DNA of 64,000 nucleotides from NCBI GenBank assembly GCA_945862155.1, contig CAMAXJ010000003.1:1-64000 (forward strand). Direction: 5' to 3'. Below the pieces are notes generated by a model. The model was not told the origin of the DNA. It worked only from the letters and a program-made list of their open reading frames with translations, and searched no databases. Numbering within the stretch: position 1 is the first letter of the stretch; each line of letters opens with the position of its first letter. Shown here one piece after another: positions 1 to 64,000 of the stretch. The position numbers and the translations under genes are program-made. The DNA is from Rhodoluna limnophila. Lineage in GTDB: Bacteria > Actinomycetota > Actinomycetes > Actinomycetales > Microbacteriaceae.

Positions 1-183
1 GTTGCCAAGAAGGTTGCTAAGAAAGTTGCCAAGAAGGTAACCCCTAAGTCCCCTTCAAAGAAAGCTGCCGTAAAGGCAACTAAGAAAGTTGCAACCAAGG
101 TCCGTAAGGCCACCAAGAAGGTAGCCACCAAGGTTGCCAAGAAGGTTGCCAAGAAAGCAGCTCCAAGGAAGAAAAAGAAGTAA
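1..183 (+). CDS. C-terminal fragment of a Lys/Ala/Val-rich basic protein (HU/histone H1-like tail), truncated by window start
   Basis: Open from base 1 in frame 1: VAKKVAKKVAKKVTPKSPSKKAAVKATKKVATKV...AAPRKKKK, stop TAA 181-183. Confidence 0.7.
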   Translation, partial: VAKKVAKKVAKKVTPKSPSKKAAVKATKKVATKVRKATKKVATKVAKKVAKKAAPRKKKK

Positions 184-202
184 CTTACTTCCCTTTTGTA
201 GC

Positions 203-234
203 AAACCCCCAAGGATCAGTCCCTGGGGGTTTGT
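203..234 (+). terminator. Rho-independent terminator
   Basis: aaacccccaaggatcagtccctgggggttt inverted repeat followed by T-rich sequence. Confidence 0.8.
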
Positions 235-290
235 TCTATTTCCGGGCAATAGACTCATCAAAGTTTGAAAATACAAATGGAAAGAAAATC

Positions 291-1241
291 ATGGTCAATT
301 CCAACTGGGGCTATCAAGTTTCTGACACGATTCAGCTTGCTTACTTGACCCGTGCTGGAATCATCGAATCTCGTCACCACGGAATGGTTTGTCTAACCGG
401 ACCTGATGGCAAGCTCATTCAAGAGCACGGCAACTCCAGAAAACTTATCTACCCGCGATCAGCGGTAAAGCCCTTACAGGCACTGGCCCTAAGGCGTGCG
501 GGACTTGAACTTTCTGGTGTGCAGCTTGCGATGTCTAGCGCTTCACACCAGGGAACTCCCGACCACACTGCGATCGTGCTTTCGATTTTGGCTGACGCAG
601 GATTATCAGAATCAGATTTGATGTGTCCGGTGGCATGGCCTGGAAACCCTAAGGCAAGAGCGGCTGCAGCAAGTGAAACCAGAGCTGCCTTCAACTGCTC
701 CGGTAAGCACGCTGCGTTTTTGGCAGCCTGTGTGAAAAACGGTTGGGACACCAAAACTTACCTTCAGCCAGAGCACCCACTTCAGAAACTCATCGTTGAG
801 GTAATTGAAGAATTCTCGGGTGAGAAGATCCCACTTTCCACCTTCGATGGGTGCGGAGCGCCACTTCACCTGATGAGCCTTCAGGGGCTTGCAAGAGCCA
901 TCGGCAAATTCGCCGAGACAGAAACGCAGATCCGCGATGCCATGCTTGCTAACCCTTGGGTAGTTGATGACCGCGGAGCCTCAGACACTCTTGTTATGGA
1001 AAAGGGCATGCTTGCCAAGATTGGTGCCGAGGGAGTTTTCGTAATCGGACTTGCCTCAGGCCACGGGGTAGCGGTCAAGGTTGCCGATGGCAGCATGCGA
1101 CCGGCAGGACTTGCGGCGATCAAGATGCTGCTCAACAACAACTTGTTAGACAAAAAAATCTACGACGAGCTTTTTGCCAAGCTCACCGTTTCAAGCCTCG
1201 GCGGAGCCGAGAAGCTGGGCCAACTGGAAGTTGCCTTCTAG
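291..1241 (+). CDS. Asparaginase (L-asparaginase II family)
   Basis: ORF track 231..1241; ATG at 291 preferred because 231 lies in the terminator. Family-like segments SASHQGTPDH, NCSGKHAAFLAAC, DGCGAP. Confidence 0.8.
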   Translation: MVNSNWGYQVSDTIQLAYLTRAGIIESRHHGMVCLTGPDGKLIQEHGNSRKLIYPRSAVKPLQALALRRAGLELSGVQLAMSSASHQGTPDHTAIVLSILADAGLSESDLMCPVAWPGNPKARAAAASETRAAFNCSGKHAAFLAACVKNGWDTKTYLQPEHPLQKLIVEVIEEFSGEKIPLSTFDGCGAPLHLMSLQGLARAIGKFAETETQIRDAMLANPWVVDDRGASDTLVMEKGMLAKIGAEGVFVIGLASGHGVAVKVADGSMRPAGLAAIKMLLNNNLLDKKIYDELFAKLTVSSLGGAEKLGQLEVAF

Positions 1242-1285
1242 CTCTGGCTGGAAGAAATAGCGACCCAGTTAGGTTGAAGTAATTC

Positions 1286-1678
1286 ATGGACCAGCAAAAA
1301 CCAATCCGCCTGATCGGGGTTTATAACGCCGATGGGGGAGTAATCGGTGAATTGAAGTATTTCTTCGGGCACCTGATCGGTACTGCCAAGTGTGAGCTGT
1401 GCGATATCACCCATTCGCCGATTAGGCGAAAAGCCAGCTGGGATCGCCTGGCCGGAGAGCTAAAAAGCGAATATGGGTTGGATTTTGCCCTAGAGCACCT
1501 AAACGAGCGGTCCGAGGCTGAGAACAAGGCTTCGGCTGGCAGGGAGCCCTGTGTTTTGGCCGAATACCCAGATGGCAGCCTGGGGATGTTCTTAGACCGG
1601 CAAGAGCTTCGGATGGTGGATGGCAATGTCGATCGGTTTGCCAAGCTGGTTCGGGCTCGTTTAGCCCTGTTTTTCTAG
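1286..1678 (+). CDS. Conserved hypothetical protein with CELCDITH motif
   Basis: 130 aa ORF, GTAKCELCDITHS segment. Confidence 0.6.
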   Translation: MDQQKPIRLIGVYNADGGVIGELKYFFGHLIGTAKCELCDITHSPIRRKASWDRLAGELKSEYGLDFALEHLNERSEAENKASAGREPCVLAEYPDGSLGMFLDRQELRMVDGNVDRFAKLVRARLALFF

Positions 1679-1807
1679 GGGTCGGGTAAGCACCCGTTCG
1701 GGGGCCAAAACATAGACCCAGCCTGGATCTTTAACTTGCATTGAAACGCCCCACTGTGGCAGGATTGACAAGTTCACAAGTAGTTGGGCTTTTCTTGAGC
1801 TCCTCCA

Positions 1808-1935
1808 CTTCCGGCAACGTGTCTAGAGCCCTTGTATCACAAGGAAACTAGACCCCCGGAAGACCGAACAAGAACTTAAAAACTTCACTCGTTTTTTAGG
1901 TTTGTCGTTATTCGACACGCCCGAGCGCGGGTGTG
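1808..1935 (+). promoter_or_regulatory. Candidate structured 5' leader of the S10 operon
   Basis: Nested stems CTTCCGG/CCGGAAG, GTCTAG/CTAGAC, CCTTGT/ACAAGG (1808-1862) plus CACGCCCG/CGGGTGTG (1916-1935). Confidence 0.6.
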
Positions 1936-1992
1936 GGATGCAGGAAATAAAAGCTTTAGAACCAACCATTTACGAAACGGAAGTGAGTCCAG

Positions 1993-2301
1993 ATGGCGGC
2001 ACAGAAGATCCGCATTCGACTGAAGTCGTATGACCACGAGGTCATTGATTCGTCGGCGCGCAAGATCGTTGACACGGTTACCCGTGCAGGCGCAACTGTA
2101 GTTGGACCAGTGCCACTTCCAACCGAGAAGAACGTGGTTTGTGTAATCCGCTCTCCTCACAAGTACAAGGACAGTCGAGAGCATTTCGAGATGCGCACCC
2201 ACAAGCGCGTCATCGACATCTTCGACCCAACCCCTAAAGCGGTTGACTCACTGATGCGTCTTGATCTTCCTGCCGACGTCAACATCGAGATCAAGCTCTA
2301 A
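1993..2301 (+). CDS. rpsJ: 30S ribosomal protein S10
   Basis: Protein match by recognition; first gene of S10 cluster. Confidence 0.97.
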
Positions 2302-2312
2302 GGAATAAGAAG

Positions 2313-2966
2313 ATGTCTAACGCTAATAGAACTGTTAAGGGCCTGCTGGGCAAGAAGCTTGGCATGACTCAGGTTTGGGACGAGAACAACAAGATGATTC
2401 CGGTCACCGTTGTTGAAGCTGGCTCAAACGTTGTCACCCAGATTAAGAATCTTGAGACCGACGGCTACACCGCCGTTCAGGTAGCTTACGGAGCCATCGA
2501 GCCTCGCAAGGTAAACAAGCCAGACGCTGGTCAGTTTGTAAAAGCTTCTGTTGCTCCTCGCAGATACATCGCCGAGATCCGCACCAATGATGCTGACACT
2601 TACTCAGTAGGTCAAGAACTTGGTGTTGAGGTATTTGTTGTAGGTCAGATGCTTGACGTAGTTGGAACCTCAAAGGGTAAGGGATTTGCCGGACATATGA
2701 AGCGTCATGGTTTCCATGGTGTTGGTGCCTCCCACGGTCAGCACAGAAACCACCGCAAGCCAGGTTCCATTGGTGCAAGCTCGACCCCAGGTCGCGTTTT
2801 CAAGGGAACCCGTATGGCTGGACGCATGGGTACCGACCGCGTGACCACACTGAACCTAAAGCTTCACTCCGTAGACGCTGAAAAGGGTCTGCTTTTGATC
2901 AAGGGTGCAGTTCCTGGTCCTAAGGGTCAGCTGGTTTTCGTTCGCAACGCTGTGAAGGGAGCCTGA
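2313..2966 (+). CDS. rplC: 50S ribosomal protein L3
   Basis: [25 protein letters not shown]. Confidence 0.97.
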
Positions 2967-2972
2967 ATCTAA

Positions 2973-3632
2973 ATGGCTGAAAACACAATCGACATCGTAG
3001 ACGTCGCAGGAAAGAAGTCAGGCTCTGCCGAACTTCCAGCTGCGATCTTCGACGTACAGACCAATGTGCCACTGATGCATCAGGTTGTAGTTGCCCAGCA
3101 GGCAGCTGCTCGCCAGGGAACTCAGTCAACACTGAAGCACGGTGAAGTTTCCGGTACCGGTAAGAAGCCTTTCAAGCAGAAGGGAACCGGAAACGCTCGT
3201 CAGGGATCTTTACGTGCCCCTCAGATGCGCGGTGGTTACATCACTCACGGTCCAAAGCCAAGAACTTACGAGCAGAGAACACCTAAGAAGATGATTGCTG
3301 CTGCGATCAAGGGTGCACTTTCTGACCGCGCTCGCAATGGTCGTCTGCACGTAGTTGCAGAGCTATTCAAGGATGGCAAGCCATCTACCAAGTCCGCTGC
3401 AGGAATCATCGCAACCCTAACCAAGGGACGCAACGCTTTGATTGTTCTAGATAGAAGCGATGACCTGAGCTACAAGTCGCTTCGCAACCTAAAGGATGTT
3501 CACGTTCTTCCAGTTGACCAGGTAAACGCATACGACGTTCTATTGAGCAACGATGTTGTGTTCACCAAGGCAGCTCTTGAAGTTTTCATTGCCTCTCAAG
3601 ACAAGTCCTCAAGTTCACAGAAGGAGGGCTAA
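2973..3632 (+). CDS. rplD: 50S ribosomal protein L4
   Basis: [24 protein letters not shown]. Confidence 0.97.
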
Positions 3633-3638
3633 GAAAAA

Positions 3639-3938
3639 ATGTCTGCCCTAAACAAGAACCCTCGCGACGTCATCTTGCGTCCGATCGTGTCTGAGAAAAG
3701 CTACAACCTAATTGACGAAGGTAAGTACACCTTCGAGGTTGACCCTGCCTCAAACAAGACCGAGATCAAGCAGGCCATCGAGCACATCTTCAAAGTGAAG
3801 GTATCTTCCGTCAACACGCTAAACCGTACTGGCAAAGAGAAGAAGACTAAGTACGGAATCGGTAAGCGCAAAGACACCAAGCGCGCCATCATCACTCTAA
3901 AATCCGGCACCATTGACATCTTCTCGAGCATTGGTTAG
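3639..3938 (+). CDS. rplW: 50S ribosomal protein L23
   Basis: L23 family sequence, synteny. Confidence 0.96.
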
Positions 3939-3952
3939 GGGTAGGAAAATAA

Positions 3953-4789
3953 GTGGGAATTCGTAAATTTAAGCCAACCACCCCAGGTCGTCGTGGCGCA
4001 TCTGTTTCTGACTTTGCAGAAATCACTCGCTCAACTCCTGAGAAGAGCTTGCTTCGTCCACTAAACAAAACCGGTGGTCGTAACAGCGCAGGACGTATTA
4101 CTACAAGGCATATTGGTGGTGGCCACAAGCGCCAGTACCGCGTGATTGACTTCCGTCGCCATGACAAGGACGGCATTCCGGCCAAGGTAGCTCACATTGA
4201 GTACGACCCGAACCGTACCGCGAATATTGCACTGCTTCACTATGCAGACGGAGAAAAGCGCTACATCATTGCTCCGAACAAGCTAAAGCAGGGTGACCGC
4301 ATCGAGCAGGGACCATCAGCCGACATTAAGCCAGGTAACGCCCTGCCGCTAAAGAACATCCCGGTTGGTACCGTAGTCCACGCAATCGAGCTAAAGCCAG
4401 GCGGAGGAGCCAAGATGGCTCGTTCAGCTGGAGCATCTGTTCGCTTGGTTGCTAAGGATGGACCTTACGCACAGCTTCGACTTCCTTCTGGTGAAATCAG
4501 AAACGTAGATGCTCGCTGCCGCGCTTCCATTGGTGAAGTTGGCAATGCTGAGCAGTCAAACATCAACTGGGGTAAGGCCGGTCGCCTTCGTTGGAAGGGT
4601 GTTCGCCCAACCGTTCGTGGTGTTGTTATGAACCCAGTGGATCACCCTCACGGTGGTGGAGAAGGTAAGACTTCCGGTGGACGTCACCCAGTAACTCCTT
4701 GGGGACAAAAAGAAGGTAGAACTCGCAAGCCGAAGCTTGAATCCGACAAGATGATCGTCCGTCGCCGCAATGTTGGCAAGAAGCGCTAG
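3953..4789 (+). CDS. rplB: 50S ribosomal protein L2 (GTG start)
   Basis: [32 protein letters not shown]. Confidence 0.98.
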
Positions 4790-4806
4790 TAGGGAAAGAA
4801 AAGACT

Positions 4807-5088
4807 ATGCCTAGAAGTTTGAAGAAGGGTCCCTTCGTAGATGAGCACCTGTTCCAGAAGGTTGCAAAGCAGAACGAAGCCAGCACCAAGACAGTGATCA
4901 AGACCTGGTCGCGCCGCTCGATGATTGTTCCAGCCATGCTGGGCCACACCATTGCGGTTCACGATGGTCGTAAGCACATCCCAGTTTTCGTCACTGAGAC
5001 CATGGTTGGTCACAAGCTTGGCGAATTTGCCCCAACCCGCACCTTCCGTGGACACGTGAAGGACGACAAGAAAGGCCGTCGCGTTTAA
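4807..5088 (+). CDS. rpsS: 30S ribosomal protein S19
   Basis: [23 protein letters not shown]. Confidence 0.98.
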
Positions 5089-5121
5089 GCGGCGCCCAGA
5101 GAGATAAGAGAGGTAAGACAA

Positions 5122-5514
5122 ATGGAAGCAGTCGCACGTGTGCGTCACATCCGTGTCACCCCGATGAAAGCTCGTCGTGTCGTCAACCTAATCCGCGGCA
5201 AGCAGGCATCAGAGGCAATGGCAATTTTGAAGTTCGCTCCTCAGCAGGCTTCTGACCCAATCTTCAAGTTGGTTCAGTCCGCTGTTGCAAACGCGAAGGT
5301 TATCGCTGACAAGCAGAACCTAAGCATTGATGAGGACGACCTGTTCGTATCCCGCGCTTTCGTTGACGAAGGTACAACTCTGAAGAGGTTTATGCCTCGT
5401 GCTCAGGGCCGTGCATTCAAGATCCTAAAGCGCACCAGCCACATCACCATTGTGGTTGCCACCCCAGACGAGCTAGCCGGTGCCAAGGCCAGCGCGGGAA
5501 CAAGGAGCAACTAA
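5122..5514 (+). CDS. rplV: 50S ribosomal protein L22
   Basis: [18 protein letters not shown]-type sequence. Confidence 0.97.
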
Positions 5515-6302
5515 TGGGTCAGAAAGTAAACCCATACGGTTTCAGACTCGGTATCACAACCGACCACCGTTCACGTTGGTTCGCCGACTCTACCAAAAAG
5601 GGTCAGCGCTACCAGGACTACGTCACCGAGGACATCCGTATCCGTCAGCTCTTGACTGAGAAGCTGGACCGCGCAGGTGTTTCGCACATCGAGATCGAAA
5701 GAACTCGTGACCGTGTTCGCGTTGACATCCACACCGCTCGTCCAGGACTTGTTATTGGTCGTCGCGGTCAGGAAGCCGAAGCAATTCGTTCCTCACTCGA
5801 GAAGCTAACCAACAAGCAGATTCAGCTAAACATCTTGGAAGTTAAGAACGCCGAGATGGACGCACAGCTTGTAGCTCAGGGTGTTGCCGAGCAGCTTGCA
5901 AGCCGAGTTGCTTTCCGTCGCGCGATGCGCAAGGGAATGCAGGGAGCGCTTCGTCAGGGAGCTAAGGGTATTCGTGTTCAGTGCTCCGGCCGTTTGGGTG
6001 GAGCAGAAATGAGCCGCAGCGAGTTCTACCGTGAAGGTCGAGTCCCACTACACACTCTTCGCGCCAACATCGACTACGGCTTCTACGAGGCCAAGACCAC
6101 ATTCGGTCGCATCGGTGTAAAGGTTTGGATCTACAAGGGTGACCTAACCGCTAAGGAACTAGCTCGCGAAACTGCAGCTGCTCCTAAGCAGGCACGTCCT
6201 CGCCGCGAAGGTGGACCTAGAGATTCAGCTCCAGCTTCAGCACCAGCAGCTGCACCAGTTGCTGCTGCACCAGCTGCTCCAACTGAGACTGTGGAGGCAT
6301 AG
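5514..6302 (+). CDS. rpsC: 30S ribosomal protein S3 with Ala/Pro-rich C-terminal tail
   Basis: [16 protein letters not shown] domain [10 protein letters not shown]; tail [19 protein letters not shown]. Confidence 0.97.
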
Positions 6303-6304
6303 AG

Positions 6305-6724
6305 ATGTTAATTCCTAGAAAAGTAAAGCACCGCAAGCAGCATCACCCGAAGCGTTCAGGCGCTGCATCCGGTGGTACCACTGTGAGCTTTGGTGAATAC
6401 GGTATCCAGGCTCTAACTCCTGCGTACGTGACTAACCGTCAGATCGAGGCAGCTCGTATCGCGATGACTCGTCACATCAAGCGTGGTGGAAAAGTTTGGA
6501 TCAACATCTTCCCTGACCGTCCACTAACCAAGAAGCCTGCTGAAACTCGTATGGGTTCCGGTAAGGGTTCTCCTGAGTGGTGGGTAGCAAACGTCAAGCC
6601 AGGTCGTGTGATGTTCGAAGTTTCTGGTGTGACCGAAGCTCTTGCTAAGGAAGCCATGAATCGTGCGATCCACAAGTTGCCACTGAAGGCTCGCATTATT
6701 AAGCGTGAAGAAGGTGACGCATAA
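6305..6724 (+). CDS. rplP: 50S ribosomal protein L16
   Basis: [15 protein letters not shown]. Confidence 0.98.
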
Positions 6725-7116
6725 TGCCAATCGGATCTAAGGACCTAATCGTTGACAACCTCGACAAGATTGAGGACTCGCTTCTAGTTGAAGAACTTAA
6801 AAAAGCTAAGGAAGAACTATTCAACCTTCGCTTCCAGTCCGCAACCGGTCAGCTTGAATCACACGGAAGATTGCGCGCAGTAAAGCGCGACATCGCCCGC
6901 ATCTACACCATCATTCGTGAGCGCGAGCTTGGCATCAGGGCTATTCCAACCGTTAGTGCACTAGCTCCTGCGCAGGCAAAGAAGGCTGACAAGCCTGCAG
7001 TTGCAGAAGCTAGCTCACCAGCTGCAAAGACCAAGACTCCAGCTGCAAAGACCAAGACTCCAGCTGCAAAGACCAAGACTCCAGCTGCAAAGACCAAAAC
7101 TAAGGAGAGCAAGTAA
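6724..7116 (+). CDS. rpmC: 50S ribosomal protein L29 with repetitive C-terminal extension
   Basis: L29 core followed by (PAAKTKT)x4. Confidence 0.95.
7018..7101 (+). repeat. Four tandem 21-bp repeats coding PAAKTKT in L29 tail
   Basis: CCAGCTGCAAAGACCAAGACT at 7018, 7039, 7060, and variant at 7081. Confidence 0.95.
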
Positions 7117-7400
7117 TGGCTGAGACCAAGAAAGCTACTGAAACTGAAGCTCGCGGTTACCGCAAGTCTCGTCGTGGCTACGTAGTCAGCGACAAGATGA
7201 ACAAGACCATCGTTGTACTGCTTGAGGACCGTGTAAAGCACCCGCTTTACGGCAAGGTTGTCACCCAGTCAAAGAAGGTTAAGGCTCACGATGAGTCAAA
7301 CTCAGCCGGCATTGGAGACCTCGTTGTTATCAGCGAGACCCGCCCTCTGTCAGCTACCAAGAATTGGCGTCTCGTAGAGATCGTCGAAAAAGCTAAGTAA
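7116..7400 (+). CDS. rpsQ: 30S ribosomal protein S17
   Basis: [28 protein letters not shown]. Confidence 0.96.
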
Positions 7401-7457
7401 CGCCCAACGGGCAAGACTTTCATTTGAAGGTTTTGACCAACTAACAAGGAGTATGAA

Positions 7458-7826
7458 GTGATTCAGCAGGAATCTAGACTCAAGGTGGCCGACAACTCGG
7501 GTGCCAAGGAGTTGCTAGCAATCCGCATCCTCGGTGGCTCAGGCCGTCGTTATGCAGGTATCGGCGACTTGATTGTGGCATCCGTGAAAGACGCGATCCC
7601 TGGCGGAAACGTCAAGAAGGGTGAGGTCGTCAAGGCTGTTATCGTTCGTACCGTGAAGGAGACTCGTCGTGCCGACGGTTCCTACATCAAGTTCGATGAG
7701 AACGCCGCGGTTATCGTAAAAGCCGATGGCGAGCCACGCGGAACCCGTATCTTTGGCCCAGTTGGTCGTGAGCTTCGCGACAAGAAGTTCATGAAGATCA
7801 TTTCACTTGCACCGGAGGTTATCTAA
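7458..7826 (+). CDS. rplN: 50S ribosomal protein L14 (GTG start)
   Basis: [18 protein letters not shown]. Confidence 0.98.
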
Positions 7827-7828
7827 TC

Positions 7829-8188
7829 ATGCCGAAAATCAAAAAGGGCGACACAGTCCAGATCATTACCGGAGCCAAGCAGGATCGCGGCGGGGACCGC
7901 GGCAAGCAGGGCAAGGTACTGGCTGTTGACTTTGTCAAAAACCGCGTCATCGTTGAAGGCATCAACATGATCAAGCGCCACAACAAGGTCGGACAGACCG
8001 AAAAGGGTACAAGAACCGGTGGCATCGAGACCAAGGAAGCTTCAGTTCACCTATCGAACGTAGCTCTAATTGACCCAAGCACCAAAAAGCCAACTCGCAT
8101 CGGAACGAAGATCGAGACAGTCACCAAGGGTGGCAAGTCCAAGACCGTTCGTACCCGCATTGCGGTTAAGTCAGGTAAGGAAATCTAA
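7829..8188 (+). CDS. rplX: 50S ribosomal protein L24
   Basis: [27 protein letters not shown]. Confidence 0.96.
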
Positions 8189-8889
8189 TGGCTGACGAAA
8201 AAGACACAGCAGTGGATGCAGAAAACACCGAAGCAGTAGCAACTGAGGTTGTAACTGAAGAAGTAGCTGCAGAAAAGCCAGCCAAGGCTGAAAAAGATGA
8301 GAAGCCTGCCAAGGCTGAGAAGAAGCCATACGTGCGTATCGTGCCAAGGCTTCAGAAGCGCTACCGCGCCGAAATCAAGGCTGAGCTTATGAAGGATTTC
8401 AACTTCAAGAACATCCACCAGGTTCCAGGTCTTACCAAGATCGTTGTGAACATGGGTGTTGGTGAAGCTGCCAAGGACGGCAAGCTAATCGATGGTGCGG
8501 TTAAGGAAATGACTGCAATCACCGGTCAGAAGCCAAAGATCAACCTAGCCACCAAGTCAATCGCGCAGTTCAAGCTTCGAGAGGGACAGGCAATTGGTTG
8601 TCACGTGACCCTTCGCGGCGATCGCATGTGGGAGTTTCTAGACAGATTGCTAAACCTAGCTCTTCCTCGTATTCGCGACTTCCGTGGTCTTAGCTCAAAG
8701 CAGTTCGATGGCAAGGGTAACTACACCTTCGGACTAACTGAGCAAAACGTGTTCCACGAGATTTCTCAGGATGACATCGATCGCGTACGCGGCATGGACA
8801 TCACCATCGTTACAACCGCTAGAACCAACGAAGAGGGCCTTGCGCTACTAACAGCGCTTGGCTTCCCATTCAAGAAACCAAACAACTAA
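8188..8889 (+). CDS. rplE: 50S ribosomal protein L5 with acidic/Lys-Ala N-terminal extension
   Basis: ~45 aa extension before conserved core [15 protein letters not shown]...VVNMGVGEA. Confidence 0.96.
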
Positions 8890-8936
8890 TCGGATAGGTC
8901 CCATAAAGGGAAACCACCGAGGAAGGCACAAACACT

Positions 8937-9335
8937 ATGACAATGACAGATCCGGTCGCAGATTTTCTGACCCGGCTGCGTAATGCAAACTCTGCCCACC
9001 ACGAGAGTGCTAGCTTGCCCTACAGCAAGCTAAAGGGTCAGATTGCTGAAATCCTCAAGAAAGAGGGTTACATCAAAAATTACACAGTCGCAGATGCCGA
9101 GGTTGGCAAGACGCTAACTATCGACTTGAAGTACGGACCTAACCGCGAGCGATCAATCGCCGGTATCAAGAGAGTGTCAAAGCCTGGTCTTCGCGTATAC
9201 GCCAAGTCAACCGAGCTGCCTCGTGTTCTTGGTGGATTGGGTATCGCCATTTTGTCAACATCCTCAGGTCTGCTTACAGACCGTCAGGCGGCCAAGAAGG
9301 GAGTAGGCGGAGAAGTCATCGCCTACGTTTACTAA
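8937..9335 (+). CDS. rpsH: 30S ribosomal protein S8
   Basis: [34 protein letters not shown]. Confidence 0.97.
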
Positions 9336-9872
9336 ATGTCACGTATTGGAAAATCACCGATCCCGGTTCCAGCCGGCGTCGAAGTTAACATTTCTGGAGC
9401 AGATGTTTCTGTAAAGGGCCCGAAGGGTCAGTTACAGCTAACTGTTGCATCCCCAATCACAGTTGCCATGACCGACGGTCAGGTAATCGTGACCCGTCCA
9501 GACGACGAGAGAGTATCTCGCTCACTGCACGGACTTACCCGCACACTTATTGCTAACCAGATCATCGGAGTGACCGAAGGGTACACAAAGGCACTTGAGA
9601 TTGTTGGTACCGGTTTCCGTGTTGCAGCTAAGGGCTCTTCTCTTGAGTTTGCACTTGGCTACTCGCACTCAATCACCGTGAACCCACCAGCGGGAATCTC
9701 ATTCGCTGTTGAGGGAAACACCAAGATTGTTGTTTCGGGAATCGACAAGCAGGCCGTTGGAGAAGTTGCAGCCAACATCCGCAAGCTTCGTAAGCCAGAG
9801 CCATACAAGGGCAAGGGTGTTCGATACGCCGGCGAAGTTGTTCGTCGCAAGGCCGGAAAGAGTGGTAAATAA
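9336..9872 (+). CDS. rplF: 50S ribosomal protein L6
   Basis: [31 protein letters not shown]. Confidence 0.98.
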
Positions 9873-9874
9873 TC

Positions 9875-10252
9875 ATGGGTCTAATTCCTAAACTCCGCGG
9901 AAAGAGCGCAACCGCTGCTCGTATTCGTCGTCACCTTCGTCTTCGCAAGAAGATCTCGGGCGACGCGATGCGTCCACGCATGGTTGTAACCCGCTCCGCT
10001 CGTCACATGCTTGTCCAGCTAGTAGATGACACCAAGGGTGTAACCCTGGCGTCAGCTTCGACCATGGAAAAAGATTTCAGAACCCTAAAGGGTGACAAGA
10101 CCGTCAAGGCAGCCAAGATTGGTGCCGCCATCGCAGATCGCGCCAAGAAGGCCGGTATCGCCGAAGTGGTCTTTGACCGCGGAGGAAACAAGTATGCCGG
10201 TCGCATTCAGGCAGTTGCTGATGCAGCCCGCGAGGGAGGCCTGAAGCTATGA
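9875..10252 (+). CDS. rplR: 50S ribosomal protein L18
   Basis: [26 protein letters not shown]. Confidence 0.97.
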
Positions 10253-10914
10253 GTGAAGAAAACAAGGAGACTAACTTGGAAACAACCGATGCTAGTGCCG
10301 CAACTGCTACCGCTGTAGCCGTTGAGCCAGCAGAGCGTGAAGCTCGTCGTGGATCGAGAGATCGTGCACCACGTGGAGAGCGTCGCGACCGCGAAGAAAC
10401 CAAGAGCCAGTTCCTAGAGCGCGTTGTAACAATCAACCGCGTTTCGAAGGTTGTAAAGGGTGGACGCCGCTTTAGCTTCACCGCACTTGTAGTTGTCGGA
10501 GACGGCAACGGCATGGTCGGAGTTGGCTACGGCAAAGCTAAGGAAGTTCCAGCAGCTATCGCTAAGGGAGTTGAAGAAGCAAAGAAGAGCTTCTTCCGCG
10601 TACCCCGTGTTGGAAACACCATCCCTCACCCAGTTCAGGGTGAGGCAGCTGCCGGTGTAGTACTTCTTCGCCCAGCATCCGCTGGTACCGGTGTTATCGC
10701 CGGTGGTCCAGTTCGCGCAGTTTTGGAGTGTGCTGGAATCCACGATGTACTTTCAAAATCCCTCGGATCTTCAAACACCCTAAACATCGTTCACGCCACC
10801 GTTGCAGCACTGCGCCAGCTCGAAGAGCCAGCCGCAGTTGCAGCTCGCCGTGGTTTGTCGGTTGAGGAAGTTGTTCCTGCAGGACTACTTCGCGAGCAAA
10901 GAAAGGCTGTTTAA
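10249..10914 (+). CDS. rpsE: 30S ribosomal protein S5 with N-terminal extension
   Basis: [36 protein letters not shown]. Confidence 0.97.
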
Positions 10915-10918
10915 GAAA

Positions 10919-11104
10919 ATGGCTGCCCGTCTAAAAGTCACCCAGATCAAGTCAAAGATCAGTGAGAGACCTAACCAGGTCCACACTCTTCGCAGCCTTG
11001 GACTGAAGCGAATTGGCGACATTGTCGTCAAGGAGGATTCACCGGTAGTTCGCGGCATGGTTAAGACCGTTGCCCACCTAGTAGTAGTCGAGGAGATCAA
11101 CTAA
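10919..11104 (+). CDS. rpmD: 50S ribosomal protein L30
   Basis: [32 protein letters not shown]; start ATG 10919 trimmed from ORF 10802. Confidence 0.95.
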
Positions 11105-11895
11105 TGGCTGAAGAGAAAAAGCCAGCAGCAAAGAAGCCAGCAGCAAAGAAGCCAGCAGCAAAGAAGCCAGCAGCTGCTAAGCCTGCCGCTGAGAAAAAGC
11201 CTGCTGCTAAGCCTGTTGCCAAGCCTGCCGCTGAGAAAAAGCCTGCTGCTAAGCCTGCTGCAAAAACTGCTGCCAAGCCTGCTGCAAAAACTGCTGCCAA
11301 GCCTGCTGCAAAAGCTGTCGCTGAGAAAAAGCCAGCCGCTAAAGCTACCGAGCTAGCAACTGAGAAGCCTGCGGCTGCGCCAAAGGTTGAGAAGGTTGTA
11401 AAGCTTGAGCGTCAGGCAAAGTCAAAGAAGAAAAAGGCTGAGCCGGCGGACAAGTCCCCAATCCTAAAGTTGCACCACCTTCGTCCTGCCCCTGGTTCCA
11501 AGAAGGACCGCATTCGTGTTGGTCGTGGTGAAGCTTCCAAGGGTAAGACTTCCGGTCGTGGAACCAAGGGAACTAAGGCCAGATACCAGGTTCGTCCAGG
11601 CTTCGAAGGTGGTGGTGTTCGTCTAGTAATGAGAACTCCAAAGCTTCGTGGTTTCAAGAACCCATTCAGGATTGAGTACCAGGTTGTAAACTTAGACAAG
11701 CTTGCTGAGCACTTCCCACAGGGCGGCGCTGTAACAATCGCTGATCTAGTGAACAAGGGACTAGTACGAAGCAACGAGCCTGTGAAGGTTCTGGGCTCAG
11801 GAGACATCTCAGTTAAGCTAGATATTAAAGTTGACAAGGTCTCCGAGCAGGCAAAATCAAAGATTTTGGCTGCTGGCGGTTCCGTTAGCAAATAG
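11104..11895 (+). CDS. rplO: 50S ribosomal protein L15 with ~115 aa Ala/Lys/Pro-rich N-terminal extension
   Basis: L15 core [36 protein letters not shown] after low-complexity region. Confidence 0.95.
11116..11175 (+). repeat. Four tandem 15-bp repeats (KKPAA) in rplO
   Basis: AAGAAGCCAGCAGCA iterated, slight divergence in first and last copy. Confidence 0.9.
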
Positions 11896-11916
11896 CACTT
11901 AGCCAGGAGGCCCAAG

Positions 11917-13230
11917 TTGATTAATGCCGTGATTCGTGCGTTCCGCACACCGGATCTACGACGCAAGCTATTTTTCACACTAGCTATCGTCGCTATCTTC
12001 CGCCTGGGCTCTTTCATCCCTGCTCCTTACGTTGACTATGGCAACGTGCAGCAGTGTTTGGCACAAACCAACAACACTTCTGGTTTGTACGAGCTTGTAA
12101 ACCTGTTCTCCGGTGGAGCGCTGCTTCAGCTTTCGATCTTTGCTCTTGGAATCATGCCTTACATCACGGCATCGATTATCACCCAGCTACTTCGCGTTGT
12201 TATCCCTCGCTTTGAGGCGCTGCACAAAGAAGGTCAGTCTGGTCAGGCAATTTTGACCCAGTACACCCGCTACCTAACAATCGCCCTTGGACTACTTCAG
12301 TCAACTACCTTGATTGCCGTTGCCCGTCAGGGAGCCCTGTTTGGAGCTGACTGTGTGCTTCCGATTTTGACTGACTCATCGCCTCTGGCAATCACCATGA
12401 TGGTTATCACCATGACAGCCGGAACCGGTTTGATCATGTGGATGGGTGAGCTAATCACCGAGCGCGGTGTTGGAAATGGAATGTCACTTCTGATTTTTGC
12501 TTCCATTGCATCTTCGTTCCCAGCTTCCTTGTTCGCAATCGCTGAGACTCGCTCAATCGAGACTCTGATTGTTGTAATCGTGGTTGGTGTTGGAATCGTT
12601 GGTTTGGTTGTTCTTGTTGAGCAGTCACAAAGACGTGTTCCAGTTCAGTACGCAAAGCGCATGGTTGGAAGAAGAACTTACGGTGGCCAGGCCACCTACA
12701 TTCCAATCAAGGTAAACATGGCTGGAGTTATCCCGGTTATCTTTGCTTCGAGCTTGCTATACCTTCCAGCACTTATTGCTCAGTTCAACCAGCCAGATGC
12801 TGAAGGACGAGTTGATCCTTGGGTGCAGTGGGTTTCTAACTACCTAACTCAGGGAGATCACCCGCTTTACATGGCACTGTACTTCTTGTTGATCATTGGT
12901 TTCACATACTTCTATGTTGCGATTACCTTCAACCCTGAAGAAGTATCGGACAACATGAAAAAGTACGGTGGCTTTATCCCTGGTATTCGTGCCGGACGAC
13001 CAACCACAGAGTTCTTGGAATTTGTGATTTCTCGTGTGACATTCCCAGGATCGATTTACCTAGGTTTGATCGCTTTGATTCCACTTATCGCCTTCTCACT
13101 GGTTGGGGCCAACCAGAACTTCCCATTCGGTGGAACTTCCATTTTGATCATCGTTGGTGTTGGACTTGAAACAGTCAAGCAGATCAGCGCTCAGATGCAG
13201 CAGCGAAACTACGACGGTCTACTGAAATGA
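11917..13230 (+). CDS. secY: Preprotein translocase subunit SecY (TTG start)
   Basis: RLGSFIPAPYVD; multiple TM segments. Confidence 0.98.
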   Translation: MINAVIRAFRTPDLRRKLFFTLAIVAIFRLGSFIPAPYVDYGNVQQCLAQTNNTSGLYELVNLFSGGALLQLSIFALGIMPYITASIITQLLRVVIPRFEALHKEGQSGQAILTQYTRYLTIALGLLQSTTLIAVARQGALFGADCVLPILTDSSPLAITMMVITMTAGTGLIMWMGELITERGVGNGMSLLIFASIASSFPASLFAIAETRSIETLIVVIVVGVGIVGLVVLVEQSQRRVPVQYAKRMVGRRTYGGQATYIPIKVNMAGVIPVIFASSLLYLPALIAQFNQPDAEGRVDPWVQWVSNYLTQGDHPLYMALYFLLIIGFTYFYVAITFNPEEVSDNMKKYGGFIPGIRAGRPTTEFLEFVISRVTFPGSIYLGLIALIPLIAFSLVGANQNFPFGGTSILIIVGVGLETVKQISAQMQQRNYDGLLK

Positions 13231-13805
13231 TGAAGCTTCTCTTGATTGGTCCCCCTGGGGCCGGCAAGGGAACTCAGGCTTCAAAACTTTCAGAAGTCTT
13301 TGGTATCCCAGCAATCTCAACCGGGGATATCTTTCGCGCGAACGTCAAAAACGAAACCCCACTAGGTCTTGAGGCCAAGTCATACATGGACCGTGGCGCT
13401 TACGTGCCAGATGATCTAACCAACAAACTGGTTCGCGATCGACTTCAAAACCCTGACTGCGTAAATGGATTTCTGCTCGATGGCTACCCGAGAACCGCAG
13501 ATCAAGTAAACGAACTTGCAGATATCTTGAGGGAAACTGATTCTGCTCTCGATGCAGTGATTCAGCTAACCGCTGACACCGATGAGGTTGTTAGGCGTTT
13601 GGCTAAGCGCGCAATTGATCAGGGTAGATCTGACGACACCGAAGATGTCATCAGAAACCGAATGGCCATTTATGAAGATCAGACCGCGCCGCTAATTAGC
13701 TTGTATGCAGCCCGCGGTTTATTGATTATGGTTGATGGCCTTGGCGAAATTGATGAGGTGACTTCTAGAATCGTAGAAGCCCTCAACGCCAAGAACCAGA
13801 GCTAA
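13227..13805 (+). CDS. adk: Adenylate kinase
   Basis: LLIGPPGAGKGTQA; DGYPRT. Confidence 0.98.
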   Translation: MMKLLLIGPPGAGKGTQASKLSEVFGIPAISTGDIFRANVKNETPLGLEAKSYMDRGAYVPDDLTNKLVRDRLQNPDCVNGFLLDGYPRTADQVNELADILRETDSALDAVIQLTADTDEVVRRLAKRAIDQGRSDDTEDVIRNRMAIYEDQTAPLISLYAARGLLIMVDGLGEIDEVTSRIVEALNAKNQS

Positions 13806-13809
13806 AAAA

Positions 13810-14655
13810 ATGTCCCGCTCTGATTTTGAACTAAAAACCTCTGAGCAATTTATTGCCATGCGCAAAGCCGGCTTGATCACAGCCAAAGCATTAGAGGCAG
13901 TTCGCAAGGCTTGCGTTGCAGGAGTTTCCACTTTAGAACTTGATCGAATTGCCAACGAAACAATTGAATCGTTCGGTGGTCACTCAAACTTCCAACTTGT
14001 TGCAGGCTATAACCACACCATCTGCGCATCAATCAATCACGAGGTGGTACACGGCATCCCAGCCGAGGCAAGAATTCTTGAAGCAGGAGATATTCTCTCG
14101 GTTGACTGCGGTGCTGAGATTGATGGCTGGAATGGCGATAGCGCTATCACGATTATTGTTCCCAATGCCGATGGGTCTGTTCCTGAAACTGACAAGGTAA
14201 AGGCAAGAATTGAACTATCTCGAGTTACCGAAGGTTCGCTTTGGGCTGGCATTGCTGCACTTGATAAAGCCGAGCGCCTGAATGAAGTCGGTGCCGCAAT
14301 CGAGGATTACATCGATGCACAGGGCAAATACGGAATCTTGGAAGACTACGTAGGTCACGGTATTGGTCGAAACATGCACGAAGAGCCACCGGTTTATCAT
14401 TTCCGAACCAAGGACCTAGGTCCAAAGGTCACCCCGGGACTGGCGGTTGCAATCGAGCCCATGGTCACAGCTGGATCTAACAAAACTAAGGTTTTGGCCG
14501 ATGGCTGGACTGTTGTGAGCAAGGATTCATCAGACGCTTCACATTGGGAGCACAGTGTCGCAGTTCACGATACGGGCATCTGGGTTTTGACTGAGATTGA
14601 TGGCGGCCTTGAGAAGCTAAAGCAGTTTGGAATTTCCCCAGTCGCACTCGACTAG
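13810..14655 (+). CDS. map: Type I methionyl aminopeptidase
   Basis: MRKAGLITAKALE; GHGIGRNMHEEP; EPMV. Confidence 0.96.
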   Translation: MSRSDFELKTSEQFIAMRKAGLITAKALEAVRKACVAGVSTLELDRIANETIESFGGHSNFQLVAGYNHTICASINHEVVHGIPAEARILEAGDILSVDCGAEIDGWNGDSAITIIVPNADGSVPETDKVKARIELSRVTEGSLWAGIAALDKAERLNEVGAAIEDYIDAQGKYGILEDYVGHGIGRNMHEEPPVYHFRTKDLGPKVTPGLAVAIEPMVTAGSNKTKVLADGWTVVSKDSSDASHWEHSVAVHDTGIWVLTEIDGGLEKLKQFGISPVALD

Positions 14656-14773
14656 ACCTTCAGCATTGGGGCTCTAAATGTGCCCCTGGAATCGCATAAC
14701 AAGCCCAGAACAGCTCTTTTGGTAGCACAGCTGCCTAACTCAGACCGCCCGTTTTGTTAGGGACCAAAGGACC

Positions 14774-14802
14774 TATACTCTTACCCAAGGCCGACCGGCC
14801 TT
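14774..14802 (+). promoter_or_regulatory. Putative promoter -10 (TATACT) and hairpin upstream of ABC/sulfatase cassette
   Basis: TATACT 14774-14779; AAGGCC-gacc-GGCCTT 14787-14802; no convincing -35 box. Confidence 0.35.
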
Positions 14803-14820
14803 TCTAGATGAGGAGAACTA

Positions 14821-15825
14821 ATGAACAAGAGAAACATAAGAGCCGCCGTTGCCTCTGTGTTTGTCGGTGCGCTACTTGTTGGAGCCATTGCTGGACCAGC
14901 ACACGCGAAAGCCACCGACATCAAAGTGGGAATAATTGCCATTAACTCAATGGGTGCGGTGCAGTATGCACAGGACAGTGGCATCTTTAAAAAGAATTCA
15001 CTTAATGTAAGTGAGTTTGTGACCTTCCCAGCTCCACCTCCAGGACTAGCTGCACTAAACAGCGGTGCTGTTCAGTTCATGTATTCACCGAGCATTCCAG
15101 TTATTAACTCCGTTGCCAACGGTGGAATGAAGCTGAAGATTGTTGCTGCGGCCGACGGTTACTTGAAGGCAGACGTTAAGGAAGCGTTGAAAGACGAAGC
15201 TTTTGCTGCGCGACTAGATGACACCGGTGTCTGTATCGCAAAGAGCGGAGCAGTAAAGACTTGGAAGGATCTTGCAGGCAAGACAGTTTCTGTCCCAGCT
15301 CGAGGTGCTCAGGGTGAAGTTACAATCGCAGCTGCGGTAAAGAAAGCTGGAGGAGACCCTTCGACTATCAACTGGGTAGTATTAGGTTTCCCTGAAGTTC
15401 AGACAGCGGTAACCCGCGGAACAATAGCTGCAGGCTTCGTTGTTGAACCATTCACCACAGCTTGTGCTACAGCAGAGGCTGCTTTGAAGGGTCCTGGAAC
15501 TCAGTTCTTCACCGAGGGTGGAGCAGTTGGCGTTTGGGTAACCACTGAGAAGTTTGCAAAGGCTAACCCTGCTGCAGTGAAGGCCTTCCAGACCTCTATC
15601 TACGCTGCTAACAAAGCAGGAATGGAAACCAAAACCCTGAACGCAGTTGTTCGTTCGTCGATGAAGCTAACCAAGCAAACCTTTGCAGTTGCAAAGTCAG
15701 CGAACCCTACGTTCTACCCTTCGAATGTGCTAACTGCTGAGATTCAGAGCGTTGCAGACAAGATGCAGACACTTGGCTTCTTGACGAAGAAGTTCAAAGT
15801 AACTGGGTTGATCCTCTCTAGGTAA
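14821..15825 (+). CDS. ABC transporter substrate-binding protein, NMT1/SsuA/TauA-like
   Basis: N-terminal signal sequence; GIIAINSMGAVQYAQDSGIFKKNSLNV; GFVVEPFTT. Confidence 0.8.
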   Translation: MNKRNIRAAVASVFVGALLVGAIAGPAHAKATDIKVGIIAINSMGAVQYAQDSGIFKKNSLNVSEFVTFPAPPPGLAALNSGAVQFMYSPSIPVINSVANGGMKLKIVAAADGYLKADVKEALKDEAFAARLDDTGVCIAKSGAVKTWKDLAGKTVSVPARGAQGEVTIAAAVKKAGGDPSTINWVVLGFPEVQTAVTRGTIAAGFVVEPFTTACATAEAALKGPGTQFFTEGGAVGVWVTTEKFAKANPAAVKAFQTSIYAANKAGMETKTLNAVVRSSMKLTKQTFAVAKSANPTFYPSNVLTAEIQSVADKMQTLGFLTKKFKVTGLILSR

Positions 15826-15838
15826 TCGATCACGATGA

Positions 15839-16606
15839 GTGAAGGGAGCCAACATTAGCGTTATCCGAAGATTCCTACCTGGTGTGGTTTCCATGCTTGG
15901 TTTTATGCTGCTATGGCAGCTAGGAACTAGCTTCGGACCGCTTTCTGGCGGCTCCCTTCCCTCAGCGATCAATGCAATATCTGCCTTAGGGGCGTTGTTT
16001 GTTCTTCCCGAAATCTGGTTAGCGATTGGCCAAACGCTGTTCATCGCACTTACCGGACTTTTAATTTCCGTTGTGCTCGGTATTCCAGCTGGAGTACTGG
16101 TGGGACTTAGTCCTTTTGCTTACAGGTCCCTCAAGCCTGTTTTAGATTTTTTCAAGGTCATCCCCCCGATCGTTATCATCCCAATCGTTATCTTGGTTTT
16201 TGGGCCAACTACCGAAATGGGAATCTTTCTAGTTGTCTTTGCAAACTTTTTCATGCTGGTGTTTCAATCCGCCTATGGAGTGCGAGATCTAGACACTGTG
16301 CTGCTGGACACCCTTCGGTGCTACGGGATGACCAAATGGGATGAAATTTGGCATGCGCGAATTCCCGGAGCCCTGCCATTTATTGCCGTTGGAGTTCGAA
16401 TCGCAGTAGCGGCTTCAATGATTGTTGCTGTGGTTGCAGGACTGATCGGTGGGGCACCAAGCCTTGGGCAGCAGATGCTGCTTTATCAATCATCTGGGCA
16501 ACCGAATCAGACCTTCGCCATTGTGATTATCTTTGGAGTCCTAGGACTAGGTCTTGCAAGGATATATTCTCGACTACAGCGCAAAATAGTTTTTTGGACT
16601 GACTGA
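15839..16606 (+). CDS. ABC transporter permease, SsuC/TauC-like (first)
   Basis: BPD permease motif-like segment YGMTKWDEIWHARIPGALPFIAVGVRIAVA; GTG start. Confidence 0.8.
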   Translation: MKGANISVIRRFLPGVVSMLGFMLLWQLGTSFGPLSGGSLPSAINAISALGALFVLPEIWLAIGQTLFIALTGLLISVVLGIPAGVLVGLSPFAYRSLKPVLDFFKVIPPIVIIPIVILVFGPTTEMGIFLVVFANFFMLVFQSAYGVRDLDTVLLDTLRCYGMTKWDEIWHARIPGALPFIAVGVRIAVAASMIVAVVAGLIGGAPSLGQQMLLYQSSGQPNQTFAIVIIFGVLGLGLARIYSRLQRKIVFWTD

Positions 16607-17376
16607 TGATCAAAAAAGTATCAATCAATGCCATCCAGTCCCTTTGGCTACCTATCTCATTAGTTGCAGCCTGGTGGTTGTTTAGCACCAATTCCGAAGA
16701 CCCGTTCTTTCCACCGCTGAGTGTGATTTGGGATCAGTTTGTTCTTCTGTGGGTTTTTGATAACGTACCCATCCATGTTGTACCGAGTTTGATAAACCTT
16801 TTCTCTGGCTTTTCCATCGGTGTGCTTATTGGACTTGTTGGCGGTGTCATAATCGGGACCAACCAAGGGCTCGCGCGCTATATCGAGCCTTCAGTGGACT
16901 TTATTCGGTCGATTCCTCCAGTAGCAACCGTACCTATTTTCATCATGATTTTCGGACTCAATTATGAAATGCGCGTGGCTGCCATTGCCTTTTCGGCTAT
17001 TTTTCCAACCATGCTCGCGGTGATTCAGGGCATGCATTCCAACAACCCAACCCTGCTTGATACTGCCAAAGTTTTTAGGTTGACTCCATTTCAGACCCTT
17101 GTGCGGGTAAGGATTCCCGCAGCAGGGCCAATCATCTTCTCAGGAATACAGGTTTCCCTGCAGGTAGCCTTCGTGGTCACAATCGCATCAGAGCTACTGG
17201 GCTCAGGATTCGGCATTGGTGCCTTTACTCTTATCGCTACAGATACATTCATGATCACCGATGCTTGGACAGGGGTTATTCTCATGGGAATTCTGGGCTA
17301 TTTGGTGAACTTGGTTTTCAATCTCGTGGAGCGCCGTGCTCTTCGATGGTATTTGGCTTCAAAGAAACTTAGTTAG
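16606..17376 (+). CDS. ABC transporter permease, SsuC/TauC-like (second)
   Basis: FRLTPFQTLVRVRIPAAGPIIFSGIQVSL. Confidence 0.8.
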   Translation: MIKKVSINAIQSLWLPISLVAAWWLFSTNSEDPFFPPLSVIWDQFVLLWVFDNVPIHVVPSLINLFSGFSIGVLIGLVGGVIIGTNQGLARYIEPSVDFIRSIPPVATVPIFIMIFGLNYEMRVAAIAFSAIFPTMLAVIQGMHSNNPTLLDTAKVFRLTPFQTLVRVRIPAAGPIIFSGIQVSLQVAFVVTIASELLGSGFGIGAFTLIATDTFMITDAWTGVILMGILGYLVNLVFNLVERRALRWYLASKKLS

Positions 17377-17386
17377 GGAGTCACAA

Positions 17387-18166
17387 GTGTCAACAGGAAA
17401 AGTAATTGTCTCAGCGGAATCGGTAGTAATGGACTACCAGACCCCTACGGGAATCAAGCACGTTCTAAACGACATTAGCTTCTCTCTATTAGAAGGTGAA
17501 TTCGCTTCTATCGTTGGTCCTTCTGGAGTGGGAAAAACTACCTTATTGCGGTTGCTTACCGGATTGATGCAACCGACTTCAGGAACGATTCGCATTAATG
17601 GGGAAGTAGTTACTTCTCCGCCTCCTGGCTTGGCTGTTGTGCTTCAGGATTACACCAGGTCATTGATGCCTTGGCTTACCGTGGAGAAGAATATCTCCTT
17701 GCCACTTAAGCGACTCGGACTTTCCAAGACTGAAATTGCAGAAACTATTGAGCTAGTTCTGACTGAAGTTGGACTTAGAGGAAACCAGAAGAACTACCCT
17801 TGGCAGCTATCTGGCGGAATGCAGCAGCGAGTAGCAATTGCTCGAGCAATTGCAGTTCGGCCGCAGCTACTGATTATGGATGAGCCCTTTGCTTCAGTTG
17901 ATGCACAAACCCGCTTTGACCTAGAGGATTTGGTTTTGAAGGTTCGAGATGATTTCAAAATCACCACAGCAATGGTCACCCACGATATTGATGAAGCCGT
18001 TTATCTCAGCGACAAAGTGGTCGTGTTATACGGTTCGCCAGCAGACGTGAAGGAAATCGTCAAAGTAGACCTTCCTTATCCTCGCAATCAGGTCGCGAGT
18101 AGAGGAAGGGAGGAGTTCGCTGAACTTCGGACCAAGATTTACGCTCAGGTAAGAGGCCTTCAATAG
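17387..18166 (+). CDS. ABC transporter ATP-binding protein, SsuB/TauB-like
   Basis: Walker A GPSGVGKTT, signature LSGGMQQR, Walker B LLIMDEPF; GTG start 17387 in ORF 17336. Confidence 0.85.
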   Translation: MSTGKVIVSAESVVMDYQTPTGIKHVLNDISFSLLEGEFASIVGPSGVGKTTLLRLLTGLMQPTSGTIRINGEVVTSPPPGLAVVLQDYTRSLMPWLTVEKNISLPLKRLGLSKTEIAETIELVLTEVGLRGNQKNYPWQLSGGMQQRVAIARAIAVRPQLLIMDEPFASVDAQTRFDLEDLVLKVRDDFKITTAMVTHDIDEAVYLSDKVVVLYGSPADVKEIVKVDLPYPRNQVASRGREEFAELRTKIYAQVRGLQ

Positions 18167-18167
18167 G

Positions 18168-19832
18168 ATGAGCGCGGAAATCAAGGTCTTCAAAAACGCT
18201 TCACTAAAACCTTTCGACCAGCACTCCGATGCGTTTGCCGTTAACGGACAAGACTTAGTTGCCGTTGGCAGCTGGTCGGAACTACAAAATCTTGTCACAA
18301 GCCAATCGCAAGTTATTGACTGCGAGGGCGCAACAGTTATTCCCGGTATTGAGGATTCACACCTGCACGGGTACATGCTTGGAAGGCAGCTTTCGGGTGC
18401 AAACATATCCCCTGAACACTGTGCTGACTTGGCTGCCATTCATCGAAAACTCAAAGAACATGCAAGTTTGAACCCGGGCTGGGTAAGAGGTTTTGGCTGG
18501 GTTAGTGGACTGATCGAAGGAACAGGTCCAAAAGCAACCTTGACCTATACCGAACTTGAAGGCGCTCAAATCAATGAACCAATAATCTTGACCGACTTTA
18601 GTGGCCATCAAGCCTGGTGCAACAAAAAAGCCCTTGATGCTGCTGGCATCACCGCCAACACCGAAGATCCTGCCGGGGGTCAAATTGTTCGAAACAGTCT
18701 CGGAGAACCAACTGGATTACTGCTCGAGTCAGCAGTAAAACTAGTCACTCAAGTTATGCCTCGGCCCTCTCGTAGCGAGCTGACAAATGCTGTGATTCGG
18801 GCAAGGGATATCCTGTTGGCAAATGGCATTACCTCTTATACAGACCCAGGCCTTGGTCCAGGGGCAGCATCGCTTGATGATGGAACCGCATCACTAGAGG
18901 TAATTGATGTCTATAAGCAATTAGCCAAAGATTCGGAATTGAACTTGAGGATTGAGGTCATGTTGCTTTTTGGCGGGCTTGGCGGAACCTCGTTAGCAGA
19001 TGTCACAACAGGCCTCAAGGAGTTTGGTCCACCAGAGATGCGGTCAAAGGGTTATCAAGTCACTGTTTCTCAGCTCAAGGTTTTTGCAGACGGTATACCC
19101 AGGAGCAGGACTTCTTGGATGAGTGAACCCTACGATACTCACACCCATGGATCTCTTACCCTGGCAGGCAGTAACGAGAAGGAGCAGGTTGAAACTCTGA
19201 ACTCTATTTACGCTCACGCCACAACCCAAGGTTGGCAGGTAGGCATCCACGCAACGGGGGATGAGACCATCTCTGCCATAGCCGATGCAGCTGAGCAAAA
19301 CCCTGCAGCAAGCAAGCTTAGAAACTACGTGATTCATGCAGATCTAGTGAAGTCTGAGGATATGATTCGACTTGGAAATTCTGGGGTTTGTGTCAACGTT
19401 CAACCAGGTATCCGTCGCATGGTTGGCCGGGCTGTCGAGCCAATAATTGGCCGAGAAAGAACTATGCGAAGGCTTCGACTAAGAGAAATGAAAGAAGCCG
19501 GGATAAATCTGGCCCTTTCCAGCGATGCTCCGGTAACTCCAGCTGATTGGAGAGTGATTTTCGCATCCGCGGTAGATAGAGGATTCATCACCGAGCCTGA
19601 TTTTGATGATGGCCAGGGCTTGAGTGCGCTGGAAGCGATGCATGCGCTGACCACCACCGCTGCTTATCAAAGCCACTCTGAACAGTGGAGGGGATCAATG
19701 ACACCTGGGAAGGTAGCCGATTTTGTAGTTTTAGACCGGTTGGTGGACTGGGACGGCGACCCCTGGCAGGTTACTAAAGCAAAGCCACGCGCTGTGTTTG
19801 TTGGTGGCAAGCTAGTGCACGGAGGTATTTGA
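18168..19832 (+). CDS. Amidohydrolase family protein (YtcJ-like)
   Basis: VIPGIEDSHLHGYMLG; GWQVGIHATGDETISAIADA; LSSDAPVTPADW. Confidence 0.85.
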   Translation: MSAEIKVFKNASLKPFDQHSDAFAVNGQDLVAVGSWSELQNLVTSQSQVIDCEGATVIPGIEDSHLHGYMLGRQLSGANISPEHCADLAAIHRKLKEHASLNPGWVRGFGWVSGLIEGTGPKATLTYTELEGAQINEPIILTDFSGHQAWCNKKALDAAGITANTEDPAGGQIVRNSLGEPTGLLLESAVKLVTQVMPRPSRSELTNAVIRARDILLANGITSYTDPGLGPGAASLDDGTASLEVIDVYKQLAKDSELNLRIEVMLLFGGLGGTSLADVTTGLKEFGPPEMRSKGYQVTVSQLKVFADGIPRSRTSWMSEPYDTHTHGSLTLAGSNEKEQVETLNSIYAHATTQGWQVGIHATGDETISAIADAAEQNPAASKLRNYVIHADLVKSEDMIRLGNSGVCVNVQPGIRRMVGRAVEPIIGRERTMRRLRLREMKEAGINLALSSDAPVTPADWRVIFASAVDRGFITEPDFDDGQGLSALEAMHALTTTAAYQSHSEQWRGSMTPGKVADFVVLDRLVDWDGDPWQVTKAKPRAVFVGGKLVHGGI

Positions 19833-19836
19833 GATC

Positions 19837-21405
19837 ATGGCTGAGAAAAGACCTAACATCATTGTCATCATCGCTGATCAATTCAGGCATGACATGTTCT
19901 CCTACGCTGATGGGCCATTTAAGGTAAATACCCCTAACATCGACAAGCTAGCCAAAAAAGGCGTGATGTTTACAAACGCCTACTCCGCTAATCCAACCTG
20001 TATGCCAAACCGAGCATCAATTGCTACCGGACGCTGGCCATCTGTTCACGGAACTAGAACCAACGGCGTCACCTTTGATCAGAATGCCGAAACTTTCATG
20101 CGTACTCTGCGTCGAAGTGGCTACAAAAACTACGCCATCGGAAAGCTTCACCACCAAAGCATGGGTTGGGCTTGGGAAGATTACCAAATCGATGAAATGC
20201 GATTGAGAAATCCCGAGGTTCTTGAAAAGATTCGGGATTCGATTACCCGCGGTGAAGGAGATTGGCAATCCTGGGAGGATGCCGCCAGGCATCGCAAAGA
20301 ATACTTATCAATGCCGAAGGACTATTACGGCTACGACCACGTTGACTTGGTTGTCGGTCATGGCGATAATCCGTCGGGACATTTTCACCATTGGGCCAGG
20401 TCCAAAGGCGTCAGCATAGATGATCTTGCCGGTTGGAAAAATTCCACTGAGCGTAGTGAAACGGTGGAAGATGTTTACATCAGCGAAGTACCAGCAGAGC
20501 TTCACCCGAATGCATTCATCGTAGAAAAGTTCCGCGAACGACTTACTGAACTAAAGAACGAAACTGATCCATTTTTGTTCTTCATTTCATTTCCTGACCC
20601 TCACCATCCTTTTGCTCCGCCAAAGAGCTGGTTCGACAAATGGCGGCAGAGCGATGTGGAAATTCCTGCCAATTTCTTCAGTCACGCTTCAAACTCCCCA
20701 GCTCACATTGAGGCTATGTATGGCGCATCAGGTAAGCAGAACATTGATTCGACCATGACCTGGGCCCCCACCCAGAATCAGATGGAAGATGTGTTGAAGG
20801 CTCAATTTGCTCAAATCGAGTTCATGGACAATGCGCTCGGGGAGATACTCTCCTCCCTTGAGGCTTCAGGAAAAGGTGATGACACCTACGTGATTTTCTC
20901 GGGTGATCATGGCGATCTAATGGGCGAGCACGGTCTAATGCTCAAGCACTTTGTTCACTTTGATGCCGTCACGCGTGTGCCTCTGATTATCACGGGCCCC
21001 GGCATCGAACCTCAGAAGGACACCAGATTGGTTTCCAGCGTGGACATCGCTCCGACTGTTATTGAGTTGGCTTCGGCGGAAAAGTATCGAGGCATCCAGG
21101 GACGAGATTTGCTTTCAGATCACACCAGCTGGCGAACTGCCCTAGTGATTGAAGAAGATCAGCCTTTTGGAATTGAGGGACTTCCTGGACCGGTAAAGAT
21201 TCGAACACTGGTGACGGAAGATTACCGGTTTACCGTTTACGGAGGCACTGATCAGGCTGAGCTTTACGATCGAAGTAAAGATCAAGGTGACCTTGCAAAC
21301 ATTTATGCAGATGCCACAACCGAGCGCAGCGAAGCCTACGAAAGACTTACTCACGAACTGATCAATCTGACCGAAGAGGGTATTGCCCCAATAGCGGGTG
21401 CTTGA
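19837..21405 (+). CDS. Type I sulfatase (formylglycine-type, cytoplasmic-looking)
   Basis: RPNIIVIIADQFRHDM; CxPxR motif CMPNRASIATGR; no signal peptide. Confidence 0.88.
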   Translation: MAEKRPNIIVIIADQFRHDMFSYADGPFKVNTPNIDKLAKKGVMFTNAYSANPTCMPNRASIATGRWPSVHGTRTNGVTFDQNAETFMRTLRRSGYKNYAIGKLHHQSMGWAWEDYQIDEMRLRNPEVLEKIRDSITRGEGDWQSWEDAARHRKEYLSMPKDYYGYDHVDLVVGHGDNPSGHFHHWARSKGVSIDDLAGWKNSTERSETVEDVYISEVPAELHPNAFIVEKFRERLTELKNETDPFLFFISFPDPHHPFAPPKSWFDKWRQSDVEIPANFFSHASNSPAHIEAMYGASGKQNIDSTMTWAPTQNQMEDVLKAQFAQIEFMDNALGEILSSLEASGKGDDTYVIFSGDHGDLMGEHGLMLKHFVHFDAVTRVPLIITGPGIEPQKDTRLVSSVDIAPTVIELASAEKYRGIQGRDLLSDHTSWRTALVIEEDQPFGIEGLPGPVKIRTLVTEDYRFTVYGGTDQAELYDRSKDQGDLANIYADATTERSEAYERLTHELINLTEEGIAPIAGA

Positions 21406-22160
21406 TGCTACTTATTGCTATTCCTATTGGTGTGCTAATTGGGATCCTTCTTGGATTGGTTGGATCAGGAGGTTCACTTCTAGGAACTCCACTATTGATC
21501 CTTGTTGGTGGATTCAGCTTCTATGACGCCTCCACCAGCGCACTATTCATTGTTCTGACCTCATCTATAGGGGCGCTGGTGCTGCGGGATAAAAAAGATG
21601 TCTCGCTCCGGTTGATTGTTTGGGCTATTGCCCTTGGAACCCTGGGCACCCCTCTAGGAGTAATGACTAGTCACGCAATTTCCAACGAGCAAGCCAAGAT
21701 AATTCTGGCCTGCTTGCTAGTTGTGGCTGGCTTTCTGGCCTGGAATGGCTTTGGCGGGACGGGAATGAAAGTCGCAGTCCGGAATCAACAGTGGCTCGGC
21801 GCAATTGCTTTTGTTTTTGTGGGCTTTATGACTGGACTTACCGGCATCGGGGGAGGTTACCTTCTTGTCCCCAGCTTGATTTTGATTTACGGACTGGGAT
21901 TTACCAAGGCGGTCACAACCTCTCTGATTGTGGTTGTTTTCAATGCCCTAGCCTCGATCCTGTTCCGGGTAGCCCAGGGGGTGGATTTTTCCACCGATCA
22001 ATGGGTCGGAACCGGGGTCATCGTTGCCTCAGCGCTAGTGGGGAGCTTCCTGGGCTCTTATTTCAGTAAGTTTTTGAACAAATTAGTGGTCCAGAGGGTG
22101 TTTTCGATTTTGCTGTTCGGGCTGGCCGCCGCCTTGATAATCAGGGCCTTTTCGGGCTAG
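21405..22160 (+). CDS. Sulfite exporter TauE/SafE family permease
   Basis: GLVGSGGSLLGTPLL and GLTGIGGGYLLVPSL repeats; overlaps the sulfatase stop. Confidence 0.85.
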   Translation: MLLIAIPIGVLIGILLGLVGSGGSLLGTPLLILVGGFSFYDASTSALFIVLTSSIGALVLRDKKDVSLRLIVWAIALGTLGTPLGVMTSHAISNEQAKIILACLLVVAGFLAWNGFGGTGMKVAVRNQQWLGAIAFVFVGFMTGLTGIGGGYLLVPSLILIYGLGFTKAVTTSLIVVVFNALASILFRVAQGVDFSTDQWVGTGVIVASALVGSFLGSYFSKFLNKLVVQRVFSILLFGLAAALIIRAFSG

Positions 22161-22183
22161 AAATACTGGACTAGCCAAGTAGA

Positions 22184-22244
22184 AGGGTTTTGGATAGACT
22201 CGGAGACTGGTGTTTCCTCCAAAATCCTGGTCAACAAAATGACC
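22184..22244 (+). promoter_or_regulatory. Candidate infA leader hairpins
   Basis: AGGGTTTTGGA/TCCAAAATCCT (one G-U) and GGTCA/TGACC. Confidence 0.45.
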
Positions 22245-22288
22245 TGATTTGGAGCGCTACCAATCCAACGAATTAGATAAGTGAGGCT

Positions 22289-22510
22289 ATGGCCAACAAA
22301 GACGGCGTCATTGAGATTGAGGGCTCGGTGGTTGAAGCTCTACCGAACGCAATGTTTCGAGTCGAGTTGACCAACGGACACAAAGTCTTAGCGCACATCT
22401 CCGGAAAAATGCGACAGCACTACATTCGTATTCTTCCTGAGGACAAAGTCATTGTTGAACTAAGCACTTACGACCTCACCAGAGGTCGAATCATTTATCG
22501 CTACAAGTAA
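22289..22510 (+). CDS. infA: Translation initiation factor IF-1
   Basis: [54 protein letters not shown]. Confidence 0.98.
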
Positions 22511-22548
22511 ATCGGTTTTGTAAAAAGCCCTGAAGAAAAGTAAGAGAC

Positions 22549-22662
22549 ATGAAGGTTAACCCAAGCGTCAAGAAGATCTGCGACAAGTGCAAGGTTATTC
22601 GTCGCCACGGTCGCGTCATGATCATCTGCGATAACCCTCGCCACAAACAGCGACAGGGCTAA
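22549..22662 (+). CDS. rpmJ: 50S ribosomal protein L36
   Basis: Own translation: [37 protein letters not shown]; absent from ORF track (37 aa). Confidence 0.97.
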
Positions 22663-22720
22663 GGCACCACCGGCAACACCACAACTGAATATCTTCAATA
22701 GTTTTCCAAACAGTTAGAAA

Positions 22721-22775
22721 TAGCTGGTACCTCCGGAGAAGGCCGGAGCCTAAAGAAATTTAGGGCGGGAAGCTA
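22721..22775 (+). promoter_or_regulatory. Candidate three-way-junction leader upstream of rpsM
   Basis: TAGCT/AGCTA enclosing CTCCGG/CCGGAG and CCTAAA-gaaa-TTTAGG. Confidence 0.5.
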
Positions 22776-22806
22776 CAGACCTTCTAAACAAGCAGGAGTA
22801 ATCCAA

Positions 22807-23184
22807 ATGGCAAGAATTGCCGGCGTTGACATTCCACGCGACAAGCGTGTTGAAATCGCCCTAACCTACATCTACGGAATTGGTCGCACTCGTTCGATCA
22901 AGACACTAGAAGACACCAAGATCGACAAGAACATCCGCGTCAAGGATCTATCTGACGAACAGCTTGTTGCGCTTCGTGATCACATCGAAGGTACCTACAA
23001 AACCGAAGGTGAGCTACGTCGTGACGTAGCCGCAGATATCCGCCGCAAGGTTGAAATCGGTAGCTACCAGGGAATCCGTCACCGTAAGGGACTTCCAGTC
23101 CACGGTCAAAGAACCAAGACCAACGCTCGTACTCGTAAGGGACCAAAGCGCACCGTAGCCGGCAAGAAAAAGGCCGCTCGCTAA
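22807..23184 (+). CDS. rpsM: 30S ribosomal protein S13
   Basis: [26 protein letters not shown]. Confidence 0.98.
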
Positions 23185-23214
23185 GCGGGTCGGATTAGGA
23201 CTTAGGAGAAAATC

Positions 23215-23673
23215 ATGGCAGCAGCGAAGACAGCGGCAAAGACCGCAACCAAGACCGCGGCAAAGACCGCAACCAAGACCCCAGCAAAGGGCGCAGCCCG
23301 CAAGCCTCGTCGTAAAGAGAAAAAGAGCGTTCCAGTTGGACAAGCTCACATCAAGTCGACTTTTAACAACACCATCATCTCGATCACTGACCCATCCGGT
23401 GCAGTTATCTCCTGGTCATCATCAGGCGATGTTGGTTTCAAGGGTTCACGTAAGTCAACTCCTTTCGCAGCTCAGCTGGCAGCAGAATCTGCAGCCAAGA
23501 AGGCTCAGGAGCACGGACTCAAGAAGGTTGACGTATTCGTTAAGGGACCAGGCTCTGGTCGCGAGACAGCAATTCGTTCCCTTCAGGCAGCAGGATTAGA
23601 GGTTGGCTCAATTTCCGATGTGACCCCACAGGCTCACAACGGTTGCCGACCTCCAAAGCGCCGCCGCGTCTAA
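23215..23673 (+). CDS. rpsK: 30S ribosomal protein S11 with Lys/Ala/Thr-rich N-terminus
   Basis: [28 protein letters not shown]; (KTA/T)n N-terminus. Confidence 0.97.
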
Positions 23674-23704
23674 TTTTCAAAAGCTTTACTTCCATAGCAA
23701 CAAA

Positions 23705-23726
23705 CTGCCAAGTGGCCACTTGGCAG
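23705..23726. repeat. 22-bp perfect palindrome upstream of rpoA
   Basis: CTGCCAAGTGGCCACTTGGCAG. Confidence 0.95.
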
Positions 23727-23780
23727 CCTAAACAAATGAGCGTCAAATAGCGGATGCTCAGCTGAAAGGAACCAACGCAA

Positions 23781-24776
23781 GTGCTAATTGCTCAGCGCCC
23801 CACACTAAACGAAGAAGTGCTTTCTCCGAGCCGTTCCAGGTTTGCTCTTGAGCCCCTAGAGCCAGGTTTCGGTTACACCCTTGGAAACTCACTACGTCGC
23901 ACCTTGCTCTCATCTATCCCGGGAGCAGCTGTCACCAACATCAGAATTGATGGCGTTAGCCATGAGTTCTCAACTGTTGATGCAGTCAAGGAAGACGTAA
24001 CCGAGATCATCTTGAACATCAAGGAACTTGTTGTCTCATCCGAGAACGACGCTCCAGTTGTTGCTCACCTAAAGAAGGCAACTGCCGGAGTCGTCACAGC
24101 AGCTGACATCCAGGCTCCTGCCGGTGTTGAGATCCACAACCCAGAGCTAGTTATCGCAACTCTGACCGGTAAGGGCAAGTTCGAAGTTGAGCTAATCATT
24201 GAGCGTGGCCGTGGCTACGTTCAGGCTTCTCAGAACCGAAACCCAGACTCCGATCCAGGTGTTATCCCAATCGACTCGATCTACTCACCTGTACTAAAGG
24301 TGTCTTACCGCGTTGAGGCTACCCGTGCGGGAGAATTCACCAACTTCGACAAGCTAATTGTTGATGTTGAGACCAAGTCTTCAATGAGCCCGCGCGATGC
24401 AGTTGCATCAGCTGGTTCAACCCTGGTTGAACTATTCGGTCTAGCTCGTGAGCTAAACGAAGCAGCCGAGGGTATCGAGATTGGCCCAGCCCCAGTTGAG
24501 GCTGCACTTTCTCCAGAGCTAGCACTCCCAATTGAGGAGCTGGACCTAACCGTTCGTTCTTACAACTGCCTAAAGCGCGAAGGCATCAACACTGTTGCCG
24601 AGCTAATCGGGCTAACCGAAGAGCAGCTAATGAACATCAGAAACTTCGGATCCAAGTCAGTCGACGAAGTTCGCGACAAGCTAGTTTCCATGGGCTTGAG
24701 CTTCAAGGAGTCAGCACCTGGCTTTGACGCTGCTTACTTCAGCTCAACTTACGAAGAAGAGGACGACCAGGTCTAG
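23781..24776 (+). CDS. rpoA: DNA-directed RNA polymerase subunit alpha
   Basis: [32 protein letters not shown]-type sequence; alpha-[20 protein letters not shown] start. Confidence 0.98.
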
Positions 24777-24812
24777 TACCTGAGTCCCAAGAAACACTAG
24801 AGGAGAAACAAA

Positions 24813-25451
24813 ATGCCTACCCCAACCAAGGGCCCACGTCTCGGTGGCGGACCAGCCCATGAGCGCATGCTGCTTAACAACATGGCTCGTTCGCTGTTTA
24901 TAAACAAGTCGATCACCACAACCGAGACCAAGGCAAAGCGCCTTCGTCCAGTTGCCGAGCGTCTAGTAACCTTCGCAAAGCGTGGTGACCTGCACTCTCG
25001 TCGTCGAGTAATGCAGTCGATCACTGACAAAAACGTAGTTCACGAGCTATTCGTGAACATCGCACCCCTAGTAGCAGAACGCCAGGGCGGGTATACCCGC
25101 ATAACCAAGCTTGGTTTCCGCAAGGGTGACAACGCTCCAATGGCGGTTGTCGAATTGGTGTTGGACCCAGTCCAGGCCAAGAAGATGAACAAAAAGCCAA
25201 AGCTCGAAAACGCTGTTAAGGCAGCGCCTAAGGCTGCAGCTCCGCTCGAGGAAGCAGTAGTAGAGACATCGGTTGAAGAAGTTGCAGTTGAAACTGCAGC
25301 ACCTGAAGCTGTTGTCGAAGCACCGGCTGAGGCACCAGTTGCCGAAGCTGAAGCAACCGAGGTAGTAGCAGAAGCACCAGCAGCCGAAGAAGCTCCTGTT
25401 GCCGAAGCTGCCGCCGAAGAAGCACCTGCTTCTGAAGAAGAGAGCAAGTAG
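24813..25451 (+). CDS. rplQ: 50S ribosomal protein L17 with long Ala/Glu-rich C-terminal tail
   Basis: [28 protein letters not shown]; tail [22 protein letters not shown]. Confidence 0.97.
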
Positions 25452-25460
25452 TACCGAGCA

Positions 25461-26327
25461 ATGACAAAACCCGTTGACCAAAAGGTCGACGGGTTTAGTC
25501 GTTACCGGATCGACTTTGGCTACGACGGAACCGACTTCGCCGGCTTTGCCAAACAGCCTGGGCTCCGAACTGTTCAATCAGAGCTAGTAAAAGCTTTAGA
25601 GGTTATCTTCGGCAAAGACAATAAAGACTTTTCTTTGAGAGTTGCCGGTCGAACCGATGCGGGTGTTCACGCCCAGCATCAAGTGGTTCATGTTGATTTA
25701 TCTCCAACCCAGCTAAAGCGCATCGGTAGAAACCCAGATGTTGCAAGTAGGGTCAATACCGCGCTGCCTCAGGATATTCGTTTGTTCAGCTTCGAAAAAG
25801 CCCCAGCCGGATTTGATGCCAGGTACTCGGCTATTTACCGTCGCTACCGCTACAAGATCGCCGATCACGCTAGCTTTTTGGATCCGCTGTCAGTTCGCTA
25901 TGTTCTAAAGCTCAAGGTCGATCTTGATCTAAAGCTTATGCGTCAAGCCGCCAAGCAAATGGTGGGCTTGCATGATTTTGGGGCATTCTGCAAACCTCGA
26001 GCAGGCGCAACTACCATCCGAAACTTGAGATACATTCGAATTACAAGAAACCGCAAGGCTGGCAACATTGTGGAGATCGAACTCAAGGGCGATGCCTTTT
26101 GCCACAACATGGTTCGCTCTTTAACCGGAGCACTGGTTGCCGTGGCTAGGGGACGAGCCAGTGTTCAGGACGTAAAAGATCGACTCAAATCTGCTAACCG
26201 GACAGGGTCCTTCAAGGTGCTCGGGGGGCGTGGCTTGAGCTTGATTGAGGTGGGCTATCCGAGGGATGCCAAGCTGGCCGAACAGGCCGAAAAAGCCCGT
26301 AAATTGCGGTCTCTGGACGAAAATTAG
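25461..26327 (+). CDS. truA: tRNA pseudouridine(38-40) synthase
   Basis: RIDFGYDGTDFAGFA; RVAGRTDAGVHA. Confidence 0.96.
   Translation: MTKPVDQKVDGFSRYRIDFGYDGTDFAGFAKQPGLRTVQSELVKALEVIFGKDNKDFSLRVAGRTDAGVHAQHQVVHVDLSPTQLKRIGRNPDVASRVNTALPQDIRLFSFEKAPAGFDARYSAIYRRYRYKIADHASFLDPLSVRYVLKLKVDLDLKLMRQAAKQMVGLHDFGAFCKPRAGATTIRNLRYIRITRNRKAGNIVEIELKGDAFCHNMVRSLTGALVAVARGRASVQDVKDRLKSANRTGSFKVLGGRGLSLIEVGYPRDAKLAEQAEKARKLRSLDEN
25467..25496 (+). terminator. Terminator/attenuator-like hairpin inside truA 5' coding sequence
   Basis: AAACCCGTTGACC-aaaa-GGTCGACGGGTTT. Confidence 0.5.
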
Positions 26328-26330
26328 GGT

Positions 26331-26360
26331 TTGACCGTACCGCCTGGCAGGGGCTAAACT
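26331..26360 (+). promoter_or_regulatory. Putative promoter of rplM-rpsI
   Basis: TTGACC (26331-26336), 18-nt spacer, TAAACT (26355-26360). Confidence 0.6.
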
Positions 26361-26452
26361 TGGAATCTGTTGCGGGTCTTAGGGCCCCTAGATTCCAGGG
26401 TTCAGATTCTGGTTGAACACATTCGACTCAAGAAAAAGTAAGGCAAATTAGC

Positions 26453-26896
26453 GTGCGTACGTATTCACCAAAGGCTCACGAGCTAGATAACAAGTGGTTA
26501 GTCATTGACGCCACCGATGTAGTCCTAGGCCGTTTGGCAAGCCAGGCAGCAACGCTGCTACGCGGCAAGCACAAGCCAACCTTTGCTCCTCACATGGACA
26601 ACGGTGACTTCGTGATTATTGTCAACGCTGAGAAGGTTGCACTTACCGGTTCAAAGCTTTTGCAGAAGAAGGCTTACCGTCACTCCGGTTACCCAGGTGG
26701 ACTAACCGCTACTACTTACGCAGAGCTACTAGAGAAGTCCCCAGAGAAGGCAGTTGAAAAAGCCATCCGCGGAATGATTCCAAAGAACTCTCTAGGTCGC
26801 GACCAGCTTGCAAAGCTAAAGGTCTACAAGGGCGCAGAACACCCACACGCAAGCCAGAAGCCAACCAAATTTGTAATTGATCAGGTAGCCCAGTAA
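26453..26896 (+). CDS. rplM: 50S ribosomal protein L13 (GTG start)
   Basis: [41 protein letters not shown]. Confidence 0.98.
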
Positions 26897-26930
26897 TAAC
26901 TGGCGCAAATAAAGAAACTAGAGGAATACC

Positions 26931-27419
26931 TTGCCAAAGACCGAAACCGAAGCAGCAGTTTCTAGCTACTCGACCGAATCCCCAGCTGACTCAGTAAAAA
27001 CTGAGACCAAGAAGGTTCGTAAGCCACTTACTGTCCCAGGCAATGGACTTGGTCGTCGCAAGGAAGCAATCGCACAGGTGCGCATGGTTCCAGGTACCGG
27101 CGTCATCAAGGTAAACGGCCGCGAGCTAGCTGAGTACTTCCCAAACAAGTTGCACCAGCAGCTAGTGAAGGATCCCTTCACAGTTCTAGAGCTTTCTGGC
27201 GCGTACGACGTAATCGCAAAGATTACAGGCGGTGGCTCTGCAGGTCAGGCTGGCGCACTTCGCCTAGGCATCGCTCGCGCGCTGAACCTAATCGACGAAG
27301 ACAACAACCGCGCGACTCTAAAAAAGAATGGTTTCCTTTCTCGCGACTCTCGCATCAAGGAGCGTAAGAAGGCTGGACTTAAGAAGGCTCGAAAGGCTTC
27401 TCAGTTCTCCAAGCGTTAA
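26931..27419 (+). CDS. rpsI: 30S ribosomal protein S9 (TTG start, N-terminal extension)
   Basis: [42 protein letters not shown]. Confidence 0.97.
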
Positions 27420-27449
27420 TCTTTATAAGATTTCGCTAACCTTTTTATC

Positions 27450-28799
27450 ATGGCTCGCCTATTTGGCACCGACGGAGTAAGAGGTCTCGCTAACCGAGAC
27501 ATTACTGCTGAATCTGCTCTCAAACTCGCTCAAGCTGCCGCAATCGTTTTAGGTAAAGAAGCCAGAAGCCGCGGACAAAAGCCAAAAGCAGTTATTGGCC
27601 GCGACCCTAGAATCTCTGGTGAATTTCTAGCTGCTGCAATTTCCGCTGGGCTTTCCTCAAGCGGTGTTGAAGTCTTTGATGCTGGAGTGCTTCCAACTCC
27701 AGCTGTTGCGTTCCTAACCGCAGATCTAGATGCTGACTTTGGCGTAATGATTTCAGCTTCACATAACCCAGCACCGGATAACGGCATCAAGTTTTTCTCC
27801 CGCGGTGGACACAAGCTTCCAGATCAGATTGAAGATCAAATCGAGGCTTCCCTGGAAGCCGCACCGCTTTCACCAGTTGGAGCGGAAATCGGACACGTCC
27901 AGCGATTCGCCGATGCTGAAGATCGCTACCTAGTTCACTTACTCGGAACACTTCCAAACACACTAAATGGCCTAACTGTTGTTGTGGACTGCGCCAACGG
28001 TGCAGCAAGTTCAGTGTCTCCTGCTGCTTTTAAAGATGCCGGTGCCAACGTGATCGTTATCGGAAATGATCCAGACGGACACAACATCAACTTAGGTTGC
28101 GGATCGACTCATCTAAGCGCGCTGCAGGCTGCAGTTCTAGAACACAAGGCGGATATCGGAATCGCCCACGACGGCGATGCCGACAGAACTCTTGCCGTTG
28201 ATCACACCGGTGCAATCGTTGATGGCGATCAGATCATGGCAATTTTGGCCCTGGCTGCCAAGGACCGTGGCGACCTAGCCCGCAACACTTTGGTTGCAAC
28301 AGTGATGAGCAATCTGGGTCTTCGTATTGCTATGAAGCAAGCCGGTATCGAAATGATCGAAACTAAAGTTGGCGACCGCTACGTTCTCGAGCAAATTCGT
28401 GAGGGTGGCTACACCCTCGGCGGCGAGCAATCCGGTCACTTGATCTTCTCTCGCTTTGCAACAACTGGTGATGGAATCCTGACCGGCCTGCAGCTCGCCG
28501 CCCAAATGGCTTCCACCGGAAAGAGCTTGAAAGAGCTGGCCTCGGCAATGAAGGTTTATCCGCAGGTACTAATCAACGTCTCGGGAGTCAACAAGGACGG
28601 CGTTGACAAAAACGCGGAATTACAAAAAGTCGTGAAAGAAGCAGAGAGTGAACTGGGCGATAACGGCCGTGTTCTCCTTAGAGCCTCTGGAACAGAAGCG
28701 CTGGTTCGGGTAATGGTTGAAGCTACTGAGTCAGGTGCTGCCCAGAGCTGGGCTGAGCGCATTGCACGTGTGGTTGAGCGCGAACTAAAGCTTTCTTAG
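27450..28799 (+). CDS. glmM: Phosphoglucosamine mutase
   Basis: [30 protein letters not shown]. Confidence 0.98.
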
Positions 28800-29744
28800 C
28801 AGAACGCTTTCGACGGCATGCTGATCGCCTTTTCGAAGTACCAGGGTTGCCCGAGAACGCGTCGGCAAGATATTTTCGAGCAGATTTGGCAAGTTGATGG
28901 TGTCCCAGATTTCATTGGCTCGTTCAAGCGCTTGATCGATTGGCATCTTTGCGTAGCGGTGGAAGTAGCTTTCTGGATTTGTGAAGGCAGATTCCCGAAG
29001 CTCGTAAAAGCGATTTAGGAACCACTTGGAGATGTTGTTGGTTTCGGCATCCACATAGATTTTGAAATCAAAGTAATCGCTCAACGTTGTTTCTTGATCG
29101 GCCCCTGGGGACTGTAAAACATTTAGCCCCTCAATGATTACAACATCAGGGGAGCTCACGCTCTCGAACTTTTCCGGGACTAGGTCGTAGGTCAGATGCG
29201 AATAGACCGGGGCTTTGACATTTTCTTTTCCACTTTTGATATCAGCCACAAAGTTCAGCAGCGCTAGTCGGTCGTAGGATTCTGGAAAGCCTTTGCGGTG
29301 CATCAGCGAACGTTTTTCTAATTCAGCATTTGGGTACAAGAAACCATCGGTGGTAATCAGAGCAACTTTCGGAGTTCCTTCCCAGCGGGCAAGTAGCTCG
29401 CGAAGCAACCTGGAAACAGTTGATTTACCAACGGCTACCGAGCCAGCAATTCCAATAATGAAAGGAACCTTGGCACTTCTTTCTCCGAGGAAGTCGCTGG
29501 TTGCTCGGTGCAGCTTTGAGAATTCAGATACGTAGATGTTTAGAAAACGCGATAGCGGAAGGTAGACCTCTTCCACCTCTTTTATGTCCAGGAAATCTCC
29601 AAGACCTCGAATCTGAGATATCTCAGCTTCGGTGAGGGGAGCTTCGGTTGCGTTGCCAAGTTCGGCCCAGTCGGCACGCGAAATCTCAACAAAAGGCGTG
29701 GGGTTAACGCTTTGTTTGCTGGCAGTGGAGCCGGAAGAGTTCAC
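28785..29744 (-). CDS. coaA: Type I pantothenate kinase
   Basis: [28 protein letters not shown]. Confidence 0.96.
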
Positions 29745-29767
29745 AACTAGTCATTCTGCCGTAAATT
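29740..29767 (+). promoter_or_regulatory. Putative promoter giving leaderless glmS mRNA
   Basis: TTCACA-16 nt-TAAATT ending 6 nt before GTG 29774. Confidence 0.4.
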
Positions 29768-29773
29768 AGTAGG

Positions 29774-31621
29774 GTGTGCGGAATCGTTGGCTACGTAGGA
29801 CCTAAATCAACCCAGGAAGTTCTCTTGGGTGGTTTGCGTCGTCTGGAGTACCGAGGCTACGACTCAGCGGGTATCTCAGTTATCAGTCAAGGCCAGCTAG
29901 CCACTCGCAAAAAAGCCGGAAAGCTCGAAAACCTAGTTGCCGACATCAAAGCTCACCCAATTGCAGATTCAAGAATCGGAATTGGCCATACTCGCTGGGC
30001 GACCCACGGTGCGCCGACCGATCAAAACGCCCACCCACATCTTGGCGGGCAGTCAAGCAAACTTGCCCTAATTCATAACGGCATAATCGAGAACTTCTCG
30101 GAGCTCAAGCAAGAGCTGCTAGATGCTGGAACCTCATTTGCCAGCGAAACTGACTCCGAGGTTGCAGCTCACTTGATTGCTAAAGAGTATGAAGCGTCCA
30201 AAGATTTAGTCTCTGCATTTGGCAAAGTTGTAAACCGCCTACACGGAGCTTTTACCATTCTTGTAATTCACGAAGACTTCCCTGATCTGATTCTTGCGGC
30301 TCGTAAGAACGCACCTCTTGTTATTGGAATCGGTGAAGGAGAAAACTTCCTCGGCTCTGACGTTGCAGCTTTCGTGGAGCACACCAAGAGAGCAATTTCT
30401 GTTGGTCAAGACGAGATTGTAATCCTTCGCCCAAGCGGTGTTGAGATTCAAGGCTTCGATGGTCACAAAGTTGACTCCAAAGAATTCACAATCGATTGGG
30501 ACGCATCCCAAGCATCCAAGGGTGGCTGGCCATCATTTATGGCCAAGGAAATTGCCGATCAACCCCAGGCAGTTGCCGACACTCTAATGGGGCGCATCAA
30601 CTCCGAAGGTATGGTCACACTTCCAGAAATAGATGGACTCGATGCTAAGCAGCTAATGGCAATCGACCGCATTATTGTGGTGGCCTGTGGAACCGCCAGC
30701 TACGCTGGCGAAATTGCCAAGTACGCCATCGAGAAGTGGGCAAAAATTCCTGTGTCGGTTGAGCTTGCTCACGAGTTCCGCTACCGTGACCCGATTCTGA
30801 CCCCAAACACTTTGATTGTTGCCATCAGCCAGTCCGGTGAAACCATGGACACTCTTATGGCCACCCGCTACGCCAAAGAGCAAGGCGCCAAGGTGATGGC
30901 TATCTGTAACACTCAGGGTGCCACTCTGGCTCGCGAATCCGATGCCGTTGTCTACACCCACGCTGGCCCTGAGGTTGCAGTTGCATCTACCAAGGCACTT
31001 ACTGCACAAATGACTGCCGTTTATCTGTTGGCGCTATTTCTTGCAACTGGTCGAAAATCTATGTCAGCGCCGGAACTTTCCCAGCTAGGTAAAGAGCTAC
31101 TCAAACTTCCAGCCAAGGTCACTGAGGTTCTAAGCTCCCTGGAGCAGGTGACTGATCTGGCTAAGAAGATGTCGAAGGCCAAAACTGTTTTGTTCCTCGG
31201 AAGAAACGTTGGGTTCCCGGTTGCGATGGAGGGAGCACTCAAGCTCAAAGAGCTTGCTTACATCCACGCCGAAGGTTTTGCAGCTGGAGAGCTAAAGCAT
31301 GGACCTATTGCTCTAATCGAGCAGGACCAACCGGTGATTGTTATCTTGCCTTCGCCAAGTGACCCACTGCACCCGAAAGTTATCTCGAACATTCAGGAGA
31401 TTAAGGCTCGTGGAGCAACTGTTATTGCAATTGCTGAAGTTGGGGACAAAGAAGCTTCGAAGTATGCCGAGAACGTTTGGTATGTCCCTGCAACCAACTG
31501 GCTGATGGCACCGGTGCTAACCGTTATTCCACTGCAGGTATTTGCCATGGAACTAGCTAACGCCAAGGGCTTGGATGTTGACCAGCCTCGAAACTTGGCT
31601 AAGTCGGTCACGGTCGAGTAA
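29774..31621 (+). CDS. glmS: Glutamine-fructose-6-phosphate aminotransferase (GTG start)
   Basis: MCGIVGYVG; SIS domains; DQPRNLAKSVTVE C-terminus. Confidence 0.98.
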   Translation: MCGIVGYVGPKSTQEVLLGGLRRLEYRGYDSAGISVISQGQLATRKKAGKLENLVADIKAHPIADSRIGIGHTRWATHGAPTDQNAHPHLGGQSSKLALIHNGIIENFSELKQELLDAGTSFASETDSEVAAHLIAKEYEASKDLVSAFGKVVNRLHGAFTILVIHEDFPDLILAARKNAPLVIGIGEGENFLGSDVAAFVEHTKRAISVGQDEIVILRPSGVEIQGFDGHKVDSKEFTIDWDASQASKGGWPSFMAKEIADQPQAVADTLMGRINSEGMVTLPEIDGLDAKQLMAIDRIIVVACGTASYAGEIAKYAIEKWAKIPVSVELAHEFRYRDPILTPNTLIVAISQSGETMDTLMATRYAKEQGAKVMAICNTQGATLARESDAVVYTHAGPEVAVASTKALTAQMTAVYLLALFLATGRKSMSAPELSQLGKELLKLPAKVTEVLSSLEQVTDLAKKMSKAKTVLFLGRNVGFPVAMEGALKLKELAYIHAEGFAAGELKHGPIALIEQDQPVIVILPSPSDPLHPKVISNIQEIKARGATVIAIAEVGDKEASKYAENVWYVPATNWLMAPVLTVIPLQVFAMELANAKGLDVDQPRNLAKSVTVE

Positions 31622-31974
31622 TGATTGTTGGAATCGGGGTCGACCTAGTCGATGTCGCCAGATTCGAAACGGCGATTGCAAACACTCCAAAGCTCAAAGA
31701 CAGACTATTCACCGAAAGTGAAAAATCTCTCAACAGCTATTCTTTGGCAGCGCGCTTTGCAGCTAAAGAAGCCCTGATGAAAGCCGTTGGCAAAGCGCAG
31801 GGCCTGTCCTTTCAGGAAGTGCAAATAGTCAAAGACGAATTTGGAAAGCCCAGCTTTGTGCTTTCTGGCCAGAGCGAACAAACGGTTTCGAGTAAAGGAA
31901 TTGCCAATTTGCACCTGTCGCTGAGCCACGATGGCCAGATGGCAATTGCCTACGTGATTGCTGAGGGTAGCTAA
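31621..31974 (+). CDS. acpS: Holo-[acyl-carrier-protein] synthase
   Basis: GIGVDLVDVARFE; AARFAAKEALMKA. Confidence 0.95.
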   Translation: MIVGIGVDLVDVARFETAIANTPKLKDRLFTESEKSLNSYSLAARFAAKEALMKAVGKAQGLSFQEVQIVKDEFGKPSFVLSGQSEQTVSSKGIANLHLSLSHDGQMAIAYVIAEGS

Positions 31975-33071
31975 TGCGCACTATCTTCGTGGATCTTGAA
32001 GCGATTGCTTCGAATTACAAAACTCTAAAGTCGCTAACCAGCGCCAAGGTAATGGCGATAGTCAAAGCTGACGCCTTCGGACACGGCATCATTGAAGTTT
32101 CAAAAAAGTTGGAGTCCATTGGCGTGGACATGCTTGCAACCGCTGATCTAGAAGAGGCGCATCAAATTCGCGAAGCTGGCATTAAATCTCCAATACTGGC
32201 GTGGCTGCACGGATCAGAAACTGATTTTGCAGCGGCTATCAAAAACGATATTCAAATCGGTCTTTCAACCGTTGCAGGATTAGAAGCTGTGGCAGTTTCT
32301 GCGCGTCAAGTTTCTGGAACAGCCAAAGTGCACCTCAAGGTAGACACCGGTCTTGGTCGAAATGGTGCAGCGCTTAGTGATTGGCCAGAAGTTGTTGCAA
32401 AAGCAGTTGCACTTAAAAACGAAGGCTTAGTTGAACTAGTTGGCGTATTCAGTCACCTTTCGGGAACAAGTGCAAAAGATGATGCGGATCAACTTGCAGT
32501 TTTTGAACAAGCCGTCTCAACTGCAGAAACTCTTGGAGCGCATTTTCAACTAAGGCACCTTGCCGCATCGGCCGCAACTTTGAATCAGAGCCAAGCACAC
32601 CTTGACATGGTGCGGGTGGGTATTGCGCTCTACGGGCTAGATCCAACACCTCACCTAAAGGCTGCCGACTTTGGTCTTGTTCCAGCAATGCGTGTGAGCT
32701 CAGAAGTTGTTTCAGTGAAACAAGTGCCACAAGGTCACGGAGTTAGCTACGGCTACCTTCACAAAACATCTGGCCCCAGCACTTTGGCGCTAGTTCCATT
32801 TGGCTACGCCGAAGGCATGCCTCGAATTGCCACCGGTCGAGCATCAGTTTTGCTAAACGGCAAGCGGTACCCAATTCTTGCCCGAATCGCCATGGACCAG
32901 TTCATTTTGGATGTTGGAAACGACCAGGTCAAAGTGGGCGACGAGGTGGTCATCTTTGGCAACGGGGCCAAGGGGGAGCCAACCGCTGAGGAGCTGGCAT
33001 TAGCCGCCGAGACCATTAACTACGAGATTGTCACTCGAATTGGCGGACGGGCAAAGCGGGTATTCAAGTGA
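31974..33071 (+). CDS. alr: Alanine racemase
   Basis: VMAIVKADAFGHG; RVGIALYGLDP. Confidence 0.96.
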   Translation: MRTIFVDLEAIASNYKTLKSLTSAKVMAIVKADAFGHGIIEVSKKLESIGVDMLATADLEEAHQIREAGIKSPILAWLHGSETDFAAAIKNDIQIGLSTVAGLEAVAVSARQVSGTAKVHLKVDTGLGRNGAALSDWPEVVAKAVALKNEGLVELVGVFSHLSGTSAKDDADQLAVFEQAVSTAETLGAHFQLRHLAASAATLNQSQAHLDMVRVGIALYGLDPTPHLKAADFGLVPAMRVSSEVVSVKQVPQGHGVSYGYLHKTSGPSTLALVPFGYAEGMPRIATGRASVLLNGKRYPILARIAMDQFILDVGNDQVKVGDEVVIFGNGAKGEPTAEELALAAETINYEIVTRIGGRAKRVFK

Positions 33072-33544
33072 GCGGCGAAACCGCCCCACTAGTAATTCTC
33101 ATCCCAACCGAGGACCAGATGCACGAAATTGGACTTCGCCTTGGATCTTTGCTTATTGCAGGGGATGTACTTTCCCTCAATGGTCCGCTGGGAGCAGGAA
33201 AGACCACTTTGACTCGAGGAATCGGCGAAGGGGTCATGGCTGAGGGAAATGTCTCCTCGCCGACTTTTTTGATTGCGCGTACTCACTCGACTAAATCTGG
33301 AATTGCATTTCATCACATCGACGCCTATCGTTTGTCGTCGGCTGCTGAATTAGATGATTTAGATATTGACTATGCCGGAAGCATCTCGGTGATTGAATGG
33401 GGAAGTGGCTTTGCTGAGGGCCTAAGTGATTCACTCCTTACGATAAACATCGAGGGCGATCTGGAAACTGATCTTCGCACCATGAGCATCACAGGTTCTG
33501 GAAGATTTGCAAATCCATCGGAATTTTTGGGGCAGAGTAAATGA
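33068..33544 (+). CDS. tsaE: tRNA threonylcarbamoyladenosine biosynthesis protein TsaE
   Basis: LNGPLGAGKTTLTRGIGEG; SPTFLIARTH. Confidence 0.95.
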   Translation: MSGETAPLVILIPTEDQMHEIGLRLGSLLIAGDVLSLNGPLGAGKTTLTRGIGEGVMAEGNVSSPTFLIARTHSTKSGIAFHHIDAYRLSSAAELDDLDIDYAGSISVIEWGSGFAEGLSDSLLTINIEGDLETDLRTMSITGSGRFANPSEFLGQSK

Positions 33545-34170
33545 CTCAGGTTCTACTGGCTATTGACACAAGCGCTGGAACCGCAGTTGCGGTTTTAGTC
33601 GATGGGGTAGTTAAGAGCGAATCCTACGATGCTAATTCCATGCAGCACGCTGAGCAAATTGGAATTCAAATTCAAAAAGGTCTCGAAGCTGCAAAGAAAA
33701 AATCCGCCGAAGTGACAGTAGTTGCGGTTGGGGTTGGGCCGGGACCTTTCACGGGTCTTCGAGTTGGAATTGCTGCAGCCAAGATGTTTGCCGAAGGGAT
33801 TTCTGCACCACTTATTGGTGTTGGCTCTTTGGATGCAATTGTGTTTGCGCAATCACTTATAGAGCCAACTTTGGTTTTGACCGACGCCAGACGATCCGAA
33901 GTTTTCTTTGGTCTTTATCAGGGCAAAACCGCAGCGGGTGTTCCAAAGTCTCTGATTGGCCCAGGGGTAAAAAAGCAGGCTGAGCTAGAAGCGCAGCTGC
34001 AGACAGCAGGGCATAACTACCTACTGGCCAACAGCCAGGTGAGTGCCGCAAACCTGGGTCTTCTGGCCTTGGCCCAGCTGGCAGAGGGCACCGCAAACAC
34101 TTCGGTGGTTGCCAACTACCTGCGTGCCCCAGATGCTGTGCCTTCCAAGGGTAAAAAGGTAAGCGGATGA
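33541..34170 (+). CDS. tsaB: tRNA threonylcarbamoyladenosine biosynthesis protein TsaB
   Basis: [27 protein letters not shown]. Confidence 0.94.
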
Positions 34171-35654
34171 GCCATCAGCTGCGCCTAGCCACCGAGGCCG
34201 ATTTGGCGGCGATTATGGAGCTTGAGAATGTCAGCTTTGGCAACGATTCCTGGTCAAGACCTACGATGCGGGCCGAGCTTATGGCCCCGCATACCACTTA
34301 CCTGGTTGCCCACCAAGACGAGAAAATCGTTGGCTACGCCGGATTGAGCAAGGTTGCCAGTTCGTCGTCGGCGGATATTCAAACCATCTCGGTGCGTGAT
34401 TCTCATCGCCGAGCGGGAATTGGTCGAGAACTGATGCAAATGCTCATCGAGCAAGCTTCCAAGCTTTCAGCGACGGAGATTTATCTGGAAGTTCGCGAAG
34501 ATAAGCCAGCTCCGCGGAAACTTTACGAGCAGCTGGGTTTTGAAAGAATTGATAGACGCGAGAACTACTACCAACCCGATGGTGTTGCCGCGATTGTGAT
34601 GCGACTAGCAATATCGACTACTGCTAAAAGCGAACCAGTTGTTTTAGGAATTGAAACAAGTTGTGATGAAACCGGAATTGGAATTGTCCGAGGTACAACA
34701 CTGCTTGCTAATGTAATTTCTTCGTCGATGGATCAGCACGCCAGATTTGGAGGTGTGGTCCCAGAAATTGCGGCCCGGGCGCATCTTGAAGCCCTTGAAG
34801 CAACATTACAAAAGGCACTACAAGATGCTGGAATTACAATCAAAGACATTGATGCAGTCGCAGTCACGAATGGACCAGGCCTTGCAGGCGCCCTGATGGT
34901 TGGAGTTGGTGCAGCCAAGGCACTTGCCGTAGCAATTGATAAACCAATCTATGCGGTGAATCATTTGGTAGCTCACGTTGCAGTTGATGTCTTAGAACGG
35001 GGGAAATTAGAAACTCCAACGGTTGCTCTATTGGTAAGTGGTGGCCATACCTCTTTGCTTTTGGTTCGAGATCTACTAAACGATGTTGAGCTGCTGGGAG
35101 AAACAATTGATGATGCAGCTGGCGAAGCCTTCGACAAGATTGCACGAGTGCTTGGGCTTAGCTATCCTGGCGGACCAGAAATTGACAAGGTTGCCAAAAA
35201 CGGCGATGCCAAAGCCATCAGGTTTCCAAGAGGACTTACCTTGCCTAAAGATCAGGAAAAGCACCTCTATAACTTCAGCTTTTCGGGTCTAAAAACCGCG
35301 GTTGCCAGACACGTGGAACTTGCCGAGTCCAAGGGCGAGCAGGTCTCAATTGCCGATGTTGCAGCTTCATTTCGGGAGGCAGTGGTCGATGTCCTGGTGA
35401 CCAAGGCAATCAATGCTTGCCAAGATAATGGCGTCCCAAGGCTGATCCTGGGCGGTGGGGTTATCGCCAACTCAAGGCTTCGAGATGTGGCAGAAGCCAG
35501 ATGCCAAGAAGCCGGTATTGAGCTCCGGATCCCCGTGCTTAGCCTATGCACCGATAACGGAGCGATGATTGCATCCCTTGCAGCTCAGAAGATTATGGCT
35601 GGGATGGAACCGAGCAAGTTGGATTTCGGAGTTTACTCAACCCTTCCGGTCTAG
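34167..35654 (+). CDS. Fusion of RimI-type N-acetyltransferase and TsaD
   Basis: N-term GNAT ([14 protein letters not shown]) ~150 aa, then [16 protein letters not shown] ... HLVAHVA ... TsaD, single uninterrupted ORF. Confidence 0.95.
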
Positions 35655-36262
35655 CCTCTTAGCGGCAGGGCAATACCGATGGCAATAAAGATGCCGCCAA
35701 ATACACGGTTCACTTTCTTTCCAAACTTGGCCAAAAATGGCTTGATCCTATTTGCTGCAGAAGCAACCGCCAACTCATACAAAAACTCAATCACAACAAA
35801 CGTCATTGCCATCCAAACAAACTGAGTGAGCAGTGAAATGTTCGGGTCAATAAATTGCGGCAAGAAAGCTACAAAAAATAAAATACCCTTCGGGTTGGTA
35901 AGGGCCGCAAGCAGCCCCTGTCGAAATAGCAAAAAGCCAGAAACATCTTTGGGCACGGCCGTTTTAGTCTCTCCGATTGAAGGAGATCTCCAGACTTGGA
36001 TACCCAACCAAATCAAATAAGCTCCTCCAACATATTTCATCACAATCAATAATTGCGCCGAAGCTGCAAGCAGCGCTCCGATTCCAAAAAGGGATAGTCC
36101 GATAACTGTTGCAAACCCAACTGAGCCACCAACAATAGTCGCGATGGTTTTCCTAGTTCCGTATATGGCACCGTGGGTCAGCGCAAGTAATCCATTTGGT
36201 CCAGGAGTAAAGGTAAGTCCAAGAACCGCTAGAAAGTAGATTAGCCAGTTGGATAATTCCAT
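35651..36262 (-). CDS. LysE/RhtB family transporter
   Basis: [21 protein letters not shown]; hydrophobic segments. Confidence 0.85.
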
Positions 36263-36265
36263 GAG

Positions 36266-37891
36266 TTATCTGTTTGCAATTTCCCGCAGGGCGGTTGCCC
36301 TGGCAGCTTCGGCTGTGGTTTCCTTCAAGACAGCGTTCGCAACTTCTTTGGCGTCAGCAAGTGATAGCGAAGAAAGAGCGTTGTGAACTGCGGTGACCTG
36401 AGATTTTGAAACGCTGACCGAATCCATTCCGAGCCCGGCAAGCACCACAGCGAAGGCAGGATCGGAAGCACTTTCGCCACAGACCCCTGACGAAATTCCG
36501 GCTGCCTTGGCACCGGATGCAATTCGGGCCAGGGATTTGATAAGTGCTGGCTGCCAGTGGTTTAGTAGTGCCCCCAGCGAAGGGTTCATTCGATCGGCAG
36601 CGAACAGGTACTGGGAAAGGTCATTTGTTCCAACAGAGACAAAGTCGATGACCCCACCAAGCTGATCAACAATTAGTGCAATCGATGGGGTTTCGACCAT
36701 GATGCCGACTTTGTACCCGCCAATTGAGCGGGCTAGATCGGCAAAAGCTTTGGCTTCTTCAGCGGTAGCAATCATCGGGGCCATGACCCAAACCTCGCGG
36801 CCGGAGGCCACTCTGGCGCTTTCTAGGGCTTTGAGCTGGCTTTCAATAAAGTCCCTGTGGTCAACAATTAGGCGGTATCCGCGCACTCCAAGCGAGGGGT
36901 TCTCCTCCTCAGGCATGTTCAGGAAAGGAACCGGTTTGTCGCTGCCGGCATCGATGGTTCTAACCACAATCGGGCCCTCGGGGGCAGCTTTTAGGATCTC
37001 GGTGTAGCTAGCAACCTGCTGCTCAAGCGACGGCTGGGTCTTAGCTGAAAGGTACAAAAGTTCGGTGCGAAATAGGCCAACTCCGTTGGCCCTGGTTTCG
37101 CGAGCCGCCTTGGCATCTTCTAGTGTTCCGATGTTGGCGCGAACAGGAACCAACGGTTCGGAGTTGATGGCCACAAACTCAAGTGACTTGGTGGCAAGAG
37201 ATTCATCGTCGCTGACCAAAACTCGATCGCCCACTGGGTCAACCAAAACCCGGTCGCCAGTTTCTAGAGAAGCTGCATCGGGGCATGAAACTACAGCCGC
37301 AATTGACTTTGATCGGCAGATGATTGCGGTGTGAGAAGTTGGGCCACCCTTGAGTGTAATGACGCCAACTACGGCGTCAGTAAATTGTGCGGTATCAGCA
37401 GGAGAAAAATCCTCACCGACTAAAACGATTCTTCCTTTTTCAGGAATAGACAGAGCCATTTCAATTCCGGCAATTCTTGCTTGGACTCTTTTGGAAAGAT
37501 CTTGGAAATCCGCTACTCGCTCCTCGAATGTTGGATCGCCCCCAAGAAGTTCTGCAAACTCATCGACAGCTTTACCGATTGCCGCAGCAGCACCCCAGCC
37601 AACGTCAATGTTTGCAGTCGCAACTTCCATTAGCTCTTCGTCTTCGATAAGTGTCTTTAGTGCTTCGAAAATTTCTGCCGAAGTTCCGCCAGCTTTTTGC
37701 CCAAGCTCATCGAGGTTTTTGCTTACAAAGTCAATCGCTGATTTCAGTTCTGAGATCTCTTCGTCTATTGATTTTGTGGAGCGGGTCCATTCTGGAAGCG
37801 GTTTGGATTGCTTGACAATTAGTACATCACCTACGGCGGAAACTAATCCGACCCCGAGACCTTTGAGAATTGCGCCTGGCTGCGAAGGCAA
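36266..37891 (-). CDS. ptsI: PTS enzyme I (phosphoenolpyruvate-protein phosphotransferase)
   Basis: LKGGPTSHTAIICRS active-site His; GVGLFRTELLYL; TTG start. Confidence 0.95.
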   Translation of the reverse strand: MPSQPGAILKGLGVGLVSAVGDVLIVKQSKPLPEWTRSTKSIDEEISELKSAIDFVSKNLDELGQKAGGTSAEIFEALKTLIEDEELMEVATANIDVGWGAAAAIGKAVDEFAELLGGDPTFEERVADFQDLSKRVQARIAGIEMALSIPEKGRIVLVGEDFSPADTAQFTDAVVGVITLKGGPTSHTAIICRSKSIAAVVSCPDAASLETGDRVLVDPVGDRVLVSDDESLATKSLEFVAINSEPLVPVRANIGTLEDAKAARETRANGVGLFRTELLYLSAKTQPSLEQQVASYTEILKAAPEGPIVVRTIDAGSDKPVPFLNMPEEENPSLGVRGYRLIVDHRDFIESQLKALESARVASGREVWVMAPMIATAEEAKAFADLARSIGGYKVGIMVETPSIALIVDQLGGVIDFVSVGTNDLSQYLFAADRMNPSLGALLNHWQPALIKSLARIASGAKAAGISSGVCGESASDPAFAVVLAGLGMDSVSVSKSQVTAVHNALSSLSLADAKEVANAVLKETTAEAARATALREIANR

Positions 37892-37892
37892 C

Positions 37893-38180
37893 TTAGTCGG
37901 CCTTTAGAAATTCTTGAATTTGAGCTATCAGGCTATCGGCCAATGCTTGGTCAGCAGTTGGAATCTCAACGGTCAGGGTTTCACCGGCTGAGATCTTCAG
38001 AGCCATCAGGCGAAGGGCTGAATTAGCCTTAGCAAACTCCTGGCCGGTCCTGCCAATTGTTATTTCAAGGCCGGATTCTTTGACCAGCTTTACTATCTGG
38101 CTGGCAGGGCGAGCGTGAAGACCGATTGGGTCTAAAACTTGAACTTTGCCTTGAATCACAGACAAACGCTTCTCCTGCAA
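37893..38180 (-). CDS. ptsH: PTS phosphocarrier protein HPr
   Basis: GLHARPASQIVKLVKE. Confidence 0.94.
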   Translation of the reverse strand: MQEKRLSVIQGKVQVLDPIGLHARPASQIVKLVKESGLEITIGRTGQEFAKANSALRLMALKISAGETLTVEIPTADQALADSLIAQIQEFLKAD

Positions 38181-38342
38181 CTTGATTGGGGTCTTGAAGC
38201 TCTAATTATGCTGGTTTTCCTGAGCTTCCGCCCAAAGCTTGGCTCCCATGCTTTCACAGCTAGCTAACAGGCCCAGCTCACTGTTTACACAGCTGACCAT
38301 GGTCAACTGAAGCTAGGAAATTCCAATAAGAAGGAGCCAAAA

Positions 38343-38651
38343 ATGGCAGATACCAAGAGCAAGAAGTTTGATTTCACCTCTCTCAGCACCCTGGCAGTTG
38401 TTTCAATTGCCTCGGCCCTGACTTCAATCGGAGCAGTTGCCGCCATCATTACAGGTCACGTGGCTCTGACTCAGATCAAAAAATCTGGGGAATCAGGTCG
38501 TGGGCTAGCTCTAGCTGGAACCATCATCGGCTACGTCACTATCGCCCTTTGGGTTCTTGGAAGCATTGCATTCGCGGTTGCCGGAGCGTACCTAAGGGGT
38601 AGCTATGGCATGGATGGCATGGGTATGCACCGCATGGGTTGGAACGACTAA
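38343..38651 (+). CDS. DUF4190-like small membrane protein with Met-rich C-terminus
   Basis: ITGHVALTQIKKSGESGRGLALAGTIIGYV; YGMDGMGMHRMGW. Confidence 0.65.
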   Translation: MADTKSKKFDFTSLSTLAVVSIASALTSIGAVAAIITGHVALTQIKKSGESGRGLALAGTIIGYVTIALWVLGSIAFAVAGAYLRGSYGMDGMGMHRMGWND

Positions 38652-38657
38652 AAACGT

Positions 38658-39860
38658 TTAGTTGCTAATAGGTTGAGCAACTAGCACTCGGTGGGCGTCG
38701 CCCACTCTGGTAACAATCAGAGTGGCGGCGCCTTCCCCTTTGGGGGCTAATTGCTTACGCAGCTCTTCGGGGGAAATGTCACTGCCGCGTTTTTTGATTT
38801 CAAGAATGCCGATGTTGTTTTCGCGAACGTAAGCCTTGAGCTTTTTGCGATCAAAGACCAGGTTGTCGATTACTTTGTAGCCCTTGAGCCAAGGGGACCA
38901 AATCAAATCGTTCGAGCTCAGGTAAGCAATATCAGGTGCAATCAGTGTCAGCCCCAAAGTTGCTGCAAAATCTGAAATCAGTCTTGATCGAATCAGAGAA
39001 TTATCAGGCTCGTAAACGTAAGCACCTAGCTCACCCAATTCTGCATTTGGACTATCGATTTTTGCTGATGTGATCTCGTGTTGTCCGCCTGAATCCAACA
39101 AAAGTGCAGAACGTGCGATGTTTTCACGCGCTAGTTTTCCAAACCACAAACTCATTTCAACTAGATCGCCTTCAACTGACACCCACTGCGCCTCAGCGAC
39201 TTCTGGGATTTGTTTTCTGTCGTGACCAGGTCCCAGTTTGATCCCCGTGGGTTTGGTTTTTGCTTGCTCGATGCAGAAGTTGTAGTTAGGGGAATAGTTG
39301 GCAGGGTCAAAGTGCCGTTGCGTGCTGGATTTTTTGGCTCCATGAAGCTCTCGCCTTGCCGGGTCAAAGAACAAGGCTTCAAATTTAGATAAATCAAGTT
39401 GCTCAACGTTGGCAATTTCAACTCTGGCATTTTCAAATGGAGCCAAGTTGTAAGTTGCAACGGCGGCTGTGACCTCATCTAACTCGAAGGCGTGCACGTC
39501 TAACCCCAACGAAGCCATGGCCATCGACTCCGCCCCAATGCCACAGCCAAGGTCGGCAACTTGGGCTATGCCGGCTGACCTAAAGCGCCCTGCGTGCAAA
39601 GCGGCGACTTTCAGCCTGGAGGCTTGCTCTAAACCAGCTTCGGTAAAGAGCATTTGGGCGGCAAATTCTCCGAATTTGGACTGGCCCCGCTTGCGTAATT
39701 TGGCTTGGGTTAGAACCGCTGCCACAGTGGCTGGGTCGTGGCCATCAGATCGGAGCTTTTTCACCAGGGCCAAAACATCGGTAGTGGAGGAGTAGTCAAT
39801 CTGGGCCAAAAGTGCCTGGCCGGCAGTGCCGGCAAGCCTTACAAAGTCCTCGCGCTCCAT
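38658..39860 (-). CDS. Class I SAM-dependent methyltransferase (THUMP-like C-terminal region)
   Basis: VADLGCGIGAESMAMASLG; ALFFDPARRE. Confidence 0.75.
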   Translation of the reverse strand: MEREDFVRLAGTAGQALLAQIDYSSTTDVLALVKKLRSDGHDPATVAAVLTQAKLRKRGQSKFGEFAAQMLFTEAGLEQASRLKVAALHAGRFRSAGIAQVADLGCGIGAESMAMASLGLDVHAFELDEVTAAVATYNLAPFENARVEIANVEQLDLSKFEALFFDPARRELHGAKKSSTQRHFDPANYSPNYNFCIEQAKTKPTGIKLGPGHDRKQIPEVAEAQWVSVEGDLVEMSLWFGKLARENIARSALLLDSGGQHEITSAKIDSPNAELGELGAYVYEPDNSLIRSRLISDFAATLGLTLIAPDIAYLSSNDLIWSPWLKGYKVIDNLVFDRKKLKAYVRENNIGILEIKKRGSDISPEELRKQLAPKGEGAATLIVTRVGDAHRVLVAQPISN

Positions 39861-39886
39861 TGTTAGAGGCTACCAACCAGGGCCCC

Positions 39887-39916
39887 TTGGCTAGAGGCCG
39901 CAGGCCGTGCTAATGT
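39887..39916 (+). promoter_or_regulatory. Putative groES promoter (TTGGCT-18-TAATGT, extended TGC)
   Basis: Hexamers upstream of and abutting CIRCE. Confidence 0.5.
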
Positions 39917-39921
39917 TCTAG

Positions 39922-39948
39922 TTAGCACTCTCACCTCGAGATTGCTAA
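39922..39948 (+). promoter_or_regulatory. CIRCE element (HrcA operator)
   Basis: TTAGCACTC-N9-GATTGCTAA; one mismatch from TTAGCACTC-N9-GAGTGCTAA. Confidence 0.9.
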
Positions 39949-39980
39949 TCATCCAAAACTTATATAAAGAAGAGGTCATA

Positions 39981-40280
39981 ATGTCGGTTTCAATCAAGCC
40001 GCTTGAAGATCGTATTGTTGTCCGTCCAATGGCTGCCGAGCAGGTCACATCCTCAGGTCTTGTAATTCCTGACACCGCTCAGGAGAAGCCTCAGGAGGCA
40101 GAGGTTATCGCTGTTGGCCCAGGTCGCGTTGACGACAAAGGAACCCGTATCCCGGTTGACGTATCAGTTGGCGACATGGTTATCTTCTCGAAGTATGGCG
40201 GCACCGAGCTCAAGTACAACGGCGAAGAGTACCTAGTACTTTCAGCTCGCGATGTACTAGCTATCGTCACCAAGAAATAA
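39981..40280 (+). CDS. groES: Co-chaperonin GroES
   Basis: [38 protein letters not shown]; start trimmed from ORF 39942. Confidence 0.97.
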
Positions 40281-40290
40281 ACATCTTTCA

Positions 40291-40322
40291 AAACCCCCAA
40301 GCCCTTTCGGGTTTGGGGGTTT
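40291..40322 (+). terminator. Rho-independent terminator after groES
   Basis: aaacccccaagccctttcgggtttgggggttt. Confidence 0.85.
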
Positions 40323-40346
40323 AGCTTTAAGCCCTAGATTGGGTTT

Positions 40347-41255
40347 GTGAACGAAAAGACTAAAGGAATTGGCTACGGTCTTTCGGCCTACCTGATTTGG
40401 GGCAGCTTTCCACTAGTGATTGCAATGCTTTCATTTGCTGATCCTTTTGAAATTGTGGTGTGGCGAGTAATTTTTGGATTCGCTTTTGGACTCGCAGTGA
40501 TTTTGGTGACGAGAAAGTTTTCCGAGTATCTCTCGGTGTTCAAACAACCAAAGCAATTGCTCTGGATTTCAGTTGCTGCGGTTGTCATTTACATTAACTG
40601 GCAGGTTTACGTTTATGCCGTTGCCGAGAACCATGTACTCGAAGCATCACTTGGATACTTTATTAATCCTCTGGTGACAATCGCACTTGCAACAATTTTT
40701 CTAAAGGAGAAACTCAACGTACTTCAGTGGGTAGCGGTTGGACTTGGCGGGGTAGCAGTTTTGATTCTTACTTTCAACTACGGTCAGCCTCCAGTAATTG
40801 CACTGACCCTTGCGCTGTCTTTTGGAATCTACGGACTTGCTAAAAACCGATTGGGCGGGAAAGTTTCTGCGTTGAATAGCTTCACGGTGGAAACTACCCT
40901 TCTACTTCCACTAGGAATTGTTCAGCTAGTGGTTTTAGCCGGAATGATGCAGATCCAATTTGGCTACGCGGGGCTAGCGCCTTCCCTTGGACTTGCTGCC
41001 TACGGAGTGCTAACTGCCATACCTCTTTTGCTTTTTGGAGCAGCCGCGAAGCGGGTACCGCTTAGTTACATCGGCTTCATGCAGTACCTGACACCGACGA
41101 TGCAGTTTTTGCTCGGCCTCCTTGTTTTCCAGGAGCCTATGCCAGCTGCCAGATGGCTGGGATTTGCGATGGTCTGGTTTGCGCTGTCGATTCTGTCCTT
41201 TGATGCCCTCAGGCAATTACGGAACCGTTCCAAGTTCGTAGCCCCGGTGTCTTGA
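40347..41255 (+). CDS. rarD: EamA/RarD family transporter
   Basis: GIGYGLSAYLIWGSFPLV; NWQVYVYAVAENHVLEASLGYFINPL; GTG start. Confidence 0.85.
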   Translation: MNEKTKGIGYGLSAYLIWGSFPLVIAMLSFADPFEIVVWRVIFGFAFGLAVILVTRKFSEYLSVFKQPKQLLWISVAAVVIYINWQVYVYAVAENHVLEASLGYFINPLVTIALATIFLKEKLNVLQWVAVGLGGVAVLILTFNYGQPPVIALTLALSFGIYGLAKNRLGGKVSALNSFTVETTLLLPLGIVQLVVLAGMMQIQFGYAGLAPSLGLAAYGVLTAIPLLLFGAAAKRVPLSYIGFMQYLTPTMQFLLGLLVFQEPMPAARWLGFAMVWFALSILSFDALRQLRNRSKFVAPVS

Positions 41256-41332
41256 GGGCCGGCAAGGGCCAGATTCCGAAACCTAATTGTTACCTTTGGC
41301 AGATTAGCCCAAAAAATCTACGGAATCCGCGG

Positions 41333-41380
41333 AAATAGGGCCTATTTACTGCGAAATAGGGTCTCTTTTTTGACAAATAG
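41333..41380 (+). repeat. Three AAATAG-containing direct repeats at 21-bp spacing
   Basis: AAATAGGGCCT 41333, AAATAGGGTCT 41354, AAATAGTGCGA 41375. Confidence 0.75.
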
Positions 41381-41525
41381 TGCGAATTCCGCCCTGTTGG
41401 ATTGGCTGTGGGCCCACCGCGCCCGAATCTAGAGGGTGCATTTGACAACCTTCAAACTACACTTGAGAGTGTGAGGCCAGCTTCAGTATTGCTGAGCTTC
41501 CAATCCATTATATATAAGGAGCAAA

Positions 41526-42785
41526 ATGAGTTCATTTTCATTCTCGCGCCGTAACAAGAAGACTGCAACAGCAGTAGCGATCCTTGCTGCTTCTGCTTTG
41601 GTTCTTTCTGGTTGCGCCGCAGGTACAGCAGATGAGGGCCGCGATGCAGACGGCAACCTTAATCTGTTGATCGGTACAGCACTTCCACAGACCGGAAGCC
41701 TTGCATTCCTAGGCCCACCGGAAGAAGCCGGTGTTGCACTTGCTTTGAAGGACATCAACGAAGCTGCCAAGGGCATCAACCTAACAGTTGAGTGGGGTGA
41801 CTCAGGTGACCTAGACAACAAAGCTTACGAAACCGAGATTCCTCGTCTTCTAAGCGCTGGCGTTAAGGCCATCATTGGAGCTGCATCTTCTGGTACATCT
41901 CTAGCTTTCATCGACCAGGTTGTTGGCGCTGGAGTACTACAGTTCTCACCAGCTAACACTTCACCAACCCTGACCACATACGACGACAAGGGACTTTACT
42001 TCCGTACAGCTCCTTCTGACCTACTTCAGGGTGAAGTTCTAGGAAACCTAATGGCTGCCGATGGCCACCAGACTGCCGCAATGATCGTTCTAAACGACGC
42101 ATACGGAACTGGTCTTCGCGACGCAACTCAGGCATCATTTGAGGCTGCTGGCGGAAGCATCGTAGCTGCTCCTGTATTCAACCCAGGTGACACTAACTTC
42201 AGCGCTCAGATTTCTGAAGCGTTGGCAGCTAGCCCAGACGCTATCGTTCTGATCACCTTCGATGAGGCAAAGACAATTGTGCCTGCACTAGTAAGCCAGT
42301 TCCCGAAGGAGAAAATCTACTTCGTTGACGGTAACCTAGCTGACTACTCTGAGGTATTTGAGCCTGGCACCCTAACCGGTGCTAAGGGTACTGCCCCAGG
42401 TCTAGACCCAGACACAATCATGGACTTCCTAACCAGGATGGACGACAACTGGGTTGCTGAAGGCAACGCCAAGTTGGACTCCTACCTATACGGTCCAGAA
42501 TCATACGACGCAGTAGTTCTAATTGCTCTAGCAGCTCTTGCAGCTGACTCGACCAATGGTGTTCTAATGGCTGGCAAGCTTCAGGAAGTTTCTGGAGGTT
42601 CCGGTTCAGGTACCAAGTGCACCAGCTTTGCTGAGTGTGCTGACATCATTATCGGTGGCGGCGTAGCTGACTACGACGGTATCTCAAGCCCAGTAACATT
42701 TGACGAGTATGGAGACCCAACACAGGGTAACATCCTTATCTCAATCTACGGGGACGACAACAAGATCACTGCCGTAAAGAACTAA
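41526..42785 (+). CDS. Branched-chain amino-acid-type ABC substrate-binding lipoprotein
   Basis: Lipobox LVLSGCAAG; periplasmic-binding type 1 fold-like sequence. Confidence 0.85.
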   Translation: MSSFSFSRRNKKTATAVAILAASALVLSGCAAGTADEGRDADGNLNLLIGTALPQTGSLAFLGPPEEAGVALALKDINEAAKGINLTVEWGDSGDLDNKAYETEIPRLLSAGVKAIIGAASSGTSLAFIDQVVGAGVLQFSPANTSPTLTTYDDKGLYFRTAPSDLLQGEVLGNLMAADGHQTAAMIVLNDAYGTGLRDATQASFEAAGGSIVAAPVFNPGDTNFSAQISEALAASPDAIVLITFDEAKTIVPALVSQFPKEKIYFVDGNLADYSEVFEPGTLTGAKGTAPGLDPDTIMDFLTRMDDNWVAEGNAKLDSYLYGPESYDAVVLIALAALAADSTNGVLMAGKLQEVSGGSGSGTKCTSFAECADIIIGGGVADYDGISSPVTFDEYGDPTQGNILISIYGDDNKITAVKN

Positions 42786-42804
42786 CACTAAGTAAAAAAA
42801 GTAG

Positions 42805-42835
42805 AAACCCCCGGGAGCAATCCCGGGGGTTTTTC
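42805..42835. terminator. Bidirectional terminator between convergent SBP and livF
   Basis: AAACCCCCGGGA-gcaa-TCCCGGGGGTTT, T-tract on + and A-tract upstream. Confidence 0.9.
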
Positions 42836-42850
42836 AATTGGTTAGATTTG

Positions 42851-43576
42851 CTACTCGCCTAGTGTTCCTAGGTACAATCCGATTACCTTTGGATCGGATA
42901 GGAGCTCACGGCCGGTTCCAACAACAGCATCCTTACCCTGATCTAGAACGTAAGCACGATCTGAGATCTGGAGGCAACGACGAGCGTTTTGCTCAACCAT
43001 GATTGTTGTCACGCCTGCCTTGTTGATTTCAGATACTCGAAGGAAAGCCTCATCCTGCCGAACCGGGGACAGGCCGGCTGATGGCTCATCCAGTAGCAGA
43101 ACCTCTGGGCCCATCATTAGAGCTCGGCTCATTGCAACCATCTGACGCTCACCACCGGATAGTGATCCAGCGCGCTGCTTGAGTCTTTTGCCTAGTTCAG
43201 CAAAGATGCCAGTTACAAACTCAAGGCGCTCAGAGTAGTCCTTTGGCTTCTGGAACAAACCCATCTGAAGGTTTTCTTCAATAGTTAGCGAAGGAAAAAC
43301 ATTGTTGTTTTGAGGAACAAAACCAATGCCCTTGGCAACTAGCTGATTGGCCTTGAGGTTGGCAATTGACTCACCGTTTAGAAGGATCTCTCCTTCGCGA
43401 ACCTTGAGCAGTCCAAATATTGCCTTTAGCAGGGTTGATTTACCGGCACCGTTAGGGCCGATAATTCCAACAAGCTCGCCCTGGTTGGCAAAGAAGTTAG
43501 CACCGTTCAAAATGTTTACCCCCGGCAGGTAGCCGGCGACTAGGCCCTTAGTTTCAATAACTGGGGTGGATGCCAT
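42851..43576 (-). CDS. livF: Branched-chain amino-acid ABC transporter ATP-binding protein LivF-like
   Basis: GPNGAGKSTLLKAIFG; LSGGERQMVAMSRALM. Confidence 0.9.
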   Translation of the reverse strand: MASTPVIETKGLVAGYLPGVNILNGANFFANQGELVGIIGPNGAGKSTLLKAIFGLLKVREGEILLNGESIANLKANQLVAKGIGFVPQNNNVFPSLTIEENLQMGLFQKPKDYSERLEFVTGIFAELGKRLKQRAGSLSGGERQMVAMSRALMMGPEVLLLDEPSAGLSPVRQDEAFLRVSEINKAGVTTIMVEQNARRCLQISDRAYVLDQGKDAVVGTGRELLSDPKVIGLYLGTLGE

Positions 43577-43579
43577 GGC

Positions 43580-44482
43580 TTACTTCTTTCCCTTTGGAAG
43601 TGTGATTCGACCGGTGATTGTTCCAAGGTCGGTGTCTTGGTGAGAACCGAGGTAAGCGTCGATTACGGCAGGGTTTTTCATAACCTCTTCGGCAGGACCT
43701 TCGGCAACTACTCGGCCCTCGGCCATAACGATTACCCAGTCGGCGATGTGACGAACCATGTGCATGTCGTGCTCAACAAACAAAACTGTCATACCTTGTT
43801 CTTTCAGGCCAAGCACGTGCTCCAGAAGTGACTGAGTCAACGCTGGGTTTACTCCTGCCATCGGCTCATCGAGCATCACAAGAACTGGATCAGTCATTAG
43901 CGCTCTGGCCATTTCCAGAAGCTTGCGCTGTCCACCAGACAAGCTAGCCGCGAAATCATCCTTTTTAGCATCTAGCTTGAAGCGCTTTAGTAGCTCCATA
44001 GCCTTGGCCTCAATCTCCACTTCCTTTACCTTCCAAAGGAAAGAGAAAAGTGAATACAGAAGCTTCTCTCCACGCTGGTCCTTAGCCCCGAGCTTCATGT
44101 TTTCCAAAACAGTCAGCAAGCTAAGAGCCTTGGTCAGCTGGAAGGTGCGGACCTGTCCCATCTGGGCAACCTTGAAAGCCGGAATTCCAGCTAAAGACTT
44201 TCCTGCAAATGACCAGCTTCCGGTGTCTGGCTTGTCGAAGCCAGTTAGAAGGTTGAACAGTGTGGTCTTACCGGCACCGTTTGGACCGATCAGCGCGGTG
44301 ATTGCACCGCGCGGGATTTCAAGGTGCTCAACGTCAACGGCGGTAAGCCCGCCGAAGCGACGAGATACCCCGTCGATTGTGACGATTGGGTCGACCTTTG
44401 AAACGCCGGGGCGTATCTCACCGATGTGTAGGCCTGTGGTTTTTGACGCAGGCTTGCCTGGGATTTTTGCGCTACTTGACAA
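43580..44482 (-). CDS. livG: Branched-chain amino-acid ABC transporter ATP-binding protein LivG-like
   Basis: GPNGAGKTTLFNLLTGF; LSGGQRKLLEMARALM. Confidence 0.9.
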   Translation of the reverse strand: MSSSAKIPGKPASKTTGLHIGEIRPGVSKVDPIVTIDGVSRRFGGLTAVDVEHLEIPRGAITALIGPNGAGKTTLFNLLTGFDKPDTGSWSFAGKSLAGIPAFKVAQMGQVRTFQLTKALSLLTVLENMKLGAKDQRGEKLLYSLFSFLWKVKEVEIEAKAMELLKRFKLDAKKDDFAASLSGGQRKLLEMARALMTDPVLVMLDEPMAGVNPALTQSLLEHVLGLKEQGMTVLFVEHDMHMVRHIADWVIVMAEGRVVAEGPAEEVMKNPAVIDAYLGSHQDTDLGTITGRITLPKGKK

Positions 44483-45452
44483 AAGTCAGCTCCTTCTTAT
44501 CGCCCAGGATTCCCTGAGGACGGTAGATAACAAGCAGCATCAGACCAACTCCTACCAAGATGAACCTGATGGTTGAGGCCTGAATGCTGCTGATGAACGG
44601 CAGGACTCCGCTGGTAACTAGCTCAGGAAGCACGTTGGATAGGAAGGACTGGAGCACCCAGAAGAGCACGGCTCCAAGAACCGGACCAAACACGGTCGCC
44701 GCTCCTCCAAGCAACAGGGCTGTCCAAACGAAGAAGGTCAGTGAGGTCACGTAAACACCCGGGTTGATCGAAGAAGGTAAGGCGTAAATGACACCACCGA
44801 GAGACCCGAAGATACCTCCAATAATCAGTGCTTGCATCTTGTAGGCAAAAACGTTCTTACCCAAAGCGCGGACGGCATCTTCGTCTTCTCGAATAGCCTT
44901 GATGACTCGACCCCAAGGACTCTTCATAAGAAGAAGCAGAACAAAGACACAAGCAACGAGGGCAAGCAGTCCTAGAACCAGTACCCAGAGCTCGACACTG
45001 TTGTAGGTCCAAGGCCCAAATCCATAGTCAGCTTCAGGGAACGGGTTGGCTGCCCTAAAACTGTTGTGGTATCCGGAAAGACCGTCGGCCCCTCCGGTGA
45101 TATCTCCAAATGCTGTAGTTAGAAATAGCAGTCTAAGAATCTCGGCAGCTGCAATGGTCACGATAGCCAGGTAGTCACCGCGAAGACGCAGGGTAGGAAT
45201 ACCAAGAATCAGAGAGAAGATAACTGAAGCAACAAGGCTGACCAAGATGCCCTGCCACCACTCGAAGCCAAAAACCAAAACCGAAATCGCGTATCCGTAG
45301 GCACCAATGGCCATGTATCCGGCGATACCGAAGTTTAGAAGTCCTGCGAATCCAAAGTGCATCGCAAGCCCTAATGCTGCCAAGGCAAAGGCCATGGTGG
45401 CTGGGCTCAGCAGGCTCTGAGCTGTGTTGTTTAGAATTGCTAACCAGTCCAT
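44472..45452 (-). CDS. livM: Branched-chain amino-acid ABC transporter permease LivM-like
   Basis: LNFGIAGYMAIGAYGYA; VYRPQGILG-like C-terminus. Confidence 0.88.
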   Translation of the reverse strand: MDWLAILNNTAQSLLSPATMAFALAALGLAMHFGFAGLLNFGIAGYMAIGAYGYAISVLVFGFEWWQGILVSLVASVIFSLILGIPTLRLRGDYLAIVTIAAAEILRLLFLTTAFGDITGGADGLSGYHNSFRAANPFPEADYGFGPWTYNSVELWVLVLGLLALVACVFVLLLLMKSPWGRVIKAIREDEDAVRALGKNVFAYKMQALIIGGIFGSLGGVIYALPSSINPGVYVTSLTFFVWTALLLGGAATVFGPVLGAVLFWVLQSFLSNVLPELVTSGVLPFISSIQASTIRFILVGVGLMLLVIYRPQGILGDKKELTFVK

Positions 45453-45462
45453 GAGTTCTTCC

Positions 45463-48426
<2,964 letters not shown>

Positions 48427-48436
48427 GAAAAAATCT

Positions 48437-49558
48437 ATGACTGAAATTGAAATTGGAAGAAACAAGCGCGCCAAGCGCGCTTACGCCTTCGACGATGTTG
48501 CAATAGTTCCAACCAGAAGAACTCGCGATCCTAATGACGTATCAACTGCTTGGTCAATCGATGCTTACGAATTCAAGATGCCAATCTTGGCAGCGCCAGT
48601 AGACTCTGTTGTTTCACCGACCACCGCAATTGAAATGGGAAAGCTCGGAGGTCTAGGAGTACTAGATCTTGAGGGGCTTTGGACTAGATACGACAACCCA
48701 GAAAAACTCCTTGAGGAAATTTCAAAACTTTCAGATGTTGATGCAACTAGCCGCATGCAGCAAATCTACTCAGAGCCAATCAAGCCTGAATTGATTCGCG
48801 ATCGCATCGCCCAGATTCGTGCTGGAGGAGGAGTTGTTGCGGGAGCACTTTCTCCGCAGCGCACCGCTCAGTTTGCAGACGTCGTTCTAAACGCCGGTGT
48901 TGATATCTTTGTGATTCGCGGAACTACTGTTTCTGCCGAGCACGTTGCAAAAGATAACGAGCCGTTGAATTTGAAGAAGTTCATCTACGAGCTAGATGTT
49001 CCAGTAATTGTTGGCGGGGTAGCTAACTACACCGCCGCCCTTCACTTGATGCGAACCGGTGCGGCTGGCGTGCTGGTTGGCTTTGGAGGCGGAGCTGCAA
49101 CCACAACCCGCGCCGTACTTGGCATCCACGCCCCTATGGCTACCGCCGTAGCTGATGTGGCAGGAGCTAGGCGCGACTACATGGACGAGTCTGGAGGCCG
49201 GTACGTGCACGTAATTGCTGACGGTGGGCTTGGTACCTCGGGAGATATAGTCAAGGCAATTGCCTGCGGAGCAGACGCTGTGATGATCGGTTCAATTCTT
49301 GCAAGGAGCAAAGATGCTCCTGGTCGCGGTTGGCATTGGGGTGCAGAGGCCTACCACCAGGAGCTGCCACGCGGAAACCGAGTTCAGGTTGGACAAAATG
49401 GAAGCCTTGAGCAAATCCTTACCGGCCCATCAACTTCTTCAGACGGTGTGACAAACATCGTTGGAGCTCTCGCTCGTTCGATGGCAACCACCGGCTACTC
49501 AGACCTAAAGGAATTCCAGCGAGTTGAAGTTGTGCTGGCTCCATATCATAAGAGCTAA
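48437..49558 (+). CDS. GuaB-like IMP dehydrogenase family protein (actinobacterial GuaB3-type)
   Basis: MTEIEIGRNKRAKRAYAFDDVAIVPTRRTRDP; tandem with guaB. Confidence 0.9.
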   Translation: MTEIEIGRNKRAKRAYAFDDVAIVPTRRTRDPNDVSTAWSIDAYEFKMPILAAPVDSVVSPTTAIEMGKLGGLGVLDLEGLWTRYDNPEKLLEEISKLSDVDATSRMQQIYSEPIKPELIRDRIAQIRAGGGVVAGALSPQRTAQFADVVLNAGVDIFVIRGTTVSAEHVAKDNEPLNLKKFIYELDVPVIVGGVANYTAALHLMRTGAAGVLVGFGGGAATTTRAVLGIHAPMATAVADVAGARRDYMDESGGRYVHVIADGGLGTSGDIVKAIACGADAVMIGSILARSKDAPGRGWHWGAEAYHQELPRGNRVQVGQNGSLEQILTGPSTSSDGVTNIVGALARSMATTGYSDLKEFQRVEVVLAPYHKS

Positions 49559-50352
49559 TGACTAAGCCAACTTTCTTTTCGGTGGCGAGAAGACCTAAGT
49601 GGATTTTCGGATTACTTATTGCTTTGGCCTCGGCGGCAGTGTTTGCACTGCTGGGACAGTGGCAACTAGATCGCACTTTTACAGTTGTGGAACCCGCCGC
49701 CCAAAACGAACAGGTCTTTGTTCTAAACCAGGTAGCAACTCCTGGAGCTGCACTCACAATTGAGGCTGCCAACGTTTTGGTTTCTGCCAATATCATGCTT
49801 GATCAATCAAACGTTTACATAGTTTCTAATCGGTTGCAGCAATCTGGCGACGAAATTGTTTCTGGATACTGGTTGATTGCAAATTCCGGAGCCCTGCTAG
49901 CCGACAACGACACAACCGGATCACTCACGGTTGCCATAGGTTTTTCCGAAAGCCTCGAATCAATTGAAGCAGCAAGAGAAGAACTGCAATCTTCGATGCT
50001 CCCGCAGGCATTCTTAGAATCCACCGGTAGGTATTTACAGACCGAAGCCCCAGTTGAATTGCCAGATGAGTCAAAGCCATATTTGCTTGGGTCACTGTCC
50101 CTAGCCCAGCTGGTGAATCTTTACTCGAGCGAGAAGGTCGAAAGCTTTGCCGGTTTTCTAGCTCTTGATGCTGAGCCTGGTTTGGGGCTAGATCCGATTA
50201 GCTTGCCTGTCCAGAAGCAAGGAACAACCATCAACTGGCTCACCCTTTTCTACGCCGGGGAATGGGTTCTTTTTGGGGTTTTTGCAGTGTTTTTGTGGTG
50301 GCGGCTGGTTCAGGTCCAGAGACTGCGGGAATCCACAAAAACTACTGCCTAA
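49558..50352 (+). CDS. SURF1 family cytochrome oxidase biogenesis protein
   Basis: ALLGQWQLDR; two terminal TM segments. Confidence 0.8.
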   Translation: MTKPTFFSVARRPKWIFGLLIALASAAVFALLGQWQLDRTFTVVEPAAQNEQVFVLNQVATPGAALTIEAANVLVSANIMLDQSNVYIVSNRLQQSGDEIVSGYWLIANSGALLADNDTTGSLTVAIGFSESLESIEAAREELQSSMLPQAFLESTGRYLQTEAPVELPDESKPYLLGSLSLAQLVNLYSSEKVESFAGFLALDAEPGLGLDPISLPVQKQGTTINWLTLFYAGEWVLFGVFAVFLWWRLVQVQRLRESTKTTA

Positions 50353-50465
50353 TTTTTCGACTTTTTTAGCCCGAAATCGCCTGTTTGGCGAAAATAGCCC
50401 GAAAAATCTGCTACTTTGTCTGGAAATCAGTCATAAAGCAACAGAAACAGGCAGATTCGGACAGG

Positions 50466-51230
50466 ATGCAGATGCTCGCAGAAGAACGTCGCATGCAGCT
50501 AATCGAGTGGTCAAAGCTCGATGGGCGAATTGATGCGCTCGCTGCGGCTGGAAAACTTCACGTTGCTGTTGAAACTGTTCGACGTGATCTAGATGTTTTA
50601 CAGCGCAGAGGTTTGCTTCGTCGAGTCCACGGTGGAGCAATAGCAGCCAGCCGCTATTCACACGAATTTACTTTTCCAGAGCGCCAGGGTAGAAACCCTG
50701 AACAGAAACTTCGCATCGCGCAAATTGCTTCGCAATACATTCCTGAAGAAGGTTGCATATTTGTAGACGGTGGCACCACAACAGAATTCTTGGGCGAGTT
50801 TCTTCGGAACCGACCACAGCTTATGGTTGTCACAAATTCAATTACTCTCGCAAGTCAAATCGGACAATCCACCACGCCAGTTTTCTTCTTGAGCGGAAGA
50901 GTTCGACCGACCACACTAAGTGCAGTTGGCTCAAAGACTGTTGAAGACCTCAGAACTTACAAAGCACAAATTGCATTCTTGGGTGCAAACGGAATCGATT
51001 TGGACTCCGGTTTTTCAACCGTCGATCCAGACGAAGCTGCAGTTAAGCGAAAGATGATTAAGAACGCCACCGAGACAATCGTGCTTGCAGACAACTCAAA
51101 GTTTGGATCGAGCTACTCGGCCATTTTTGCCGGTTTTGAAAGTATCGACCGTCTGGTCACAGATGTCGATGCGGACCCAGCGCACGTTGATGCGCTGACT
51201 GAAAAAGGAATTGAGGTTGTACTCGCATGA
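50466..51230 (+). CDS. DeoR/GlpR-family transcriptional regulator
   Basis: LAEERRMQLIEW...VETVRRDLDVLQRRGLLRRVHGGA; FVDGGTTT. Confidence 0.92.
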   Translation: MQMLAEERRMQLIEWSKLDGRIDALAAAGKLHVAVETVRRDLDVLQRRGLLRRVHGGAIAASRYSHEFTFPERQGRNPEQKLRIAQIASQYIPEEGCIFVDGGTTTEFLGEFLRNRPQLMVVTNSITLASQIGQSTTPVFFLSGRVRPTTLSAVGSKTVEDLRTYKAQIAFLGANGIDLDSGFSTVDPDEAAVKRKMIKNATETIVLADNSKFGSSYSAIFAGFESIDRLVTDVDADPAHVDALTEKGIEVVLA

Positions 51231-51250
51231 TTACAACCGTCAAAAAAACT

Positions 51251-51270
51251 TCGAGTGCAGCTGCACTCGA
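51251..51270. promoter_or_regulatory. 20-bp perfect palindrome, candidate operator
   Basis: TCGAGTGCAGCTGCACTCGA between the DeoR gene and EIIC. Confidence 0.6.
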
Positions 51271-51368
51271 GGGAACAAAGGTAGAAGCCGGAAGAGTATT
51301 TGTTTCGGTCGAGATCTTTGTTATGAGTGAAACTCAACCTAAATAGCTACAGAGAGGTAGTCGACTAA

Positions 51369-52475
51369 ATGAGTAGTTACATTCCAAGCGGAGCTGGCAC
51401 ACACACCGGGTGGCGTGCATCAGTCCAGAAGCTAGGTGGAAACCTTGCAGGTATGGTGATTCCAAACATTGGAGCATTCATCGCCTGGGGTTTGCTAACA
51501 GCCCTGTTTATCCCAACCGGATGGATGCCTAACGAGCAACTTTCCGCCATGGTTGGCCCAATGATTATCAACCTTCTTCCAATTCTGATTGCCTACACCG
51601 GTGGTCGTATGGTTCATGGTCAGCGCGGTGCCGTTATCGGTGCTGTTGCAACCGTGGGTGTAATCGTTGGTTCCACCATTCCTATGTTCCTTGGAGCCAT
51701 GCTTATGGGTCCTTTGGCTGCATGGGTTCTAAAGAAGATTGACGACGTTCTAGACCCAGTAACTCCTGCTGGTTTCGAGATGCTGATTGGAAACTTCAGC
51801 CTTGGAATCTCCGGAATGCTACTGGCTATCGGTGGATACTACGGAATCGGCCCAGCCGTGACCGCAATCTCCGACACCTTGGGCGCAGGAGTGAAGTTCC
51901 TAGTGGATAGCTCGCTATTGCCACTGGTTTCTCTCCTCGTTGAGCCTGCCAAGGTACTGTTCCTGAACAACGCCATCAACTTCGGAGTTTTGGCTCCGTT
52001 GGGTGTTGCAGAAGCTGCAGAAACTGGCAAGTCAATCGCGTTTATGATCGAGACCAACCCAGGTCCTGGTCTTGGTATCTTGCTTGCCTTCTGGCTAGCA
52101 GGTCCTAAGGTTCTTCGCGGTTCTGTACCGGGAGCAATCGTGATCCACTTCCTTGGTGGAATCCACGAGATCTACTTCCCATACGTACTGCTAAAGCCAA
52201 AGATGATCCTAGCTGCAATCGCTGGTGGAGCCACCGGTGTTGGAACCTTCATGGTCACAGGAGCGGGACTGGTAGCAACACCATCACCAGGTTCGATCTT
52301 TGCTTGGCTTGCAGTTACCCCTCCAGGAAACCACGTTGGAGTTCTGCTAGGTATCGTTCTTGCAGCTAGTGCTTCATTCGCAGTTGGATGGGTACTTCTA
52401 AAGACCGGTGCTCAGGATGACTACGCTGACCTAGCCGGAGCAACAGCTGCCTCAAAGAAGATGAAGAGGGGCTAG
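51369..52475 (+). CDS. PTS mannitol-type EIIC
   Basis: VQKLGGNLAGMVIPNIGAFIAWGLLTALFIPTGWMPN; FLNNAINFGVLAPLG; GGIHEIYFPYVLLKP. Confidence 0.92.
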   Translation: MSSYIPSGAGTHTGWRASVQKLGGNLAGMVIPNIGAFIAWGLLTALFIPTGWMPNEQLSAMVGPMIINLLPILIAYTGGRMVHGQRGAVIGAVATVGVIVGSTIPMFLGAMLMGPLAAWVLKKIDDVLDPVTPAGFEMLIGNFSLGISGMLLAIGGYYGIGPAVTAISDTLGAGVKFLVDSSLLPLVSLLVEPAKVLFLNNAINFGVLAPLGVAEAAETGKSIAFMIETNPGPGLGILLAFWLAGPKVLRGSVPGAIVIHFLGGIHEIYFPYVLLKPKMILAAIAGGATGVGTFMVTGAGLVATPSPGSIFAWLAVTPPGNHVGVLLGIVLAASASFAVGWVLLKTGAQDDYADLAGATAASKKMKRG

Positions 52476-52483
52476 TAAAAGCC

Positions 52484-52798
52484 ATGTCTTCAATTTCCGG
52501 AGCAAAAGTAAAAAAGTTAGTGGTGGCGTGTGAAGCTGGCATGGGCTCTAGCGTGATGATTGCCAAGCAATTGGCAAAGCAGCTAAAAGCCCATGGAGTA
52601 GAGGTCTCACATTCACCGGTGAACCAATTGGATGATGCCGATCCGGACGTGGTGCTTTGTCACCGCGGCTTGGGACAGCGCGCCAAGCAGGCCATGCCAG
52701 ACACCCCAGTTGTGGTGTTTGACATGTTTCTGGGTGATCCACGCATCCAAGGTGTTGTAGATGCCATTTTAAATGGCGACACCATTTCGGATGACTAA
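52484..52798 (+). CDS. PTS mannitol-type EIIB
   Basis: LVVACEAGMGSSVMIAKQL phosphocysteine motif. Confidence 0.9.
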   Translation: MSSISGAKVKKLVVACEAGMGSSVMIAKQLAKQLKAHGVEVSHSPVNQLDDADPDVVLCHRGLGQRAKQAMPDTPVVVFDMFLGDPRIQGVVDAILNGDTISDD

Positions 52799-53216
52799 CT
52801 TTTTACAGTTGGCCGGAATTCGCTTAGGCGCTGCGGCCTCCTCGCGAGAGGAGGCCGTACGTCTGTGCGGAGAACTACTTCACAGCCTCGGGGCCGTGGA
52901 GAGTGGATATATCGATGCGATGTGGGAGCGAGAGAACATCATGTCTTCCTATATGGGTGAAGGGGTATCTCTTCCCCACGGCACCGACTCATCAAGGCAG
53001 TACGTCAACTTCGCTCAACTGGTATTTGTTCGATTTTCGGAGCCAGTTGACTGGGATGGCGAGGAAGTAAAGCTCTGTATTGGAATTGCCGCCAAGGGGG
53101 ACGAGCACGGAGAGCTACTGGGAAATCTAGCTGAAAAGCTTCTGGAACCTAGCTCGTATCAAGCCCTCATGGAGAGCGCTTCAACCGCAGAACTACTTGA
53201 ACTAATCAATCTCTAG
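52791..53216 (+). CDS. PTS mannitol/fructose-type EIIA
   Basis: GVSLPHGTDSS active-site His; ATG 52791 or 52773, both overlap EIIB. Confidence 0.88.
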   Translation: MTNFLQLAGIRLGAAASSREEAVRLCGELLHSLGAVESGYIDAMWERENIMSSYMGEGVSLPHGTDSSRQYVNFAQLVFVRFSEPVDWDGEEVKLCIGIAAKGDEHGELLGNLAEKLLEPSSYQALMESASTAELLELINL

Positions 53217-53232
53217 AAAGGCAACAACAAAC

Positions 53233-54279
53233 GTGAAGGCAGCAATCTACCGCGGGGCTCAGGATCTAAAGGTTGAAGAGGTCCCAGAACCAGAAGCTGG
53301 CGCTAACGAAGTAAAGCTTCGCATCCACGCCTGCGCTACCTGCGGTACTGATGCCAAAATCTATAACCACGGACATCCAAGACTTACCCCACCACAAATC
53401 ATCGGACACGAGATAGCCGGCGAAGTAGTTTCAGTTGGTGCCGGCGTGAATTCCGTGAAGGTAGGCGATCGCGTTCAAGTCATCGCCGCTATTCCCTGCG
53501 GTACCTGCTGGGCATGCCAGGCCGGAACAATGACAATTTGCCCCAACCAACTTTCCATGGGATACCAATTCCCAGGTGGCTTTGCCGAGTACATGATTGT
53601 GCCTAACGAAGTTATTCGCGTTGACGGACTAAACCATATTCCTGAGGGCGTCACCTACGAAGAAGCATCGGTAGTTGAACCATTGGCCTGTGTGCTAAAT
53701 GCTCAGGAACTAGTTCGCGTCGGTGAAGGCGACGAAGTACTTGTGATGGGAGCTGGTCCCATCGGTTGCCTTCACGTTCGGCTTGCCCGTGCGCTTGGAG
53801 CCAAGAAAGTTTTCCTTGCTGATATCAACGGCGGACGGTTGAAACTTTCTGCGGATGTTGTGAGACCAGATCGTGCGATAGATATGTCCACGGAAAACTT
53901 AGCGGAGATAATCAAGGCAGAAACCGACGGCAAGGGACCCTCGGTAATAATCACCGCAGCCCCTTCGGGCCAGGCTCAAGAGCAGGCCATCGAGATGGCT
54001 CGACCGGGGGGAAGAATTAGCTTTTTCGGGGGACTACCAAAAGACAAGCCGATGATTTCAGCAGATTCAAACCTGGTGCACTACAAAGAACTAATGCTCA
54101 TGGGTGCCAATGGTTCATCGCCTTCTCATAACCGTCAGGCTCTTGCTCTGATTGCCTCAGGCAAGGTCAAGGTCGCAGATTTGATTACCACTCGGGTTGG
54201 ATTAGCTGATGTCCAAAAGGGCATCGAGGCTGTTCTATCGGGTGAGGCCATCAAAGTTGTCGTGCTCCCAAGCCAGTAA
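53233..54279 (+). CDS. Zinc-dependent MDR alcohol/polyol dehydrogenase
   Basis: GHEIAGEVVSVG; CGTCWACQAGTMTICPN; VMGAGPIGCLHVRLA; GTG start. Confidence 0.88.
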   Translation: MKAAIYRGAQDLKVEEVPEPEAGANEVKLRIHACATCGTDAKIYNHGHPRLTPPQIIGHEIAGEVVSVGAGVNSVKVGDRVQVIAAIPCGTCWACQAGTMTICPNQLSMGYQFPGGFAEYMIVPNEVIRVDGLNHIPEGVTYEEASVVEPLACVLNAQELVRVGEGDEVLVMGAGPIGCLHVRLARALGAKKVFLADINGGRLKLSADVVRPDRAIDMSTENLAEIIKAETDGKGPSVIITAAPSGQAQEQAIEMARPGGRISFFGGLPKDKPMISADSNLVHYKELMLMGANGSSPSHNRQALALIASGKVKVADLITTRVGLADVQKGIEAVLSGEAIKVVVLPSQ

Positions 54280-54288
54280 ACTTGAGGC

Positions 54289-54753
54289 ATGCCCAGGCCT
54301 TTAGATCCCGCTTCTTTGCCCGCGATTGCCAAGGCGCTCAAGCTTTTCAAGGCCTCCTCCTTTATTACTGGAGGTTTCTTACTTCTTCTTATGCTCACCT
54401 GGGGACTTCGTCGTCTGGAGAATGTCAGTTTCGGGGCCCTCAATGGATTCGAGCTTTGGGCCTTCGGTCCAAATGGATTTTTGAGCTTGGAGCCTTACGT
54501 AAACGAAGGCCAAGGTCTTCCAGAAACCGGACTCAATCTAACCGTTGGCATTTTGGTGGTCCACGGCTGGCTATACGTTTTGTATTTGTTCGCCGATTTT
54601 AGAATGTGGACCTTGATGCGTTGGAGTTTTTCTAGGTTCTTGTTTATTGCAGCCGGTGGCATTGTGCCGTTCCTGTCCTTCTACACCGAACGTCGCTACG
54701 CCAAAATAGCAACCGAGCAAATGCGAGCTGCAGGATGGGACGGGAGAAATTAA
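54289..54753 (+). CDS. DUF3817-like membrane protein
   Basis: [32 protein letters not shown]; adjacent to guaA. Confidence 0.75.
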
Positions 54754-56305
54754 CCGCCCGGTACTGGTAGTTGACTTCGGTGCACAGTATGCACAGTTGA
54801 TTGCTCGCCGAGTCCGCGAAGCTGGTGTCTACTCAGAAATAGTTCACCACACTCTTACCGCCGAACAAATCAAAGCCAAAGATCCTTTGGCAATTATTTT
54901 GTCCGGTGGGCCATCAAGTGTTTACGAAGAAGGTTCACCACAGCTTGATCCTAAGATTCTTGAACTTGGAATTCCGGTACTTGGTATTTGTTATGGATTT
55001 CAAATTCTCGCTTCCTTGCTCGGCGGACAAGTCGATAAAACCGGCAAGCGCGAATACGGTGCAACTGATTTGAAAGTTTCTGCAGCCGGAGAGATTCTTG
55101 CCGGTCAGCCAAATTCGCAAACTTGTTGGATGAGCCATGGCGATCAAGTGATGAAAGCCCCTGCAGGCTTTGAAGTTTTAGCTTCGACTGACACCACTCC
55201 GGTCGCAGCATTTGCATCAAGTGATAAAAAGATTTACGGCGTGCAGTGGCATCCAGAAGTCAAGCACTCACAATTCGGCCAGAACGTTCTGGAAAATTTC
55301 TTACATAAAGCAGCAGGCATTCCAGCTGATTGGAATTCTGGCAACGTCATTGCTGAACAGGTAGCCAAGATCAAGGCCCAGGTTGGCTCCGATCGGGTGA
55401 TTTGTGGGCTCTCCGGCGGAGTGGATTCAGCGGTTGCGGCAGCCCTAGTTCATAAAGCCGTGGGGGATCAGTTGGTTGCAGTGTTTGTCGATCACGGTCT
55501 ACTTCGCGAGGGTGAGGCTCAGCAGGTTCAGCGCGACTACGTTGCAGCTACGGGGATTCGCCTAGTCACCGTGAACGCTGAGGAGAAATTCCTTTCCGCC
55601 CTTAGCGGGGTATCCGATCCTGAAACCAAGCGAAAGATTATCGGCAGAGAATTCATAAGAACTTTCGAACAGGCCCAGGCTGAGCTAATTGCCGAGGCCA
55701 AGGCCGATAACCGACCAATCAAGTTCTTAGTTCAAGGGACTTTGTATCCAGATGTAGTTGAATCCGGTGGCGGAGTCACCGCAGGAATCAAATCCCATCA
55801 CAACGTAGGGGGATTGCCGGAGGATCTGCAGTTTGAACTTGTTGAACCACTTCGTACACTTTTCAAAGACGAGGTTCGCGCCATTGGCAAAGAGCTTGGT
55901 CTACCGGCAGAGATTGTTCAGCGTCAGCCATTTCCTGGGCCTGGTCTTGGAATTCGAATCGTTGGTGAAATTACAAAAGATCGACTTGACTTGCTTAGAA
56001 AAGCAGATGCCATCGTTCGAGAAGAGCTAACAGCCGCTGGCTTAGATGCGCAGATCTGGCAGTGCCCGGTTGTACTTTTGGCCGATGTTCGTTCCGTAGG
56101 TGTTCAAGGTGATGGCCGAAGCTACGGACACCCAATTGTTTTGCGTCCAGTTTCGAGTGAAGACGCGATGACTGCGGATTGGACCAGACTCGACTACGAC
56201 GTGCTTGCAAGAATTTCTAACCGAATCACAAATGAGGTCGAGGGTGTCAACCGTGTGGTTCTCGATGTGACATCAAAACCTCCCGGCACTATTGAATGGG
56301 AGTAG
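54749..56305 (+). CDS. guaA: GMP synthase (glutamine-hydrolysing), probable ATT start
   Basis: (ATT)[48 protein letters not shown]; no ATG/GTG/TTG between in-frame stop 54707 and the conserved N-terminus. Confidence 0.85.
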
Positions 56306-56309
56306 CTTC

Positions 56310-57224
56310 TTGCGCCCGCTTGTTCTAGGTCACCGCGGTGCGTGTGGCTATCGTCCAGAAAACACGATGGAAGCATTTGAGCTAGCAATAGCCCAGGGCG
56401 CAGACGGAGTTGAGTGCGATCTAGTTCCAACCAGAGATGGCGAACTTATTCTCAGACATGAAAATTGGCTGAACGGGACAACCGATATCGAGTCTCATCC
56501 GCAGTTTGCCGAGCGGTCCCGCGCTGGCTACTCCGACGGCATTACCGAGAATGGATTCTTTAGCGAAGACTTCGATTTAGCTGAACTGGAGGCGGTTCGG
56601 GCCATAGAACGCCTGCCGGAAGATAGGCCTGGCAGTGCCAAGTTTGATGGTCAGTTCAAGATTCCCACCATCGATCAGCTACTTGCCGCACCTTTTATGG
56701 AAAGAAAAACCCTAGTTATAGAGGTAAAGCACGGCATGCATTTCACCAGGAAAGGTATGGATATAGCAGGGACCGTGAGCCGCAAGCTGGACGAGTCCAA
56801 CTGGAAAGAGCGGGGAATCAAGATTGTCCTTGAGAGCTTCGACTACGAGATGATGTTGCTACTAAAAGCAGCATGCGGTGCGGATAAAAAGTATGTCTTT
56901 CTAACCGAGAAGGACAGACTTCCAGATGGCGAAACAACTTTGACGAGAAGGTATCTAGAGCAGATCACAAACGACTTTAATGGCGTCAGTCTTGATTTGG
57001 CACTGTTATTCGATGAGGACGAATTGGGCAGTTACACAGTCTCGAATGGTTCGATTGAGCTTGCCAAAGAAATTGGGCTAGAGGTGTTCGGCTGGACTCT
57101 TAAGGCTGAAGACGCAACTCAAAGTGTTGATGACTACTTTGCAAAAGTTGCGCTGGCTGGACTGGATGGCATCTTCGTTGATCAGCCCGATCTTTTGCGC
57201 AGCATTGTCGATGGCACCGCCTAG
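56310..57224 (+). CDS. Glycerophosphodiester phosphodiesterase family protein
   Basis: VLGHRGACGYRPENTMEAFELAIAQGADGVECDL; TTG start (56292 or 56310). Confidence 0.9.
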   Translation: MRPLVLGHRGACGYRPENTMEAFELAIAQGADGVECDLVPTRDGELILRHENWLNGTTDIESHPQFAERSRAGYSDGITENGFFSEDFDLAELEAVRAIERLPEDRPGSAKFDGQFKIPTIDQLLAAPFMERKTLVIEVKHGMHFTRKGMDIAGTVSRKLDESNWKERGIKIVLESFDYEMMLLLKAACGADKKYVFLTEKDRLPDGETTLTRRYLEQITNDFNGVSLDLALLFDEDELGSYTVSNGSIELAKEIGLEVFGWTLKAEDATQSVDDYFAKVALAGLDGIFVDQPDLLRSIVDGTA

Positions 57225-57236
57225 GCTAGGCAGGTC

Positions 57237-59507
57237 ATGAACCAGAATCTACTTGAAGAGCTAAACCCGCAGCAGGTTGCTGCGGTTGTTCACCGTGGCC
57301 CGGGGCTTTTAATCGTTGCGGGAGCAGGTTCTGGAAAAACTAAAGTTCTTACTCACCGCATCGCGCACCTGTTAGATAACAAAGAAGCCTGGCCTTCCCA
57401 GATTCTTGCAATTACTTTCACAAACAAAGCCGCCAACGAAATGAAAGAACGAGTTCATGCGTTGCTTGGAAGCGTTGCAGATGGAATGTGGATCAAAACA
57501 TTCCACTCCGCTTGCTTACAAATTCTTCGCCGGGAGGCAGGCCTACTCGGTCATGACTCAAACTTCACTGTCTATGACACCGGAGATACCAGGGCTCTAA
57601 TCAAGCGTCTGATTCGCGAATCAGGCAGCGACATTGAGGGGCTCAAGCCCCAGAGCGTTGCCGCGAGAATTTCAAACGCCAAAAATGAGCTCAAGGACTC
57701 CGAAGATTTCTACTCCATGATTGACTCGACCAATCCGAAGGACCGAGCCATCGCCGAGATATTTACTCGATACGCAGCAGAGCTTCGCAAAAACAACGCC
57801 TTTGACTTTGACGACCTAATCGCAGAAACGGTCTACCTATTCCGCTCTTTTCCCAACATCGCAGCTCAGTACCAGAGGCGCTTTAGGCAGATCCTGGTTG
57901 ATGAGTATCAGGACACCAACCACGCCCAGTACTCGCTGATCCGGGAGCTCACCAAGCCCATTGCTGATGCCCACAATGAGCCTGACCCTTCGACGGGGGA
58001 ACTGCCGGGCCCCTCCGCAATCACCGTGGTGGGCGACTCGGATCAGTCGATCTATGCCTTCCGCGGAGCGGACATGCGAAACATCGCAGAATTCGCCAAG
58101 GATTTCCCAGGCTCAACCACGATCTTGCTCGAGCAAAACTATCGCTCCACCCAGAACATCCTTTCCGCTGCCAACGCAGTGATTTCCAAGAACTTTGATC
58201 GTCCTGAAAAAAACCTCTGGACCGACGCGGGCGATGGAGAAAAGATCATCTCCTTCACCGGTATTGATGAAAAATCAGAGGCCGCCTACGTTGTTGATCA
58301 GATATCTGAGCTTCGGCAGTCTTCGGTTGGTTATAGAGACATGGCGATTTTGTATCGCACAAACGCCCTATCGCCTTCTTTGGAAGCGGAGCTAAAAAAC
58401 CAACGGGTGCCCTACGCGGTTATCGGAGGACTAAAGTTCTACGAGCGCAAGGAAATCAAAGATGCCCTTGCATATTTAACGGCGATAGCAAACCCGCGGG
58501 ATGATGAAGCCATAAGAAGAATTCTGAACGAACCTTCCAGGGGAATCGGTGAGAAAACTGAACTCAAAATTGCTGAACTTGCAAGGCGCGAAGAGATTTC
58601 ATTCCGGCAGGGAATCGGCCGAACCGACACTCTTGGCCTTGGTCCCAAGCTCACGAATTCGCTGACGGCTTTTTCTAAATTGCTAAATGATCTTGATGCC
58701 ATGGCGGTTGAGTCCAAGATTGCTGATGTGCTATCGGCGGCGTTGAATCTCTCCGGATATCGCGCTGCACTGGAGGACAGTCGAGATCCGCAGGATGAAG
58801 CGCGCGTGGATAACCTCGATGCTCTGATTGGACAGGTCTTTGAATACCAGAGGCAAAACCCGGATGCAACTATCGCCGAGTACTTGGCGGATATCACTTT
58901 GGCTGCTGCGGCCGATGAAATTGACGATGACTCTGGAAACGTGTCGCTAATGACACTGCACACCGCCAAGGGCTTGGAATACGAAGTGATTTTCCTTGTG
59001 GGTCTTGAACAAGGAACTTTGCCGCACTTGCGTTCCTTCGATGAGCCTGGCGGAGTAGCTGAAGAGCGAAGACTTCTTTATGTGGGTATGACTCGCGCAA
59101 GAGACAGGCTCTATTTGACCTCTGCTTTGCAAAGAACGCTATTTGGCTCAACTACTGCCTTTTTGCCAAGCAGCTTCTTAGGGGATATCCCGCCTGAACT
59201 GCTTCAAACCGAGGGAGCCCAACGAGCATCCAGCGGCTTTATTGCCGGCGGGTTCAAAGGTATGGGCTCATCAACTCCATCGCCTTCGATGAAACCCAAG
59301 ACCCAGATCGCCGGTGCCATAAGAGAGGTCAGGGACAACAGCTCCTTACAGTTGGTAATTGGCGATCGCATCAATCACGCTGATTATGGACAGGGGACAG
59401 TTGTTTCCACCAGGGGCGAAGGACCCAAGCAGGTCGCCGAGGTCAAATTTGATGAGGGTTCGACTAAGTCTCTGGTGGTAAAAATAGCCCCTATCGAAAA
59501 GCTCTAA
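57237..59507 (+). CDS. pcrA: ATP-dependent DNA helicase UvrD/PcrA
   Basis: LNPQQVAAVVHRGPGLLIVAGAGSGKTKVLTHRIAHLL; VGDSDQSIYAFRGAD. Confidence 0.95.
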   Translation: MNQNLLEELNPQQVAAVVHRGPGLLIVAGAGSGKTKVLTHRIAHLLDNKEAWPSQILAITFTNKAANEMKERVHALLGSVADGMWIKTFHSACLQILRREAGLLGHDSNFTVYDTGDTRALIKRLIRESGSDIEGLKPQSVAARISNAKNELKDSEDFYSMIDSTNPKDRAIAEIFTRYAAELRKNNAFDFDDLIAETVYLFRSFPNIAAQYQRRFRQILVDEYQDTNHAQYSLIRELTKPIADAHNEPDPSTGELPGPSAITVVGDSDQSIYAFRGADMRNIAEFAKDFPGSTTILLEQNYRSTQNILSAANAVISKNFDRPEKNLWTDAGDGEKIISFTGIDEKSEAAYVVDQISELRQSSVGYRDMAILYRTNALSPSLEAELKNQRVPYAVIGGLKFYERKEIKDALAYLTAIANPRDDEAIRRILNEPSRGIGEKTELKIAELARREEISFRQGIGRTDTLGLGPKLTNSLTAFSKLLNDLDAMAVESKIADVLSAALNLSGYRAALEDSRDPQDEARVDNLDALIGQVFEYQRQNPDATIAEYLADITLAAAADEIDDDSGNVSLMTLHTAKGLEYEVIFLVGLEQGTLPHLRSFDEPGGVAEERRLLYVGMTRARDRLYLTSALQRTLFGSTTAFLPSSFLGDIPPELLQTEGAQRASSGFIAGGFKGMGSSTPSPSMKPKTQIAGAIREVRDNSSLQLVIGDRINHADYGQGTVVSTRGEGPKQVAEVKFDEGSTKSLVVKIAPIEKL

Positions 59508-59561
59508 ACTTGAGGGCATAAGGCCCTTGGCCATTTCTTCTAATTCGAAGCGGGATAACAG

Positions 59562-60719
59562 TTGGATTTATTTGAGTATCAAGCACGCGATCTTTTCGAG
59601 AAGTACCAGGTTCCTGCCCTAAAGGGCCTAATCGCGGACACCCCAGAACAAGCCGAAGCGGCAGCCGCCAAGATTGGCGGCACAGTTGTAGTAAAGGCCC
59701 AGGTGAAAACCGGTGGTCGAGGCAAAGCTGGCGGCGTCAAGGTTGCTCACTCACCCGCAGAGGCTAAAGAAGCAGCAGCAAAGATTCTGGGCCTTGATAT
59801 CAAAGGCCACGTTGTCAAGCGCGTCATGATCGCCGAGGGTGCAAAAATTGCGAAGGAGTTTTACTTCTCGGTTTTGCTCGATCGCTCGAACCGCACCTTC
59901 CTATCGCTTTGCTCTGTTGAGGGCGGAATGGAAATTGAGCAGCTAGCCGAGGAGCGTCCAGAAGCGCTCGCAAAGATTGCCATTGACGCAGTTAAGGGAA
60001 TTGACCTTGCGAAGGCATTGGATATTGCCAAAGCCGGAGGCTTTGAGGATGAACTAGCTTCCAAGGTCGCTCCAATATTTGTAAAGCTTTATGAAGTGTT
60101 CAAAAAAGAAGACACCACACTAGTTGAAGTAAACCCGCTGGTGCTAACCGAAGACGGCAAGATTTTGGCTCTGGATGGAAAGGTGTCATTCGATGACAAC
60201 GCCGAGTTCCGCCACGAGCGCGACGCACTAGAGCGCGACGCACTTGACCCACTCGAAGCCAAGGCTAAGGCCATGGATTTGAACTACGTAAAGCTTGACG
60301 GCGAAGTTGGCATCATCGGAAACGGTGCCGGACTGGTTATGTCCACCCTAGACGTAGTTGCCTATGCAGGGGCTCGTCACGGGGGAGTAAAGCCAGCTAA
60401 CTTCCTTGACATCGGAGGTGGAGCTTCAGCTGAGGTTATGGCTGCCGGACTCGATGTCATCTTGAATGACCCACAGGTCAAAAGCGTTTTTGTAAACGTC
60501 TTTGGTGGAATCACCGCCTGCGACGCAGTTGCCAACGGAATAGTTGGCGCCTTAGACAAGCTTGGTTCAAAAGCTTCTAAGCCGTTGGTTGTGCGCCTCG
60601 ACGGCAACAACGTTGTTGAGGGAAGAAAAATTCTGGCGGATGCAAATCACCCGCTTGTAACAGTTGTCGAGACTATGGACGAGGCTGCCGATAAAGCAGC
60701 TGAGCTAGCAAGCAAGTAG
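59562..60719 (+). CDS. sucC: Succinyl-CoA ligase beta subunit (TTG start)
   Basis: [22 protein letters not shown]. Confidence 0.97.
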
Positions 60720-60730
60720 GGAAGCACTTA

Positions 60731-61618
60731 ATGGCAATTTTTCTAGACCAGAATTCAAAAATCATCGTCCAGGGTATGACTGGATCAGAGGGTATGAAGC
60801 ACACTCAGCGCATGCTTAAGGGCGGCTCCAACATCGTTGGCGGAGTCAACCCTCGCAAAGCAGGAGAGACCGTTGAGGTCGACGGCAAGACCCTTCCAAT
60901 CTTTGGGTCCGTAGCTGAAGCGATGAAGGCTACTGCTGCGAACGTTACCGTGATGTTTGTTCCTCCTGCTTTCGCAAAGGCCGCCATGATTGAAGCAATC
61001 GATGCCGAAATCAAACTTGCAGTTGCAATCACCGAAGGCATTCCAGTTCACGACTCGGCAGAAGCTTGGGCATACAACGTTTCCAAAGGTCTAAAGACTC
61101 GAATCATTGGCCCGAACTGCCCTGGAATCATCAGCCCAGGAAAATCCAATGCCGGAATTACCCCGAGCGACATCACAGGCCCTGGTCCTATCGGACTTGT
61201 TTCTAAATCTGGAACACTGACCTATCAAATGATGTTTGAGCTGCGGGATATCGGAATGTCTACCGCAATTGGAATCGGCGGTGACCCGGTTATTGGAACC
61301 ACTCACATTGATGCACTCGAAGCTTTCCAAAATGACCCGGAGACCAAGGCAATTGTTTTGATTGGTGAAATCGGAGGCGACTCGGAAGAGAAGGCCGCTG
61401 CCTACATCAAGGATCACGTCACCAAGCCAGTGGTGGCTTACGTTGCCGGATTCACAGCACCCGAGGGTAAGACCATGGGTCACGCTGGAGCAATTGTTTC
61501 TGGATCTGCCGGAACTGCCCAAGCCAAAAAGGAGGCCTTCGAGGCAGTCGGCGTTAAGGTTGGCAAAACCCCGAGCGAGACCGCGGCGCTTATGCGCGAG
61601 GTAATCAGTTCTTTATAG
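60731..61618 (+). CDS. sucD: Succinyl-CoA ligase alpha subunit
   Basis: [40 protein letters not shown]. Confidence 0.97.
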
Positions 61619-61631
61619 AGAACTTGGTTAA

Positions 61632-62891
61632 GTGAATAAGAGACAGACTTTTTTCCTCGCAGCCTTCGATGCTGCGATTAGGGTGGCACTCGGGCTAGGT
61701 GTGCTGTTGGGGCCACTGACGATTGTTTGGCTTTTTGAAAATGATGCAAACGTTGAATGGCTCGTAGTTTTTAGGGCAGCATCAGATTTTTGGTTGCTTT
61801 CCCACGGCACCAGGCTGGTAGTTCCAGCTGGTGAAATCCTAGGCGTTGCAGTTCCAACTTTTATAGTTGCCCTGATCCCACTCGGAATGACCATTTGGTT
61901 CGCAAGACTTTACTACACCGCAGGCAAGAGATTCCTTGCTTCCTCGGCACTCTGGCCCGGGTGGCTTGGCGGGACTTTAGTTGTTGGAGCCTTATCTCTT
62001 GGTATAAGCACGCTTGCTTTTGATCCAGCAATTTATCCAGTGACTTGGCAAGGGGTAGTTTTCCCTACTGCCCTATTTTTCTTTTTTCAGTTCCTCGGTT
62101 CAGTTTTTGGTAAGCCCGATGAGCTTTTTGATGGCGATGTAATCGACCAGGCACCCGAGCGTGATCGAATCCGGAGGGCTCTAAATGATTTTCGCCTTCA
62201 GATGCACTGGAGTATTCGTTCGCTAATTGCTCCTGCGCTTCGCGCAGGAACTTCCATAACAGTCATGCTGCTTATGGTTTCGGCTTTTGTAATTGCAATC
62301 CTGATTGGCTTTAGTTGGATTGATATCACAAGACTCTATGAAAGTGTTCAGGTGAGCATACTTGGAGCGGTAGTGCTAACGGCGGGGCAGTTGGCATTGC
62401 TACCGAACCTAATCATCTTTGGTGCAGCTTGGTTCACCGGTGTCGGTTTCTCAATTGGAACCGGTTCGTTGATCTCACCTCTCGGTTCTCAAGTGGGGCC
62501 GCTTCCTGCAGTTCCATTACTTGGAGCACTACCTGTAGGAAGACTGGATTTTGGAATGATCGCCATTGCGGTTGTGTTGATCGCAGCCTTTATTGCCACT
62601 TTGTCAATTCGTCGCTCGGCAGATGTGATCAGATTCGAGTTTGCAACAGCGTGGTCAGCTGCTATTTCATTAGGCCTTTCAATTGCATTGGTGACTTCCC
62701 TTCAGCTTGGATTACTGGCTCTACTTGCCTCTGGAGGGGCGGGGCCTGGCAGGCTTAGCCAAATCGGCATAAACCCTTGGCTTTTGATGTTGATTAGCTT
62801 TGTTGAAGTCTTCGTTGTTGCAACCCTCGCTGCTTTCTTTAGCGCCCGGCCATCTGACTCAAGCGCCTCAAAACCACGAGCAGTAAGCTAG
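61632..62891 (+). CDS. DUF6350-like polytopic membrane protein (GTG start)
   Basis: Multiple TM segments, position between sucD and purN. Confidence 0.65.
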   Translation: MNKRQTFFLAAFDAAIRVALGLGVLLGPLTIVWLFENDANVEWLVVFRAASDFWLLSHGTRLVVPAGEILGVAVPTFIVALIPLGMTIWFARLYYTAGKRFLASSALWPGWLGGTLVVGALSLGISTLAFDPAIYPVTWQGVVFPTALFFFFQFLGSVFGKPDELFDGDVIDQAPERDRIRRALNDFRLQMHWSIRSLIAPALRAGTSITVMLLMVSAFVIAILIGFSWIDITRLYESVQVSILGAVVLTAGQLALLPNLIIFGAAWFTGVGFSIGTGSLISPLGSQVGPLPAVPLLGALPVGRLDFGMIAIAVVLIAAFIATLSIRRSADVIRFEFATAWSAAISLGLSIALVTSLQLGLLALLASGGAGPGRLSQIGINPWLLMLISFVEVFVVATLAAFFSARPSDSSASKPRAVS

Positions 62892-62895
62892 CCGC

Positions 62896-63480
62896 ATGTT
62901 GTCGGTAGTGGTCTTGATTTCAGGTACAGGATCGAACCTACTTGCCCTGTTGAAAACAATCGAAAATCCCTTGGTGCCGGTTCGTGTTCTCGCCGTTGGT
63001 TCTGATGGCGCGGCTGCGGGTTTAGCTCATGCTGACTTTTACGGGATTCCAACTTTCGTGGTCGAGCGCGGTAAATTCTCCGACCGCGAAAGCTGGGGTC
63101 TAAGACTGCAGGAGATCGTAGAGTCATACAATCCGGATCTTGTTGCCCTGGCTGGATTCATGAAAATTCTGCCAGCAAAATTTGTTGACCGTTTCAGCCC
63201 AAACTTGATTAACATTCATGCCTCTATGCTTCCTCTTTTCCCTGGGGCGAACGCTGTCCGCGACACTTTAGCTGCAGGGGTCACCGAAACCGGAGCAACT
63301 ATTCATGTTGTTGATGCGGGTGTCGACACTGGACCGATCATCGAGCAAAGGAAAGTGCCAGTGATGCCAGGCGATGATATCGCAACTCTTCACGAACGAA
63401 TCAAGGTGCATGAGCGCGATATGCTAATTCAAACAATCATCGGTGTTGCTGAAAAGCGCATCGATCTAGCGAGCATTTAG
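62896..63480 (+). CDS. purN: Phosphoribosylglycinamide formyltransferase
   Basis: VVLISGTGSNLLALL; INIHASMLPLFPGANA. Confidence 0.96.
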   Translation: MLSVVVLISGTGSNLLALLKTIENPLVPVRVLAVGSDGAAAGLAHADFYGIPTFVVERGKFSDRESWGLRLQEIVESYNPDLVALAGFMKILPAKFVDRFSPNLINIHASMLPLFPGANAVRDTLAAGVTETGATIHVVDAGVDTGPIIEQRKVPVMPGDDIATLHERIKVHERDMLIQTIIGVAEKRIDLASI

Positions 63481-63489
63481 AGCAACGTT

Positions 63490-64000
63490 ATGGAAAGCAA
63501 ATACCAAGCCGCTGATTACCGCCACTATGACAAAATCCCTATCAAGCGTGCTCTTATTTCTGTCTCCGACAAGAGGGGATTACTCGAGCTGGCAAAATCC
63601 CTATCCACTGCCGGTGTAGAAATTGTCTCAACAGGCTCCACCGCAAAGACAATTGCCGACGCCGGAATCAAAGTCACCGAAGTTTCAAAGGTCACAGGAT
63701 TTGAAGAAACTCTCGATGGTCGAGTAAAGACCTTACATCCGTCAATTCACGCTGGTTTACTTGCTGATCTTCGCCTGGTGTCACACCAAAGCCAACTCAA
63801 GGATTTGAAGGTGGAGCCATTTCAGTTGGTAGTTGTGAATCTGTATCCGTTTGTCGAGGCGATTAACGCCGGGGCAACAAGGGAGGCAGCTATCGATCAC
63901 ATTGACATCGGCGGGCCCGCGATGGTTAGGGCATCAGCTAAAAACCACGCCAATGTGGCGATCGTGGTGGAACCTAGCAAGTACCAAACAATTATTAGCG
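63490..64000 (+). CDS. purH: PurH bifunctional AICAR transformylase/IMP cyclohydrolase, 5' part, truncated by window end
   Basis: Own translation: [37 protein letters not shown]...[24 protein letters not shown]; not in ORF track. Confidence 0.95.

Follow-up and report, generated by a model that had tools for sequence, protein, structure and literature searches.

The leader of the S10 operon in Microbacteriaceae almost certainly contains a conserved RNA element, a three-way junction at the 5' end of the transcript, and its fold, position, strand and family-wide conservation are established by sequence comparison among relatives. In the window, the whole 64,000-nucleotide stretch of Rhodoluna limnophila DNA analysed here, the complete junction leader lies on the + strand at 1771–1870, as delimited by a match of the junction model R3 and by the minimum-energy fold. 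It precedes rpsJ (1993–2301, +; ribosomal protein S10, Pfam PF00338), the first gene of the S10 operon, which is followed by rplC from 2313 (PF00297) and rplD from 2973 (PF00573). With a promoter upstream, an inferred transcription start and rpsJ-rplC-rplD downstream, the element sits in the 5' UTR of a ribosomal-protein operon. It is a structured RNA of the ribosomal-protein-leader kind and, as far as Rfam 15 and open-access papers show, new and undescribed.

Hairpin 1 and its conservation in relatives

The earlier note had described three nested stems upstream of rpsJ, and these are present to the base (7 + 6 + 6 = 19 bp). Together they form hairpin 1 (1808–1862, +), which was read from the sequence, from covariation and from the match of a genus model. 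On the + strand, P1 joins CTTCCGG (1808–1814) to CCGGAAG (1856–1862; 7 bp), P2 joins GTCTAG (1821–1826) to CTAGAC (1848–1853; 6 bp), the apical stem joins CCTTGT (1830–1835) to ACAAGG (1839–1844; 6 bp), and the core sets GUG (1819–1821) against CC within 1853–1855. The remark that hairpin 1 lacks a T-tract and is no obvious terminator also holds, since no intrinsic terminator was detected on the + strand between 1771 and 1993, the sole + strand match lying before the promoter at 1653–1667. Folded alone, 1771–1880 reached -32.6 kcal/mol (z = -2.9; 2 of 200 shuffles equally good), and the fold of 1780–1960 beat 197 of 200 shuffles (z = -2.3). Such merely moderate z values would suit a functionless chance hairpin or terminator. 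However, single-sequence fold scores are weak by themselves, so that the question had to be decided by comparison among relatives, and family-wide covariation, a constant position with respect to the promoter and the missing T-tract make this reading virtually untenable.

For the comparison, rpsJ was found in 190 of 200 same-family genomes, in 26 of 60 same-genus genomes (many of them incomplete) and in 80 named contigs, mostly of Micrococcales; upstream regions were taken from 192 rpsJ loci, and 126 rpsJ leaders were compared for the junction. In nearly all Microbacteriaceae, TCACTGCCAGGCAGTGCATAG-(variable hairpin)-CTAGGCCGCGGGYAGCAGAACA is present about 170–380 nt before rpsJ. The window hairpin is a diverged form, CCACTTCCGGCAACGTGTCTAG-...-CTAGACCCCCGGAAGACCGAACA, and same-genus sequences are intermediate. 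Within the variable helices lies a core that is near-invariant in dozens of genera; it sets GGCAGUGCA against GGCCGC and includes a conserved U that bulges out, flanked by two G-C pairs. Alignment A1, which comprises 31 family members outside the window's genus, contains P1 as CTGCC/GGCAG, CTACC/GGTAG, CCACC/GGTGG, CTTCC/GGAAG, CTCCC/GGGAG and CCGCC/GGCGG, and P2 varies likewise. Its cells are paired at 96.5%, with 41 double-change cells and none of 500 shuffles as good, and pairing falls to 46% when the partners are slid by one column. In A2, built from 21 same-genus sequences other than the window, eight pairs changed on both sides (e.g., GGC/GCC to GAC/GTC in L129). RNAalifold independently predicted the same long-range arm. 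The stems of hairpin 1, for which a covariation check had been proposed, covary in these alignments made without the window. A local palindrome on the 5' side, CACTGCC/GGCAGTG, was considered as an alternative helix and rejected, its covariation not exceeding that of shuffles.

The family hairpin model R1 misses the window. The genus covariance model R2, made from same-genus sequences other than the window, matches 1805–1870 in a search of 801 nt (23.3 bits, E = 3.2e-7, or about 3e-5 when scaled to the whole window; next best match in the 801 nt, 3.8 bits), all model E-values given here being rough because the calibration was shortened. The same model also matches the nearest relative, L113. 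On the whole window with default speed filters R2 did not list the site, and a full-model search was needed. With R3, 1771–1870 is the best match in 20 kb, a weak one (14.2 bits, E 0.019). Because a model built without the window recognises 1805–1870, the stem in the window goes beyond chance. In this small-genome lineage, P1 has lengthened to 7 bp, part of the core is lost and strong helices are kept; since the core is partly lost, ligand binding may be weak or absent in this species.

Across the family, R1 matches 32 of 40 Microbacteriaceae genomes, essentially once per genome, with a second, weak match in two (E 0.006 and 0.01). For 22 strong matches the location of rpsJ was available for comparison, and every one of them lies upstream of the gene on the same strand, within about 500 nt. 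Eight genomes were missed, among them two from the window's own genus and several of 0.9–1.5 Mb, which suggests that fast-evolving, streamlined lineages have diverged copies or none. An order-level sample searched with stricter filters yielded matches in 9 of 149 genomes, all Microbacteriaceae, and a class sample searched with R3 yielded a single marginal match (E 0.07), to a genome from outside the family; no clear match was seen in the other sampled families. The proposed Rfam scan was run as well: neither the window nor any of 13 relatives reached the gathering score of a family in Rfam 15, and a lax search of the leader returned chance matches only, so no described Rfam 15 family matches the leader.

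The promoter and the three-way junction

As a leader element, hairpin 1 proved to be conserved, covarying RNA in the S10-operon 5' UTR, but an incomplete one, being one arm of the three-way junction. The closing helix P-1 pairs GTTC (1772–1775, +) with GAAC (1866–1869, +), with an alternative register of AGTTC (1771–1775) and GAACT (1872–1876). The remaining hairpin, P0 (1786–1802, +), pairs GGGCTT (1786–1791) with GAGCTC (1797–1802) and was read from the minimum-energy fold and from P0 covariation in relatives. The minimum-energy fold of 1771–1880 is the junction itself. In longer folds P-1 loses to other pairings, and an A/U-rich hairpin at about 1872–1902 competes with the closing helix; this hairpin of the window is not kept in leaders L113 or L003.

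P-1 can form in all 126 leaders, GTTC pairing with GAAC, GAGC, GGAC or GGGC downstream of hairpin 1. Seven leaders with GTTG carry CAAC, CAGC or CGAC as the partner, which amounts to C-G to G-C swaps in P-1. Tails exchanged between the two groups seldom fit: only 28 of the 833 combinations of GTTG with a GTTC-group tail can pair. P0, located between GTTC and hairpin 1, is variable in sequence, and all six of its basal pairs change on both sides. Alignment A3 of the whole junction, which like model R3 is based on 47 relatives from genera other than the window's, has 1168 cells, of which 93.8% are paired; double changes affect 13 pairs and 144 cells. The covariation score was reached by none of 500 shuffles; these controls disregard relatedness, but slid structures, which retain it, fail. 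G-U cells outnumber A-C cells by 80 to 19, an excess indicating that the + strand RNA is the conserved entity.

The predicted promoter (1736–1765, +) consists of a -35 box TTGCAT (1736–1741), an 18 nt spacer and a -10 box CAGGAT (1760–1765), and the conserved -10 spacing places the predicted transcription start at about 1771 (+). Among 129 leaders examined, 126 had a recognised -10-like hexamer, and in all 126, which carry the element, the hexamer ends exactly 6 nt before GTT[CG]. This constancy is informative because the regular expression permitted 5–7 nt. A TTG[CA]N -35 box lies 17 nt (63 leaders) or 18 nt (63 leaders) upstream of the -10. The earlier note had regarded a start downstream of 1862 as evidence against a leader hairpin; the promoter lies upstream of hairpin 1, and so does the start deduced from it.

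Further features were noted in and around the leaders. Some 45–75 nt before rpsJ, a second conserved hairpin, GCGTCCAATGC-(variable stem)-GTANGACGC, adjoins the ribosome-binding site in 53 of 125 leaders by a strict pattern (L020, L014 and L027 among them); it is absent from the window, and its inner stem looks covarying by eye. Between hairpin 1 and rpsJ, 80 of 125 leaders (e.g., L002 and L065) contain a conserved box like TTGACAGATAAACAGTGGTGC followed by CAGTAGTGCTAC, which is also absent from the window; no -10 was seen by eye at the right distance from this box. A boxA-like sequence after the junction (AGAACTTAAAA in the window, AGAACTCAACA in the rrn leader) is not kept in relatives and was judged to be due to chance. 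Upstream of the rpsJ promoter, a 130-aa open frame without a Pfam match (1286–1678) follows an L-asparaginase II gene. Positions 1–183 hold the end of a lysine/alanine-rich frame (AKKVAKKV...KKKK stop) resembling a histone-H1-like or HU-type basic tail; behind it come a hairpin (CCCCCAAGG...CCTGGGGG) and a T-rich stretch at about 207–240.

The second hairpin and a predicted WhiA site

A hairpin spotted by eye can turn out to be the DNA site of a protein, and the second hairpin is a case that calls for this caution. Its sequence is present as the earlier note described, CACGCCCG (1916–1923) and CGGGTGTG (1928–1935) with one G-U, but its pairing is not kept in relatives. The two hairpins are separated by 53 nt. 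Compensatory change occurs in none of the eight pairs among 47 distinct sequences, the pair C1916-G1935 being C-C in 43 of the 47 and G1919-T1932 being G-G in 31, and the hairpin was rejected as an RNA structure. The 5' half of the second hairpin had been used to select the 47 sequences, so its invariance rests instead on the 184 of 192 rpsJ leaders in which CGACACNCCCG was found. More widely, GCGACACGCCCGANNNCGNGGGTCGG precedes rpsJ across Micrococcales and neighbours, from Cellulomonas to Actinomyces. The same motif stands in reverse orientation (CGACACGCCCGAGTGCG) before rapZ-whiA in the window's own genome, where whiA (Pfam WhiA_N) is located behind rapZ.

WhiA recognises a GACAC core in Streptomyces venezuelae, where rpsJ is a ChIP-seq target with a peak 75 bp from the start codon (PMC3781837). 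GAYACRCY occurs before rpsJ in many phyla, and WhiA represses the rpsJ operon in Mycoplasma gallisepticum (PMC11701221). The window shares this core upstream of rpsJ as GACACGCC (1914–1921), within a probable WhiA DNA-binding site at 1912–1937 (+) that overlaps the second hairpin (1916–1935); the core ends 71 nt before the rpsJ ATG. The second hairpin is therefore very probably a WhiA operator, a prediction from the motif for which binding is known from Streptomyces and Mycoplasma. The site in Mycoplasma is within the promoter, whereas the window has it some 140 nt past the predicted start.

A WhiA operator at rpsJ accounts for the second hairpin only. Since such a site is very probably present in the same leader, hairpin 1 might likewise be a DNA element (an operator or cruciform), or the whole leader might be bound by WhiA. 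Nevertheless, the strand-polar G-U excess, the long-range P-1 and the variable-length loops with compensating stems are signatures of RNA, and hairpin 1 is very unlikely to act in this way.

In many Microbacteriaceae another WhiA-like core, CGACACGCCCGGGTTGCA, precedes the rpsJ promoter and extends into its -35 box. In the window's genus GACACGCC is often found in the promoter spacer, where the window has a degenerate GAAACGCC (1743–1750), and many leaders contain two WhiA-like sites roughly 190–280 bp apart. For L214 (G205) and L218 (G256), a WhiA-like motif was observed in reverse orientation near a PhoH/PIN-type-looking gene, named by eye, and in one of these genomes such a motif lies 4.7 kb before rpsJ, at what by eye may be the str operon.

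Possible function of the junction leader

The suggestion of an actinobacterial ribosomal-protein autoregulatory leader stands for the RNA, its place and its conservation; as to the ligand, we infer a protein of the S10 operon, perhaps L4. The S10-operon mRNA of Microbacteriaceae would open with a cis-acting three-way junction at about nucleotide +1, whose invariant core may be a protein-binding site. An S10-operon product in excess over rRNA would bind the core and lower the expression of the operon, with L4 as the first candidate, as in Escherichia coli, and L3 and S10 as further candidates. The WhiA DNA site in the same leader may add a separate transcriptional layer. Autogenous control of this kind, making the junction a ribosomal-protein leader by function, is considered reasonably probable and the most likely reading, on three grounds: L4 controls the S10 operon of E. 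coli in this manner, comparable leaders have been predicted in Firmicutes, and the element is essentially restricted to the region before rpsJ. The hairpin model R1 had no match in the 16S and 23S rRNA of one same-genus genome, and no mimic at the level of rRNA sequence was seen. Resemblance to the rRNA site of the regulator is typical of many ribosomal-protein leaders but not obligatory.

Without an intrinsic terminator, and with the arm about 130 nt from the start codon, a classical attenuator is less likely. The junction would more likely act through mRNA folding, ribosome loading, Rho-dependent or pausing-based termination, or mRNA decay. That it represents a new regulatory RNA class of the whole family, folding from the first nucleotide of the transcript and acting on the polymerase just past the promoter (pausing or escape) jointly with the downstream WhiA, and not as a translational leader, is decidedly doubtful. 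The junction begins at the predicted +1 and encloses the 5' end, and the window copy retains strong helices despite the partial loss of its core, as would be expected if it governed mRNA stability or the processing of the 5' end (e.g., against RNase J or RNase E) without a specific regulatory ligand. Pure stability structures require no invariant sequence, yet the core is near-invariant and the element is essentially confined to rpsJ, which leaves such a role a minor possibility. The close promoter, the lack of a terminator, the invariant core and the absence of a detected rRNA mimic would also be compatible with an RNA that binds a small molecule, NusA, NusB-S10 or another protein and serves as a transcription pausing or antitermination signal. 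However, matches of the element were confined to the region before rpsJ and revealed no further regulon member, and relatives share no conserved boxA-like sequence after the junction, and a ligand or signal of this sort is regarded as unlikely.

Autogenous control by an S10-operon protein would place the junction beside known systems, as S10 operons are under leader-RNA control in other phyla (PMC10931766; PMC7247131). The S10 leader of E. coli, which responds to L4, is likewise a structured 5' UTR before rpsJ of the same operon and is autogenous (PMC10931766). It has an intrinsic attenuator hairpin, in contrast to the terminator-free junction of Microbacteriaceae, and is gammaproteobacterial, whereas the present element is a 5'-terminal three-way junction in Actinobacteria; the E. 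coli-type regulatory site is reported to lack conservation even among gammaproteobacteria (PMC10931766). The leaders predicted upstream of S10 genes in Firmicutes are also comparison-derived ribosomal-protein leaders, but belong to another phylum and are set apart here by the Rfam non-match rather than by a residue-by-residue comparison of structure. Within the same phylum, the actinobacterial L31 and L17 leaders (PMC7247131) are ribosomal-protein leader RNAs of other genes, and the control of mycobacterial rpsO (S15), studied in vivo, concerns another gene as well (PMC8470358).

The control of ribosomal-protein synthesis in Actinobacteria is little known, and the S10 operon starts the main cluster of ribosomal-protein genes. 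The comparison provides a precise RNA with a predicted start, a fold and an invariant core, carried by cultivable Microbacterium, Leifsonia, Agromyces, Cryobacterium and Rathayibacter, and resolves one leader into an RNA layer and a predicted WhiA DNA layer. The leader RNA probably allows the cell to sense and adjust its own ribosomal-protein production.
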